64,000 nucleotides of DNA from Pelagibacterales bacterium MED-G40 (lineage in GTDB: Bacteria > Pseudomonadota > Alphaproteobacteria > Pelagibacterales > Pelagibacteraceae). Below the pieces are notes generated by a model. It did no database searches. It worked only from the letters and a program-made list of their open reading frames with translations, and was not told the origin of the DNA. A program made the position numbers and the translations under genes. Positions 1 to 64,000 of the stretch are shown here, one piece after another; position 1 is the stretch's first letter, and each line of letters begins with the position of its first letter. The stretch lies in NCBI GenBank assembly GCA_002457515.1, contig NTJN01000001.1, forward strand, positions 62,001 to 126,000, written 5' to 3'.

Positions 1-584
1 ACATCTTTTGAATGTTGAGTAGAAATAACTATTGAAGTTACTTTTTTTGGTTTTTCGTTTTCATATAAAATAGTTACCTGGCTTTTAGAGTCTGGTTCTA
101 TACCCTCCAAATTACCTTTTTTCCTATCCTCTGCCATTAATCTCAAAATTTTGTGAGAAAAATGAATTGGAGCTGGCATTAAATCTTTTGTTTCATCACA
201 GGCATATCCAAACATTATACCTTGATCGCCTGCGCCTTCATCTTTGTTTCCTTTAGAGTCTACACCCATAGCTATATCTGTTGATTGTTCGTGTAAATGA
301 GTTTCTATGTTTGCTGTTTTCCAACTAAATCCTTTTTGATCATAACCAATATCTTTTATACATTTTCTTACTTTCTCAATAATTTCTTCGCTTTTAATTT
401 TTGGTCCTCTAGTCTCGCCCGCAAGAACAACTTTGTTAGTGGTTGCTAAAGTTTCACATGCAACTCTTGCAAAAGGCTCTTTTGCTAAATAAGTATCTAC
501 GACCATGTCAGAAATTCGATCACAAACTTTGTCGGGATGCCCCTCAGAAACAGACTCGCTTGTAAATAAAAAATTTTTACTCAT
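1..584 (-). CDS. metK: S-adenosylmethionine synthetase (partial, runs off window start)
   Basis: Minus-strand translation [30 protein letters not shown]...[19 protein letters not shown] at 584 overlaps lnt stop (ATGA). Confidence 0.96.
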
Positions 585-2158
585 TTAAATCTATTTTTTA
601 ATGTTAAAAAGATGACTGTATATGTAAATAAAAGTAAAAAAAATATCAAATCATTTCTATTTTTAAAATTATTTTGAATTAACGGTACTTTTAATTCTAT
701 ATTCCCAGATTCGTAAGGTTCTAGCCTTTTTATTGGAATACCTTTATTGTTTATAAATGCACTTATCCCCTTGTTTGCTGATCTTAAAAGATATGTATTG
801 CTCTCAATAGCTCTAAAAGTTGCTTTTGAAAAATGTTGATAAGGACCAATAGTACCTCCAAACCATCCATCTTCAGATATATTAAGTATGAAGTTTAAAT
901 CATCGATTGTATTTTGAGTCATTTCAGGAAAAATGATTTCATAACATATTAAAGGTAAAATTTTATAATCATAAATAATTAAATTTTGCTGTTTAGTTCC
1001 TTTTGAAAAAGAACCATAACCGCGTGAAATTTTTTTTAAACCAAAGTCATTTAAAAAATCTTCAAAAGGTAGAAACTCACCAAATGGGACGAGTTTTTGT
1101 TTATTATATTTATAAATAATTTCAAAATTATTATTTACCGCGACTAAGCTGTTAAAATAATGTTCTTTATCTGAATATTCATTTCTTAAGTTAATACCAA
1201 ATATAATAGTATGGTCGTTTGAAAAATTTTTTTGAAAAATGCTTTTAATTTTCTTAACCTCAGAATAACTATATCCCCCAAAAACCCCCTCTGGCCAAAT
1301 AAACAGAGTTTTTTCATTTTTTTTTGGCTCACTAAACTTAATTATTTCTAAAATTTGATTATTTAACTCAACTTGTGACAAATCATAATTTAAATCAAAA
1401 TTAGGTGAAACTATTTTAATTCTTGTTAAATTATTTTCATTTTGTCCTAGATTATTGATAAATTTAGTGTTTTTGTTAATTGAAAAAGAACCATAAATAT
1501 AATTTGAGAAAAACAGTAAAATTAAAAAGAAAAATATTGACAAATTCAGATTGTTTTTTCTATGCATTATTAATAGCGGAGAGCAAAAAATTGTTAAAGT
1601 AAGTAGGTTAAATGCAAATAAACCTATTGGATTTAAAATTTGCAATATTTCAATAAACCAAGACCAGCTATAAGCCCATAGATTCCAGGGAAAGCCAGTA
1701 AAAATTTTAGCTCTTAAATAATCTAAAAATGAAAGTGAGGCACAAAAAAATAATATTGAAGGAAAATTGTTTTTTAAAAATGGTCCGACAATAATTGTAC
1801 TCACCCCATAAAATAAACCAAGAAATAATGGAATTAAAAATAATGATAAAGGGATAAGGTAATTTAAATCTGAGTCAAAAGTTAGTGAATTAGAAATCCA
1901 GTGTGTTCCAGTTAGAAAAAAGCCAACACCAAAAAAATAACCAATATAAAATAAGTTTATTAGATAAGGTTTTTTTCTGTAGGTACTTTTTGACTTTTTA
2001 TTCACATAAACAAGAATTGCAAATAAGCATGGAATAATTAAAAAATTCAAAAAAGTTAAGTTATATGGTTGAAAAGTTAAAACAGTTAACATTCCTAAAA
2101 CTAAGGGAAATAAAAAAACAAGGCTGACTCTTTTATTGATTAAATTTTCTAAAAGCAT
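581..2158 (-). CDS. lnt: Apolipoprotein N-acyltransferase
   Basis: N-terminal multi-TM region plus nitrilase-like domain ([38 protein letters not shown]). Confidence 0.93.
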
Positions 2159-2620
2159 TTAATTAATTTGTTTTAAAAATTTATTTTCAATTTTTTTCAT
2201 TACTAAATAATCTCTTTTAGATTTGTGTTTATGTCCTAATAAATGTGCCAAACCATGTATCCATGTTTCATCAAATTTTAAGTAAAAATTTTTTTTATTT
2301 AAGTTAGTTTTTAATTTATTCAAGTTAATCACTATATCTCCAATATAAACAAAAGATTGTTTCCTTTTTTTTTTTGGTTTTAGTGACTCATTAGAAGGAA
2401 AAGACAAAATATCAGTTGTTTTATTTTTTTTTCTAAATTTTAAATTTAATTTAGTTATAAGTTTACTGTCTGATAACAATAATGAGAATTCTATCTTTTT
2501 ATTTTTAAGAGAAATATTATTATTTAATTTTTTAATTTTTGTTTTAATATAATTTTCTGGATTTTTAATATACTTTTTCCAATTTTTATTATCAATAAGT
2601 ACATTAATTTTTATCATCAA
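2159..2620 (-). CDS. ybeY: Endoribonuclease YbeY
   Basis: TDILSFP and zinc motif HGLAHLLGHKH; between lnt and phoH as usual. Confidence 0.92.
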   Translation of the reverse strand: MMIKINVLIDNKNWKKYIKNPENYIKTKIKKLNNNISLKNKKIEFSLLLSDSKLITKLNLKFRKKNKTTDILSFPSNESLKPKKKRKQSFVYIGDIVINLNKLKTNLNKKNFYLKFDETWIHGLAHLLGHKHKSKRDYLVMKKIENKFLKQIN

Positions 2621-3605
2621 AATTTTTTTGATAGGCTTGAATAATTTTTGAAACCAATGGATGCCTTACTACATCTCTGTGGTCAAATTCGATGGTTTTA
2701 ATTCCACTTATGTTTTTTAAAATGTTTTTTGATTTAATTAAACCTGAATTATTTTTATTTAATAGATCAATTTGAGATGGATCTCCGTTAACTACTAGTT
2801 TTGAATTTTCGCCTATTCGTGTTAGAAACATTTTTATTTGAGTAGTTGTTGCATTTTGAGCTTCATCTAATATTGCAAAAGAATTTCTTAAGGTTCTTCC
2901 TCGCATAAAAGCTAAGGGCGCTATCTCAATTTCTCCTGTTTCTATTTTTCTTTGTATTTTTTCAAAGCCAAATAAATCATATAAAGCGTCATACAAAGGT
3001 CTTAAATATGGATCTACTTTTTCTTTCATGTCCCCTGGTAGAAAACCAAGTTTTTCTCCAGCTTCTACTGCTGGTCTAGACAGTATTACCCTTTCAACTT
3101 TTTTTTCCATCAATAAAGTAATCGCAACTGAAACAGCTAAAAAACTTTTTCCAGTTCCAGCAGGTCCCAACGCCATAATTATACTGTTCTCTTTTAATGC
3201 TTGAATATATTCGGATTGTTTTTTTGATCTTGCTATAACTGACTTTTTTGGAGTTTTAATTAAATGCTCTAATGGCTGGATATTTTTACCTGCTGTCCCA
3301 ATATTTTTGTTCACTGACAAAACTATATCATTTTTTTCAATTAAATTAGTCAAAAGAAATTTGTTTAAAAGAAACTTTATAGCTTCAGATATATTAGATA
3401 TATCCTCACTTTTACCTTTTGCGGTAATTGAATTTCCTCTAAAAAAAATATTTGTATTTGTCAATTTTTCTAATTCTAACAAATTATTGTTAAATTCGCC
3501 TACAATAGCCATAAGAGCATCATTGTCGAGAATCTGGATATTGACGGTTTCTTTATCGATTTTCCTGATTATATAACTCTCAGTAAATTTACTTACTTTA
3601 GACAT
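2604..3605 (-). CDS. PhoH-like ATPase (PhoL type)
   Basis: Walker A GPAGTGKS, LSRPAVEAGEKLGFLPGD, DEAQNAT. Confidence 0.93.
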   Translation of the reverse strand: MSKVSKFTESYIIRKIDKETVNIQILDNDALMAIVGEFNNNLLELEKLTNTNIFFRGNSITAKGKSEDISNISEAIKFLLNKFLLTNLIEKNDIVLSVNKNIGTAGKNIQPLEHLIKTPKKSVIARSKKQSEYIQALKENSIIMALGPAGTGKSFLAVSVAITLLMEKKVERVILSRPAVEAGEKLGFLPGDMKEKVDPYLRPLYDALYDLFGFEKIQRKIETGEIEIAPLAFMRGRTLRNSFAILDEAQNATTTQIKMFLTRIGENSKLVVNGDPSQIDLLNKNNSGLIKSKNILKNISGIKTIEFDHRDVVRHPLVSKIIQAYQKNFDDKN

Positions 3606-4915
3606 TATAGGGAAATTTCTCCAAAAAGTGTGTTTTGGTTAAAATTTGTAACTTTAACATCATAAATTTTTCCAGTTAAATCTTGATCATTTTTAACTAT
3701 TACAGCATTTGCATATTTGTCTCTTCCAAAATATTCTCCTTCTTTTTTATTTAAAGAGTTTTCAAACAAAACTTCTACTTTTTTGTCTAAAAGTTTTTGA
3801 CGGTAATTTTTTACAATTTCATCAGATTTTCTTTGAAATATCATTAATCTTTTTTTAGCTATCTTTTCGTCAATAATTTTCAATTTAGATGCTGGAGTCC
3901 CTGGTCTAGGGCTAAAAACAAATGAATATGAGTTGATAAAATCAACTTTATCCAATAAAGCTAAAGTTAAGTTAAAATCTTCATCGGTCTCTCCCGGATA
4001 ACCAATTATAAAATCGCTAGAAAACTTTATAGATGAATTTTTATCTTTCAATTTTTTTACAGTACCAAAATAATCGTTGATATTATGTTTTCGATTCATA
4101 AGTTTTAAAATTTTACTAGATCCGCTTTGAACAGGCAAATGAACAAGGGGCATCAATTTTTGACAATTTTTATATGCACCAATCAAATCATCAGTCATAT
4201 CTTTTGGATGTGAAGTAGTATACCTTATTCTTTCCAATCCGCTCATTTCGTTTAACTCACATATTAAATCTGAAAGTAAAAAATTTTTTGAATTATATGC
4301 ATTAACGTTTTGTCCTAATAATGTTATTTCTTTCGTGCCTCCATCGATCAACTGTTTTGCCTCAGATATAATTTCATGATTAGATCTTGAATATTCAGGC
4401 CCTCTTGTATAAGGAACAACACAAAAATTACAAAACTTATCACAGCCCTCTTGAATAGTAAGAAAAGAGGACGTCTTAGAATCTTTTGTTTTAATTAAAT
4501 TTAAACTATCAAATTTTTCAATCACATCAAATTCTGTGCTATTGACTCTCCTTTTCTCAATTTCAATTTTATTCATTATTTTTGGAATTTTGTGATATGA
4601 CTGTGGTCCAAATACTCCATCAATATAGCTCTCTCTTTTTAACATTTCTTCACCTTCGGCTTGAGCTACGCAGCCAGTAACTAAAAGAATAGGTTTTTTT
4701 TTATTTCTAAATTTTTTTTTGAGTCTTCCTACATCGTCATAAACTTTATCCGTAGCCTTCTCTCTAATGTGACAGGTGTTTAATACATAGCAACTTGTTT
4801 CTGAGATATTTTCTGTTTGAGTATAACCAATCTTTTTAAATAAATCCAAAATACGATTGCTATCATACTCATTCATTTGGCATCCAAAAGTTTTAATAAA
4901 AATTTTTTTATTCAA
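3605..4915 (-). CDS. miaB: tRNA-2-methylthio-N6-dimethylallyladenosine synthase
   Basis: FIKTFGCQMNEYDS, radical SAM motif CDKFCNFC, TRAM-like C-terminus. Confidence 0.95.
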   Translation of the reverse strand: MNKKIFIKTFGCQMNEYDSNRILDLFKKIGYTQTENISETSCYVLNTCHIREKATDKVYDDVGRLKKKFRNKKKPILLVTGCVAQAEGEEMLKRESYIDGVFGPQSYHKIPKIMNKIEIEKRRVNSTEFDVIEKFDSLNLIKTKDSKTSSFLTIQEGCDKFCNFCVVPYTRGPEYSRSNHEIISEAKQLIDGGTKEITLLGQNVNAYNSKNFLLSDLICELNEMSGLERIRYTTSHPKDMTDDLIGAYKNCQKLMPLVHLPVQSGSSKILKLMNRKHNINDYFGTVKKLKDKNSSIKFSSDFIIGYPGETDEDFNLTLALLDKVDFINSYSFVFSPRPGTPASKLKIIDEKIAKKRLMIFQRKSDEIVKNYRQKLLDKKVEVLFENSLNKKEGEYFGRDKYANAVIVKNDQDLTGKIYDVKVTNFNQNTLFGEISL

Positions 4916-4919
4916 GATA

Positions 4920-5348
4920 TTAATTTTTTTTAATTTTTGATCCGTATAATTCCAGTTTGTGGTCTACTAGTTTATACCCTAACTTTTGTGCAATTTTACT
5001 TTGTAGCGCTCCAATGTCTTTATCTACAAACTCAACTATTTCACCAGTATTTATATCTATTAAATGATTGTGATGCTCTTCAGTGATTGGTTCATATCTT
5101 GATTTACCTTCTTTAAAATCGTGTCTAATTAAAATACCAGACTCTTCAAAAAGTTTAATGGTTCTGTAAACAGTTGCAATGCTGATTTTCTTGTCTATAG
5201 AAGTAGCCCTTTTATGTAACTCATCAACATCAGGATGATCTTTAGATCCATAAGTTTCTTTTGAATCTGAAATAACCTTTGCAATAACTTTTCTTTGCTC
5301 AGTTAGTCTGACGCCTTTTTCTTTACATTTATCTTCTATTGTACTCAT
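4920..5348 (-). CDS. fur: Fur family transcriptional regulator
   Basis: RLTEQRKVIAKVI, ISIATVYRTIKLFEESGI, HHNHLID; ATG at 5348 preferred over the TTG at 5360. Confidence 0.88.
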   Translation of the reverse strand: MSTIEDKCKEKGVRLTEQRKVIAKVISDSKETYGSKDHPDVDELHKRATSIDKKISIATVYRTIKLFEESGILIRHDFKEGKSRYEPITEEHHNHLIDINTGEIVEFVDKDIGALQSKIAQKLGYKLVDHKLELYGSKIKKN

Positions 5349-5361
5349 ATTTAATTCCAAT

Positions 5362-5745
5362 TTAACTTATATAGAGTGGTTTAATCAATTTATTTTCTAA
5401 AAGATTTTTTTCAATTAAAAGCTCAATATTTTTAAGGTTAAATTCGTTTAATAAATTGCTTTTATAGCCATATAATTTAGCTCCTTTAGATAATTTTATT
5501 CCTTTTGCCACAGCTAATGAAACTCTGATTGATGAAAAGCTACCTGGGCCCTGGTTCACGATAATAGAAAAATTTTTATCAACATTAGCTTTATTTTTTT
5601 TTAAAAATTCAGCTATATTGCCCACAAGCATATCATTTGCTTTATTATTAATTTGAAATTTTTTAACAAAAAAATTATTATTAATTCTTAAACCAATTGA
5701 ATCATTTTTACCTGTGCAATTTATTATTAAAAAGTCTTTAATCAT
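5362..5745 (-). CDS. tsaB: TsaB-like tRNA threonylcarbamoyladenosine protein, short form (127 aa)
   Basis: N-terminal ASKHA-like half with GPGSFSSIRVSLAVAKGI; ends directly before fur. Confidence 0.75.
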   Translation of the reverse strand: MIKDFLIINCTGKNDSIGLRINNNFFVKKFQINNKANDMLVGNIAEFLKKNKANVDKNFSIIVNQGPGSFSSIRVSLAVAKGIKLSKGAKLYGYKSNLLNEFNLKNIELLIEKNLLENKLIKPLYIS

Positions 5746-6760
5746 AATTTTATTTCTAGCAGTTTTTCCTATTACAAAAAACTCCTATTCCGCATCTAAT
5801 AAATTTGAAGATTATGGAGTAATTGCAGTTATGTATCATAGATTCAATGAAAATAAATACCCCTCTACGAATATCAGAGTTGAAGATTTTACAAAACACA
5901 TCAGTCTTATAAAAGCAGAAAATTTAACCTTTTTAAAGGCTGAGGAGTTTGAAAATCATATAAATTCAAAAAATACTGAAAGAAAAATTTTATTAACAAT
6001 TGATGATGGTTTTGAGTCTTTTTATTTAAATGCTTGGCCAATTCTTAAAGCTGAAAAAATACCTTTTATATTATTTGTAAGTACAAGAGAGGTTGGAGCT
6101 AATAATTATATGAGTTGGGATCAAATTAGAGAAATAGCTAAAGAAGATTTTGTGCATATTGGAAATCATAGTCATACTCATGAGTATCTTATAGATAGAA
6201 CTAATAAAGAAATAGAGGAAGATATAAAAAAATCAATAGCAATTTTTAAAAAAGAACTTGGATTTAACTCACCATTTTTTTCTTACCCTTTTGGAGAATA
6301 CAGTCTGGAGTTTAAAGAGATTATTAAAAATTTAAATTTTAAATATGCTTTTGGTCAACATTCTGGAGTAGCTGATGAGTCAAAAGATCTTTTTGAACTT
6401 CCGAGATTTCCTATTAATGAAAAATATGGTGAAACAAAAAGATTCAAAAGTATATTAAAAACATTGCCTTTTAAGTATGAGGAAATTACACCAAAAGAAA
6501 AATATATAAACGACTCTACAAATCCACCAAATGTAAAAATAAAATTTTATAAAAATATCAAAAATATTAATTTAATAAATTGTTACTCCAACGAAGAAAA
6601 TAAATGGAGAAAATCTAATATCAAATTCACTAACGACTATGAGGTCCAAGTATTACTTGAGGGAAAGTTTACCACTGAAAGAGGTCGTATCAATTGTTCT
6701 TTGCAAGATAACGGCTTTTGGAGATGGTTAGGAATACAATTTGTTATAGCGGAAAAATAA
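5714..6760 (+). CDS. Polysaccharide deacetylase (NodB/CE4-like)
   Basis: Signal peptide; VMYHRF, LLTIDDGFESF, GNHSHTH, SYPFGEY. Confidence 0.88.
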   Translation: MQFIIKKSLIIILFLAVFPITKNSYSASNKFEDYGVIAVMYHRFNENKYPSTNIRVEDFTKHISLIKAENLTFLKAEEFENHINSKNTERKILLTIDDGFESFYLNAWPILKAEKIPFILFVSTREVGANNYMSWDQIREIAKEDFVHIGNHSHTHEYLIDRTNKEIEEDIKKSIAIFKKELGFNSPFFSYPFGEYSLEFKEIIKNLNFKYAFGQHSGVADESKDLFELPRFPINEKYGETKRFKSILKTLPFKYEEITPKEKYINDSTNPPNVKIKFYKNIKNINLINCYSNEENKWRKSNIKFTNDYEVQVLLEGKFTTERGRINCSLQDNGFWRWLGIQFVIAEK

Positions 6761-6762
6761 TT

Positions 6763-8289
6763 TTATAAATTCAATTCTTTACGTACAACTGAATTACTTA
6801 ATAAAACATTTTCAAATTCATCTAATGAATTTTGATCAATAATTTGTTCAAGAACTTTAGTATAAGTTTTTCCAGTTTGAGCATAATTATCTAAAGTGTC
6901 AGTCAGAGAAATACCTTTTATTGGTTTATTCCTTTTTCTCAATGTATATCTTTTTTCTCTAAATTTAGAATAACCCTTATGAGTGTTCAAATTATTCTTA
7001 TAAGCTTTTACTGATGCTCTTAAAATTGGAAATTTTAAAATCTTATGGCCTTGATGTTGTCCTTTGTCTAATGGTTCAATGCCTTGTCCAGTCCAAGTCC
7101 ACTGACCGAAGATTGCATTTCCTTCTAAGGCAAATCTCGATGTCCCCCAACCACTTTCTTTAGCTGCTTGAGCAAGAGCAATTGAAATCGGAATTATATC
7201 CATTCTCTTTTTAAGCTCATTAATGTCTGAATTTTTTACCTTATACTCTCTAAGTTTTTGCCTTAACCAAGATTTTTCTTTCTCTGAAGTAATTTTCTTT
7301 GATTGTATTTTTTTAAGTTTTAATCTGTCATCAGTAATTTTTTCGTTCTCAGCAACAACCAAAGGTAAAACAATCTTTATAAAAGTATCTTTTTTTAATT
7401 TACTGTCTTTAATTTCATCTAAATCTTTTGGAAATTGAGTAAAATATATTGGCTTAACTCTTTTCTCATTTCTTACTTTTCTCAAGTCATATTGCACGTC
7501 ATTAAACAAACTTAAAACTGTCTCTGTTTTAAGGTTTAAATTTGGTAAAACAAATTCCTTAACTGAATTAGTATTATTCTGTTTTTTAGGTTGAACTTTA
7601 GCCTGTTTTTGCTTCGGCTTAGTTACTGGTTCATTTTTTTTCTCTTCTGCTAATTTCTTATTAACAGTTTTTTCTTTTATTGTTTTTTTCTCAATCTCTT
7701 TATCTTGAAGAGTCTCAGTATAAAAATTAATAAAAGTATCTTTTCCAAAATATCCTGCAACCCCAAATAAAAATAGAAAAGCAGAAATTAAAATTACTGA
7801 TACTAGTTGATTTACTTTTTTTGTTTCAATATCAAAATTATAAATTCCATTAAAAAACTTGAGGGTCGTTTTGCTTACAAATGAACAGAAGTTTAATATT
7901 GCTCTACCTGTTCCAAAAATTATATTTACTATAGTCTTTGCCACATAAGAAAAAAAATTTAAAATTGAATTATTAGTATCTAAAAAGAAATTAATAATTG
8001 ACTTTTTTATTGATGCAAAAAATTTGTAAATGGAGTTTGATACAGAAGAGAAAAAATTTCCAATTCTATTTCCTGTTGAGAATATAGGTTTGGAAATTTT
8101 TTTTGCTTGAATTTCAAATATATTTTTCTTGAGTTCCGTTGGTATTGGAACTTTATTTTTTTTCAAAATATGCTCTATTTGAGCAGTTGTTAAATACTTT
8201 TTATTTCTTTCGTATACTTGTATCTCAGCAATTTTATATATTTCTGAAAGTTCTAACAGTTTATCTCTATAGCTTAAGTTTTTTTTCAT
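6763..8289 (-). CDS. Bax-like glucosaminidase-domain protein with N-terminal 11-residue repeat region and one TM segment
   Basis: C-terminal ISIALAQAAKESGWGTSRFALEGNAIFGQW matches the glucosaminidase/Bax family; TM QLVSVILISAFLFLFGVAGYF. Confidence 0.85.
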   Translation of the reverse strand: MKKNLSYRDKLLELSEIYKIAEIQVYERNKKYLTTAQIEHILKKNKVPIPTELKKNIFEIQAKKISKPIFSTGNRIGNFFSSVSNSIYKFFASIKKSIINFFLDTNNSILNFFSYVAKTIVNIIFGTGRAILNFCSFVSKTTLKFFNGIYNFDIETKKVNQLVSVILISAFLFLFGVAGYFGKDTFINFYTETLQDKEIEKKTIKEKTVNKKLAEEKKNEPVTKPKQKQAKVQPKKQNNTNSVKEFVLPNLNLKTETVLSLFNDVQYDLRKVRNEKRVKPIYFTQFPKDLDEIKDSKLKKDTFIKIVLPLVVAENEKITDDRLKLKKIQSKKITSEKEKSWLRQKLREYKVKNSDINELKKRMDIIPISIALAQAAKESGWGTSRFALEGNAIFGQWTWTGQGIEPLDKGQHQGHKILKFPILRASVKAYKNNLNTHKGYSKFREKRYTLRKRNKPIKGISLTDTLDNYAQTGKTYTKVLEQIIDQNSLDEFENVLLSNSVVRKELNL

Positions 8290-8292
8290 TTT

Positions 8293-8838
8293 TTAATTTG
8301 CTTCTACTGATTTTACTTCTTCTACATAATGACAAAGTAGATTTTGTACCCCTTGTTTTAAAGTCATTAAAGAACTTGGACAACCAGAACAGCTCCCTTG
8401 CAACTCAACTGTTACTACACCGTTTTTAAAAGATTTAAATTTTATATCTCCACCATCTCTTGCAACTGCGGGTCTTATTTTCGTATCTAAAACTTCTTGA
8501 ATTTTTTTGATAACTTCGTCAACTTTTTCCCCTGAAATTTTTTTAGTAATTGATTCTAAAATCGGCTTTTTATTCTTCTCAAAATAGTCATTAATATACG
8601 ATACTACGGTTGGCTTAAGAGCATCCCATGAAATACTATTGCTTTTTTTAACTGTTAAGAAGTTTTGCGCTAATAAAATTAATTCAACTCCTTCTACTTC
8701 AAGTAATTTTTTTATAAAAATATTATTTATTTTATCTTTATCCTTTTTTTGAAATTCTTCCATACCAACAGAGGATATAACGTTCTCCGATAAAAATTTT
8801 AGAGAGTCCGGATTAGGTGTTTGTTCTGTGTGTATCAT
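8293..8838 (-). CDS. NifU/Nfu-type Fe-S cluster scaffold
   Basis: N-terminal MIHTEQTPNPDSLKF, C-terminal GSCSGCPSS motif. Confidence 0.93.
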   Translation of the reverse strand: MIHTEQTPNPDSLKFLSENVISSVGMEEFQKKDKDKINNIFIKKLLEVEGVELILLAQNFLTVKKSNSISWDALKPTVVSYINDYFEKNKKPILESITKKISGEKVDEVIKKIQEVLDTKIRPAVARDGGDIKFKSFKNGVVTVELQGSCSGCPSSLMTLKQGVQNLLCHYVEEVKSVEAN

Positions 8839-8850
8839 GCGTAATGTATA

Positions 8851-9855
8851 TTACAATAATCCCACTATTTCACGTATCTTTTTTAGGTTCTCCTCAGCTT
8901 TTTTTAAAGCTTTTTCTCTGCCTTTATTCAAAACTTGTTCTAGATAGGCTTTATCATCGATTAATTCCTTAATTTTTTTACCTACGGGGCAAATTGTTGC
9001 AACTAAACTATCTGAAAGTTTATTCTTCAGAAAAGAAAATTCTTTACCTTCCATTTCAGAAAGAATTTTTTGAATTGGAGTTTTTTTTAAGTCAGCATAA
9101 ATCTTTAATAGGTTAAGTGCTTCAGGTCTCTTTTCTAATTCTTTTTCCTGACCAGGTATTGGCGAAGAGTCTGTCTTAGCTTTTTTTATTTTTTTTACTA
9201 TTTCGTCGGCACTATCTTTCAAATCAATTCGAGAATAATCTGACTCTTCAGATTTGCTCATTTTTTTCGTTCCGTCTCTTAAACTCATCACTCTTGAAAT
9301 ATTTTTTTGAATTAAGGGTTCTGGTATGGGGAAAAAATTTTCTGATTTAAAATCTTTGTTAAATTTTTGTGCTACATCTCTACACAATTCCAAATGTTGT
9401 TTTTGATCTGCCCCAACTGGTACATGTGTTGCTTTATAAAGTAGTATATCTGCAGCCATAAGATTCGGGTAAATGTATAAACCAACACTTGCTTTTTCTT
9501 TATCTGATCCAGCTTTATCTTTAAATTGTGTCATCCTATTCAACCAACCAATTCTTGAGACGCAATTAAGTATCCATGCTAACTCTGCATGACCGCTTAC
9601 TGATGATTGGTTAAATATAATATTTTTATTCTCATCTAAACCTATTGCTAAAAAAGCTGCAGTTGTTTCAAAGATATTTTGTTTAAGTTCTTTAGGATTT
9701 TGAAAAGTTGTAATCGCATGTAGATCGACTACACAAAATATACATTCCATTTCTTTCTGAAGCGATACAAAGTTTGTGAGAGCTCCTAAATAATTTCCTA
9801 AATGAAGATTGCCAGTTGGTTGAACACCTGAAAAAGCTAATTTTTTAATACTCAT
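8851..9855 (-). CDS. trpS: Tryptophanyl-tRNA synthetase
   Basis: SGVQPTGNLHLGNYLGAL, KKMSKS. Confidence 0.97.
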   Translation of the reverse strand: MSIKKLAFSGVQPTGNLHLGNYLGALTNFVSLQKEMECIFCVVDLHAITTFQNPKELKQNIFETTAAFLAIGLDENKNIIFNQSSVSGHAELAWILNCVSRIGWLNRMTQFKDKAGSDKEKASVGLYIYPNLMAADILLYKATHVPVGADQKQHLELCRDVAQKFNKDFKSENFFPIPEPLIQKNISRVMSLRDGTKKMSKSEESDYSRIDLKDSADEIVKKIKKAKTDSSPIPGQEKELEKRPEALNLLKIYADLKKTPIQKILSEMEGKEFSFLKNKLSDSLVATICPVGKKIKELIDDKAYLEQVLNKGREKALKKAEENLKKIREIVGLL

Positions 9856-9856
9856 T

Positions 9857-11383
9857 TTAAAACGCCCTATAATTTTTAAATTTTAATAAACCAAATAAAT
9901 AACAATTAATTAAATATATCATTGCCACTAAACCTATCATAAATACAAGATAAATTGACTTATAAATATTATCATAAGCAAGTTTATCCTCAAAAAAACT
10001 TAATCCATAATACAAGACAAAAGACATAATAAATGTGCAAAATATAATCTTAAAGAAATTGTAAAGTGGTAAATTTTCAAAGAACAAAAATTTAGATTTG
10101 CCTAATAAAATAAAATATAAAATAACTGCTAACCATGTTGAGATTGAAGTAGCAATCGGGATAATGATAAAACCAATTTTTTTAAATAATAAAAGACTTA
10201 TTGCAATATTCAAAACAACACTAAACAATGATAGGTAAAATGGTGTCTTAGTATTATCTCTCGCAAAGTAAAAGTTAGAAAGAACTTTTATTAATGCAAA
10301 AGCCGGAATTCCATAACCAAAATATTTAAGTGCTTTAGCTGTCATAGTAACATCAGAATTTGTAAATGAACCATAACCAAATAAAGCGTTTATTATTTCC
10401 TCTGATGCTAAAATTAATCCTAAACTTGCTGGCACAGATAAAAGTAAACAAAGTTCTATAGATTTGTTCTGTATATTTTTTACATTCCCAAATTTTTTTA
10501 ATTTTAAACTTTTAGATAATACAGGAAGTGAAACTGTTCCGACTGCGATTCCTGCAATAGCCAAATTAATTTGATATATTCTATCTGCATAATATAAATA
10601 GGAAACAGCTCCAGCTTCAAAGGAAGCAATAATAGTACCAACTAAAATATTTATCTGAGTAACTCCAGATGAAAAAATACTTGGTAAAAGTTTTTTTAGA
10701 AAAAATTGAACTTTAGAACTAATATTAGTTTTTAAAAAAAGAGACGGCTTATAATATTTTTTGGTAAAGACTAATAAAAAAAATAATTGAATTATTCCTG
10801 CAAAAGTGACTCCGTAAGATAAATTTTTTACAAAATCTAGTTTAAATAGGTAAGAAATAAAAAGACTTATAATTAAAATTATATTTAAAATAATTGGGGC
10901 AGCTGCAGCTGCGGCAAATTTATTATTTGAATTCAAAACCCCTGAAAAAAAGGATGATATACTTACAAATAATAAAAATGGAAATGTTATTCTTGTTAAT
11001 TCAACGGCTAAGTTGAATTTTGATGCATCATTATAAAAACCTGGAGCAAGTAAATAGACTAAAAATGGAGTAAAAATTTCAACAATAAAAACTATACCCA
11101 ACAAAATTAAAATTAAAAGATTTAATACTTCATCCGCAAACTTTTTGCCTTTTAACTTACTTTTCGCTTTCTCTGCAGTGTAACTTGGTATAAACGCTGC
11201 ATTAAAAGTTCCTTCGGCAAATAATCTTCTAAATGTATTGGGAATACGGAACGCCACAAAAAAGACATCAGCTAAAAAAGAGGCGCCAATAAATATGGCA
11301 ATTAATATATCCCTTAAATATCCTAATATTCTGCTAATTAGTGTATAAAAACTAAAAACTGATGTTGAAGATAATAAATTCAT
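9857..11383 (-). CDS. murJ: Lipid II flippase MurJ/MviN
   Basis: Multi-TM; SRILGYLRDILIA, FRIPNTFRRLFAEGTFNAAFIP. Confidence 0.95.
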   Translation of the reverse strand: MNLLSSTSVFSFYTLISRILGYLRDILIAIFIGASFLADVFFVAFRIPNTFRRLFAEGTFNAAFIPSYTAEKAKSKLKGKKFADEVLNLLILILLGIVFIVEIFTPFLVYLLAPGFYNDASKFNLAVELTRITFPFLLFVSISSFFSGVLNSNNKFAAAAAAPIILNIILIISLFISYLFKLDFVKNLSYGVTFAGIIQLFFLLVFTKKYYKPSLFLKTNISSKVQFFLKKLLPSIFSSGVTQINILVGTIIASFEAGAVSYLYYADRIYQINLAIAGIAVGTVSLPVLSKSLKLKKFGNVKNIQNKSIELCLLLSVPASLGLILASEEIINALFGYGSFTNSDVTMTAKALKYFGYGIPAFALIKVLSNFYFARDNTKTPFYLSLFSVVLNIAISLLLFKKIGFIIIPIATSISTWLAVILYFILLGKSKFLFFENLPLYNFFKIIFCTFIMSFVLYYGLSFFEDKLAYDNIYKSIYLVFMIGLVAMIYLINCYLFGLLKFKNYRAF

Positions 11384-11441
11384 AATTAAGCCAAAAATTA
11401 ATAGTGATTTCGTCTCATTTATATTACATACTCAAAATTCG

Positions 11442-13718
11442 ATGACAAAAAAGTCTAAAATTGATCATTACACAGATAAAGAAGCTCTTGATTTTCATAT
11501 TAAGGGAAAGTCTGGCAAAATTGAGGTTAATTCCTCAAAATCTTTAGTGACTAAAAGAGATCTTTCTTTAGCTTACTCCCCTGGAGTGGCAGCGCCTGTT
11601 AAGGAAATAGCTAAAAATCCAGATGCCGCTTACGATTATACCAGCAAAGGTAATTTAGTAGCAGTTATTAGTAATGGTTCTGCTATTTTAGGATTAGGAA
11701 ATTTAGGTGCCTTGGCTTCTAAACCTGTTATGGAGGGAAAGGCAGTTCTTTTTAAAAGATTTGCGGATATAGACTCAATAGATATAGAAATAGAAAATTC
11801 AGATCCAAACGAAATTATAAATACAGTTAAAAATATAGGAAATACTTTTGGGGGTATTAATTTAGAAGATATTAAGGCACCTGATTGTTTTATAATAGAA
11901 GAAAAATTAAAAAAAATTTTAGATATTCCAGTTTTTCATGATGATCAGCATGGTACAGCTATTATAACAACTGCGGCTCTTATTAACGCCTTAGATATTC
12001 AAAAAAAGAAAATTGAAAATATTAAAGTTGTGGTTAACGGTGCTGGAGCCTCTGCTATGGCATGCGTAGATTTATTTAAAAGCTTAGGAGTAAAAAAACA
12101 AAACATTATAATGTGTGATACTAAAGGAGTAATTTATAAAAAAAGGGAGGGTCTAAATAATTTTAAATTAAAGCATGCTGCAGAGACAAAACATAGGAAG
12201 CTTTCAGAGGCTATGATTGATGCAGACGTTTTTTTAGGTCTCTCTGCAAAAGACACGGTTTCACCAAAAATGATAAAATCTATGTCTAAGAAACCTATCA
12301 TATTCGTATGCGCAAATCCTGATCCGGAGATTACTCCAGAGGAAATTTTAAAAGTTAGAACAGATGCGATAATAGCAACAGGTAGATCCGATTATCCAAA
12401 TCAAGTTAATAACTTAATTGGATTTCCATATATTTTTAGAGGTGCACTTGATGTTAGGGCAAAAGAGATAAATGAAGATATGAAAATGGCTGCTGCAAAA
12501 TCTATTGCAATGTTAGCCAGAGATGATGTTCCTGATGAAGTAGTTTCAGCTTACGGAGGAGAAAGACCTAAATACGGAAAGAATTATATAATACCATCAA
12601 CGTTTGATCCAAGATTGTTAAGCGTAATACCTTCGGCAGTTGCCAGGGCAGCTATTAAAAGTGGTGTTGCACGGAAGAAGATTAGCGACTTTGATGTATA
12701 CAAAGACGAATTAATAAACCGACTAGATCCCTCTATGTCTTTAATGCAGGGTATAAATGCTAAAATCAGAAAAAATCCGAAAAAAGTAATTTTCGCAGAA
12801 GGGGAAGATGAAAACATGCTTAAAGCTGCTATAGAATTTAATAAAGCAAGACTCGGTAAACCAATTTTGATTGGAAGCGAGGAGAGAATTAAAGAGCAGC
12901 TTAAAAAAATTGGGTTAGATGAAAATTTTAAAATTCAAATAGTCAATTCGAAAGATAAATCGAGACGAGAAAAATATAAAAAGTATTTATATAAAAAACT
13001 CCAAAGGGATGGGTTGCTAGAGAGAGATGTGGATAGACTAATAAGAAATGATCGAGTAGCTTGGGGTTCTTCAATGATAGCATGTAAAGATGCAGATGCA
13101 ATGGTTACAGGCAATATTAGACATTATGCTGCTTCGGTTGAAAAATTAAAAAAATTTGTAGATCCTAGAGAAGGTGAGACAATTTTTGGAATGACAATAA
13201 TAGTTTCTAAAGGAAAAACAATACTTGTAGCAGACACTAACGTTCAAGATTTTCCCTCAGCCGAAAGATTGGTAAATACCTCGATTTCTTGTGTTAGAGT
13301 GGCAAGATTATTTGGTTTTGAACCTAAAGTTGCTTTTTTATCTCACTCTACATTTGGCAAACCTGTTTCGAGAAATACAAAACATGTAAGAGACGCAATT
13401 GAACTGTTAAGGAGCAAAAAAGTAAATTTTGATTTTGACGGAGAAATGCAACCAGATGTAGCTTTAAACCCAATTTATCAAGAAGTTTATCCATTTTCTA
13501 AAATAGTTGGTAAGGCAAATATATTAATAATGCCAGCGTTACATAGTGCTGCTATATCAACTAAATTAATGAAAACATTTGGAGGAGCAAAATTAATTGG
13601 CCCACTTTTAATTGGATTGGGTTTGCCTATTGAAGTTGCTCCTTTAAGATCATCAACTTCAGATATTTTAAATTTAGCATCTGTTGCAGCGTATTCATCA
13701 GATGTAATCGATTATTAA
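11442..13718 (+). CDS. maeB: NADP-dependent malic enzyme with C-terminal phosphotransacetylase-like domain
   Basis: LAYSPGVAAPVKEI, VFHDDQHGTAI; PTA-like C-terminal half. Confidence 0.95.
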   Translation: MTKKSKIDHYTDKEALDFHIKGKSGKIEVNSSKSLVTKRDLSLAYSPGVAAPVKEIAKNPDAAYDYTSKGNLVAVISNGSAILGLGNLGALASKPVMEGKAVLFKRFADIDSIDIEIENSDPNEIINTVKNIGNTFGGINLEDIKAPDCFIIEEKLKKILDIPVFHDDQHGTAIITTAALINALDIQKKKIENIKVVVNGAGASAMACVDLFKSLGVKKQNIIMCDTKGVIYKKREGLNNFKLKHAAETKHRKLSEAMIDADVFLGLSAKDTVSPKMIKSMSKKPIIFVCANPDPEITPEEILKVRTDAIIATGRSDYPNQVNNLIGFPYIFRGALDVRAKEINEDMKMAAAKSIAMLARDDVPDEVVSAYGGERPKYGKNYIIPSTFDPRLLSVIPSAVARAAIKSGVARKKISDFDVYKDELINRLDPSMSLMQGINAKIRKNPKKVIFAEGEDENMLKAAIEFNKARLGKPILIGSEERIKEQLKKIGLDENFKIQIVNSKDKSRREKYKKYLYKKLQRDGLLERDVDRLIRNDRVAWGSSMIACKDADAMVTGNIRHYAASVEKLKKFVDPREGETIFGMTIIVSKGKTILVADTNVQDFPSAERLVNTSISCVRVARLFGFEPKVAFLSHSTFGKPVSRNTKHVRDAIELLRSKKVNFDFDGEMQPDVALNPIYQEVYPFSKIVGKANILIMPALHSAAISTKLMKTFGGAKLIGPLLIGLGLPIEVAPLRSSTSDILNLASVAAYSSDVIDY

Positions 13719-13720
13719 AT

Positions 13721-14308
13721 TTAAATTTTACTTCTGCTTAATTCAGAAACTAAGAAAATAGTTGGTATAACTTTTTCTGAGTTGTAGACTTCTTCTGCTT
13801 CTTTTATTACCTCTTTTTTTTCATCTTCGTTAAATGAAATTCCAAAAATATAAATCTTTTTATTGATAGTTTCTAAAGTATAATTTGACGATTTAATTTT
13901 TTTGTTAAATATCATAGCTGTTCTTAATTGTGTTGTAATTAAAACATCTTGAGCTGAACTCTTAAAGTTTTTTTTCCCTCTAATTTCGATGGCATTATTA
14001 ACTGACCTCACCCCCTTAGTTTCCCAAGCAAGTTTTGTTATTTTGAGTTTTTCTTCAGGTTCATCAACTTTTCCAGTAATAAATATTCTTCCATCTAAAA
14101 CTTCAATCTGTGTACCTAAAAAATATTTTTTATCAGTCAAGGTTAGTCTAGCAACTAAATTTTTTTGCATTAGTGTGTCATCAATTTGCATACCGACAGT
14201 CCTCGGATCAAATGAAATACTTACACCTCTTCCAAAAGGTCCTGCCTTCGATGCCTGACATGAGTAAAGAAATAGAGATAAAGTAATTATGTTAAGTAAT
14301 TTTCTCAT
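13721..14308 (-). CDS. BON-domain lipoprotein
   Basis: Lipobox-like SLFLYSCQ; GRIFITGKVDEPEEKLK..AWETKGVRSVNNAIEI. Confidence 0.8.
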   Translation of the reverse strand: MRKLLNIITLSLFLYSCQASKAGPFGRGVSISFDPRTVGMQIDDTLMQKNLVARLTLTDKKYFLGTQIEVLDGRIFITGKVDEPEEKLKITKLAWETKGVRSVNNAIEIRGKKNFKSSAQDVLITTQLRTAMIFNKKIKSSNYTLETINKKIYIFGISFNEDEKKEVIKEAEEVYNSEKVIPTIFLVSELSRSKI

Positions 14309-15134
14309 TTTTTATATCTAAACAAATTTTATATATTAGCCTCTTATTTGTTTTTTCTTTTTCAGATATGATTTTAACAACATCTTTTAAGCTATTTTTT
14401 TTTAAAAGTTTAATTGCCTGATCTTTAATTTTAGAATCATCCAATAAAGGTTTAGTTTTATTATTTTTTTTAGAAATTACAACCGTTAACTCTCCCTTTA
14501 GTGGTGAGTTAAAAAGTTGGATAGAATCCACCTTATCTCTATAAAAAGTCTCATGAATTTTAGTAATTTCTCTAGCTATTAGAATTTCTCTAGAAGAAAA
14601 ATGTTTTTTAAAAAAACTTAAATAATAATTAATTTTTACTCCAGGAATAAAAAATATAATTGAGAAAGATGAGTTATTTAAGTTAGAAAGCTCGTTATTT
14701 AATTCTTTTTCTTTTTTAGGTAAAAAACCATAAAAAATAAATTTATCATCAAAACCGGATACACTCATAGAGGCGGTAATTGAAGATGGCCCAGGTACTG
14801 GGTAAATATTTATTTGTTTTTTAATGCATTCTTTTACCAAAAGCTTTCCTGGGTCTGATAACAAAGGCGTTCCAGCATCCGATACTAGTGACAAAATTTT
14901 GCCTTCATTTAAATATTTTATAATTTTGTTTAGTTCCTTTTTTTCATTAAATTTATGATATGGAAAAAGTTTTTTTTTAATTTTATAATGATTTAACAAT
15001 TTTAATGATCTTCTTGTATCTTCACACAAAATAATGTCTGATTTTTTTAATATATCTAATGATCTTAATGTTATATCATCAAGGTTTCCTATTGGAGTAG
15101 AAACAATGTATAGGCCTGGTAAAAAAGAATTCAT
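14292..15134 (-). CDS. rsmI: 16S rRNA (cytidine(1402)-2'-O)-methyltransferase
   Basis: GLYIVSTPIGNLDDITLRSLDIL, CEDTRRS, SDAGTPLLSDPG. Confidence 0.95.
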   Translation of the reverse strand: MNSFLPGLYIVSTPIGNLDDITLRSLDILKKSDIILCEDTRRSLKLLNHYKIKKKLFPYHKFNEKKELNKIIKYLNEGKILSLVSDAGTPLLSDPGKLLVKECIKKQINIYPVPGPSSITASMSVSGFDDKFIFYGFLPKKEKELNNELSNLNNSSFSIIFFIPGVKINYYLSFFKKHFSSREILIAREITKIHETFYRDKVDSIQLFNSPLKGELTVVISKKNNKTKPLLDDSKIKDQAIKLLKKNSLKDVVKIISEKEKTNKRLIYKICLDIKNEKIT

Positions 15135-15137
15135 TTT

Positions 15138-16292
15138 ATGATTAAACCAATTATTACAATTTTATTCTATATATCAATTTTTTTTAATAGCAATTTAATG
15201 TGTGATGAAAATAATAAAGAACTTAAAATTGGTTTATTAGCTCCTTTTTCGGGTGTCTACAAAAACTTAGGTGAATCTTTATTGCTTTCAACGCAACTAG
15301 CACTAAGTGAATTGAATAATAAAAAAATAATAATCATTCCAAGAGACTCAGGCTCAAATGATAAAGAAAAGCTTAATATAGCTATACAAGAAATAATAAG
15401 CTCAGGTGCAAAAATAATTATTGGTCCACCTGACTCGGAAGATTTTGAAGAAATTAAAAAATATAAAGATACGATTTTTATTTCTTTGTCAAACAAAGAA
15501 TCCAAAATAGAGAACAACATTATAAGTATTGGAATAAGTTTAGAGTCTCAAATAAAAACAATTGAAGATTTCATCATTAAACAGAAAAAGAAGAAAACCA
15601 TAATAATGTACCCTAAAAATGATTACACTAAGTTTATTGATGAGAGAATAAAATTAACAAAACTTAAAAATTATAAAATATTTAAATATAATCCTGATCC
15701 AAAAGTTTTGACAGGTGAAATAGAAAAGTTAACAAATTATTCTCAAAGAAAACGTAATTTGAGATCAAGAATTGCAATATTAGAGGACAAAGATGATGAA
15801 GCTTCGAAAAGAGAATTATTGAGGTTGGAACAAAAATATACTTTGGGTAAAGTAAATTTTGACTCAGTCATCATTATTGATTTTGGAAATAGTTTAAAAA
15901 GTGTATTAGCCTCACTTGTTTTTTCTGATGTTAACGAAGAAGATGTTTTGTTTACTACAGTGAATCAATGGTTTGATGAAAGTATATTTTATGAAAATTC
16001 AGTAAAAAGTTTGTACTATCCCTCGATCGATTTTGCTAATTTTAAAAAACATAATAATAAGTATTATAAAACTTTCCAATTATACCCAAATGAAATTACA
16101 ATTCTTGCTTATGATGCTTTAGGTTTAATTTATTATGTCTGGAATAAAAATAACAAAATTAATTCTATTAATGACTTTTTCCTAAAAGAAAAAATAAAGG
16201 GTAAAATTGGAAGTTTTAATTTTAATGAAAAAAAAGTTACTCAAGAACTGAAAATTTATAAAGCTGAAAACAAAAAATTTAAAGAATTTTAA
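15138..16292 (+). CDS. LpoA/branched-chain-amino-acid-binding-like periplasmic protein (penicillin-binding protein activator)
   Basis: Signal peptide; LKIGLLAPFSGVYKNLGESLLLSTQLAL; divergent from rsmI as in many proteobacteria. Confidence 0.72.
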   Translation: MIKPIITILFYISIFFNSNLMCDENNKELKIGLLAPFSGVYKNLGESLLLSTQLALSELNNKKIIIIPRDSGSNDKEKLNIAIQEIISSGAKIIIGPPDSEDFEEIKKYKDTIFISLSNKESKIENNIISIGISLESQIKTIEDFIIKQKKKKTIIMYPKNDYTKFIDERIKLTKLKNYKIFKYNPDPKVLTGEIEKLTNYSQRKRNLRSRIAILEDKDDEASKRELLRLEQKYTLGKVNFDSVIIIDFGNSLKSVLASLVFSDVNEEDVLFTTVNQWFDESIFYENSVKSLYYPSIDFANFKKHNNKYYKTFQLYPNEITILAYDALGLIYYVWNKNNKINSINDFFLKEKIKGKIGSFNFNEKKVTQELKIYKAENKKFKEF

Positions 16293-16884
16293 CTTTTTTT
16301 TTAAGCTTTTTATAAGCTAAAAACCTGTGGTCTATATTGATTTTCTTCTTTTTATTCATTTGACCAAAAGTAATTTTGTAATTTTTTGGTATAAAAATAG
16401 AGTCAAAACCGAAACCTTTGTTCCCTAAAATTTTAGGAGAAATATTTCCATATAAAATTCCCTCCGCACTTATAGAATTTTTGTTTGGCTCTTTAAAAGT
16501 TAAACTGCAAATAAACTTCGCTTTGAAATTTTTATTTTTTTTGTTTTTATTTTTATTTTTTACTAAATCAATAATTTTTTTCATTGCTTTTCTAAAGCCT
16601 CCATATTTTTTTGCCCATCTTGCTGATAAAACTCCAGGTTTGCCTTTTAAACAATTAATGCATAATCCTGAGTCATCAGATAAGGATGTTATTTTTGAAA
16701 TTTTTGAAAAATAATTAGCTTTGATTTTCGAGTTTGCTAAAAAACTTTTGCCACTTTCGATGGGACTTTTAATCTTGAGTTTTAAGGGAGATATTTTCTT
16801 AAATTTTTTTGGTAATAAATAGCTAAGTTCCTTGAATTTCCCCTTATTATTTGTACCTATTAAAATAAGCTTATTTTTTTTCAC
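16279..16884 (-). CDS. rdgB: Non-canonical purine NTP pyrophosphatase
   Basis: IGTNNKGKFKEL, SLSDDSGLCI, GVLSARWA, GNKGFGFDSIFIP. Confidence 0.92.
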   Translation of the reverse strand: MKKNKLILIGTNNKGKFKELSYLLPKKFKKISPLKLKIKSPIESGKSFLANSKIKANYFSKISKITSLSDDSGLCINCLKGKPGVLSARWAKKYGGFRKAMKKIIDLVKNKNKNKKNKNFKAKFICSLTFKEPNKNSISAEGILYGNISPKILGNKGFGFDSIFIPKNYKITFGQMNKKKKINIDHRFLAYKKLKKKVKIL

Positions 16885-16890
16885 GTTTAT

Positions 16891-16918
16891 CTAGTATTTA
16901 ATTTTTTTATTCCTATAT
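16891..16918 (+). promoter_or_regulatory. Candidate RpoH-like promoter of grpE (CTAG-N17-CCTATAT)
   Basis: Sequence and spacing resemble the alphaproteobacterial RpoH consensus CTTG-N17/18-CYTATNT; 8 bp before grpE ATG. Confidence 0.35.
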
Positions 16919-16925
16919 AGCAGTA

Positions 16926-17480
16926 ATGGAAAATAAGAACGACAAAAAACCTGATAAGAATAACGATAATAGTGAAAAAAAGGACTTGTCATTAGAGGAA
17001 AAGTTAAAAGAAAATGAAGACAAGCTTTTAAGGACACTCGCTGAATTAGAAAATCAAAGAAGAAGGTCTGAAAAGGAGATTAAAGAGGCTTTTGAGTTTG
17101 GTGGCTTCAATTTTGCTAAAGAGACTTTAGCGCTGTTAGACAATTTACAACGCGCACAAATTTCAATTAAAAATGACCAAAAACTAAAAAGCAACGAAGA
17201 TTTAGATAAATTTTTAAAAAATATTGATGTCATTGAAAAAGACCTTGTAAAAATATTTGAGAGAAACAATATCAAAAAGATAAACTGCCTCAAAGAAAAA
17301 TTTGATCCCAATTCACACCAAGCAATGTTAGAGGTCGTAGATGAGTCTGTTGAGCCAGGAACAGTGGTACAGGAAGTGCAGCCAGGATACATGTTTGGTG
17401 AACGGCTATTAAGACCCTCATTGGTTGGTATATCTAAAAAAAAGGGCGCAGATAGTAAGGAAAAAGACAATAAAAAGTAG
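16926..17480 (+). CDS. grpE: Nucleotide exchange factor GrpE
   Basis: LAELENQRRRSEKEI, FDPNSHQAMLEV, PGTVVQEVQPGYMFGERLLRPSLVGIS; upstream of dnaK. Confidence 0.96.
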   Translation: MENKNDKKPDKNNDNSEKKDLSLEEKLKENEDKLLRTLAELENQRRRSEKEIKEAFEFGGFNFAKETLALLDNLQRAQISIKNDQKLKSNEDLDKFLKNIDVIEKDLVKIFERNNIKKINCLKEKFDPNSHQAMLEVVDESVEPGTVVQEVQPGYMFGERLLRPSLVGISKKKGADSKEKDNKK

Positions 17481-17490
17481 AATTTTATGA

Positions 17491-17518
17491 CTTGTAGAAT
17501 TGAAAAAAACACCCATAT
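17491..17518 (+). promoter_or_regulatory. Candidate RpoH-like promoter of dnaK (CTTG-N17-CCCATAT)
   Basis: CTTG at 17491, CCCATAT at 17512; 26 bp before dnaK ATG. Confidence 0.6.
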
Positions 17519-17544
17519 AAAAGTAAATCAAAGGAAAATATTTT

Positions 17545-19464
17545 ATGAGTAAAGTAATTGGAATAGATCTTGGAACAACTAATTCTTGTGTAGCGATCAT
17601 GGATGGCTCTCAGGCTAAAGTATTAGAAAATACTGAAGGAGCTAGAACAACACCCTCTGTAGTAGCTTTTTTAGATAATGATGAAAAATTAGTTGGTCAA
17701 CCTGCAAAAAGACAAGCTGTAACTAATCCAGAAAATACTGTTTTTGCAGCCAAAAGATTAATAGGAAGAGTTTTTGAGGACAACTCAGTACAAAAAGATG
17801 TTGAGAAAGTTCCTTTTAAAATAATTAAATCAGACAAAGGAGAAGCCTGGGTAGAAGGCAAAGGTAAAAAATATTCTCCAGCTCAAATTTCAGCTTTTGT
17901 TTTACAAAAAATGAAGGAAACTGCAGAAAAATATTTAGGTCAATCTGTAACAAAGGCAGTTATAACTGTGCCAGCTTATTTCAATGACGCTCAAAGACAA
18001 GCAACTAAAGATGCTGGTAAAATTGCTGGACTAGAAGTTTTAAGAATTATAAACGAACCTACGGCTGCCTCTTTAGCTTACGGATTAGATAAAAAAGGTG
18101 GTAAAAAAATTGCAGTGTACGATTTAGGTGGAGGTACTTTCGATGTATCAATTTTAGAAATAGGTGATGGAGTGTTTGAAGTTAAGTCAACTAATGGAGA
18201 TACTTTTTTAGGTGGTGAAGATTTTGATGATGAAATTGTTAACTATTTAATTTCGGAATTTAAGAAAGACAATGGAATAAATCTTAAAGGTGACAAACTT
18301 GCATTACAAAGATTAAAGGAAGCTGCAGAAAAAGCTAAAATAGAGTTATCTTCTGCAACGCAAACAGAGATAAATTTGCCTTTTTTAACTGCTGATAAAA
18401 CTGGTCCTAAACATTTAAATCTAAAATTCACTAGAGCTAAATTAGAGGCGTTGGTAGAAAATTTAATAGAAAAAACATTAGCTCCCTGCAAAACTGCACT
18501 TAAGGACTCTGGTTTTTCTGCCGCAGAAATAAATGAAGTAGTTTTAGTTGGTGGGATGACAAGAATGCCTAAAATAATTGAGACTGTAAAAAATTTTTTT
18601 GGAAAAGAGCCAAATAAAAGTGTAAATCCAGATGAAGTCGTTGCAATGGGAGCGGCTATTCAAGCAGGTGTGCTTCAAGGTGATGTAAAAGATGTTCTAT
18701 TGTTAGATGTTACGCCGTTATCTCTTGGTATTGAAACTTTGGGTGGCGTTTCTACAAAACTTATTGAAAAAAATACGACAATACCAACTAAAAAAAGCCA
18801 GGTCTTTTCAACAGCTGAAGATAACCAACCCGCTGTTTCTATAAGAGTCCTTCAAGGAGAGAGAGAAATGGCAGCTGATAATAAAATTTTAGGTAACTTT
18901 GAATTGGTTGGAATTCCTAATGCGCCTAGAGGCGTTCCTCAAATAGAGGTTACTTTTGATATCGATGCTAACGGAATAGTTAATGTTTCTGCAAAAGATA
19001 AAGGAACTGGTAAAGAACAAAAAATTCAAATTCAAGCTTCTGGTGGCTTAACCGAGGAAGAAATAAGCAAAATGGTTAAAGAAGCTGAAGCAAATAAAGA
19101 TGCAGATAAAAAGAAAAGAGAAACTGTGGATGTAAGAAACCAGGCAGATAGTATTATCCATACAACAGAAAAGAGTCTTAAAGAGCACGGTGATAAAGTT
19201 ACCTCTGAAGAGAAAAAGGCAATAGAAACAGCTATGTCCGACTTAAGAAATGCTTTGAAAGGAACTGATACTGAGGAAGTTAAAAAGAAAACCCAAGGTT
19301 TAATACAAGCCTCAATGAAGTTAGGTGAAGCAGTTTACAAAAGCCAACAAAAACCTGGTGAAAAGCCTGACGATAAAAAAACTGATAAAGAGGATAAAGA
19401 GAAAGAAAATGTTGTTGATGCAGAAGTAGTTGATGGCAAAGAAGACAAAGAAAAAAGAGCCTAA
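17545..19464 (+). CDS. dnaK: Chaperone DnaK
   Basis: [14 protein letters not shown] and full HSP70 sequence. Confidence 0.99.
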
Positions 19465-19491
19465 GACCAATTAATAAGGACAAACCTTTTT

Positions 19492-20619
19492 ATGGCTAAA
19501 AGAGATTATTACGATGTCTTAGGTGTAAACAAATCAGCTGACAAAGAAGAAATCAAAAAAGCTTACAGAAAATTAGCTCTAAAACATCATCCTGATAAAA
19601 ATAAAGGTGATAAGAGTTCAGAAGAAAAATTCAAAGAGGCAAGTGAAGCGTACCATGTACTTTCTGATGAAAAAAGAAAAGCAAATTATGATCAGTTTGG
19701 ACATGCAGCCTTTCAAGGAGCGGGAGGCCAGGGAGGTTTTAGCAACTTTGATTTTTCATCCTCTTTTTCTGATATTTTTGAAGATGTATTCGGAGATTTT
19801 GGTTTTGGAAGACAATCTAGAGGTGGAAGATCGAGAAATAGAGGTAACGATTTAAGATACGATATATCAATTAATTTAAATGATGCATTTATCGGAACAG
19901 AAAAAAAAGTAAATTATACAACTTATAAAAAATGTAAAACGTGCTCAGGAAGCGGTGCTAAGCCAGGGTCAAAACCTTCAGCTTGTAGCTATTGTGGGGG
20001 ACAAGGTAGAGTTAGATCTAGTCAAGGCTTCTTCACCATACAACAAACCTGCCCTGAGTGTGGTGGAGAAGGACAAAAAATTACAAATCCTTGTGGTAAT
20101 TGCAATGGTATGGGTAAACAACAATCTAATGAGAATGTTGCTGTAAAAATTCCTCAAGGTGTCGATGATGGAACAAGAATTAGATTAGCTGGAAAAGGTG
20201 AGGCAGGAAGTAAAGGAGGATCAAATGGGGATTTATATTTGTTCATTTCGGTTGAACCGCATAATATTTTTAAAAGATCTGAGGAAAATCTTTATTATGA
20301 GTTACCTATTTCGTTCACAGATGCAGCTCTAGGATCTACAGTAGAGGTACCTTCTATTGACGGCAAAAAAACAAAAATTAAAATTCCATCTGGAACTCAA
20401 AGTGGAAAACAATTAAGACTTAAGGGAAAGGGCATGCCTGTACTTAAAAGAAATATTTATGGAGATTTATATATAAGAATTATAACTGAGGTACCAACTT
20501 CATTAACTAAAAGACAAAAAGAATTACTTATAGAATTTAAAACATTGGAAGATACTAAATCAAATCCTTTAATAAAAAGCTTTTTTGAAAAAGCTAAAAA
20601 ATTTTGGAATAAGTCATAA
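19492..20619 (+). CDS. dnaJ: Chaperone DnaJ
   Basis: J domain with HHPD, G/F region, four CxxCxGxG-type zinc repeats. Confidence 0.98.
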
Positions 20620-20624
20620 ATTAA

Positions 20625-20792
20625 ATGGAAATTCATCAGATAATGTCTGCAATTTTTTTAATTGCAGTTTTAGCGCTAGTCTTACCTGGTTTTTTAGCTA
20701 CAAATACTAAGGTAAAACAATTTTTAAATAATTTATCAATCTGGACTATAATTGTACTTATTATTATTGTAATTATTTACTTAATTAAATAA
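20625..20792 (+). CDS. Small membrane protein (55 aa), not in the ORF track
   Basis: ATG at 20625: MEIHQIMSAIFLIAVLALVLPGFLATNTKVKQFLNNLSIWTIIVLIIIVIIYLIK*; two predicted TM segments; stop overlaps dapB start. Confidence 0.7.
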   Translation: MEIHQIMSAIFLIAVLALVLPGFLATNTKVKQFLNNLSIWTIIVLIIIVIIYLIK

Positions 20793-21565
20793 TGAAAAAA
20801 ATCAATTTAACTATTGCTGGATGTGAAGGCAGAATGGGCAAACAACTCATTAAGTCTTCTAAAATTAATAAGAATTTTAAATTAGTGTCTTTAACAGAAA
20901 ATAGAAAAATTAATAAAAAGATAAGCGGAATAAGACCTGAACTAAACACAAGTCGCGCATTTAAAAAAGCAAATGTTATAATCGATTTTACTGTTCCAAA
21001 ATGTACCTTAGAAATTTTAAAATTTGCAGTGAAACAAAAAAAAAGAGTTGTTATTGGTACGACTGGTTTTACTAAAAAACAAGAAAAAGTTATTAAAAAT
21101 TACTCAAAAAAAATTCCTATTTTAAAAGCTGGAAACATGAGTTTGGGAGTAAATCTATTAATGTATTTAACTGAAATAGCTTCAAAGTCTCTAGGAAAAA
21201 ACTTTTTAAGTAAAGTTTATGAAGTTCATCATAGACACAAGAAAGATTATCCTTCTGGGACAGCTTTAATGCTTGGAAAAGGAATAGCTGTAGGAAAAAA
21301 TAAAAATTTTTATAATTTAATTGGTAAAAAATATTTAAATAAAAAAAACTTCCCTTATAGTAAAAAAATAAATTTCAACTCGATAAGAAAGGGGGAAGTT
21401 GTCGGAGAACACGAGGTTAAGTTTTCTAGCGGTAAAGAAATTGTAACTTTAAATCATGAGTCTTTTGACAGAGCTTTGTATTCTGAGGGTGCTCTAGCTG
21501 CAGCTAAATGGATAATGGGTAAAAAGCCAGGTCTTTACTCTATGAGAAATCTTTTAAATTTTTAA
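20792..21565 (+). CDS. dapB: 4-hydroxy-tetrahydrodipicolinate reductase
   Basis: AGCEGRMGKQL, GTTGFTKKQ, EVHHRHKKDYPSGTAL. Confidence 0.96.
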   Translation: MKKINLTIAGCEGRMGKQLIKSSKINKNFKLVSLTENRKINKKISGIRPELNTSRAFKKANVIIDFTVPKCTLEILKFAVKQKKRVVIGTTGFTKKQEKVIKNYSKKIPILKAGNMSLGVNLLMYLTEIASKSLGKNFLSKVYEVHHRHKKDYPSGTALMLGKGIAVGKNKNFYNLIGKKYLNKKNFPYSKKINFNSIRKGEVVGEHEVKFSSGKEIVTLNHESFDRALYSEGALAAAKWIMGKKPGLYSMRNLLNF

Positions 21566-22219
21566 GTGAATAATAAAGATAAATCTAAGATTATTTTGAA
21601 GATTTTAAATAAAACCTATCCAAAAGTTCCAATACCTTTAAATTACAAAAATACATTTACTCTTTTAGTTTCCGTATTACTTTCAGCTCAATGTACCGAT
21701 GTTAATGTAAACAATGTAACAAAAAATATTTATCCAAAATACAATCGCCCTCATCACTTTTTAAAATTGGGAAGAAAAAAGATTGAAAAATTGATAAAAA
21801 GAATTGGTATTTTTAGAGTGAAAGCTAAAAGTATTTTTTATTTATCTAAAATACTAGTTGAAAAGTATAAAGGTAAAGTTCCAAGTTCTTTTGAAGAATT
21901 AGAGCAACTTCCTGGTGTAGGGCATAAAACAGCCAGCGTAGTAATGTCTCAAGGATTTGGATACCCTGCTTTTCCAGTTGATACTCATATTCACAGATTG
22001 GCTCAAAGATGGGGTTTAACTAGTGGCAAAAATGTTGTGCAGACCGAAAAAGATCTTAAAAAAAATTTTCCTAAAAAATACTGGAATAAACTTCATTTGC
22101 AAATAATTTGGTATGGAAGGGAATATTGTAAAGCAAGAGATTGTTTCGGTATAACTTGTAAAATTTGTAAAAGCTGTTATCCAACTAGAAAAAAGCCAGT
22201 TAAAACAAAAAAAGCTTAA
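21566..22219 (+). CDS. nth: Endonuclease III (GTG start)
   Basis: LLSAQCTDVNVN, LPGVGHKTASVV, C-terminal 4Fe-4S cysteines. Confidence 0.95.
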   Translation: MNNKDKSKIILKILNKTYPKVPIPLNYKNTFTLLVSVLLSAQCTDVNVNNVTKNIYPKYNRPHHFLKLGRKKIEKLIKRIGIFRVKAKSIFYLSKILVEKYKGKVPSSFEELEQLPGVGHKTASVVMSQGFGYPAFPVDTHIHRLAQRWGLTSGKNVVQTEKDLKKNFPKKYWNKLHLQIIWYGREYCKARDCFGITCKICKSCYPTRKKPVKTKKA

Positions 22220-23149
22220 ATGAAAATATTAGGTATTGGAAATGCAATCGTTGACGTTATTTGTAAAGTAGATGAAAGTTTTTTATTAAGTAATAAATTA
22301 ACGAAAAGCACAATGAAACTTGTAGATGAAGTTGAATTTAAAAAATTATTATCTAATCTAAAAATTGAACAAACAGTTTCTGGTGGTTCTGTAGCAAATT
22401 CAATTGTTGGTATTTCTCAACTTGGTAGTAAGGCCGGATTTATAGGCAAAGTTAACGACGATGAGTTAGGTGCTAAATATGAAGAAGGTTTAAAAAAAGA
22501 AAATGTTGAATATTTCTACTCTAAGAAAAAAGAAGCATCGCCAACTGGAACTTGCTTAATATTAATAACTCCAGACTCTGAAAGAACTATGTGCACATTT
22601 TTGGGTGTTGCTGGAAAAATTAATACTGATGATATTAATGACTTAGCTATAAAAGAAAGTGAATTGATCTTTTTAGAAGGTTATTTGTGGGATGAAGGAG
22701 AGCCAAAATCTGCATTTAACAAGGCGTTAGAACTTTCAAAAAAATCCGCAATGTCGTTATCTGATAAATTTTGTGTAGATAGACATAAAAAGAATTTTTT
22801 TGATTTAGTAAAAAATAAATTAGATATTACTTTTGCAAATGAACAAGAAATAATGTCATTAATTGATGCAAAATCTTTTAGTGATGTAGTAGAGTTTGGA
22901 AAGAAATTAAACAAATTATTGATTATAACTAGAGGTGAAAAAGGAAGTATGTCTATAAGTGGAGAAGAAATTTTTGAATGCCAGAGTAAAAAAAATCTAA
23001 AAGTTATTGATTTAACAGGAGCTGGCGATTTATTTGCAGCTGGATTTTTACATGGTTTTATCAATAAAATGTCAGAAAAGGAAAGTTTAGAAACAGGAAC
23101 AGAAATGGCTTCAAAAGTTATACAAAAAATTGGCGCTAGACTTAGCTAA
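22220..23149 (+). CDS. PfkB-family carbohydrate/adenosine kinase
   Basis: GGSVANSIVG, DLTGAGDLFAAGFLHG. Confidence 0.9.
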   Translation: MKILGIGNAIVDVICKVDESFLLSNKLTKSTMKLVDEVEFKKLLSNLKIEQTVSGGSVANSIVGISQLGSKAGFIGKVNDDELGAKYEEGLKKENVEYFYSKKKEASPTGTCLILITPDSERTMCTFLGVAGKINTDDINDLAIKESELIFLEGYLWDEGEPKSAFNKALELSKKSAMSLSDKFCVDRHKKNFFDLVKNKLDITFANEQEIMSLIDAKSFSDVVEFGKKLNKLLIITRGEKGSMSISGEEIFECQSKKNLKVIDLTGAGDLFAAGFLHGFINKMSEKESLETGTEMASKVIQKIGARLS

Positions 23150-23261
23150 ATTTTTTTCCTTTTTTTCTTGAGTAACTACCTTTTCCTTTTTTAGGTTTTA
23201 TAACTCTCAATCTATACTTTTTTGAATGTAAATCTCTAGCTATTTTATTTCTTTTTTTCAT
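23142..23261 (-). CDS. arfA: ArfA-like alternative ribosome-rescue factor (39 aa), not in the ORF track
   Basis: Manual translation MKKRNKIARDLHSKKYRLRVIKPKKGKGSYSRKKGKKFS*; matches the ArfA core (E. coli, from memory: ...[27 protein letters not shown]...); ATG overlaps the upstream gene's TGA (ATGA). Confidence 0.75.
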   Translation of the reverse strand: MKKRNKIARDLHSKKYRLRVIKPKKGKGSYSRKKGKKFS

Positions 23262-23893
23262 AAAGAATATCCTGTCTTAAAATTATTGATAAAATTTTGG
23301 TCTTTAAACTGATCAAAAATTTTTTTCCTCAGGCGATAAATATGTGTCTCCACTGTGTGAGTATCAGCATCATCTGAGTATTTCCAAACTGCTTTTAAAA
23401 TATCTAATTTTTTTATAGGTTTTTTTTCATTAAATAATAATTCCAATAATTGAATTTCTTTTTCTGTAAGGATTATAAATAAGTCGTTTTTTTTTAATTT
23501 TTTTTCATTTTTATCCAGAATATAATCCTTTAATTTTATAAATGAATTTTTTCTAAATTGTTTTTTAGTCACTAAATCAATTATTTTTTCATTAAAATCA
23601 TGGATATTTAGTGGTTTTGAAATTTTGTCATCAAATTTTAAATCTGCAAAAATATCAGATTTATAGATAATTAATTTTGGAATGCTAGTTTCTTTCAAAA
23701 ATTTTATAATCTTTTTATCCTTAAGAATTAAGTCTTCTATTACATATAGACCGTAATAAGAGGATGTATCAACTTTTTTGTCCACTTTAAAAAAATCAAA
23801 ATTAAAATTGAAATGATCTTTAAGTTCAACAAATGAGTTGATAAAATGATCTGAAGAAAAAACTAATACATTAATGTTGTTATTACTATGCAT
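23258..23893 (-). CDS. Response-regulator-like protein, degenerate receiver plus OmpR/PhoB winged helix
   Basis: C-terminal LTEKEIQLLELLF...VETHIYRLRKKI...GYSL; receiver retains SKP but lacks the usual acidic pair. Confidence 0.8.
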   Translation of the reverse strand: MHSNNNINVLVFSSDHFINSFVELKDHFNFNFDFFKVDKKVDTSSYYGLYVIEDLILKDKKIIKFLKETSIPKLIIYKSDIFADLKFDDKISKPLNIHDFNEKIIDLVTKKQFRKNSFIKLKDYILDKNEKKLKKNDLFIILTEKEIQLLELLFNEKKPIKKLDILKAVWKYSDDADTHTVETHIYRLRKKIFDQFKDQNFINNFKTGYSL

Positions 23894-24379
23894 ATAAAAC
23901 TAAAAAATAAAAATCTATACTTTCGTAATTATAAAGTAAAATGCTCTATAGGTAAAAGAGGAATTTCTGATAAAAAACGTGAGGGTGATAATTGTACACC
24001 AAGTGGGGTTTTTAAATTTATTGAGGTTTTTTATAGAAAAGACAGAAATAAAAAAATAAAAACATTAATAAAAAAAACATATATCACAAAAAATATGGGT
24101 TGGTGTGATGACCCCAAATCAAAGAAATATAACAAATTGGTTAGGTTTCCATTTCCATATAAATCTGAAAAACTTTATAGGAAAAATAGTCTATATGACA
24201 TACTCATTGTAATTAATTATAATTATAAACCGACTATTAGATTTAAAGGTAGCGCTATTTTTTTACACATAGCAAATAAAAGTTATAAACCCACTAGAGG
24301 ATGCATAGCTGTGTCTAAGAAAGACATGAGGATTCTCCTGAAATATATAACTAAGAAGACAAAACTTTTTATTTATTGA
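23888..24379 (+). CDS. L,D-transpeptidase (YkuD) family protein
   Basis: Catalytic motif AIFLHIANKSYKPTRGCIAVSKKDM. Confidence 0.88.
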   Translation: MHIKLKNKNLYFRNYKVKCSIGKRGISDKKREGDNCTPSGVFKFIEVFYRKDRNKKIKTLIKKTYITKNMGWCDDPKSKKYNKLVRFPFPYKSEKLYRKNSLYDILIVINYNYKPTIRFKGSAIFLHIANKSYKPTRGCIAVSKKDMRILLKYITKKTKLFIY

Positions 24380-25026
24380 TTTCTTTCTCCAAATATTGCG
24401 CTACCAATTCTTAAAAAGTTTGCCTCATATTTTAACGCTTTAAGATAATCTGAAGACATCCCCATACTTAAATTTTTTAACTTTAATAATTTATTTTTTT
24501 CGTTAATTAACCCAAAATATTTTTCTTCATTATTATCGTTAGGCGGGATACACATTAAGCCTATAACATCTAGTTTTTTTTCCTCAGTACAATAAGAGAA
24601 AAAATCACTCAGTTCATTCAATAGAATTCCTGATTTCTGTACTTCATTTCCAATATTTACTTGAATAAAATATTTTATTTTTCTTTTTGTCTCTGCCTCA
24701 GCTTTACTTAGGGTGTCTGCTAATTTTTTATTATCGAGAGAATGAATAAAGTCAAAAAGTTGGACAGCCTTTTTTGCCTTATTAGATTGAAGTTTACCGA
24801 CCATGTGTAATTTAACTTTACTATTGTCTCTTTTTAAATCATTCCATTTAGTAGTTGCTTCTTGAACTTTATTTTCTCCAAAATGATCATGGCCTATATT
24901 TAATAAAGGTTTTATATGGTCTATAGAAAATGTTTTGCTTATTGCAATTATATTGATAGTTTTGGATTTGCCTAAATTATTAATATTAGATTTTATTTTG
25001 TTAAACCTATCAACTATTATAGACAT
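24373..25026 (-). CDS. YggS/PLPBP family pyridoxal-phosphate homeostasis protein
   Basis: IAISKTFSIDHIKPLL, HFGENKVQEA, HMVGKLQSNKAKK, GMSSDYLKAL, RIGSAIFGER. Confidence 0.94.
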   Translation of the reverse strand: MSIIVDRFNKIKSNINNLGKSKTINIIAISKTFSIDHIKPLLNIGHDHFGENKVQEATTKWNDLKRDNSKVKLHMVGKLQSNKAKKAVQLFDFIHSLDNKKLADTLSKAEAETKRKIKYFIQVNIGNEVQKSGILLNELSDFFSYCTEEKKLDVIGLMCIPPNDNNEEKYFGLINEKNKLLKLKNLSMGMSSDYLKALKYEANFLRIGSAIFGERNQ

Positions 25027-25028
25027 AA

Positions 25029-25592
25029 ATGTTTACCTTTAAAAATAATTATTATTTATACATTGATAATACAAAATTACTAAATTTAAATTTAATAAAA
25101 AAAAGAAGCAAATTTAACATTATTTATCGAAATAACTTAAAAGATAACAATTTTGAAAGGTTAAGAATATTTAGAAACAGATGTAAAAAGAAATCAATTA
25201 AATTTTTTATAGCCAACGACTTTAAGTTATTTCAAAAAATTAAAGCAGATGGCCTCTATATCTCCTCTTATAACAAAAGTTTAAAATATCTAAATTATAA
25301 AGTCGTAAAAATAGGATCAGCACACGATACTAAAGAAATAAACACAAAAATCTTACAGGGGTGTAAAAGTATAATATTTTCAAGACTATTTAAAACAGAC
25401 TACAAAAATAAGAGGTCCTATTTAGGAGTTGTAAAATTTAACCTTATTACTTACCAGAATAAAGGTAGTTTGGTACCTTTAGGAGGAATACGTTTAAATA
25501 ATTTAAATAAACTTAATAAAGTTAATGCAAATGCATTTGTACTTATGTCAGAAATAAAAAAAAAGCCGGCTGTTATCAGCCGGCTTTTTTAA
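25029..25592 (+). CDS. Thiamine-phosphate synthase (ThiE/TenI)-like protein, divergent
   Basis: Weak TIM-barrel match: KADGLYISS, KIGSAHDTKEI, PLGGIRLNNLNKL..NAFVLMS. Confidence 0.6.
   Translation: MFTFKNNYYLYIDNTKLLNLNLIKKRSKFNIIYRNNLKDNNFERLRIFRNRCKKKSIKFFIANDFKLFQKIKADGLYISSYNKSLKYLNYKVVKIGSAHDTKEINTKILQGCKSIIFSRLFKTDYKNKRSYLGVVKFNLITYQNKGSLVPLGGIRLNNLNKLNKVNANAFVLMSEIKKKPAVISRLF
25560..25591. terminator. Bidirectional Rho-independent terminator inside the 3' end of the ThiE-like CDS
   Basis: aaaaaagccggctg-ttat-cagccggctttttt, perfect arms with A- and T-tracts; converges on the porin gene. Confidence 0.93.
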
Positions 25593-25613
25593 ATCTTTTA
25601 ACTTACTACGTAA

Positions 25614-26714
25614 TTAAAACGCCATAGAAACTGCAAATATAGTTTCTGCACCATCTTTATCAGCTGTGTAGTCCATGTTCTCTAGCTTTTTGTTAGCTAC
25701 AGATAATGTCATACCGCCCATAGTGTATGCTGCTTGGATTGTTCTAATTTCGAACTCAGTTGTAGTTTTAGTAGTTGTATTCGTCTGAGACTCAGTCTTG
25801 TTGTGCTCATCAGAAGACTCTAAGTTGTAAGAGAATGACAAGTTGTCATTCGCTGCAACACCTAATGACCATGAACTATTTTCATAATCAGTAACACGTG
25901 CTGTACCTTGAGACGCTGCACCTAATGTAGGAGCTACATAGAACTTACCATAACCAATTGTTGCTGGACCTACTGCGTAAGTTACTGCAACACCACCATG
26001 CTCAGCTTGCTGAGTAGTAGCTGTTGAACCTGCATCTGCATCATCTATTTCTAAGTAAGAAGCTGCGATTGTTAGTCCATCAATTGGAGCTGCATCAACT
26101 CTATACTGAGTAACACCGTTACCTGCTTCAGTAGAAGTTGCTGCTGCGTTTGATGAGTTCATTGTTCCATCTGCTTCAGGAGCGTAAGCAACTTTTACTA
26201 CTAATCCAAACGGTAACATGTCCGCTGGAGTGTGGTATTGTACGTTGTTGTACGAACTAATGTTTGTACCCCAAGTAAATGTAGTTGCGTCATCACCTGC
26301 TGATGTTGTAGATGCTGATGTTCCTGCTAGACCGTAGTCTGAACCTGCACCGTATACAGAATTGTCAAACGCTAAATTAGCTGAAAGACCACATTCATGT
26401 ACACAAGCTTTGAACATACCGTATGAAGTATTTAATGACATTGCAGCATCGTCTTGTACAGTTGCACCATCGATATCTTGTGCATACGTCCAAGCCATAC
26501 CATTGTCTAATTCTCCACTAGCACTTAATGTAAATTCGTTAGCTATACCAATTCCTTGTGGTGCTCCAATTTGAGCTGACGCACTTTCAGAACCTCTGAT
26601 TGAGTACGTTGCTTTAGCAGAACCTGTGATAGTTAATTCACCAGCAAGAGCTGCAGTTGTAGCAACCATTAAAGAAGCAATAAAACCTAACGTGATTTTT
26701 GTTAGTTTATTCAT
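25614..26714 (-). CDS. Outer-membrane porin (SAR11-type)
   Basis: Signal peptide MNKLTKITLGFIASLMVATTAALA, beta-barrel-like strands, C-terminal aromatic residue (VSMAF), noticeably higher GC; SD aaagga. Confidence 0.88.
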   Translation of the reverse strand: MNKLTKITLGFIASLMVATTAALAGELTITGSAKATYSIRGSESASAQIGAPQGIGIANEFTLSASGELDNGMAWTYAQDIDGATVQDDAAMSLNTSYGMFKACVHECGLSANLAFDNSVYGAGSDYGLAGTSASTTSAGDDATTFTWGTNISSYNNVQYHTPADMLPFGLVVKVAYAPEADGTMNSSNAAATSTEAGNGVTQYRVDAAPIDGLTIAASYLEIDDADAGSTATTQQAEHGGVAVTYAVGPATIGYGKFYVAPTLGAASQGTARVTDYENSSWSLGVAANDNLSFSYNLESSDEHNKTESQTNTTTKTTTEFEIRTIQAAYTMGGMTLSVANKKLENMDYTADKDGAETIFAVSMAF

Positions 26715-26897
26715 TTTTGTTTCCTTTGTTATTGTTTATAAACTGACGACAACTTAGCTTTTTTCGACTAAATTTAACCAAAAAACAGCTAATAAACTGA
26801 AGATATTGAGTAACTGTAGTATTTATACAACACCTAAATAAATGGCTAATTTACTTATTTTTTTTGGTTTTCATTAAGTTCATGATAATAATTAACA

Positions 26898-27437
26898 ATG
26901 CGTTTCGTCAAAATCTCTAAATTGCTAATTATGCTGTTTGTAACAGCCCTTCTTTTAAACTCTTGTGGAGGAATCAAAAAAGTTGATACAAGAAAAACAC
27001 CTATAAAAGGAATGGATAGAGCAAGAAAAAATGTTGAGGAAGGTAGGGGCATATCTCTTAAGAACCTTACAAAAAGAGGGGGGTCTACGAACTACGAATT
27101 TAGCTCCTCCAATCCTATGTGGAGAGCATCTTTAGAAATTTTAGATTTTTTACCTCTAGTTACAGTAGATTACTCTGGTGGAGTAATAATTACTGATTGG
27201 TACAGCGATGTTTCAAATAATAATGATGCTATTAAAATAACTCTTAGATTTTTATCTAATGAAGTTCAAAGTAACAGTTTAAAAATAATTGTTCATCAAA
27301 AAAGTTGTTCTAAAGATTTACCTACATCTTGTTCGGTAAATAAAATTGACTCAAAAATTGAAGAGGAACTAATAGTCTCAATTATTAAAAAAGCAGCTTT
27401 ACTTGAAAAACAAGATAAAGATAAAAAGAAAAAATAA
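26898..27437 (+). CDS. DUF3576-type lipoprotein
   Basis: Lipobox LLLNSCGG; conserved W/F-rich region [24 protein letters not shown]. Confidence 0.82.
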
Positions 27438-27448
27438 TCTCACCTTTA

Positions 27449-29983
27449 ATGGACAAGGTAAATTTTAATAATATTGAAGAAAAATGGCAAAAGATTTGGG
27501 ATAAAACAAATCTTTATAGATCAAACAAAGAAAAAAAGTTTTATTGCTTGGAAATGTTTCCATATCCATCAGGAAAAATTCACATGGGCCATGTTAGAAA
27601 TTATACAATCGGAGATGTGATAGCTAGATATAAATACCTAAATTCCTTTAATGTTTTACATCCAATGGGTTGGGACTCCTTTGGTTTGCCTGCAGAAAAT
27701 GCAGCACGTGAGAATAATCTTAATCCAAAAATTTGGACGCAAAAAAATATTGCTGAAATGAAAAGACAACTTAAGATGCTTGGATTATCAATTGATTGGA
27801 ATTTAGAAATTTCAACTTGTGATGAAAGCTATTATAAGCATCAGCAAGAAATATTTATAGACTTATATAATAAAGGTTTCATAAGTAGAAAAGAAAATTA
27901 TGTTAATTGGGATCCTGTTGAAAAAACCGTTCTTGCAAATGAGCAAGTTATAAACGGTCGTGGTTGGAGATCGGATGCACTGGTTGAAAGAAAAAAACTT
28001 TCTCAGTGGTTCTTTAATATTTCTAAGTTTTCAAATGAACTTCTAGAAGATTTAGAAAAACTTAATAATTGGCCAGAGAAAGTAAAGTTGATGCAAAAAA
28101 ATTGGATTGGAAAGTCAATAGGTTGTGAAATTGATTTTGAAACAACTGAAGCTAAAAAATCCAATATCAAAGTATTTACAACTCGTCCCGATACTATATT
28201 TGGAGCCTCTTTTGTCGCTATCTCTGCTGATCATCCTTTCTGTGAGAAATTTAAGAACGAAAAAACTTTTATTGATTTTAAGAATGAATGCTTAAAAGTA
28301 GGAACAACTGAAGAGGCGCTAGCTATAGCTGAAAAAATTGGCTATAAAACTAAATCATTCGTTAAACATCCTTTCGTAAAGAATAAATTATTACCAATAT
28401 TTGTAGCAAATTTCGTTTTAATGGACTATGGAACTGGTGCAATATTTGGATGTCCTGCACATGATCAGAGAGACATGGATTTTGCAAAAAAATATAAATT
28501 AGATGTTTTAGAAGTAGTATCACCAGATGGAAAAAAGCACAGTGATTTCGATAAAAGAAGCGAAGCTTTTACTGAGGACGGTGTCTTAGTAAATTCAGAA
28601 TTTTTAGATGGTTTAAAAGTAGAGGGCGCAAAAAATAAGATTATAAAGGAAATAGAAAAAAAAAATATAGGAAAAAAAAAAATTACATTTCGTTTAAAAG
28701 ATTGGGGAATATCGAGACAAAGATATTGGGGATGTCCAATTCCAATGATTTATTTGGAAGATGGAAGTATTGTTCCAGTAGAAAAAGATGAACTTCCTAT
28801 TAAACTTCCTGAGAATATAGATCTAAGCACCTCTGGAAATCCTTTAGAGAATCATAAGGAATGGAAAAAAACAAAGCATAAAAAAACAGGAAAGCCAGCG
28901 ACAAGGGAAACAGATACTTTGGATACTTTTGTTGATTCATCTTGGTATTTTATGAGATTTTGTTCACCAAAATCTAAAGAAAGACCATTTGAAATAGATG
29001 ACTTAAATTACTGGATGCCTGTAGATCAATATATAGGAGGAATTGAACACGCAATTCTTCATTTACTTTACTCAAGATTTTTTATGAAAGCTTTAAAGGC
29101 TAATAACAGCTCTATTAAATACAGTGAGCCTTTTAAAGGATTGTTTACGCAAGGAATGGTTTGTCATGAAACATATAAAGATAACAAAGGGAGTTGGTTA
29201 TCTCCTGATGAAATTGAAAAAGGATCAAACGATCAAACTGTTAAAAAAACTGATAAATCAAAAATCACTATAGGTCCGTCTGAGGCGATGTCAAAATCTA
29301 AAAAGAATATAATAGACCCCGAGAGTATGATTAAAATTTATGGTGCGGACGCGGTGAGATGGTTTATCTTATCTGATAGCCCTCCAGAAAAAGACATTCA
29401 ATGGTCAAATCAAGGGGTAACTGCTTCTTATAAATTTTTACAAAAAATTTGGAGTTTGAATAGCAAAGTTATTGAACGTAAAAATCAAGAAATATCAAAG
29501 GAAATGGAAAAAAAAATTGAAAGCCAATTTCATAAACATTTACACAAAATTACAGGCTCTATTGAAAATTTCCAAATCAATGTTGCGGTAGCAAATGTTC
29601 ATGAAATTTATAACTTAATTAACGAACACATCTCAAAACCAATTTCAAATGAACTGCTAAGAAAAATTTTGATAGATTTTATGAAAATTTTAATACCTTT
29701 TATACCTCATGTAGCTAGTGAATCTTTAGAAAAATTAGGAGAAAAAAATACTGATAAATGGCCTATTATAAAAGATGATTTGATGCAAAATCTATTAATA
29801 AAAGTAGCAATACAAATTAATGGAAAAACAAGAGAAATTATAGAAGCTAAACAAAATTTACCTGAAAAAGATCTAATTAAATTAAGTAAAGATAGTGCTA
29901 AAGTTAACAAGCATTTACAAAATAAAAATGTACAAAAGATAATTTTTGTAAAAAATAAAATATTAAATTATTTAACAGATTAA
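27449..29983 (+). CDS. leuS: Leucyl-tRNA synthetase
   Basis: [27 protein letters not shown]. Confidence 0.98.
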
Positions 29984-29987
29984 TAAA

Positions 29988-30452
29988 ATGAAAAAAATTT
30001 CTAGCTTATTTATATTTTTAATTTTTATGTCGTCTTGTGGATATAAAAATATTAATCTTGAAAGTGAAAATAATCTTAATGTAAGACAAATTACATTAGC
30101 CGGAAATAAAAAAATAGGCCGTATTTTGCAAAATGAAATCCTATTGATTTCCTCTAGCGAAGGCAGTGATAAGATAGAAATTAGTTTGACCGCTAATAAA
30201 GTTAGAAAAGTTAGAAACAAAGATAATAGTGGTAAGGTTACTAAATATGACATTGTAATTAGAGCTGACTTAATAATTACTAGTTTAAATAGTGATAAAA
30301 CAACAAGAAGAAGTTTTATAAAGAATAGTAATTTTGATGTCAAACCTAAACACATTGATACAATTAATGCAGAAAAAAAAGAAACAATAAACTTAACTAA
30401 TCAAGTGGCTGAAGAAATTTTAAATTATTTTAAAATCTCATATAAAAATTAA
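29988..30452 (+). CDS. lptE: LptE-like LPS-assembly lipoprotein
   Basis: Lipobox FMSSCGY; located between leuS and holA. Confidence 0.75.
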   Translation: MKKISSLFIFLIFMSSCGYKNINLESENNLNVRQITLAGNKKIGRILQNEILLISSSEGSDKIEISLTANKVRKVRNKDNSGKVTKYDIVIRADLIITSLNSDKTTRRSFIKNSNFDVKPKHIDTINAEKKETINLTNQVAEEILNYFKISYKN

Positions 30453-31457
30453 ATGATATTAAAAAGCTATATTATAGAAAAAGATCACAGCATTTTAAGT
30501 AAATTTAAATCAGTTTTAATGTACGGTGAAAATAATGGTATTAAAGATGATATTAAAGAAAAAATATTAAAAGATAGTAAAAACTCTGAAGTAATTAATC
30601 TTTTTCATGAGGAGATTTATAATAATAAGAAAATATTAGATAATTTTATTTCAAATTCTTCATTATTTTCAAAAAAAAAAATAATTTTTATCCACGAAGT
30701 TTCAGATAAAATTTTTGAAGAAATATTTGAGGCTTTAAATGATTTGAAGGAAGATGTAAAAATTTTCATTTTCTCTAATCAATTAGAAAAAAGATCAAAA
30801 TTAAGAGCACACTTTGAAAAAATAAAAGATTTAGGAATAATTGCTTGTTATCAAGACAATGAAATAACTCTGAGAAATTATATAAATTCAAGCTTAATAA
30901 CTTATAAAGGTTTAACACCGGAAATAACAAATTTAATAATGATTAATTCCAATAAAGATAGAAAAACCATAAAAAGTGAGATTAAAAAGATAAAAAGTTT
31001 TTTTAATAAAAAATTAATAAATAAAATAGAACTAGAAGAGCTTTTAAATATAAAAACTAACTCAAATTTTAGTGAGATAACAGATGCAGCGTTAAATGGA
31101 GATAAAAATAGCCTTAATAAACTAATGGGAGAGGTGGAATTTTTACAGGAAGAAACTTTTTTTTATCTTAATTTGATATCAAATAAAATTTTTAAACTTT
31201 TAGAAATTAAACTTAATAGCACTAATCCTCAAAATGAGATTGAGTTAGTTGAAGGAACAAAGAGTAAAATTTTTTGGAAAGACAGACCAATATTTTTAGC
31301 CCAATTAAAAAAATGGAATCATTTAAAATTAGAGGAAGCATTAAAAAAAATAATAGACATTGAATTAGCTATGAAAAGCAACTCGCTCATCAAGAAAGAT
31401 GTTTTGATAAAAGATTTGTTAATAAAGCTCTGTGGTGAAGCATCTACTTCTGCTTAA
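30453..31457 (+). CDS. holA: DNA polymerase III delta subunit
   Basis: VLMYGENNGIKDDI; position after leuS-lptE; moderate family resemblance. Confidence 0.85.
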   Translation: MILKSYIIEKDHSILSKFKSVLMYGENNGIKDDIKEKILKDSKNSEVINLFHEEIYNNKKILDNFISNSSLFSKKKIIFIHEVSDKIFEEIFEALNDLKEDVKIFIFSNQLEKRSKLRAHFEKIKDLGIIACYQDNEITLRNYINSSLITYKGLTPEITNLIMINSNKDRKTIKSEIKKIKSFFNKKLINKIELEELLNIKTNSNFSEITDAALNGDKNSLNKLMGEVEFLQEETFFYLNLISNKIFKLLEIKLNSTNPQNEIELVEGTKSKIFWKDRPIFLAQLKKWNHLKLEEALKKIIDIELAMKSNSLIKKDVLIKDLLIKLCGEASTSA

Positions 31458-32313
31458 GCAACTTAGATATCAGGTCGAACTGCTCTAAATTACTATAATG
31501 TATAGTTATTTTTCCTGAATTATTTCTTTTATTCGAAATCATAACTTTTAATCCAAGACTTGCCTCTATTTCATTTTTAATTGCTTCTATATTTGAATCA
31601 ACTGTTTTTATTAATGATAAAGGTCTTTTTTCAGTATTAGTAAAGCGCTCAACCTGTCTTGCACTTAACTTTTTATTTATAATTTCTTCAGCAATATCAG
31701 AAGCTCTTGGTAATCCAACCAATGGTCTTGCCTGACCTGCTGTAAGCAGTCCATCTTCCAACATTGAAATCACATCCTTGGGCAGTGTAAGTAATCGGAG
31801 GGTATTGCTGACGTGACTTCTGCTTTTCGACATAAACTTTGCAATTTTTTCATGATCATATCCAAATTCAGATCTTAATCGATCATAACCTTTTGCTTCT
31901 TCTACAATATTTAAATCTTCTCTTTGAATATTTTCAACTATTGCAACTTCTAAAGCTTGATTGTCATTTAAATCCAAAAGAACTATAGGAACTTCGTGTA
32001 ATCCAGCTTTTTGAGCCGCCATCCATCTTCTTTCTCCAGCTACTATTTCAAATTTACCAGGATCAGCTTTATCGTGTCTTACGGCTATGGGCTGTATCAA
32101 TCCGTTTTGTTTAATTGACTCGGAAAGCTCGTTCAATTTATCGTCATTAAAATTTGATCTGGGTTGGTATTTGTTTCTATTAAGTTCGCCTATTAATGCG
32201 GTTTTTTGGCTTTGTCTTTTTTTATCTCCATCGCTTTGAGTTTCCTTTACATTAAGTTCTCCAAATAAGGCTGAAAGACCTTTGCCAAGTCCTTTTTTTT
32301 TAGAGCTGCTCAT
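31444..32313 (-). CDS. parB: Chromosome partitioning protein ParB
   Basis: GKGLSALFGE, NKYQPR, AGERRWMAAQKAG, VAIVENIQREDLN. Confidence 0.97.
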   Translation of the reverse strand: MSSSKKKGLGKGLSALFGELNVKETQSDGDKKRQSQKTALIGELNRNKYQPRSNFNDDKLNELSESIKQNGLIQPIAVRHDKADPGKFEIVAGERRWMAAQKAGLHEVPIVLLDLNDNQALEVAIVENIQREDLNIVEEAKGYDRLRSEFGYDHEKIAKFMSKSRSHVSNTLRLLTLPKDVISMLEDGLLTAGQARPLVGLPRASDIAEEIINKKLSARQVERFTNTEKRPLSLIKTVDSNIEAIKNEIEASLGLKVMISNKRNNSGKITIHYSNLEQFDLISKLLKQK

Positions 32314-33110
32314 GCTGCGCTTCCCAACTTATCTTTTGATTGACTGATAAACTCCTCGGCTAAATTAAAATATGATTTACTTCCTAAACAATTTTTATCA
32401 TAAATCACACAAGGCATTCCATGGGAAGGTGCCTCTGATAATCTAACATTTCTAGGTATAACCGTTTGATAAACTTTCTCTTTAAAAAATTTTCTAGCTT
32501 CATCATCAACCTGAGAGGAGAGTTTGTTTCTTTTATCAAACATGGTTAATAAAATTCCTCTTATACATAACCTCGGGTTAAGGTTTTCTTTAATCCTATC
32601 AATGGTTTTAGTTAATTGTGTAATTCCCTCTAAAGCAAAGAACTCCGTTTGAAGTGGAACTAAAATTTCATCTGCTGCAACTAATGACATTATGGTTAAA
32701 AGACTTAAGGATGGTGGACAATCAATAAATATGTTTTCATATTTTGAGATAAATTTATTTTTTTCATTCTTTAGAATTTCTTTTAAAATAAATGCGCGGT
32801 TAGAGTCGTTGGCAGTTTCTACTTCTAGGCCTGAAAGATTTACATTGGATCCTATTAAGTCTAATCCTGATACATTGCTTTCTTGTATAACCTCTTCAAG
32901 AGAAACTTTGCCAATTAACATATTGTAAACATTTTTAAAATCGTCACTGTTTGATTTTCCTAATCCTGTAGTGGCATTACCTTGAGGATCAAGATCAATT
33001 ACCAAAATTTTTTTACCCTTCAATGCTAGGGTGCTGGCAAGGTTAATTGCGGTTGTAGTTTTGCCAACTCCGCCTTTTTGATTAATTACCGATAGTATTG
33101 ATCTATCCAT
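32310..33110 (-). CDS. parA: Chromosome partitioning ATPase ParA
   Basis: VINQKGGVGKTTTAINLA, DLDPQGNATTGLG. Confidence 0.98.
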   Translation of the reverse strand: MDRSILSVINQKGGVGKTTTAINLASTLALKGKKILVIDLDPQGNATTGLGKSNSDDFKNVYNMLIGKVSLEEVIQESNVSGLDLIGSNVNLSGLEVETANDSNRAFILKEILKNEKNKFISKYENIFIDCPPSLSLLTIMSLVAADEILVPLQTEFFALEGITQLTKTIDRIKENLNPRLCIRGILLTMFDKRNKLSSQVDDEARKFFKEKVYQTVIPRNVRLSEAPSHGMPCVIYDKNCLGSKSYFNLAEEFISQSKDKLGSAA

Positions 33111-33113
33111 TTA

Positions 33114-33737
33114 TTATTTAACTGTCTCAGCAATAATTATTTTAGATTCTTTATCTGTTATGCTGTTTATCAATCTATACTTATGATTATGTCCTTTAAA
33201 AGCACTTTTTATTTTTTCCTGTGTATCTTTTCCCTTAAGAATGATTAATTTATGAGGTTTAGAAGCTTTTTCACGTGAAATTTCAAGAATTTTGGGTAAT
33301 TTTTTGAATGCCCTGCAAACTATGTAACTGCTCTCTATCTTATGAGATTGATAGTCATTCTCATATAGGCTAAACTCAATAGAGATTTTTTGTTTGATAC
33401 TACTTAGAAATTTACATTTTATTTTAGACTTTTCATAGAGTTTCACGTGAAATTTTGAGTTCTTATTAAATATTGCTAAAATTATTCCTGGAAATCCTCC
33501 TCCAGTTCCTAAATCAGACAGTGATAAATCTGATTTAAAATCAATAAAATTTATTAATTGGGCTGAATCTAGTATATGTCTATGCCAAACATCTTTCTCA
33601 GATTTCTTTGATATTAAATTGTATTTTAAATTGAATGATAGGAGCTCATTTTTGAAAATTTCCAATTTCTGGATATCGTTTGGACTAAAATTTAACTGTT
33701 CAGAAAGGTAATTTTTTACACTTAACTCATTCATCAA
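33114..33737 (-). CDS. rsmG: 16S rRNA (guanine527-N7)-methyltransferase
   Basis: [25 protein letters not shown]. Confidence 0.95.
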
Positions 33738-35602
33738 GCGGAGGCTTTAACTTTATGTTTTTTAACATATCCTAAAAGAATTATAGCTGCTGCAGGAGTG
33801 ACACCATCTATCCTTAATGCTTGCCCAAGTGTCTTGGGTCTAATTTTCTCGAGTTTTGACTTAATCTCATTGGATAAACCACTAAAAGAGGCGTAATTAA
33901 TGTTATTAGGTATTAACAAACCCTCGTCCCTCTTAAAGGCTTCTATGTCATTTGACTGCTTTTTTAAGTATCCAGAGTAATGAGCATCTATTTCAACCTG
34001 ATAATCTATTTGATGTCCAAAATGTGGAATATCAGCCCATATTGATCTAATCAAGTTTAAATTTACTTCTTTCATTCCCAAAATCTCAAGAGCAGATCTT
34101 TTCACTCCATCTTTCGCGATCTTAATAGAAAACTTTGAAGCTTTGGTAGGAGTAATAAAATTATTTTTAAGCGCGGCAGTTATTTGTACTAAATTTTTTT
34201 GTTTATCTAAAAAAATTTTTTGTCTTAATTTCTGAACTAATCCTATTTTAATTCCTAAAGGTGTAAGTCTTTGGTCAGCATTATCTGCTCTAAGTTGCAA
34301 CCTATACTCAGCTCTCGACGTAAACATTCTATATGGCTCTGAGACACCTTTGGTAATCAGATCATCAATCATTACACCTATATAAGAATCAGATCTGTCT
34401 AAAATAAATTCCTTTTCATTTTTAACCTTGAGTGCAGCATTTACTCCTGCTATTAGGCCCTGCGCCGCTGCTTCCTCATATCCAGTGGTTCCATTAATTT
34501 GTCCTGCTAAGAACAGAGATTTAATTTTTTTTGTTTCCAATGTTGCTTTTAACTCACGAGGATCTACATAATCATACTCGATTGCGTAACCAGCCCTTTT
34601 CATCTTAACCTGCTCTAAACCCTTGATTTTAGATAAAATTTTAAGCTGTATCTCTTCTGGAAGGGATGTTGATATTCCATTTGGGTAAACAGTACTGTCC
34701 TTTATTCCCTCTGGTTCCAGAAATATTTGATGATGGTGTTTGTCTCTAAACTTTACTATTTTGTCCTCTATTGAGGGACAATATCTTGGTCCAACTCCTT
34801 TAATGCTACCAGAATACATTGCACTCTTAGAAATGTTTTCAGATATTATCTTATGAACTTCATCGTTTGTATGAGTAATGCCACAAGCTATTTGTTTATT
34901 TAAAAGCTTGTTAGTCAAAAAAGAAAAAAAATATGGACTTACGTCAGCTTCTTGCATCTCTAACTCAGAATAATCAATCGTGTTTCCATCTAATCTTGGA
35001 GGAGTACCTGTTTTTAATCTACCTATTTGCATTTCAAATGTTGCTAATTGTTCGCTTAAACCTGTTGATGGTTTTTCATCGTATCGACCAGCTGGAATTT
35101 TTGATTCACCGATATGAATTAATCCATTTAAAAAAGTACCAGTGGTTAAGATTAGTTCTTTAGTTCTAATCTCATTGCCGCTCTGACAAACAAAACCTGT
35201 TACTTTACTACCATCAAATAAAAATTTGATTACAGGGTCAGCTATAACTTTTAAATGTTTATAATTAAGCAAAATTTTTTGCATATGCTCTTTGTACAAG
35301 GCTCTGTCTGATTGAGTTCTTGGCCCTTGTACTGCTGGACCTCTACTTCTATTTAATAATCTAAATTGAATACCTGATTTATCAGTTACTGCGCCCATCA
35401 CTCCGTCCAATGAATCTATTTCTCTGACGAGATGACCCTTACCAAGCCCTCCTATCGCTGGATTGCACGACATTTCTCCTATGGTCTCTATTTTATGAGT
35501 AAAAAGTGCAGTATTTACACCCATTCTAGCTGATGCTGCTGCTGCCTCGCATCCAGCATGTCCGCCTCCTATAACTACTACATCATAGCTTTGTTTGGTC
35601 AT
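33734..35602 (-). CDS. mnmG: tRNA uridine-5-carboxymethylaminomethyl modification enzyme MnmG
   Basis: [37 protein letters not shown]-like segment. Confidence 0.98.
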
Positions 35603-35644
35603 GAAGTGAATGTAACGCTCTTAATTAGGATTACAAGTAGTATT

Positions 35645-36976
35645 TTATTTACCTATACAGAAATCTTTAAATATGGACCCGAGTATTTCTTCTACATCCA
35701 CTTTTCCTGCAATACTACCGAGATGCCTGGTAGCCATCCTTAAGTCCTCAGCAGCTAGTTCAAGGTCTTTACCTTTATCTTTTTGTAAAAAATTGTTCAA
35801 TTCCTTTAAACATTCGTTTAGCTTGACTCTATGTCTTTCTCTTGTGATTAAAACACTATCGTTTTTTGGTGAAAATTTCCTACTGAGTTTTTCCTTAACC
35901 TTATCAATTAATTTATTTATATTTTTATTATCCTTTACTGAAGCTAAAACTGTATCTGCGTCAAATTTATGATTTTGTTTATTTTGAACGTCTGATTTAT
36001 TTAATAGAACTATGCTATCTTTGTTTATCATTTTTTTGATTTCTTTATTGATATTTTTTGAACAATTATCAATAACTACTATATTTAAATCTGACTCTTT
36101 GGACTTTCCTAATGCAAGAGAAATACCTTTTTTTTCAACTTCATTTTTTACATCTCTTATGCCCGCTGTATCAGCGAGAATTACGGGATATCCATCTAAG
36201 TTTAAGTAAGTCTCAATGACGTCTCTTGTTGTTCCAGCTTCATCTGATACTATAGCTACTTCTCTTTTTGAAAGTAGGTTCAGTAGAGATGATTTCCCTG
36301 CATTCACTTGACCTGTTATTGAAACGCGAAATCCATTTCTTATTTTTTCTCCGATTTTGTTATCCTCTATAATATTTGAAATTTCTTTATGGATCTCTTT
36401 GATAGATTTGTGTGCATCTTTTAATACTTTTTCAGGTAAGTCTTCTTCTCCAAAATCAATTTTTGCTTCAATATATGCTAGTGACTTAATTATTTTGTCT
36501 CTTAAATTATTGTAATAATTGAAGATATTGCCTTGAATTAGTTTTACTGCTTGTTCTCTTTGAAGCTCTGTTTCAGAGTGTATTAAATCTCCAATGTTTT
36601 CAGCTTTTAATAAGTCAATTTTATCATTTTGAAAAGCTAGCTTTGTAAATTCACCGGGTTCGGCTAATCTGCAGTTGTTTTGCTCTGATAAAACTCTTAA
36701 TAGACCATTAATAACTGCGTTACTTCCATGAATTTGGAGTTCAGCGAGATCTTCGCCTGTGTAGCTATTTGGCCCTGGAAACCACAATAATAGAGCCTCC
36801 GGGTCTATTATATTATTATTTTTTGGATTGTAAAATTTACAAAAATTAACCTCGTTCGATTTAATATTTTTTAATTTAGTAAGTTTTTGACAAATTTTTA
36901 AAGTTTCTTTTCCTGAGATTCTTACTATAGCTATTCCTGAAGGACCTCTACCTGATGATAAAGCGTAAATATTCAT
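35645..36976 (-). CDS. mnmE: tRNA modification GTPase MnmE
   Basis: GQVNAGKSSLLN, ADTAGIRD, C-terminal FCIGK. Confidence 0.97.
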   Translation of the reverse strand: MNIYALSSGRGPSGIAIVRISGKETLKICQKLTKLKNIKSNEVNFCKFYNPKNNNIIDPEALLLWFPGPNSYTGEDLAELQIHGSNAVINGLLRVLSEQNNCRLAEPGEFTKLAFQNDKIDLLKAENIGDLIHSETELQREQAVKLIQGNIFNYYNNLRDKIIKSLAYIEAKIDFGEEDLPEKVLKDAHKSIKEIHKEISNIIEDNKIGEKIRNGFRVSITGQVNAGKSSLLNLLSKREVAIVSDEAGTTRDVIETYLNLDGYPVILADTAGIRDVKNEVEKKGISLALGKSKESDLNIVVIDNCSKNINKEIKKMINKDSIVLLNKSDVQNKQNHKFDADTVLASVKDNKNINKLIDKVKEKLSRKFSPKNDSVLITRERHRVKLNECLKELNNFLQKDKGKDLELAAEDLRMATRHLGSIAGKVDVEEILGSIFKDFCIGK

Positions 36977-36980
36977 AGAT

Positions 36981-38090
36981 CTAAAAAGACAAGCCTTGAT
37001 TTGAGATAATCTTACTTAATTTTTTTAATGCTTCATTGTTTCTAATATTTTTAATAATAGTTTCTTTAAATGGATCTAAATATTTATTTCGTTTAAAAAA
37101 ATTGTGAGCAAAATCAATACTTAAACCCATAATTATATTTTCTGGCTTACGGCTTTTGTAAAAATCACTTAAAGCATAACTATTCTTAATAGATATGCCT
37201 AATGTAGAGTAATATTCTATAATTTCTTTTAATTTTTTTATATCTCTAAGAACAAGATTAAAACCTTGTCCGGCAACTGGATGTATAGTGTGGAGCCCCT
37301 CACCTAAAATTAAAATATTTTTCTCATGATACTGCCCCTTTAAACCAAGTAATATAGGGTAAGATTGAGTGTTGGTAATGTTTATGTTTTGTTTTGTTTT
37401 TAAAATTTCTAATATTTTATTTTTAACTAAATGATTAATCTTTTTTGAGTTGTCTATATAAAATTCTTTTTTTAAGCTCCAAACAAAAGAAAAATAATTC
37501 TTTGAAAAAGGCAAAATGGCTAGTGGTCCTTCTTTTAGAAAAAATTGACTAGTATTTAATTTCTTCAATTTGTGTTTAACATAACCAGTAACTGCTACCT
37601 CTCTATAATCTTTGCTTATAGATCTTCCTTTTACTATTGTATTATAAATTTTTGAATTTCCTCCTAAACAAAGAATCGATAAATCAAATTTTTTAAGATC
37701 CTCTAAATTGTTTATTTTTTTTCGAGTAATTTTAATTTTTTTCTTTAAGATCTCCTTCAATATAATATTTTTAATTTTATCATTTTCAAAAACATACATA
37801 AGATTAGAGTTCTTTTCGTTAAGGTTTAAGAAATTTATTTTTTCTTTAGCTGTTTCGTAAAAGAGTTCTATGTCTTTCGATGGCCAGAATAAATTACTGT
37901 TAAGACGAGTGATATTTTCTTTTATAAATTTATAATTTGTATCAGAAATTGCAGTAGTTCTTTTATCGCGGTTTTTTGATGTTTTTTTAGCTATTAAATT
38001 TACTTCTACTCCTGGAACTTGACTTATTGCAATAGCGGTCATTAACCCTGATAGTCCGTCCCCAACAATGCATATTCTTTGTTTATTCAT
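36981..38090 (-). CDS. UbiH/Coq6-like FAD-dependent monooxygenase
   Basis: ICIVGDGLSGLMTAIA, LILGEGLHTIHPVAGQGFNLVLRD. Confidence 0.85.
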   Translation of the reverse strand: MNKQRICIVGDGLSGLMTAIAISQVPGVEVNLIAKKTSKNRDKRTTAISDTNYKFIKENITRLNSNLFWPSKDIELFYETAKEKINFLNLNEKNSNLMYVFENDKIKNIILKEILKKKIKITRKKINNLEDLKKFDLSILCLGGNSKIYNTIVKGRSISKDYREVAVTGYVKHKLKKLNTSQFFLKEGPLAILPFSKNYFSFVWSLKKEFYIDNSKKINHLVKNKILEILKTKQNINITNTQSYPILLGLKGQYHEKNILILGEGLHTIHPVAGQGFNLVLRDIKKLKEIIEYYSTLGISIKNSYALSDFYKSRKPENIIMGLSIDFAHNFFKRNKYLDPFKETIIKNIRNNEALKKLSKIISNQGLSF

Positions 38091-38146
38091 ATTAAAATTT
38101 TTAACACTTTCATAAAAATGGTAAAAAGTAAGCTTAATGATTCGTT

Positions 38147-40246
38147 ATGAATGCTAACTTTTTAAATAGTGTAACAAATTTTTTAAAAAAACGAACCTTC
38201 GAGTTATTAGGTTTATTGCTAATTTTTATAGGTATCGCTCTCTCGGTCTCTTTTATAACCTACTCACCAAACGATCCTTCCTTTGTGTATGGAGAAAATA
38301 ATACAAATATAAAAAATTTTTTTGGAATATATGGGAGTATTATTTCTGATTTTCTTCTTCAAAGTTTTGGCATAACCTCATTTTTAATTTTAGTTACTAT
38401 GATTTCTTGGGGAATTAATTTGTTGTTGAAGAAAGAAATTAGAAAAATATTATTAAAGCTATTCTGTGTAGTTTTATATATTATTTCAGGATGTATTTTT
38501 ATTTACATAACTTTCAACAATTCTTTCTGGCTTGTTGATAATGGTAATTCCGGTTTTGTAGGAAAAATTTTGTATAATTTAATTTATAATAGTTTTCCAA
38601 TAGTTGATAATCAGTATTCAGCTCTTTTTTTCATTTCTTTAACAGCTTTATTTTTTTTGATTGGATCAAACATAAGTATCATAAGTCTTGGAAAGAAATT
38701 ACAAAAAGCTTTTAAACTTTTACTTTGGTCCAATAAAAATAAAATAAATAATGATTTGACAGAAATAAATATAGAAGAGAATGAGAGAAAAAAATCAAAA
38801 GAAAGTTTTTTAGAAAAAGCACAACAGTCTTTTATGTTTGAGAAAGAGACCAAAAAAGATTTAACTCCTAAAAAAGAGTTCAGGCTCCCTGTTATTGATT
38901 TACTTGAAAAAAATAACTCTAAAATTAGTATTTCAAGTATTTCCAAAAATCGTCCAGATGCTGCGTTTATGGAAAAAATCTTACTGGATTTTGGAATTGA
39001 GGGGAAAATAAAAAAAATTAATAATGGTCCTGTTGTTAGTTTATATGAATTCGAACCTGCGCCTGGAGTTAAAGTTTCAAAAATAATCAATCTTTCAGAT
39101 GATATAGCTAGAAATACAAGCTCTACATCGACAAGGGTCTCTACCATTCCTGGAAAAAACACTGTCGGAATTGAGATACCAAATGATCAGAGAGAAAATG
39201 TTGTTTTAAGAGAAATAATCTCAAATGATAAATTTAAAAACAGGGAAATTAAATTACCATTAGCTTTAGGAAAAAATATCTCTGGAATTCCAATTATAGG
39301 TGATTTGACTTCTATGCCTCATCTTTTAATTGCTGGTACGACTGGGTCAGGTAAATCAGTTTGTATCAACACTATAATTGTATCTTTGCTTTACAAGTTA
39401 AGCCCTGATTTGTGTAAATTTATATTGATTGATCCTAAGATGTTGGAACTTTCAAGCTATGAAGGAATACCTCATTTATTGTGTCCTGTTATTACAGATG
39501 CAAAAAAAGCGACTTCAGCTTTAAATTGGACTGTAAGAGAGATGAACAATCGATATAAATTAATGAGCAAAGAAGGTGTAAGGAACATTGATGGTTATAA
39601 TTCCAAGCATAAACTTAAAATGCCTTACATTGTAGTGGTTGTTGATGAAATGTCAGACCTCATGCTAGTTGCTGGAAAAGAAATAGAAAATTACATCCAA
39701 AAGCTATCTCAAATGGCTAGAGCAGCTGGAATTCATATTATAATGGCAACTCAAAGACCTAGTGTAGATGTAATAACTGGTACTATCAAAGCAAATTTCC
39801 CAACAAGAGTTTCCTTTCAAGTCAGCTCGAAGATAGACAGTCGAACAATATTAGGTGAACAAGGTGCAGAACAACTTTTAGGTAAAGGTGATATGTTGTT
39901 TATGTCATCAGCAAACAGAATATTTAGGATTCATGGGCCTTACGTTTCTGAAAAAGAAATAGAAAAAATAACAAGTATTTTAAGAGCACAAGGAGAGCCC
40001 GATTATATAGATGAAATCACTATTGATAACAAATCTGAAAGTTCAGAATATTTTTCTTCCGACGATGAAGATAATCTTTATCAAAAAGCAGTTGAAATAA
40101 TTAAAAGTGAAGGCAAAGCTTCAACAAGCTTTTTGCAAAGAAAACTTCAAATAGGTTATAATAGAGCAGCTAGAATTATTGATATGATGGAAGAAAAAGG
40201 CATTGTTAGTAAGGCAAATCATGTTGGTAAACGTGAAGTTCTTTAA
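38147..40246 (+). CDS. ftsK: DNA translocase FtsK
   Basis: Multi-TM N-terminus, AGTTGSGKSVCINTII, MARAAGIHIIMATQRPSVDVITG, gamma domain. Confidence 0.97.
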   Translation: MNANFLNSVTNFLKKRTFELLGLLLIFIGIALSVSFITYSPNDPSFVYGENNTNIKNFFGIYGSIISDFLLQSFGITSFLILVTMISWGINLLLKKEIRKILLKLFCVVLYIISGCIFIYITFNNSFWLVDNGNSGFVGKILYNLIYNSFPIVDNQYSALFFISLTALFFLIGSNISIISLGKKLQKAFKLLLWSNKNKINNDLTEINIEENERKKSKESFLEKAQQSFMFEKETKKDLTPKKEFRLPVIDLLEKNNSKISISSISKNRPDAAFMEKILLDFGIEGKIKKINNGPVVSLYEFEPAPGVKVSKIINLSDDIARNTSSTSTRVSTIPGKNTVGIEIPNDQRENVVLREIISNDKFKNREIKLPLALGKNISGIPIIGDLTSMPHLLIAGTTGSGKSVCINTIIVSLLYKLSPDLCKFILIDPKMLELSSYEGIPHLLCPVITDAKKATSALNWTVREMNNRYKLMSKEGVRNIDGYNSKHKLKMPYIVVVVDEMSDLMLVAGKEIENYIQKLSQMARAAGIHIIMATQRPSVDVITGTIKANFPTRVSFQVSSKIDSRTILGEQGAEQLLGKGDMLFMSSANRIFRIHGPYVSEKEIEKITSILRAQGEPDYIDEITIDNKSESSEYFSSDDEDNLYQKAVEIIKSEGKASTSFLQRKLQIGYNRAARIIDMMEEKGIVSKANHVGKREVL

Positions 40247-40790
40247 AAAAAAATTTTTAATTCCTATATTCATTTTATTATCGTTTAATCTTTATGCGAA
40301 TGAAAAGGATCAAATCATTGAACAATTGATTAACTTGAACTCTTTAGAATTTACATTTGAACAATTGGTTAATGAATCTATTGAGAAGGGTAGTTGCCTT
40401 TTAAAATTTCCAGGGAAATTAAAATGTAATTATTTTGATAACAAACAGAAAGAGCTTGTTGTAAATAATAAAAAGCTAGCAATTACACAGAAGAGGTATA
40501 ATAAAACATATCACTATCCTTTTTCTAAATCTCCTTTTTTGAATATTCTTTACAAAGATAAACTATTAGAAATAGTTCGGGCAGGGGATGTAGAACGAAC
40601 TGATCAATTAATAAAGCTCATTTACTTGAGTGAAAATGAAATAACTTTTTTATTTGACAGAGAAACATTTGATCTAAAAGGATGGAATATTATGGATCAA
40701 TACAATAATAACATAAATTTTTCTTTAAATATTGTAGCTAAAAACGGTAGCTTTAAAAAAGGTACTTTTAAGGTCCCCGAACTGAACTAA
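40221..40790 (+). CDS. LolA-like outer-membrane lipoprotein carrier
   Basis: Signal peptide; LEFTFEQLVN..GSCLLKFPGKLKCNY; follows ftsK. Confidence 0.78.
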   Translation: MLVNVKFFKKKFLIPIFILLSFNLYANEKDQIIEQLINLNSLEFTFEQLVNESIEKGSCLLKFPGKLKCNYFDNKQKELVVNNKKLAITQKRYNKTYHYPFSKSPFLNILYKDKLLEIVRAGDVERTDQLIKLIYLSENEITFLFDRETFDLKGWNIMDQYNNNINFSLNIVAKNGSFKKGTFKVPELN

Positions 40791-41305
40791 GCAACAAAAT
40801 CTATTTCTTCTTCTTTAAAAATTTCAAAACCTTTAGATTTATAATTTTGTAATGCATGTTTATGATCTAAACTGCAAGTATGCACCCACATCCTTTTAGG
40901 ATTTTTTCTAGAGGCGCTAGCTATTGCATGATTTAGGAGCATAGAGCCAAGTTTTAAACCTCTGAATTCTTTAAGAATGCCCATATTTATTAATTCTACC
41001 TCGTTAGATTTTGGATGATATTCCTGTTCATAAAATCCTACTAAATCCACATTTTCTTCTTTTCCTGTTTTTAAAATGTGAGTTTCAAGATTATCATTTT
41101 GAACATACGAAAACCATTCTCTTTCTGACCAGGCTAATCTATCTCTCCAGAAATGATCGACACCTATTTGTTTGTAAAAGAACTTATTATATTTAAAGTC
41201 CTTTTTTTCATCTAAAATAATTTTATAATTTTCTGGTATATTTAAATCAACTGGATTTGAAAAATCTTTTATTTCTAAAAAATATCTTTTAACTTTAGAA
41301 GTCAT
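40787..41305 (-). CDS. GNAT family N-acetyltransferase
   Basis: INMGILKEFRGLKLGSMLLNHAIASA, QNYKSKGFEIF. Confidence 0.82.
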   Translation of the reverse strand: MTSKVKRYFLEIKDFSNPVDLNIPENYKIILDEKKDFKYNKFFYKQIGVDHFWRDRLAWSEREWFSYVQNDNLETHILKTGKEENVDLVGFYEQEYHPKSNEVELINMGILKEFRGLKLGSMLLNHAIASASRKNPKRMWVHTCSLDHKHALQNYKSKGFEIFKEEEIDFVA

Positions 41306-41661
41306 CAGTTTACCATTTTACCTATTTTTTCACCTGCAAATATATGAAAGTGTAAATGGGGTACTTCTTGACCCCCATCGCTTCCAATATTTGTCAAAGC
41401 ACGATAACCTTTATCTTTAGCTCCCATTAAATTTGAGACATAGGTGATGGCTTTACTAAGTTCAACTATTTCTTTGTCAGAGGCTTTGTTATTAAAGTCG
41501 TCTATGTCTACATACTCCCCTTTTGGAATAACTAAAACATGCACTTTTTTTTGAGGACTTATGTCATGAAATGCCAACACATGATCATTTTCATATACTT
41601 TCTTGCATGGAATCTCTTCTCTAAGTATTTTAGCAAATATATTATTTTTATCGTAACTCAT
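41305..41661 (-). CDS. HIT family (HinT-like) protein
   Basis: IFAKILREEIPCKKVYENDHVLAFHDI, HLHFHIFAG. Confidence 0.95.
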   Translation of the reverse strand: MSYDKNNIFAKILREEIPCKKVYENDHVLAFHDISPQKKVHVLVIPKGEYVDIDDFNNKASDKEIVELSKAITYVSNLMGAKDKGYRALTNIGSDGGQEVPHLHFHIFAGEKIGKMVN

Positions 41662-41930
41662 TTTTGTCTCTTTTTAAGTTCGTTCATCACATCTTCGATT
41701 TTGATATTATTAGCTTCAAGATAAACCATCAAATGATAAATTACATCAGCTGCCTCGTGTATTTTATTAGAGTTTTTCTCTACAGACTCTATTAATTCTC
41801 CTATCTCTTCCTTAACTTTAGCAACGCTAAGGTTTTTATCGTTTAGAAGTTTATTAGTATAAGATTGATCTGGAGAAGATTTTTTTCTTTCTCTTATTGT
41901 TTTTATTAACTGTTCTAGATTTTCAAACAT
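41658..41930 (-). CDS. hisE: Phosphoribosyl-ATP pyrophosphatase
   Basis: KVKEEIGELIE, EAADVIYHLMV; adjacent to hisF. Confidence 0.92.
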   Translation of the reverse strand: MFENLEQLIKTIRERKKSSPDQSYTNKLLNDKNLSVAKVKEEIGELIESVEKNSNKIHEAADVIYHLMVYLEANNIKIEDVMNELKKRQK

Positions 41931-41931
41931 T

Positions 41932-42690
41932 TTATAATCTTACAGATACATTTTTAGAATTCAAATATTCTTTAGCTTCCTTAATTTTGTATTCACCGTA
42001 GTGAAAAATAGAAGCTGCCAAAACTGCACTTGCTCCTCCTTTTACTATGCCATCGTATAAATGATCCAATGTTCCAACTCCCCCAGATGCAATAACAGGG
42101 ATATTAGTGCTCCTAGTAATTTCTTTTAATAGATCAACGTCGTAACCAGATTTAGTTCCGTCTTTATCCATTGAAGTTAATAAAATTTCGCCCGCTCCAT
42201 TGAACTCTATTTGTTTAGCAAACTCCACAGCGTCAATACCTGTTTTATTTCTTCCGCCATGTGTAAATACTTCCCATTTATTTTCTGAAACTTTTTTCGC
42301 ATCAATGGCAACAACAATACATTGAGATCCAAATTTTTTTGATGCCTCTTTAACAAATTCTACATTCTTGACAGCTGCGGTATTAATGGAAACTTTATCT
42401 GCGCCAGCTAACAACAGATCAGTGATATTTTGAATTGTTCTAACACCGCCTCCAACAGTTAGAGGAACAAAGCATTCTTTTGCAGTTTTTCTAACAATAT
42501 CTATGATTGTATCTCTATTTTCATTTGATGCAGTAATATCAAGAAAACAAATCTCATCAGCTCCACCGTTACTATAAATTTTAGCCTGTTCAACTGGATC
42601 TCCAGCATCTTTTAATTCAACAAAGTTAATACCTTTAACAACTCTTCCATTTTTAACATCAAGACAAGGTATAATTCTATTTTTAAGCAT
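41932..42690 (-). CDS. hisF: Imidazole glycerol phosphate synthase subunit HisF
   Basis: [20 protein letters not shown]. Confidence 0.98.
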
Positions 42691-43408
42691 TGATCTCCTT
42701 CGCTAACTCATCAAGTTTAATATCACCATCATAAATAGCTTTACCAACTATTATACCTTCAATTTTTTTATTATTTAAATCTTTCGCCTTCTTAATGTCA
42801 TTTATTGAAGAAACTCCACCTGATATGACAACTGGGCAATTAGAAATTTCAGCAATTTTAACTGTCTCTTCATAGTTGGGACTATTTTTCATTCCGTCTC
42901 GATTTATATCTGTAAAAATAATTCTGCTAACGCCAAAATCATTCACTTCTTTAAGGTAGTCTGTAGTTTTAATATTTAAATTTTCTTTCCAGCCAGACAC
43001 TGAGAGATTTCCATCCTTTGCGTCTAATCCTAAGGCAATCTTATTTTTAAACTTTTCACATGCTTCTTTTAAAAATTCTTTATTTTTAATTGCACCGCTA
43101 CCTAAGATCACTTTCTCTGCTCCTGTTTCAATATACTGCTTAATATTATCTATATTTCTTATTCCGCCGCCTATTTCAATTTTCAAATCATATTTTCTTA
43201 CTATTTCTTGAATAATATCTAGGTTAACTGTCTTACCGGTTAACGCGCCATCTAAATCAACAATGTGTAAGTTTTTAAAACCATGATCTTTGTATTTTGC
43301 TGCTTGATCAACTGGTGAAGTATTATATTCAGTTTTATTTTCAAAGTCGCCTTTGATTAATCTTACGCACTTCTTATCTTTAATATCTATTGCTGGAAAT
43401 ATTTTCAT
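42683..43408 (-). CDS. hisA: Phosphoribosylformimino-5-aminoimidazole carboxamide ribotide isomerase
   Basis: [18 protein letters not shown]. Confidence 0.97.
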
Positions 43409-43410
43409 AA

Positions 43411-44037
43411 TTACAAATCTAAAAAATTTTTAATTATATTTAAACCAGTTTTATCACTCTTTTCGGGGTGAAATTGCGTACCGAACAAATTTTCTTTTTC
43501 GATTGAACAAACAATTTTTGATGAATAATCAGTTGTTGCTGAAATGACTGATTTATCATCAGGAATAAATTCATAACTATGTACAAAATACATGTGAGAT
43601 TTATTTTTTATGTCCTTAAATAATTTGCTTTCCTTTTGTATCTCAATTTCGTTCCAACCAATGTGTGGGAGTTTGAATTTTCCATTTTGGTTATCTATCT
43701 TAGAAACTTTTCCTGAAATCCAGCCTAATCCTTTTGTTTCAGCTTCTTCATAACCAATATCAGCAAACATTTGCAAACCAACGCAAATTCCTAATAGCGG
43801 TTTTTTCTTCGTAATTGCAAATTCTTTAAGAGTATCAACTAATCCGTTAATATTGTTTAGAGAATCAACACAGCTTTTAAATGAACCTTGACCAGGTAGA
43901 ACAATTTTATCGCTAGCATTTATTTTTTTAATATCTGAAGTTACTTCTAGATTGACTTTGCCTTTAGCTACCTCTGTAAAAGAGTTAATGACTGAGCTAA
44001 TATTGCCCGATTGGTAGTCAACGATTGTGACGTTCAT
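43411..44037 (-). CDS. hisH: Imidazole glycerol phosphate synthase subunit HisH
   Basis: IVDYQSGNISSV, GICVGLQMF, FGTQFHPEKS. Confidence 0.97.
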   Translation of the reverse strand: MNVTIVDYQSGNISSVINSFTEVAKGKVNLEVTSDIKKINASDKIVLPGQGSFKSCVDSLNNINGLVDTLKEFAITKKKPLLGICVGLQMFADIGYEEAETKGLGWISGKVSKIDNQNGKFKLPHIGWNEIEIQKESKLFKDIKNKSHMYFVHSYEFIPDDKSVISATTDYSSKIVCSIEKENLFGTQFHPEKSDKTGLNIIKNFLDL

Positions 44038-44041
44038 TTAT

Positions 44042-44632
44042 TTATAAAGAGCCTTTTGTAGATGGCACAGAGTTTTTTATTCTTTTATCTATTTCAAGTG
44101 CATCTTTTAGAGATCTTGCTAAACCTTTAAAGCATGACTCTATTTTGTGGTGGCTGTTATCACCATAAATATTTTCTATGTGTAAAGTAACTCCTGCAGA
44201 TTGTGAAAATGCTTGAAACCATTCCTTGAATAGCTCAGTGTCCATCTCGCCTAACTTTTCAACCGCTAAATCTACTTTCCAAATTAAATAAGGTCTATTA
44301 GATACATCGATTGAAACTCGGCTTAATGTTTCATCCATTGGTATCATAGTTGAGGCATATCTTGTTATACCTTTTCTATTACCTGCAGCTTTTTTGATAG
44401 CTTCTCCAATAGCGATACCTGTATCTTCAGTAGTGTGGTGAAGATCAATGTGAGTATCACCTTTGGCTTTAACTTCAATATCAATTAAGGAGTGCTTTGA
44501 TAACTGCTCAAGCATGTGATCAAGAAAGCCTATTCCAGTTTTAATATTGTATTTGCCTTTGCCATCAATATTAACTGCTACAGAAATATTAGTTTCCTTA
44601 GTTTTTCTTATAATTTTTGCTTTTCTTGTCAT
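44042..44632 (-). CDS. hisB: Imidazoleglycerol-phosphate dehydratase
   Basis: [31 protein letters not shown]. Confidence 0.97.
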
Positions 44633-44736
44633 AAAAATCAGAAAATATAATCAAAGATATATAATTAAATGGTCATTTTAGCAATAAATCCAAATTATCT
44701 ATTGAAGAAATAAAATTAATCTCCACATACAATATC

Positions 44737-45276
44737 ATGAATACAGCTGAAAAATGGCATGGAACAACCATTGTATTGCTTAGAAAAAATAAACAAACTG
44801 TCGTAGCAGGGGACGGTCAAGTTAGTTTAGGAAATACAGTTCTAAAAAGTAAGGCTAAGAAAGTTAGAAAAATTGACAAAAGGGGAGTAATAGCAGGTTT
44901 TGCTGGATCTACTGCTGATGCATTAACTTTATTTGAAAGACTAGAAGCAAAACTTGAAAAACATGCAGGGAATCTACCAAGAGCCGCGGTAGAACTTGCT
45001 AAAGATTGGAGAAGCGATAAATACTTAAGAAGATTAGAGGCTTTGATGGCTGTAGCTGATAAAGAAACCAGCTTTATTATCTCTGGAACCGGTGATGTTT
45101 TAGAACCAGAAGATGGAATAATTGGAATCGGTTCTGGTGGAAACTATGCATTAGCTGCCGCTAAAGTATTAATGGAAACTGACTTAAGTGCTGAGGAAGT
45201 TGCTAGAAAATCAATAAAAGTTGCTTCGGATATTTGTGTATTTACAAATAACAACGTAACAGTAGAAAAAATTTAA
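44737..45276 (+). CDS. hslV: ATP-dependent protease subunit HslV
   Basis: [30 protein letters not shown]. Confidence 0.98.
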
Positions 45277-45278
45277 AA

Positions 45279-46658
45279 ATGCCAGGAAGTAAAAAAATTA
45301 CCAACTTAAATTTAGTAAAAGACAGTAAAAAGAAAACTGACTCAAAAGTAAGTGCTTTGTCTCCTAGAGAAATTGTTTCTGAGTTAGACAGGTATGTGAT
45401 TGGTCAAAAAGAAGCAAAAAAAGCAGTAGCAGTAGCCCTTAGAAATAGATGGAGAAGACAAGCGTTAACTGATGAAATGAAAGAAGAAGTTTTACCTAAA
45501 AATATTTTAATGATCGGGCCAACAGGCGTGGGAAAAACAGAGATTTCTAGAAGATTATCTAAGTTAGCAGAGGCTCCTTTTATAAAAGTTGAAGCAACTA
45601 GATTTACTGAGGTTGGCTATGTAGGTAGGGACGTAGAACAAATTATAAGAGATTTGATCGAGATAGCTATCGCCATGGAGAGAGAGAAAAAAAGAAAAGA
45701 GGTAAACGCTAAAGCGCAATTAGCAGCTGAGGAAAAAGTTTTAGATGCTTTGGTAGGAAACAAAGCAAGCGTTGCCACTAGAGAAAGCTTCAGAAAAAGA
45801 CTTAGAAACGGGGATTTGGATAATAATGAGATTGAAATTGAAGTTAATCAAGGTGCATCAAACATGCAAAGTTTTGAAATTCCAGGAATGCCAGGAGCCA
45901 ATGTAGGTATGGTTAATATTGGAGAAATTTTAGGAAAATCGATGGGCAACAAAAAAGGTAAAAAGAAAAAAATGAATGTGAAAGAATCCCATGAAATCTT
46001 AGTTGCTCAAGAGTCAGACAAAATGATTGAGGAAGACAAAATAGTAAAAGAGGCAAAAAAATACACTGAAGAAAATGGAATAGTTTTCTTAGATGAAATA
46101 GATAAAGTGTCAGCTAGGGGTGATAGAGCAGGTGGAGATGTCTCAAGAGAAGGAGTTCAAAGAGACTTGCTTCCACTTATCGAAGGCACAACAGTGAGTA
46201 CAAAACATGGTCCAATCAAAACAGATCATATTTTGTTCATTGCATCAGGTGCTTTTCAATTAGCAAAACCCTCAGATTTGCTGCCTGAACTTCAAGGTAG
46301 ATTACCAATAAGGGTTGAGTTAAGTGCTCTTAATGAAGAGGACTTTAAAAGAATTCTAAAAGAACCAGATAATAGTTTAATTAAACAATATAAAGCATTA
46401 CTTAAAACAGAAAATGTCGACTTAGATTTTACAGAGGATGGTATTGATATGCTTGCTAAGTTATCTGCAGAAATAAATACGTCTGTAGAAAATATTGGAG
46501 CGAGAAGGTTGCATACTATAATTGAAAAAGTTTTAGATGATATAAGTTTTAATGCCTCTGATAAGCCAGGGGAGAAAATTACTATAAACAAGTCTTACGT
46601 TGAAAAAAATCTAGGTAATTTAGTAAAAGACACTGATTTATCGAAATTTATTTTATAA
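45279..46658 (+). CDS. hslU: ATP-dependent protease ATPase subunit HslU
   Basis: [43 protein letters not shown]. Confidence 0.98.
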
Positions 46659-47069
46659 TTTTTTAAGCTTAATAATTAAAGCACCTTCTCCACCGTCTTT
46701 TTTATCCGCCGATACAACACTATGTACTAATCCAGAAAGCTCAGGTGTAGACTTTATATAATCTGGTATTGAATGCCTTAATTTACTTAAATCTTCCGAT
46801 TCAAATACGTTTTGTTCAGTTTTAGAATGAATGCCCTTGCCGGTAACAATTAATATTTCTTTATACCTTTTTTCAAAGCAAAGCTTTATAATTTCTTTAA
46901 CTTTTTTATTTGCTTCTTCTAAGTTAAAGCCATGGAAATCAAATTTATATCTTTCTTTATTTGAAGATTTTTCATCCTGCCGATCCTTATCAAAAATATC
47001 TTTTGGGTTTTTTATATATTCTTCCCAGTCTTTTTGATTAGTTTTAGATAAAATATCTTTTTTTTTCAC
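46653..47069 (-). CDS. Smr-domain protein
   Basis: [35 protein letters not shown]. Confidence 0.92.
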
Positions 47070-47674
47070 TTATTGCTGACAATTTCAGCTAAGTACCAAT
47101 TGGGTTTTTTGCTAAACACATTTCTAGAGAATTTCCAGTGATCTGTGACTGTCTTAATTTTATCTGGATTACCTTCGATAATTTTATTTTCTTTGTCTCT
47201 TTTAACAGAGATTATTTCGCATACAAATTTAACGGTTGCATAAAATTCATTTTTAATTTTTTCAAATTTCTCTAATTTTGATTGTTTAAAACCTACAAAA
47301 GTAAGCTCTGATTTTATATTTTCTTTCTCTCTTTGAATGATAGCTGACTCAAAGTTTGATGACATTTGAGAAGTTAATAAACTTTTTAAATTTTTCTTAT
47401 CTCCTTTAGCAAATGCGGTAATAATACTCTCATAGGCTATTTCTGCTCCTTTTAAAAACTTTTCTTTCTGTTCTCCTTCTAAACCTGTCTCTTCGAACTT
47501 TTCTTCTTGAACATTTTCTTTTTTAAATTGTTCAAATTTTCTCTCACTAAACCCACTAAATACCTTGTCTTCATGGCCAGTTTTTCTACCTAGGATATTT
47601 CTCAATCTTAAGATTATAAATCCTGCTATCATTGCTAATAAAATTATGTCTATATATCCAAAATTATTACTCAT
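47066..47674 (-). CDS. Tim44/TimA-like domain protein
   Basis: N-terminal TM IDIILLAMIAGFIILRLRNILGRKTG; Tim44-like C-terminus; ATG at 47674 preferred. Confidence 0.88.
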   Translation of the reverse strand: MSNNFGYIDIILLAMIAGFIILRLRNILGRKTGHEDKVFSGFSERKFEQFKKENVQEEKFEETGLEGEQKEKFLKGAEIAYESIITAFAKGDKKNLKSLLTSQMSSNFESAIIQREKENIKSELTFVGFKQSKLEKFEKIKNEFYATVKFVCEIISVKRDKENKIIEGNPDKIKTVTDHWKFSRNVFSKKPNWYLAEIVSNK

Positions 47675-47718
47675 AGTTTGATAAATATACATGAATAATA
47701 TATTTTTGTAATAGACAA

Positions 47719-48156
47719 ATGAACTCATTATTGCTTACCATTATTGGCTTACCTATTTTAGAAATATGGATTATGATTAAGGTGGGCACACAAATAGGTG
47801 CTCTCAATACTATATTATTAATATTTTTAACTGCGATATTAGGTCTTTATTTCGCTAGAGTTCAGGGTCTGAACACTATTAAGTCAGGCTTTTACAATTT
47901 ATATCAAAATAAAATTCCAATATACGAAATTATCTCAGGAGCATCTATTGCAATAGCTTCTGTTTTTTTAATTATACCGGGATTTATGACTGACTTTATT
48001 GGTTTTGTTTTACTAATTCCCTTTACTAGAAAACTGATTATAAATCATTTATTGAAAAACTATCAGCCAAAAAATCAGCACAACGACATTGTCGATGGTG
48101 AAATTATAGAAGAAAAAGAAATTATAGAAAAGAAAAAAGAAAAAGATGAGCTATAA
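47719..48156 (+). CDS. FxsA family membrane protein
   Basis: LPILEIWIMIKVGTQIGALNTILLIFLTAILGLYFARVQG. Confidence 0.9.
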   Translation: MNSLLLTIIGLPILEIWIMIKVGTQIGALNTILLIFLTAILGLYFARVQGLNTIKSGFYNLYQNKIPIYEIISGASIAIASVFLIIPGFMTDFIGFVLLIPFTRKLIINHLLKNYQPKNQHNDIVDGEIIEEKEIIEKKKEKDEL

Positions 48157-48562
48157 AATAGTAGGGAAATATATTAAGGATTTAAAATTTACTATTGCTG
48201 ACCCAAAAGACTTTTTCTTACTAACAAAGAATATTTCTAATTATAAAATAAAGATTGATATAAAGAGCAAAAGTTTTAAAGAAAAAATGATTGAAGTTGA
48301 AACCACTCTTTCTCTTAATCCAACAAAAAGCAATTTTGATGAAATTGATGTTAAGATCGTTTATTCAACTATAATTGAGTTAGATATAAATCTTAATGAT
48401 AAGAAAGAATTAGAAAATATTATTTTAGTAAAAGTGCCCTCAGAGATTTATCCTAATATTAGAGAAATATTTATTTCACTTTTTGAAAAATCTGGTTTTA
48501 AAGACGTTAAAATAGACAGAATTGTAGATTTTGAAAAACTTTATCTTCAAAATCAAAATTAA
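48146..48562 (+). CDS. secB: SecB-like chaperone
   Basis: IVGKYIKDLKFTIADP; synteny with dnaQ-coaE-aroE; divergent sequence. Confidence 0.75.
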   Translation: MSYKIVGKYIKDLKFTIADPKDFFLLTKNISNYKIKIDIKSKSFKEKMIEVETTLSLNPTKSNFDEIDVKIVYSTIIELDINLNDKKELENIILVKVPSEIYPNIREIFISLFEKSGFKDVKIDRIVDFEKLYLQNQN

Positions 48563-49227
48563 TAAAAATTTTTTTTTAATTCATTTTTAAGAAAATTTTT
48601 ATGCCTTATCAGCTCTTCTGGGGTAGGCTTTATAATTTTTTTGCAATACTTTGAATTATCTCTTTCTACTTCATTAGTACTGCCTTCATCTTTTTCATTA
48701 AAAAATAGTTTAGGCTCTTTAACATCGAGCAAATTAATATATACTTCTCTTAGTAATTCGCAGTCTAAAATAGCGTTATGTTTTACTCTTCTTGATAAAT
48801 CGATATTAAATCTTTTACAAAGCCCATCCAGAGAATTTGATGCGCCAGGATATTTGCCTCTAGCTATCTCTAAAGTATCAATAACATTATCTTTTTTTAT
48901 TTCATTTTTTTTGATTAGTTTAAGTTCGTGATTAATAAATCCTAAGTCAAAAGGAGCATTATGAATAATAATTTTTCTTCCTGCGATGAAGTTAATCAAC
49001 TCATCTGCTATTTTTTCGAATTTATCCTTGTCCTTTAAAAACTTACCTGTAAAACCATGAATTTTTACAGCTTCTTCAGGTACATCTCTGCCAGGATTAA
49101 TAAGTTTGTGAAAAAAATTTTTTGTTGGAACAAGATCTTTGGTCTCAATACATGCAATTTCAACTATTCTATGATTTTCTTTCAAAGATAAGCCGGTTGT
49201 CTCTGTATCTAGAAAAATTTCATTCAT
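48559..49227 (-). CDS. dnaQ: DNA polymerase III epsilon subunit
   Basis: EIFLDTETTGLS, HNAPFDLGFIN, HNAILDCELL. Confidence 0.95.
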   Translation of the reverse strand: MNEIFLDTETTGLSLKENHRIVEIACIETKDLVPTKNFFHKLINPGRDVPEEAVKIHGFTGKFLKDKDKFEKIADELINFIAGRKIIIHNAPFDLGFINHELKLIKKNEIKKDNVIDTLEIARGKYPGASNSLDGLCKRFNIDLSRRVKHNAILDCELLREVYINLLDVKEPKLFFNEKDEGSTNEVERDNSKYCKKIIKPTPEELIRHKNFLKNELKKNFY

Positions 49228-49781
49228 AGTCTTTTTTTTAATTTATTAACTTGTTTTTTTAAACTTTTAAAAGATTTATTATTATAAATTACATAGTCAC
49301 AGTTTTTTATTTTTTTTTTATTTTTAAACTGTCTATTATCTAAAATTGTGAATATCTTTTTGTTTCCCCCTCTTCTTAAATATCTTCTTAATCTTAATTC
49401 TTTTTTTGCAGCAATATTTACGATTAAATCAAAATATTTGTTTAATTTGTTCTCAATTAAAAGTGGTATTTCGAAGATTTTTATTTTTCCTTTTTTTTTT
49501 AAAAATACCCTCATTTCTTTTCTTACCAAAGGGTGCACGACTAATTCTAATTCCTTTAATTTTTTTTTATCATTTTTGATAATACTTTTTATTTTTTGTT
49601 TAATCCCTTTTGCGTTTTTAATATTAAATTTTTTTTGGATTTTTTTGATAAAGTATTTTTTTGTATATAAATTTTTTACTGATTTATCAGCGCTAAAAAC
49701 AGAGTATTTACCTCCTGAGATAAGTTTAGCAACCGTAGATTTTCCTGATGATAGGGTTCCAGTAATACCAATATTAATCAT
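49224..49781 (-). CDS. coaE: Dephospho-CoA kinase
   Basis: NIGITGTLSSGKSTVAKLI, VVHPLVRKEM. Confidence 0.92.
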   Translation of the reverse strand: MINIGITGTLSSGKSTVAKLISGGKYSVFSADKSVKNLYTKKYFIKKIQKKFNIKNAKGIKQKIKSIIKNDKKKLKELELVVHPLVRKEMRVFLKKKGKIKIFEIPLLIENKLNKYFDLIVNIAAKKELRLRRYLRRGGNKKIFTILDNRQFKNKKKIKNCDYVIYNNKSFKSLKKQVNKLKKRL

Positions 49782-50568
49782 TTAAAATTTTTAACACTTT
49801 CTCGTCCACCTTGGGTTCAACTCCATTCCATATACTAAAAGAAAGTTGCGCCTGATAAGCAAACATCATTTTACCATTTTCAATTTGATTTCCTGATTTC
49901 TCCGCTTTTTGAAGAAAGTTTGTCTTAGATGGATTATATATAAGATCATAAAATAATTTATTTTTACCTAAACTTTTCAAATCTATATCAATATCGTCAG
50001 TTTTTTTAAGACCTAGACTTGTAGCGTTTATAATAATATCTGTGTCTTTAGTTATTCCCCAGTCTACTACCTCTATATTTGAATAAACTTTTTTAATTTC
50101 TTCAGCATATTTCTTTGTTCTATTGCTTACAAAAATCTTAGAAACGCCTAATTTTTTTAATGCATAGATAATTGAAGTTACAACACCGCCGGCTCCAAGA
50201 ATAAGTGCTGATTTATTTTTAATTTTAAAATTTGTATATTGAAGAGCCTTTTTAAAACCATTGGCATCAGTATTCTCCCCAAATACTTTTCCATCTTTCC
50301 TGAATACCGTGTTTACAGATCTTGTTTCGTTAGCTAGTGGAGTAAGTTCGTCTAATAAAGGAATGATAACTTTTTTGAAAGGCAATGTAATATTTAATCC
50401 ATCAACTTTACCAGACTTCACTTCATTTATAATTTCTTTTAGCTCGTCTTTAGCAAGAAGGGCTTTTTCATAAATGGCCTTAATGTTATGTAACTTCATC
50501 CAATAATTATGTATCTTTGGTGACAAAGAGTGCTCTATCGGATTTCCTATAACTAAAAATTTTTTCAT
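49774..50568 (-). CDS. aroE: Shikimate dehydrogenase
   Basis: FLVIGNPIEHSLSPKIHNYW, NITLPFKK, NTDANGFKKAL. Confidence 0.96.
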   Translation of the reverse strand: MKKFLVIGNPIEHSLSPKIHNYWMKLHNIKAIYEKALLAKDELKEIINEVKSGKVDGLNITLPFKKVIIPLLDELTPLANETRSVNTVFRKDGKVFGENTDANGFKKALQYTNFKIKNKSALILGAGGVVTSIIYALKKLGVSKIFVSNRTKKYAEEIKKVYSNIEVVDWGITKDTDIIINATSLGLKKTDDIDIDLKSLGKNKLFYDLIYNPSKTNFLQKAEKSGNQIENGKMMFAYQAQLSFSIWNGVEPKVDEKVLKILND

Positions 50569-51146
50569 TTTATCCTACTTAAATAGTCTTTTATTTTTTG
50601 AATGGGTAGACCCATTATACTATTTTCATCTCCTTCTATTTTGGAGAATAAATTTTTACCTCCCGCTTCTATTTGATAAACTCCGTAAGCATATAGTTCC
50701 TTGTCTTTAATTCTTTTTAAATATGATTTAATTTCTTCTAAATTAAGCTCCTTCATTGTTAACTTTGAGGCATCAGTGTAATTCCAAATCATTGACCCAT
50801 TTTTTGAAATACAAACTGAACTAATTAGTTGATGCTCCTGCCCATTAAGATCTTGAAGAATGTTTAGTGCTTCTTCCCTATTTTTTGGCTTTGAAATTAA
50901 TTTACCCTTTAAATCTATTACGCTGTCAGCCCCAATTACATACGAGTTGGGTTCTTTTGTGCTAATCTTGTTAGCTTTTAGCTCTGCTAAATTCTTAGAA
51001 ATTAACTCTGGACTTGCTTTCTCATTTTGTAAAGATTCTTTAACTTGGTCTTCATCTATATTCGCAGGCATGACTTCACATTTGATATTGTTTTTATCCA
51101 AGATCTCTTTTCTCACTCCGCTTTTTGATGCTAGAATAATTTTCAT
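50565..51146 (-). CDS. maf: Maf-like nucleotide pyrophosphatase
   Basis: IILASKSGVRKEIL, YVIGADSVI, GLPIQKI. Confidence 0.95.
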   Translation of the reverse strand: MKIILASKSGVRKEILDKNNIKCEVMPANIDEDQVKESLQNEKASPELISKNLAELKANKISTKEPNSYVIGADSVIDLKGKLISKPKNREEALNILQDLNGQEHQLISSVCISKNGSMIWNYTDASKLTMKELNLEEIKSYLKRIKDKELYAYGVYQIEAGGKNLFSKIEGDENSIMGLPIQKIKDYLSRIK

Positions 51147-51964
51147 TTATTTTTTTTAATATCATGTATTTTTAAAACAGAAGCCGCTGTTTCTTCTATT
51201 GATTTACGAGTAACGTCTATCATTGGCCAATTATATTTTTTAAACAATTCTTTCGACTCTTCTAGCTCTTTCCTAATGGATTCTAAATTTGTGTAAGAGG
51301 GTAGATTTTTTTCATTCATAATAGCGACTCTATTTCTTCTAATGTCTGATAGTCGCTCAGCATCAGCAAATAAACCTACTACGCAAGCTGATAATTCTTT
51401 TTTTTTTAATCCGCTTGGAATTTCTTGTTTATGTATGAGTGGAATATTCATGGTCTTATATCCCCTATTAGATAAATAGATAGAAGTTGGAGTTTTACCA
51501 GTTCTACTCACTCCAAGCAAAACTATGTCTGATTGATTTACATCCTCAGTTTTTTTTCCATCATCATGGGACATTGTAAATTGTATAGCCTCAATTCTTT
51601 TATAATAATCTTCGTCCATTACATGTTGTGCGCTGGGCGTGTGAGAGGCTTTTTGGTTAAGCAACTTTGAAAAGGTTAAAATTAAATTACCTAGCACCCC
51701 AAAGCAAGGTATGTTTTGGTTAGAGCTTATGGTTGCTAAATATTTTGCTAGTTTAGTCTCGACGATAGTGTAAAGAATTATTGAATTGTTTAAAGAAGCA
51801 CACTCTTTGACAATTTTATCAATTTGTTGTTCTGTTCTAACAAACACGAATTCTTTTTTATTATAACTAAAGTTTGCAAATTGAGATTTGAGTGACAAAA
51901 ATATTCTGTCTAATGTCTCTCCGGTTGAATCTGAAATTAAATATACGTTGTATTTTTCGGACAT
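51143..51964 (-). CDS. ppsR: Pyruvate, water dikinase/PPDK regulatory protein (DUF299)
   Basis: YNVYLISDSTGETLDRIFLSLKSQF, LGVSRTGKTPTSIYLSNRGYK; ATG at 51964 preferred over 52036. Confidence 0.93.
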   Translation of the reverse strand: MSEKYNVYLISDSTGETLDRIFLSLKSQFANFSYNKKEFVFVRTEQQIDKIVKECASLNNSIILYTIVETKLAKYLATISSNQNIPCFGVLGNLILTFSKLLNQKASHTPSAQHVMDEDYYKRIEAIQFTMSHDDGKKTEDVNQSDIVLLGVSRTGKTPTSIYLSNRGYKTMNIPLIHKQEIPSGLKKKELSACVVGLFADAERLSDIRRNRVAIMNEKNLPSYTNLESIRKELEESKELFKKYNWPMIDVTRKSIEETAASVLKIHDIKKNK

Positions 51965-52246
51965 AAATATGTTGATATTTAAGTTATAATTCTGTTTTAT
52001 ACATTTTAATTTTTCCTTTAAAAAAAATATTAACATTAATTAACACATTTTTAACATCTTGTTGGATGTTAATATTTTTATTAAGACCATTAGATAAATG
52101 GTGATGTTTTTTTAAATTAAGCAAAAAAACTATATTTTAAGATATATTAATGGGAATAAAATGTGAGAAAATATGTATAAATAGTTATATCTCTTACAAA
52201 CATGACCTATTACTAATACTACTCTTATAATTATATTATTATATTA
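51965..52246. other. Candidate chromosomal replication origin (ppsR-hemE intergenic)
   Basis: 282 bp AT-rich noncoding gap, the longest here, flanked by ppsR-maf-aroE-coaE-dnaQ and hemE, the order flanking Caulobacter Cori; contains inverted repeats. No DnaA box identified. Confidence 0.55.
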
Positions 52247-53242
52247 ATGAAGAAACTTAACAAATGTTTAATTGATAAAGACTGTTCATCATTGCCTGTT
52301 TGGTTTATGAGACAAGCAGGACGATATCTGCCAGAATTTCGTAAAATAAGAAGTAAAAATCAAAATTTTGTAGAATTATGTCTTAATAGCGAATTATCTT
52401 CAGAGATCACATTACAACCGCTAAAAAGGTTCAATCTTGATGCCGCTATTATCTTCTCAGATATTTTAATGGTGCCCTATGGATTAGGTCAAAATTTAAA
52501 TTTCATTAAAAACGAGGGACCAGAATTGTCAAAATTTGATCTATCTATTTTTTTAAATAATAGTAAAGAAAATTTCACAAAAAAATTAAATCCTATTTAT
52601 CAAGCAATTTCAAAAACAAGAAAGAAGCTTAACCAAGAAAAATCTCTTATATGCTTTGTTGGATCTCCATGGACATTATTATTCTACATGTTTAATGGAA
52701 AAAAAAATCTCAATTTTATAAATGATAAAAGCGTTGATCTTGAAATTATTTTAGAAAAATTAAATGAATACCTAACTTTACACATTGAAAATCAATTTAA
52801 CGCAGGCGCCGATATTGTCCAGATTTTTGACTCGTGGGCTGGTTTAATACCAGAAAAAAATTTAAGCGAATATTGTTATATCCCTAATCAAAAACTAGTT
52901 GAGCACTGTAAAAAGATTAATCTTCCTGTAATTTGTTTCCCAAAAGGAATTAAAAAAAAATATAAAGAATTTTTAGAAATCGTAAAACCAAATGGAATTA
53001 ATATCGATTATGATATTGATCCTATTTGGGCAAAAGACAATTTAACAAATGTGTGCTTACAAGGAGGAATGAGCCCAAAAATTTTATTAGAAGATGAAAA
53101 AACAATATTTTCAGAAGTTGATAAATATTTAAATATATTTAATAATTCACCTTATATATTTAATCTTGGTCATGGGTTGCTTCCCGAAACAAACCCAGAC
53201 GTGCTTAAAAAGGTTATAGAAAGAGTAAGCTCATACAAATGA
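52247..53242 (+). CDS. hemE: Uroporphyrinogen decarboxylase
   Basis: PVWFMRQAGRYLPEFRKIR, FSDILMVPYGLGQ. Confidence 0.97.
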   Translation: MKKLNKCLIDKDCSSLPVWFMRQAGRYLPEFRKIRSKNQNFVELCLNSELSSEITLQPLKRFNLDAAIIFSDILMVPYGLGQNLNFIKNEGPELSKFDLSIFLNNSKENFTKKLNPIYQAISKTRKKLNQEKSLICFVGSPWTLLFYMFNGKKNLNFINDKSVDLEIILEKLNEYLTLHIENQFNAGADIVQIFDSWAGLIPEKNLSEYCYIPNQKLVEHCKKINLPVICFPKGIKKKYKEFLEIVKPNGINIDYDIDPIWAKDNLTNVCLQGGMSPKILLEDEKTIFSEVDKYLNIFNNSPYIFNLGHGLLPETNPDVLKKVIERVSSYK

Positions 53243-54243
53243 AAACAGATCACCCAAAAGTAAATTATGGAAAAACAGGAGTATTATTAGTTAATCTAGG
53301 AACTCCTAATTCAACTAGCTGGTTAGATATAAGAAAATATTTAAAAGAGTTTCTTTCAGATAGAAGAGTAATAGAAGTAAATCCGATAATTTGGAAAATA
53401 ATACTAAATCTTTTCATTTTGACTTTTAGGCCAGGAAAGACAGCTAAAGCCTATAAAAAAATTTGGATGACAAAAGAAAACATGTCACCGCTTAGATACT
53501 TCACCATCATGCAAACAAAAAAACTAGTTGATAGAATTGGGTCAGAAAAATTAATATTAGATTTTGCAATGCGGTATGGAGATCCAAGCATAAAAAGCAA
53601 AATTGAAAAACTTAAAGATGCAGGCTGTGAAAATATAATTGTCTTACCTTTATACCCACAATACGCAGCCGCAACTACAGCTACAGTCTGTGATGAAGTT
53701 TACAGAAGCTTAATGAAAATGAGGTGGCAACCTAGTTTGCAAATCGTACCTCATTATGAGTCGGAGCAGCTCTATATCAAGGCATTAGTAAACAGCCTAA
53801 ATAAAAAGATATCAGAAATTAGTTGGAAGCCAGATCTAATAATTGCATCTTATCATGGAATACCAAAAAAATACTTTGATAAAGGAGATCCCTACCAATG
53901 TTATTGTCAAAAAACTTCTAGACTAATTACAGAACAATTTAATAATAAAATTCCAATTAAGACTACCTTTCAATCTAGGTTTGGGCCACAAGAATGGTTG
54001 CAACCCTATACCGACAAAACCTTTGAAGCTTTACCAAAAGAAGGAACCAAAAATATCTTAGTTATTTGCCCTGGATTCTCATCAGATTGTGTCGAAACTT
54101 TAGAAGAAATTTTAATTCAGGGTAAAGAAAGTTTCATCGACGCTGGGGGTAAAAACTTTGATTTAGTTCCTTGTTTAAATGATAATGAGGATCACATAGA
54201 CTTATTTCAACATTTAATAAAAAGATATCTCTTAATAAAATGA
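53239..54243 (+). CDS. hemH: Ferrochelatase
   Basis: GVLLVNLGTPNS, IASYHGIPKKYFDKGDPYQCYC. Confidence 0.97.
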   Translation: MKTDHPKVNYGKTGVLLVNLGTPNSTSWLDIRKYLKEFLSDRRVIEVNPIIWKIILNLFILTFRPGKTAKAYKKIWMTKENMSPLRYFTIMQTKKLVDRIGSEKLILDFAMRYGDPSIKSKIEKLKDAGCENIIVLPLYPQYAAATTATVCDEVYRSLMKMRWQPSLQIVPHYESEQLYIKALVNSLNKKISEISWKPDLIIASYHGIPKKYFDKGDPYQCYCQKTSRLITEQFNNKIPIKTTFQSRFGPQEWLQPYTDKTFEALPKEGTKNILVICPGFSSDCVETLEEILIQGKESFIDAGGKNFDLVPCLNDNEDHIDLFQHLIKRYLLIK

Positions 54244-54674
54244 ATGCGTATTTAACTTTTAAAGCCCTACATCTTATTGCAATAATTTCTTGGATGGCAG
54301 GCTTGTTATATTTGCCAAGAATATTTGTTTATCATTCTGAGACCTTAAATAATGAGGGACAAAAAGAAACATTCAAAATTATGGAAAAGAGACTTTTCTT
54401 TTATATTATGAACCCTGCTATGATTTTGTCGTGGATTTTTGGTTTATTATTATTGCACTCGATTGGTATACAAAGTCTTGCTGATTTATGGCTACAAATA
54501 AAATTAATTCTTGTAATTATTTTAACATTTTATCACTTCTTTTTGTTAGCTTGTCTAAGGCGTTTTTCTTTGAATACGAATACTTATTCTGCAAGATTTT
54601 ATAGAATTATTAATGAAATCCCTACAGTAATACTAATCATTGTTATTTTCTTAGCAGTTTTTAAACCATTATAG
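54240..54674 (+). CDS. hemJ: Protoporphyrinogen oxidase HemJ
   Basis: KALHLIAIISWMAGLLYLPRIFVYH; downstream of hemH. Confidence 0.92.
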   Translation: MNAYLTFKALHLIAIISWMAGLLYLPRIFVYHSETLNNEGQKETFKIMEKRLFFYIMNPAMILSWIFGLLLLHSIGIQSLADLWLQIKLILVIILTFYHFFLLACLRRFSLNTNTYSARFYRIINEIPTVILIIVIFLAVFKPL

Positions 54675-54676
54675 GG

Positions 54677-54704
54677 GTTGAAAAATTTATAAAAACACCT
54701 ATAT
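54677..54704 (+). promoter_or_regulatory. Candidate RpoH-like promoter of rho (GTTG-N17-CCTATAT)
   Basis: Same 17-nt spacing as the dnaK and grpE elements; 34 bp before rho ATG. Confidence 0.35.
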
Positions 54705-54738
54705 TTAAATCACTTACCTTTATTAACAATCACTCAAT

Positions 54739-56010
54739 ATGAATCTACAACAATTAAAGCAAAAAACCCCAGGTGAATTAATTAATGAAGCTGAAAAGCT
54801 AGGTATTGAAAATCCTAGCACACTTCGAAAACAAGAAATACTTTTTGCTATACTAAAAAAGCTTGCCGAAAAGAACGAGCAAATAACTGGAGCAGGTGTT
54901 CTAGAAGTATTACAGGACGGCTTTGGTTTTTTAAGAGCTATAGAATCAAATTATTTACCAGGTCCAGACGATATTTATGTAAGCCCAAGTCAAATTAGAA
55001 GATTTGGTCTTAGAACCGGAGATTCAGTTGAAGGTGAAATAAGAGCTCCTAAAGATGCTGAGAGATATTTCGCGTTACTAAAAGTAAATCAAATAAATTT
55101 TGAAAATCCAGAAAAAGGAAGAAATAAGATAGCTTTTGATAACTTAACACCTCTCTATCCAAAAGAGCAGCTGAAAATGGAAATTGAAAAAAATGAAACA
55201 GAAAAGAAACCAGATCAAACAGCAAGATTAATTGATCTAGTTAGTCCAATTGGAAAGGGACAAAGGTCTCTAATTATTTCTCCACCAAAAGCAGGTAAGA
55301 CAATTATTTTACAAAACATTGCAGATTCGATAGCTCGAAATCATCCCGAATGTTATTTAATGGTTTTACTTATAGATGAACGTCCTGAAGAAGTAACTGA
55401 TATGCAACGTTCAGTTAAAGGCGAAGTAATTAGCTCAACTTTCGATGAACCAGCCTCAAGACACGTTGCTGTAGCTGAAATGGTTATTGAAAAGGCAAAA
55501 AGATTAACCGAACATAAAAAAGATGTAATTATCCTTTTGGACTCTATAACGAGACTTGGAAGAGCTTACAACGCTGTTGTGCCAAGTTCAGGTAAAGTTT
55601 TAACTGGAGGAGTAGACGCGAATGCTCTGCAAAGACCAAAAAGATTTTTTGGAGCTGCAAGAAATATAGAACAAGGTGGTTCTTTGACGATTATCTCTAC
55701 AGCTTTAATCGATACTGGTAGCAGAATGGATGAAGTGATATTTGAGGAGTTCAAAGGAACTGGAAATTCTGAGTTGATTCTCGACAGAAAGGTTGCCGAC
55801 AAAAGAATTTATCCTGCTATAGATATTACTCGTTCGGGCACAAGAAGAGAAGAGCTTTTATTTAAAAAAGAAGATTTAACAAAAGTAAATGTATTAAGAA
55901 GAATAATAAGTCCAATGGGAACAATGGACGGAATAGAGTTTTTAATGTCCAAGCTTAAAAATACAAAAAATAATGCTGATTTTTTTGACTCAATGAATAA
56001 AACTAATTAA
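54739..56010 (+). CDS. rho: Transcription termination factor Rho
   Basis: [50 protein letters not shown]. Confidence 0.99.
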
Positions 56011-56013
56011 TTA

Positions 56014-56643
56014 TCATTGAATAGTCATTTTTTCAGAACCGTTATTGTAAAGATAAAACTCAAGGATTTCTAATAAAGTTTTAGTTTTATTACCAATACT
56101 AACTGCTTCCAAAAGTTTTTGTTTTTCTTCATTAGAGATAGGAGCAATCATAGATATGGTATTGATTTGTTGAACCTGATCAAGTTTTTCAAATTCCTTC
56201 CAATTTAATATTAATCCTCTCTTTTTAAATAAATTTTTTGTCTTATCAAAAAGTAAATTTATCTCCTGTTTTTCAACAAGTCTATCGTCTTTTTTAGTAT
56301 CTTGGTTAAACTTTTCATACGACACTTCAAATTCTCTGTAGAGTTTTTTATTTAAAATTTCTTTTTTAATTTCAAACCGAATGACACCAGTTAAATTTAT
56401 TAAAACTCTATTGTCCTCACCCCTATGAAAGTCACTAATCTTGCCTAAACATCCTATTTTATAAACTTCATTACCATTTTTCTTCGATTGAACCATTCCC
56501 ATTAATTTATCTTTTTTAATACAATCATTAACTAAATTCAGATATCTTGTTTCAAAAATATTTAGAGGTAAATTTGTTTTTGGAAAATATATTACTCCAC
56601 TTAGAGGGAAAACAGGTATTTGCTTAGGAAAATCATCTTTCAT
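56014..56643 (-). CDS. Lon substrate-binding-domain protein
   Basis: IPVFPLSGVIYFPKTNLPLNIFETRYLNLVNDCI. Confidence 0.92.
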   Translation of the reverse strand: MKDDFPKQIPVFPLSGVIYFPKTNLPLNIFETRYLNLVNDCIKKDKLMGMVQSKKNGNEVYKIGCLGKISDFHRGEDNRVLINLTGVIRFEIKKEILNKKLYREFEVSYEKFNQDTKKDDRLVEKQEINLLFDKTKNLFKKRGLILNWKEFEKLDQVQQINTISMIAPISNEEKQKLLEAVSIGNKTKTLLEILEFYLYNNGSEKMTIQ

Positions 56644-56717
56644 AATTCAATTATAATATAAGATAACAACACTTGTAATCTTCTTTTTATGCGGCTAAAT
56701 TTACTCATTAAATAAAT

Positions 56718-56792
56718 GCGGGCATAGCTCAGTGGTAGAGCGTCTCGTTGCCAACGAGAAGGTCGAGGGTTCGAGTCCCTTTGCCCGCTCCA
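56718..56792 (+). tRNA. tRNA-Gly(GCC), CCA encoded
   Basis: Cloverleaf GCGGGCA TA GCTC AGTGGTA GAGC G TCTCG TTGCCAA CGAGA AGGTC GAGGG TTCGAGT CCCTT TGCCCGC T CCA; anticodon GCC. Confidence 0.97.
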
Positions 56793-56805
56793 AAGAGGGA
56801 ATAAG

Positions 56806-57144
56806 ATGTCTGATTTAGCTGATAAAAAATGTGTTCCATGCGAGGGTGGCATACCACCATTTGATGTCGCAGAAATTCATAAATATCTTAAAAAAGTTGA
56901 TGGATGGGATGTTAAGAAAAATAAAGTAGAAAGTTTTTTTATTGAAAAAGAATTTAAGTTTAAAAATTTTTTAGAAAGTCAGAATTTTGTTACTAAAGTT
57001 GGTGAAATAGCAGAAAGAGAAGGACACCACCCAGATATTTCTTTTGGATGGGGGTATGCAAAAATAAAAATATTTACTCATGCAATTAAAGGTTTAGCAG
57101 AGAGTGACTTTGTGTTAGCAGCTAAAATAGATAAAATTAATTAA
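56806..57144 (+). CDS. Pterin-4a-carbinolamine dehydratase
   Basis: FKFKNFLESQNFVTKVGEIAEREGHHPDISFGWGYAKIKIFTHAIKGL. Confidence 0.95.
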   Translation: MSDLADKKCVPCEGGIPPFDVAEIHKYLKKVDGWDVKKNKVESFFIEKEFKFKNFLESQNFVTKVGEIAEREGHHPDISFGWGYAKIKIFTHAIKGLAESDFVLAAKIDKIN

Positions 57145-58691
57145 TGATTAAAATGTCTAGTGCCTGTTAAAACCATTTTTATATTGGCTTTATTTGCTGC
57201 TTCAATTACCTCTTTATCTCTAATTGATCCTCCAGGCTGAACAATAATTTTTACACCAGATTTAATTAAAGTTTTAATGCCATCGGCAAAAGGAAAAAAC
57301 GCATCAGATGCAGCTATTGCATTTTTTAATCTCTTAGGCTGAAATTGCTTAGCCTTTTGTGTTGCAATCTTACAGCTATCCAAACGACTTGGTTGCCCCG
57401 CTCCTATACCGATAGTTGAGAAGTTGTCAGTTAAAACTATTGCATTAGACTTTATAAATTTACAAACATTGAAAGCAAATTCTATTTCTTTAATTTCTTT
57501 TTTCGATGGTTTGTTTTTTGTAACGAATTTTAAATCTTTTTTATTGAATATTATATTATCTTTATCTTGTAATAAGAATGAACCATTAAATAATTTTACA
57601 GCAGAGTTATTTCTATTTTTAAAATTAGATATATCTATAATTCTCAGATTTTTTTTTCTTTTTAAGATTCGTAAAGCTTTTGTATCAAAGCTTTTAGCAA
57701 GAATAACTTCAAAAAATGTTTTATTTAATTCATTAGCAATAGATTTATTTATTTTAAAATTGCAGGCAACAATCCCCCCAAAAGCACTTAAAGGGTCACT
57801 TGCCAAAGCGTTATTAAAAGAAATTATTGGTGATTTGTTAGAGGAAACCCCACAAGGATTTGCATGTTTTATTATAACTGTCGTTGGGATCTTTTTTATC
57901 GATAAAAGTATATCCAGTCCTGAAAAAATGTCATTATAGTTATTATAGCTTAAATCTTTACCACTGATTTTTTTTAAACCAATTTCACTATCGTTAAAAT
58001 CATTTACATAAATTGAGCTTTGCTGATGCGGATTTTCGCCATATCTTAATTGTTCCAGTTTTTTTCCAAAGATAGTTTTTTTGTTAGGAAATTTAATATT
58101 TAGTTTATTATTAAACCAATGAGCTATTGTAGAGTCATAATACGCTGTCAAACCAAAAGCCTTGCTCGACATAAGCTCTCTAAATTTAAGACTGGTACTT
58201 CCTTTATATTTCTTTAGCTCATCGATTAATTTTGAATAGTCATTTTTTTCAGTAATTATAAGTACATCTTTATAGTTTTTGGCTGCCGCTCTAACCATTG
58301 TTGGACCGCCTATATCAATATTTTCAATTATATTTTTTTCATTTTTGGAGTTTAAAACACTGTTTTGAAAGGGATAAAAATTTACGACCACTAAGTCTAT
58401 AGAAAGATATTTTTGCTTTTTCATTTCTTTCTTGTGTTTTTTATTAGATCTATTAAATAAAATTCCAGAATGGATTTTAGGATGTAAAGTTTTTACTCTT
58501 CCATCAAGCATCTCTTTAAATCCAGTATATGAGGAAACTTCTTCACATTTATACCCAAGCTTTTTAATAGTTTTGTATGTTCCGCCTGAACTAATAATTT
58601 CAATATTATACTTTTTTAGAACTCTTAAAATTTGATTTAAATCATTTTTGTCAGATACAGATATTAATGCGTTTTTTATTTTTCTTAACAT
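57141..58691 (-). CDS. purH: Bifunctional AICAR transformylase/IMP cyclohydrolase
   Basis: ALISVSDKNDL, SSGGTYKTIK, DGRVKTLHPKIH, RYGENPHQ, KHANPCGV. Confidence 0.98.
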   Translation of the reverse strand: MLRKIKNALISVSDKNDLNQILRVLKKYNIEIISSGGTYKTIKKLGYKCEEVSSYTGFKEMLDGRVKTLHPKIHSGILFNRSNKKHKKEMKKQKYLSIDLVVVNFYPFQNSVLNSKNEKNIIENIDIGGPTMVRAAAKNYKDVLIITEKNDYSKLIDELKKYKGSTSLKFRELMSSKAFGLTAYYDSTIAHWFNNKLNIKFPNKKTIFGKKLEQLRYGENPHQQSSIYVNDFNDSEIGLKKISGKDLSYNNYNDIFSGLDILLSIKKIPTTVIIKHANPCGVSSNKSPIISFNNALASDPLSAFGGIVACNFKINKSIANELNKTFFEVILAKSFDTKALRILKRKKNLRIIDISNFKNRNNSAVKLFNGSFLLQDKDNIIFNKKDLKFVTKNKPSKKEIKEIEFAFNVCKFIKSNAIVLTDNFSTIGIGAGQPSRLDSCKIATQKAKQFQPKRLKNAIAASDAFFPFADGIKTLIKSGVKIIVQPGGSIRDKEVIEAANKANIKMVLTGTRHFNH

Positions 58692-58693
58692 AA

Positions 58694-60343
58694 TCAGTTA
58701 TTTTTTTTTATCTCCCAATCAATAGTTTGACTTTTATCAGAAAGATTACCATTAATAGTTATACAAAAATTATTTAATATTTGATTTCTTCCTAAAAATA
58801 TACTTTTTTCTAAAGAAATTTTCTGATTTGGAGATGAAAAAATTAAAGATTTATTTTTATCTATTTGTATTAAAATACTATTCCCACCAATAGTTTCTGT
58901 TGCGTATATACCTGGATAAAGATGAAATCTAATGTGATAGTTAACATTTGATGAGATATTCCTTTTTTTTATTAAAAAATCTGATCCTTTTAACTCACTG
59001 CTTTTTTTTGAAATACTCAAAAATCTTTTGTGGATGTACCCAAATTTTTTTTCATACGCATTATGTGATGCAGAAGCAATTAGATTTAGATCATCGTTAT
59101 TAAAATTGATATCAAAAACATTAAAACTGTTTTTTATAAAAGCACCGAATGTTCTATTTATTATTTTGTTTCGTTCTAATTTAGTTACAGAAGTGTCATT
59201 TAAACATAAGGTTGACTGGGCCGAAGTTAATCTACTCACCAGCTTTGCTTTTTTTGAGATTTGTTTGCCATAACCACAATTAGTAATTATTTTTTGATTG
59301 TTAAAGAAATATTCGAAAGATAAAGGACCTAATTGATAAGCTCCTGAAAATTTTTTTTTTGGAGGTCCACCAATATCGAAAAAAACACTGCTTTTTTGAT
59401 TTTTAAGAATTTGAATTTGTCCAACTAGGTTTTTATTTTTTTTGCAATTATAGTTAAGTCTCTCTATGTAATTAAGATATTTATCCATTTTTATCTCTGT
59501 AGCTCCGTTAAACAATGGCATTTGGTTAATTGGAGTTTTAATAGTAATTAAGCAGCTTAAATTTTTATCTATTATTTCTTCCAAATAATCGGGAACATAC
59601 TGCTGAGCATCTTTGCTGCACTCTTTTATCAAAATTAAATATTTAGAAAATTTAATTAAATCATTCGGGTTACGATTTTTTGGAAAACCATCTTTGTCAA
59701 AGAAGTTTTCTATAATCTTTTTTAGTTCTTTAAGAGAAAAATTAAAGTTATCAAAATACTCTTTAAATACTAATCCGGAAAGCAAAATAGCTGTTAATAA
59801 TTCTATCTTTTTAGAATCGCTATTCTCAAATTTAAAATTTTTCTTAAGGTGATTAATCTGAATTACAATCGATTGAAAAAAAATTTCTTTGAAATTTTTA
59901 TTGGTACTATTTAAAATGATTTCAGCATTTAATATCCATGAAATAATTCTTTTGCTTGTAATAGAACTATTCCATACTGTTTTCTTATAAGAGCTATTTT
60001 TATAAATCCATTGTGTAATGATTTTTTGTATAATAGCTGCATCATTTTTTCTGCTTATGAGATTGAGCCAAAGAAAGTTATGAAGACTCTCTTCTTCTCT
60101 TATTGAGTTTTGTTTAATCCACAAAGTATAAGGATCAATATCAGATAGGTTAAAAGAAAAGTTTTCACTGTTAGTGATAGAAGAAAGTAAAAATGTATTT
60201 GGGTAAAAATAAAATTGCCTTGGTGTTAAAGAAACTAAAGACCTTTTATAAAAATTAGTTTTAAAGTAAATTTTTTTAAGAAATTTTAATGAAGAGATTT
60301 TTATAGCTAAAAAGTAATAATAAACACTTTTTAAATTTAGCAT
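58694..60343 (-). CDS. Heparinase II/III family protein
   Basis: GGPPKKKFSGAYQLGPLSFEYFFNNQKIITNCGYG; located between purH and rpe as in other alphaproteobacteria. Confidence 0.8.
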   Translation of the reverse strand: MLNLKSVYYYFLAIKISSLKFLKKIYFKTNFYKRSLVSLTPRQFYFYPNTFLLSSITNSENFSFNLSDIDPYTLWIKQNSIREEESLHNFLWLNLISRKNDAAIIQKIITQWIYKNSSYKKTVWNSSITSKRIISWILNAEIILNSTNKNFKEIFFQSIVIQINHLKKNFKFENSDSKKIELLTAILLSGLVFKEYFDNFNFSLKELKKIIENFFDKDGFPKNRNPNDLIKFSKYLILIKECSKDAQQYVPDYLEEIIDKNLSCLITIKTPINQMPLFNGATEIKMDKYLNYIERLNYNCKKNKNLVGQIQILKNQKSSVFFDIGGPPKKKFSGAYQLGPLSFEYFFNNQKIITNCGYGKQISKKAKLVSRLTSAQSTLCLNDTSVTKLERNKIINRTFGAFIKNSFNVFDINFNNDDLNLIASASHNAYEKKFGYIHKRFLSISKKSSELKGSDFLIKKRNISSNVNYHIRFHLYPGIYATETIGGNSILIQIDKNKSLIFSSPNQKISLEKSIFLGRNQILNNFCITINGNLSDKSQTIDWEIKKNN

Positions 60344-60344
60344 T

Positions 60345-61004
60345 TTAATTTGTACGAAGTAATTCTATATTCTTCTTTAAGTCACCATTATTTTCTTTAA
60401 AAATCGTAGATCCTGATACAAGAATGTTTACTCCAGCTTCTTTAACGGTTTTACTATTATCAAAGTTAATTCCTCCATCAATTTCAATATCCACGTTTAA
60501 TTTCTTTTCCGTTATAATTTTTTTTATTTTTTTTACTTTATCCAAAACTTCTGGCATAAACTTCTGACCACCAAAACCAGGTTCAACACTCATTATTAAA
60601 ATAAGGTCAATTTTTTCTAAGTGATCTTCAACCAGATCTATTTTTGAATTTGGTTTTAATGATATCCCTACTTTTTTATTTTCTTTTTTTATTAGGCTTA
60701 TTGTATTGTCAACATCTTTTGTAGCTTCCGGATGAAAAGTAATAATATCAGCACCAGCTTTAGCAAAATCTTTTATATATTTGTCTACCGGTGAAATCAT
60801 TAAATGGACATCAAATATTTTCTCAGTAAGCGGTCTAATTTTTTTAATCACTTCCGGCCCTATAGTTATGTTAGGAACAAAATGCCCGTCCATAACATCT
60901 ATGTGAATATAGTCAGCACCAGCTTTTTCGAGCGATAATACCTCGTCTCCTAATTTACTAAAATTAGCAGATAGAATAGATGGTGATATTTTTATTTTGC
61001 CCAT
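60345..61004 (-). CDS. rpe: Ribulose-phosphate 3-epimerase
   Basis: ISPSILSANFSKLGDEV, HIDVMDGHFVPNITIGP, EIDGGIN. Confidence 0.98.
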   Translation of the reverse strand: MGKIKISPSILSANFSKLGDEVLSLEKAGADYIHIDVMDGHFVPNITIGPEVIKKIRPLTEKIFDVHLMISPVDKYIKDFAKAGADIITFHPEATKDVDNTISLIKKENKKVGISLKPNSKIDLVEDHLEKIDLILIMSVEPGFGGQKFMPEVLDKVKKIKKIITEKKLNVDIEIDGGINFDNSKTVKEAGVNILVSGSTIFKENNGDLKKNIELLRTN

Positions 61005-61336
61005 TGAGAATAAATTGAATAAAGTTCTTTAGATATATCACTTTCCAAGGGAAAAGATAACATTCCCATAACTGAGTATCCAAGTAAGTATGGCATTAAA
61101 TAAAACCGGAAAAGATAAAAAAACCAAGCTACATATAGAGGCACCATTGGTCTTAAAAGAAAACCCGGTGTAATTGGATCAAAAAGTCTTAAAAGAGGGT
61201 TAGTAGATTTAACAAAGACTTTCATAAAAAAGAAGTCCGAATCCTCTCTTTGAAAAATATTCATTGCTGATCTGCCAATTAAAGTCCACATTACTATGCC
61301 GAGCATATAATCAAGAGCTAGTATCCAGAAAGACAT
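60992..61336 (-). CDS. Conserved membrane protein of unknown function
   Basis: ATG at 61336: MSFWILALDYMLGIVMWTLIGRSAMNIF...; hydrophobic segments; ORF-track start at 61363 is a TTG. Confidence 0.7.
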   Translation of the reverse strand: MSFWILALDYMLGIVMWTLIGRSAMNIFQREDSDFFFMKVFVKSTNPLLRLFDPITPGFLLRPMVPLYVAWFFYLFRFYLMPYLLGYSVMGMLSFPLESDISKELYSIYSQWAK

Positions 61337-61361
61337 ATTAAGACAATAACATTTATTAGAC

Positions 61362-61395
61362 AAAAAAAAAGGGGCGAATAAATCCGCCCCTTTAT
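61362..61395 (-). terminator. Rho-independent terminator of the symporter operon
   Basis: Minus strand: aaaggggcg-gatttatt-cgcccctttttttttg; strong GC stem and U-tract just after the symporter stop. Confidence 0.92.
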
Positions 61396-61414
61396 AAATT
61401 TTAAATTTAGTTTA

Positions 61415-63253
61415 CTAGTGCTGTTTACCAAGAATAGTTCTTCCACTAGGAATCCTAGTTTCTTCAACCATTCTTTGCGTTGCAGCATCAGGTGCTTTGG
61501 TCATTAAACTCACAACAACCATAACTATTAAACACACTGGAGCTCCGATCATACCAAATCTTAAGTGATCGATACCTAACCAAGGCGCATTACCCATAAA
61601 TTTAGGATAAACCCAGATTAAGTACATAGTTCCAGATGCTAGTCCTGCAAGTATACCTGCAATAGCCCCTTCTCTTGTAGCTCTCTTCCACCATACTCCA
61701 AGTACAAGTGGGAAGAATAGACCTGACATAGCAAAGTCAAACGCCCAAGCAACTGCTCCTAAGATACTAGTGATACGCATTGATGCAATATATGCACCTG
61801 CAGCACCAATCACGACTAATAGTACTCGTGCTACTATTAATCTCTTTCTAACATCTGCTTTAGGGTCAACCATTTTAAAGTAAACGTCATGTGACAGTGC
61901 GTTTGCAATCGCAAGAACTAAACCATCCGCAGTTGACATCGCTGCAGCCATACCTCCGGCAGCAACTAGTCCAGAAATTACATAAGGTAATCCTGCTACT
62001 TCTGGAGTAGCTAACACAACTACGCCTGTTCTCATGAACCATTCATTTAATTGAAGTATGCCATCACCATTAAAGTCAGCAATGAAAACTTGTTTCTGAG
62101 CTGACCATGCTTGAACCCAATCAATAGCCATAACTGCACTAATAGGTTTTCCAATAATACCAGTTGGTAAATTAGGATCCATTAATGAAATTTTAGATAA
62201 TGTTGCAAGCATTGGCGCTGATGAGTAAAGCAAGAAGATAAAGAATAGCGACCATGCTACTGATTTTCTAGCTTGTTTTACTGATGGAGTTGTAAAGTAT
62301 CTCATAAGAATATGAGGTAACGATGCAGTTCCTATCATCATACACATTGCTAACGAGATATATTTCCATACAGCCATTCCACCTTCAGGCACACCTGAAT
62401 GTGATACTGCAATAGATTTTAAGCCACCTGGTACTCCAGCTGCTTTAATATCTGCGGCACTGTTTTTGACTAGTCCAAATGATTGTTCTAGTTCACCTAT
62501 TCTAGCTACCTCGTCGCCTAGCATTAAGTGAGGGAATACTCCTCCACCAATTCTATTACTAATCCAGAAAACTGGAATTAGATAAGCAACGATTAAAACT
62601 ATATATTGTGCAACTTGCGTCCATGTAACGGCTCTCATTCCCCCTAACATAGAACACAACAAGATGCTTACTAATCCTACCCAAACACCTAGTTCAAATG
62701 GAATTTGCAAGGCACGCGCAGCAATAGTTCCTGTAGCATTAATTTGTGCAGTCACATAAGTAAATGAAGCTAACACAAGAACTAATACAGCGCAGAATCT
62801 TACTCCGTTACCGCCATATCTTGTTCCTATGAAATCAGGTACTGTGTAACATCCAAATTTTCTTAAGTATGGTGCTAATAAAGTTGATACAAGCACATAT
62901 CCACCTGTCCAACCAACTAAGAAAGCCATGTAACCATAGCCTCCAAAATAAACACCACCTGCTAATGCTACGAAAGAAGCACCAGACATCCAGTCTGCTG
63001 CTGTTGCCATTCCATTAAATACTGTAGGCACTTGCCTTCCAGCTACATAATATGCATCAACTTGAACAGTTCTTGATAACCATCCAATAAGAGCATAAAT
63101 CGCAACTGTAAAAGCTACGAACATTATACCTATCGCCTCTTTAGAGACTCCGGCTTGTTCCATAATAGCCATCAATATGATGAATACTATAAAGCCACCT
63201 GTATATAGTCCGTATATTTTAGGAAGGTTTTGTATAAATCCACCTTTAAACAT
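61415..63253 (-). CDS. Sodium:solute symporter, large subunit (VC_2705-like subfamily)
   Basis: AYYVAGRQVPTVFNGMATAADWMSGASFV; SSSF fold; paired with DUF4212 gene. Confidence 0.92.
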   Translation of the reverse strand: MFKGGFIQNLPKIYGLYTGGFIVFIILMAIMEQAGVSKEAIGIMFVAFTVAIYALIGWLSRTVQVDAYYVAGRQVPTVFNGMATAADWMSGASFVALAGGVYFGGYGYMAFLVGWTGGYVLVSTLLAPYLRKFGCYTVPDFIGTRYGGNGVRFCAVLVLVLASFTYVTAQINATGTIAARALQIPFELGVWVGLVSILLCSMLGGMRAVTWTQVAQYIVLIVAYLIPVFWISNRIGGGVFPHLMLGDEVARIGELEQSFGLVKNSAADIKAAGVPGGLKSIAVSHSGVPEGGMAVWKYISLAMCMMIGTASLPHILMRYFTTPSVKQARKSVAWSLFFIFLLYSSAPMLATLSKISLMDPNLPTGIIGKPISAVMAIDWVQAWSAQKQVFIADFNGDGILQLNEWFMRTGVVVLATPEVAGLPYVISGLVAAGGMAAAMSTADGLVLAIANALSHDVYFKMVDPKADVRKRLIVARVLLVVIGAAGAYIASMRITSILGAVAWAFDFAMSGLFFPLVLGVWWKRATREGAIAGILAGLASGTMYLIWVYPKFMGNAPWLGIDHLRFGMIGAPVCLIVMVVVSLMTKAPDAATQRMVEETRIPSGRTILGKQH

Positions 63254-63510
63254 TAGTTATCCTCCTTTTCTCCGAAGCCACACTCTTCGTCGATATCTTC
63301 TTGTTTACCTGCAAACCAGAATATTAATAAAACAAACGCAAGGAGCGATCCTTGTGCTGTCATATAATACGCTAGTGGGTATCCAAGAAAAGTCATAGAG
63401 TTGATTTCAGCTCCGAACATGAAGATAACAGTTGAAAAAAAGAACCAAATAACCAATGTAATTATCATATGGTTTTTTGACTTTTCCCAATGCTTCTCTT
63501 TGTTTGACAT
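63253..63510 (-). CDS. DUF4212-type small symporter subunit
   Basis: MSNKEKHWEKSKNHMIITLVIWFFFSTVIFMFG; ATG at 63510 with SD-like aaagggggaaaa, preferred over 63555. Confidence 0.9.
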   Translation of the reverse strand: MSNKEKHWEKSKNHMIITLVIWFFFSTVIFMFGAEINSMTFLGYPLAYYMTAQGSLLAFVLLIFWFAGKQEDIDEECGFGEKEDN

Positions 63511-63654
63511 TTTTCCCCCTTTAGGTTTTTTATCGTAAATTAATGGTTGGATCATACCTAACTAGGTGGTAATTAAAAGTTAAAAAACCTGATTTTAGAT
63601 GCTACAAAGCTTTAAAATTAAAGGGAAAATACAGCTATATATTTTTAATACAAC

Positions 63655-64000
63655 GTGAGATTGAATTTACATAAGTTTATAGACACATTCAAAGTTCTTA
63701 AAGAATACCTATTTCCAGTTAGAAAATTAACGGATAAATTTCAATCTTTGACATCGTTGGTTCAACTTAAAAAATTTATCCAAGAAAGGTCAGCACACGT
63801 TTCTCAAACAACACTTTTTGGTTATATAAAAACTAGGATGGGATTTAAGCACTATCTAATGTTTGATGATAAATCTTTTTTAGAATCTTTGGATATAGCT
63901 AAGTGGAATATTTACGCATCATCTCTTCTTGATTGTACTTTCTATACCTTTTCTTATCTTTATGGGAAAAAGAATTTTGATTGCACAAAAAATGCTGAGA
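63655..64000 (+). CDS. Partial hypothetical protein (runs off window end), not in the ORF track
   Basis: Open frame from GTG 63655 / TTG 63661: MRLNLHKFIDTFKVLKEYLFPVRKLTDKFQSLTSLVQLKKFIQERSAHVSQTTLFGYIKTRMGFKHYLMFDDKSFLESL... Confidence 0.7.
   Translation, partial: MRLNLHKFIDTFKVLKEYLFPVRKLTDKFQSLTSLVQLKKFIQERSAHVSQTTLFGYIKTRMGFKHYLMFDDKSFLESLDIAKWNIYASSLLDCTFYTFSYLYGKKNFDCTKNAE

Follow-up and report, generated by a model that had tools for sequence, protein, structure and literature searches.

A Bax-like wall hydrolase encoded in a 64,000-nucleotide stretch of SAR11 DNA (the window, meaning the whole stretch that was analysed) carries seven 11-residue repeats ahead of its transmembrane (TM) helix. 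The locus raises the question of what so long a periodic segment does in such an enzyme, and where it came from. Genome searches set the window in one SAR11 genus, of which 100 distinct homologues were read from incomplete single-cell assemblies. Named contigs of close relatives belong to Pelagibacteraceae single-cell genomes and to SAR11 cluster bacterium PRT-SC02, in agreement with the SAR11 origin proposed by the first-pass annotation.

Domain layout of the Bax-like protein

The gene, its parts and its upstream neighbours are collected in Table 1. The product had been called a Bax-like glucosaminidase from its letters, and the profile searches agree: the PF01832 match (E=4.8e-16) reaches 60 bits against a Pfam gathering cut-off of 30.2, and the NCBIfam protein bax equivalog, NF007681, aligns over its model positions 66-266 to residues 289-487 with 125.1 bits, under its cut-off of 193. 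The glutamate of the ESGWG motif, E378, which we take to be the catalytic glutamate of GH73, is unchanged in 36/36 homologues. In the AF2 model the C-terminal region mostly has confidence values of ∼85-95, which drop around residues 381-420, and the linker is disordered across residues 189-249.

Table 1. Features of the Bax-like gene and its upstream neighbours, in window positions
Feature	Position	Strand	Remarks
Bax-like GH73 glucosaminidase gene	6763..8289	-	508 aa, ATG start; MKKxLSYR start conserved in the genus
N-terminal three-helix microdomain, residues 1-50	8140..8289	-	AF2 pLDDT ∼90; presumably cytoplasmic
Amphipathic helical segment, residues ∼57-150	7840..8121	-	one phase, ∼98.5 degrees per residue; AF2 helices
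Seven 11-residue repeats (xxxxxI.NFF.), residues 71-147	7849..8079	-	
Single TM helix, residues ∼158-182	7744..7818	-	hydropathy minimum 162-180; AF2 helix 156-186
K/P/E-rich disordered linker, residues ∼187-252	7534..7731	-	AF2 pLDDT 31-45; presumably periplasmic
GH73 glucosaminidase domain, residues 356-488	6826..7224	-	PF01832; invariant E378 in AAKESGWGTSR
Upstream genes nfuA 8293-8838, trpS 8851-9855, murJ 9857-11383	8293..11383	-	names from sequence

A single TM helix behind the repeats, also proposed earlier, was recovered at residues ∼160-182 by a crude Hessa-type hydropathy scale (one TM, residues 162-180), used in the analysis beside a HeliQuest-type scale, and as an AF2 helix from residue 156. 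Because the protein has one TM helix and a wall-cutting C-terminus, we infer that its N-terminal half lies in the cytoplasm. The microdomain at the start of that half has the consensus SYRDKLLELxxIYKxxEIxxYxxxxKxLTxxQIEHILKKNKVPIP within residues 1-50, with Y7, R8, L14, I17, Y18, L33, T34, E39, L42, K44, N45, I49 and P50 invariant.

A Foldseek search with the full model returned no match below E 0.001, and the PDB sequence search no chain at E<=10. The best match in a PDB profile search of the N-terminus had an E of 0.045, which was taken as chance; BAR-domain and CorA matches were weak, at E 0.2 and above. Pfam matches to single members were weak, inconsistent and under the curated cut-offs where these were shown, DUF3231 appearing in 27/75 members with a best E of 4.6e-4.

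Some members differ in the linker or in the integrity of the gene. One protein (L025, genome G029) has an 11-residue unit, KKPEPKIKKET, in ∼six copies behind the TM helix, and a 604-aa protein (L172, G268) has a lysine/proline repeat with a KKPEAKKEI-type unit in its periplasmic linker. In G019 an apparent frameshift in the linker splits the bax-like gene (L036); its N-terminal and C-terminal portions overlap but are read in different frames, and one match contains 2 TAA. The contig ends inside the Bax-like gene in four assemblies (G010, G012, G023 and G024); gene fission was rejected there, since both halves lie at contig ends and the splits are assembly breaks.

The 11-residue period in the window protein and in the genus

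The division of the repeat stretch into seven consecutive 11-residue units, as first described, proved exact in both coordinates and split. BLOSUM autocorrelation compared with shuffles gave z scores of 7.0, 8.2 and 6.1 at lags of 11, 22 and 33 residues, with nothing of comparable size at other lags, and its maximum was reached by 0/2000 shuffles. Across these 77 residues the hydrophobic moment is largest at 98-98.5 degrees per residue, with values of 0.482 at 98.18 degrees (=3x360/11) and 0.384 at 100 degrees; at 102.86 degrees, the heptad angle, it falls to 0.010, which rejects a heptad (left-handed) coiled coil. The periodic region is longer than the seven repeats and covers residues ∼57-150, with a local phase of 231-256 degrees that stays within ∼25 degrees along 89 residues.

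Since shuffles preserve composition and ignore the amphipathicity common to real helices, a comparison with real proteins was added. By amphipathic moment the segment ranks 1st of the 61 ORFs in the window, and 1st again (0.504 vs a mean of 0.286, sd 0.055) among 809 ORFs, each 100 aa or longer, from stretches that make up ∼0.8 Mb of the genome's 0.91 Mb. The genome-wide runner-up, with 0.448 at an angle of 94.5 degrees, is a 77-residue stretch covering residues 662-738 of an 844-aa ORF at 27449-29980 (+) in the window.

At the DNA level, nucleotide identity at lags of 33, 66 and 99 nt equals that of a resampled-codon control (P 0.48, 0.45 and 0.29), and TRF found no array at the Bax-like locus; a recent DNA tandem duplication was rejected on both counts. 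Because there is no excess of nucleotide identity over the codon-redrawn control, the repeat pattern is either old or held by protein-level selection.

The 11/3 period recurs in the homologues. All 100 distinct members of the genus carry a segment of 63-108 aa with a moment peak at 98-100.5 degrees (98-99 degrees in 97, 99.5 in two and 100.5 in one), and spectral power at 98.5 degrees averages ∼20 times background. The xxxxxI.NFF consensus put forward by the first-pass annotation is present in the window protein; across the genus it is confined to that protein and its nearest relative, most homologues being K/E-rich or G/T-rich (some G/T/K-rich) and free of the IxNFF motif. The period, not the IxNFF motif, is the common feature of the genus. 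The 86-type homologues are K/E-rich and share a conserved proline, and 7-22% of the residues in their hydrophobic sectors are charged.

Segment length varies across the genus by steps that keep the phase. The spacing between two fixed anchors is 73-74, 78, 97-98, 100-101, 115 or 119 residues, and the differences of 22, 18 and 4 residues each preserve helical phase within ∼35 degrees; plain tandem duplications of 22 and 18 residues are visible in two members. In close pairs, pN/pS is lowest for the hydrolase (0.05) and the microdomain (0.08), followed by the TM helix (0.15), the amphipathic helix (0.16) and the linker (0.18); these ratios rest on saturating synonymous distances and are usable as ranks. 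Purifying selection on the helix is comparable to that on the TM helix.

Orthologues with and without the helix

Members of the genus share the order murJ-trpS-nfuA-bax. In the sister genera and an outgroup family at least nfuA-bax is kept, often with trpS or a convergent deacetylase, and this shared gene order identifies the bax-like genes of the genus, its sister genera and the outgroup as orthologues. The other Pelagibacteraceae orthologues resemble the window protein in synteny, TM helix, linker and GH73 domain, and several genera share the microdomain; they differ in that the long helix is absent, and in many of the sister genera the TM helix comes almost directly after the microdomain. 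Two of the sampled genera (g6 and g8) and the outgroup family have no microdomain; the outgroups are without both parts. Two proteins of genus g8 (L178 and L179) have other sequence in place of the microdomain, which in L178 includes an amphipathic-looking stretch of the IKFIKFIDIF type.

In a tree of the hydrolase domain, the helix-bearing proteins form one clade (24/24, support 0.985) nested among helix-less ones. The simplest account is that the helix was gained once, at the base of the genus. The sister genera and the tree place the predicted long helix as an insertion in the orthologues of one SAR11 genus. Orthologues with and without the helix at the same locus constitute a compact natural experiment, which would allow in-plane membrane anchoring to be tested as a control of a wall hydrolase.

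A putative membrane anchor and its alternatives

On balance, the segment probably forms a continuous amphipathic helix on the cytoplasmic leaflet that serves as membrane anchor and spacer. An ancestral single-pass GH73 wall hydrolase would have had a small cytosolic N-terminal microdomain, and one SAR11 genus would have gained ∼65-110 residues between this microdomain and the TM helix. Running without a break for ∼13 nm, the gained segment would be a long amphipathic alpha helix (11/3-18/5 type) that lies in the inner membrane's cytoplasmic leaflet beside the TM helix. Its most likely role would be that of a strong in-plane anchor and spacer, which would press the microdomain flat to the membrane, fix its distance from the TM helix and limit how the hydrolase moves or is oriented, the latter reaching the wall via the K/P-rich periplasmic linker. 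The repeat with its period and continuous phase, its conservation, its restriction to the genus, the synteny and the purifying selection are observed; membrane binding, the cytoplasmic side and the anchoring role are what the sequence suggests.

The chemistry of the helix is consistent with this proposal. In the window clade the hydrophobic face has zero charged residues in its central sectors, the polar face is K/N and the net charge is +8, which together with the phase continuity favours a long helix extending straight along the anionic inner leaflet. The hydrophobic face is F/I-rich with adjacent FF and has ∼1.56 bulky residues per turn, a density from which, together with the charged polar sectors, strong and unselective membrane binding is predicted. 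Ordinary TM helices were rejected for the segment, whose best 19-residue window scores +5.0 vs -1.2 for the true TM helix, ∼6 units worse on the crude Hessa-type scale. The three points on which the original claim of an amphipathic helix hung came out in its favour, as the period is present in homologues, the helical wheel of the window clade has a clear hydrophobic face, and the repeats contain no TM-like stretch. The in-phase indels of 22, 18 and 4 residues and the period shared by 100/100 homologues also count for an anchor helix, as do the AF2 helices, the TM-like strength of purifying selection, the placement as an insertion and the conserved synteny. Weighing against it is the modest confidence of AF2, which predicts helices at residues 57-103 and 108-150 (pLDDT ∼46-81) with a break at 104-107 and leaves the relative orientation of the segment undefined (pTM 0.31), as well as the proline and the charged sectors of the 86-type homologues.

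The period alone fits lipid binding and a right-handed (hendecad) bundle alike, 11/3 being also the hendecad coiled-coil period. A right-handed coiled coil or antiparallel bundle through which the hydrolase would oligomerise on the cytoplasmic side, with the hydrophobic face packed on protein instead of lipid, is unlikely, though the likeliest of the alternatives. It would suit the 11/3 period of the segment and the K/E-rich 86-type homologues, which resemble soluble helices more, and the two AF2 helices, of 47 and 43 residues, are long enough for a hairpin. However, the phase runs unbroken across the predicted turn, a continuity that a flexible hairpin would not need; the F/I-rich face with its adjacent FF is broad, where a hendecad coiled coil would oligomerise through a narrow core; the window clade is too hydrophobic for a soluble rod, and the PDB profile matches stay at chance level.

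Sensing of membrane curvature or lipid packing, coupled to wall cleavage, had been suggested by the first-pass annotation and appears distinctly improbable. Synuclein- and perilipin-type 11-mer helices can sense lipid surfaces (PMC5889406, PMC6164224), and the window-clade segment, with 34% S/T/N/G, resembles ALPS motifs in being an amphipathic helix with many Ser/Thr/Gly/Asn. ALPS motifs, however, have an uncharged S/T/G polar face and bulky residues at a density of ∼one per turn, and where these are paired the helices bind irrespective of curvature (PMC6164224). The SAR11 segment lies on the wrong side of both properties, with a charged (K) polar face (38-69% charged polar sectors) and a dense hydrophobic face, and it was rejected as an ALPS motif. 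Its chemistry also varies widely among close relatives, so that no particular sensing chemistry is conserved. Non-functional spacer expansion by neutral drift, kept soluble or membrane-compatible, is very unlikely: the segment varies in length and evolves faster than the catalytic domain, but its period and amphipathicity are unchanged in 100/100 homologues despite residue divergence, its indels are in phase, and it is under selection like that on the TM helix.

There is a slim chance that a cytosolic surface helix of the synuclein type responds to the geometry or lipid state of the membrane and controls the place or time at which the periplasmic hydrolase acts. If it did, a Min-less, minimal marine bacterium would have gained a way to place wall cleavage. 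MinC (PF03775) was found in 0/60 Pelagibacteraceae genomes and MreB occurs in nearly all of the 60; with no contrast across the family, a genus-specific morphology difference via MreB/MinC was rejected.

The most familiar long lipid-binding helices with 11-mer repeats are those of lipid-coat proteins in eukaryotes. Here such a helix would have entered a wall hydrolase in one lineage of highly abundant marine bacteria and been conserved there, with in-phase duplications adjusting its length. With the Escherichia coli protein Bax family/GH73 (PF01832; NF007681) the SAR11 protein has in common the catalytic domain with its ESGWG glutamate, whereas its long cytosolic N-terminus with microdomain and helix is omitted from the NF007681 model. 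The 11-mer repeats of perilipin 4, synuclein and apolipoproteins fold as 3-11 helices (PMC5889406), a class into which the segment falls by its 11-residue repeat and its angular period near 98.2 degrees. No kinship with synuclein, perilipin or apolipoprotein appeared among the PDB sequence (E<=10) or profile matches (E 0.045 or worse). Unlike the perilipins, alpha-synuclein and apolipoproteins, the SAR11 segment is bacterial and fused to a TM helix and a wall hydrolase, and it is rich in bulky F/I, whereas perilipin 4 is described as weakly hydrophobic and without bulky residues (PMC8064757). With the shared 11-residue repeat, 11/3 period and long single amphipathic helix (PMC5889406), the 3-11 helices of perilipin 4, synuclein and apolipoproteins are the closest functional analogy to the proposed membrane helix.
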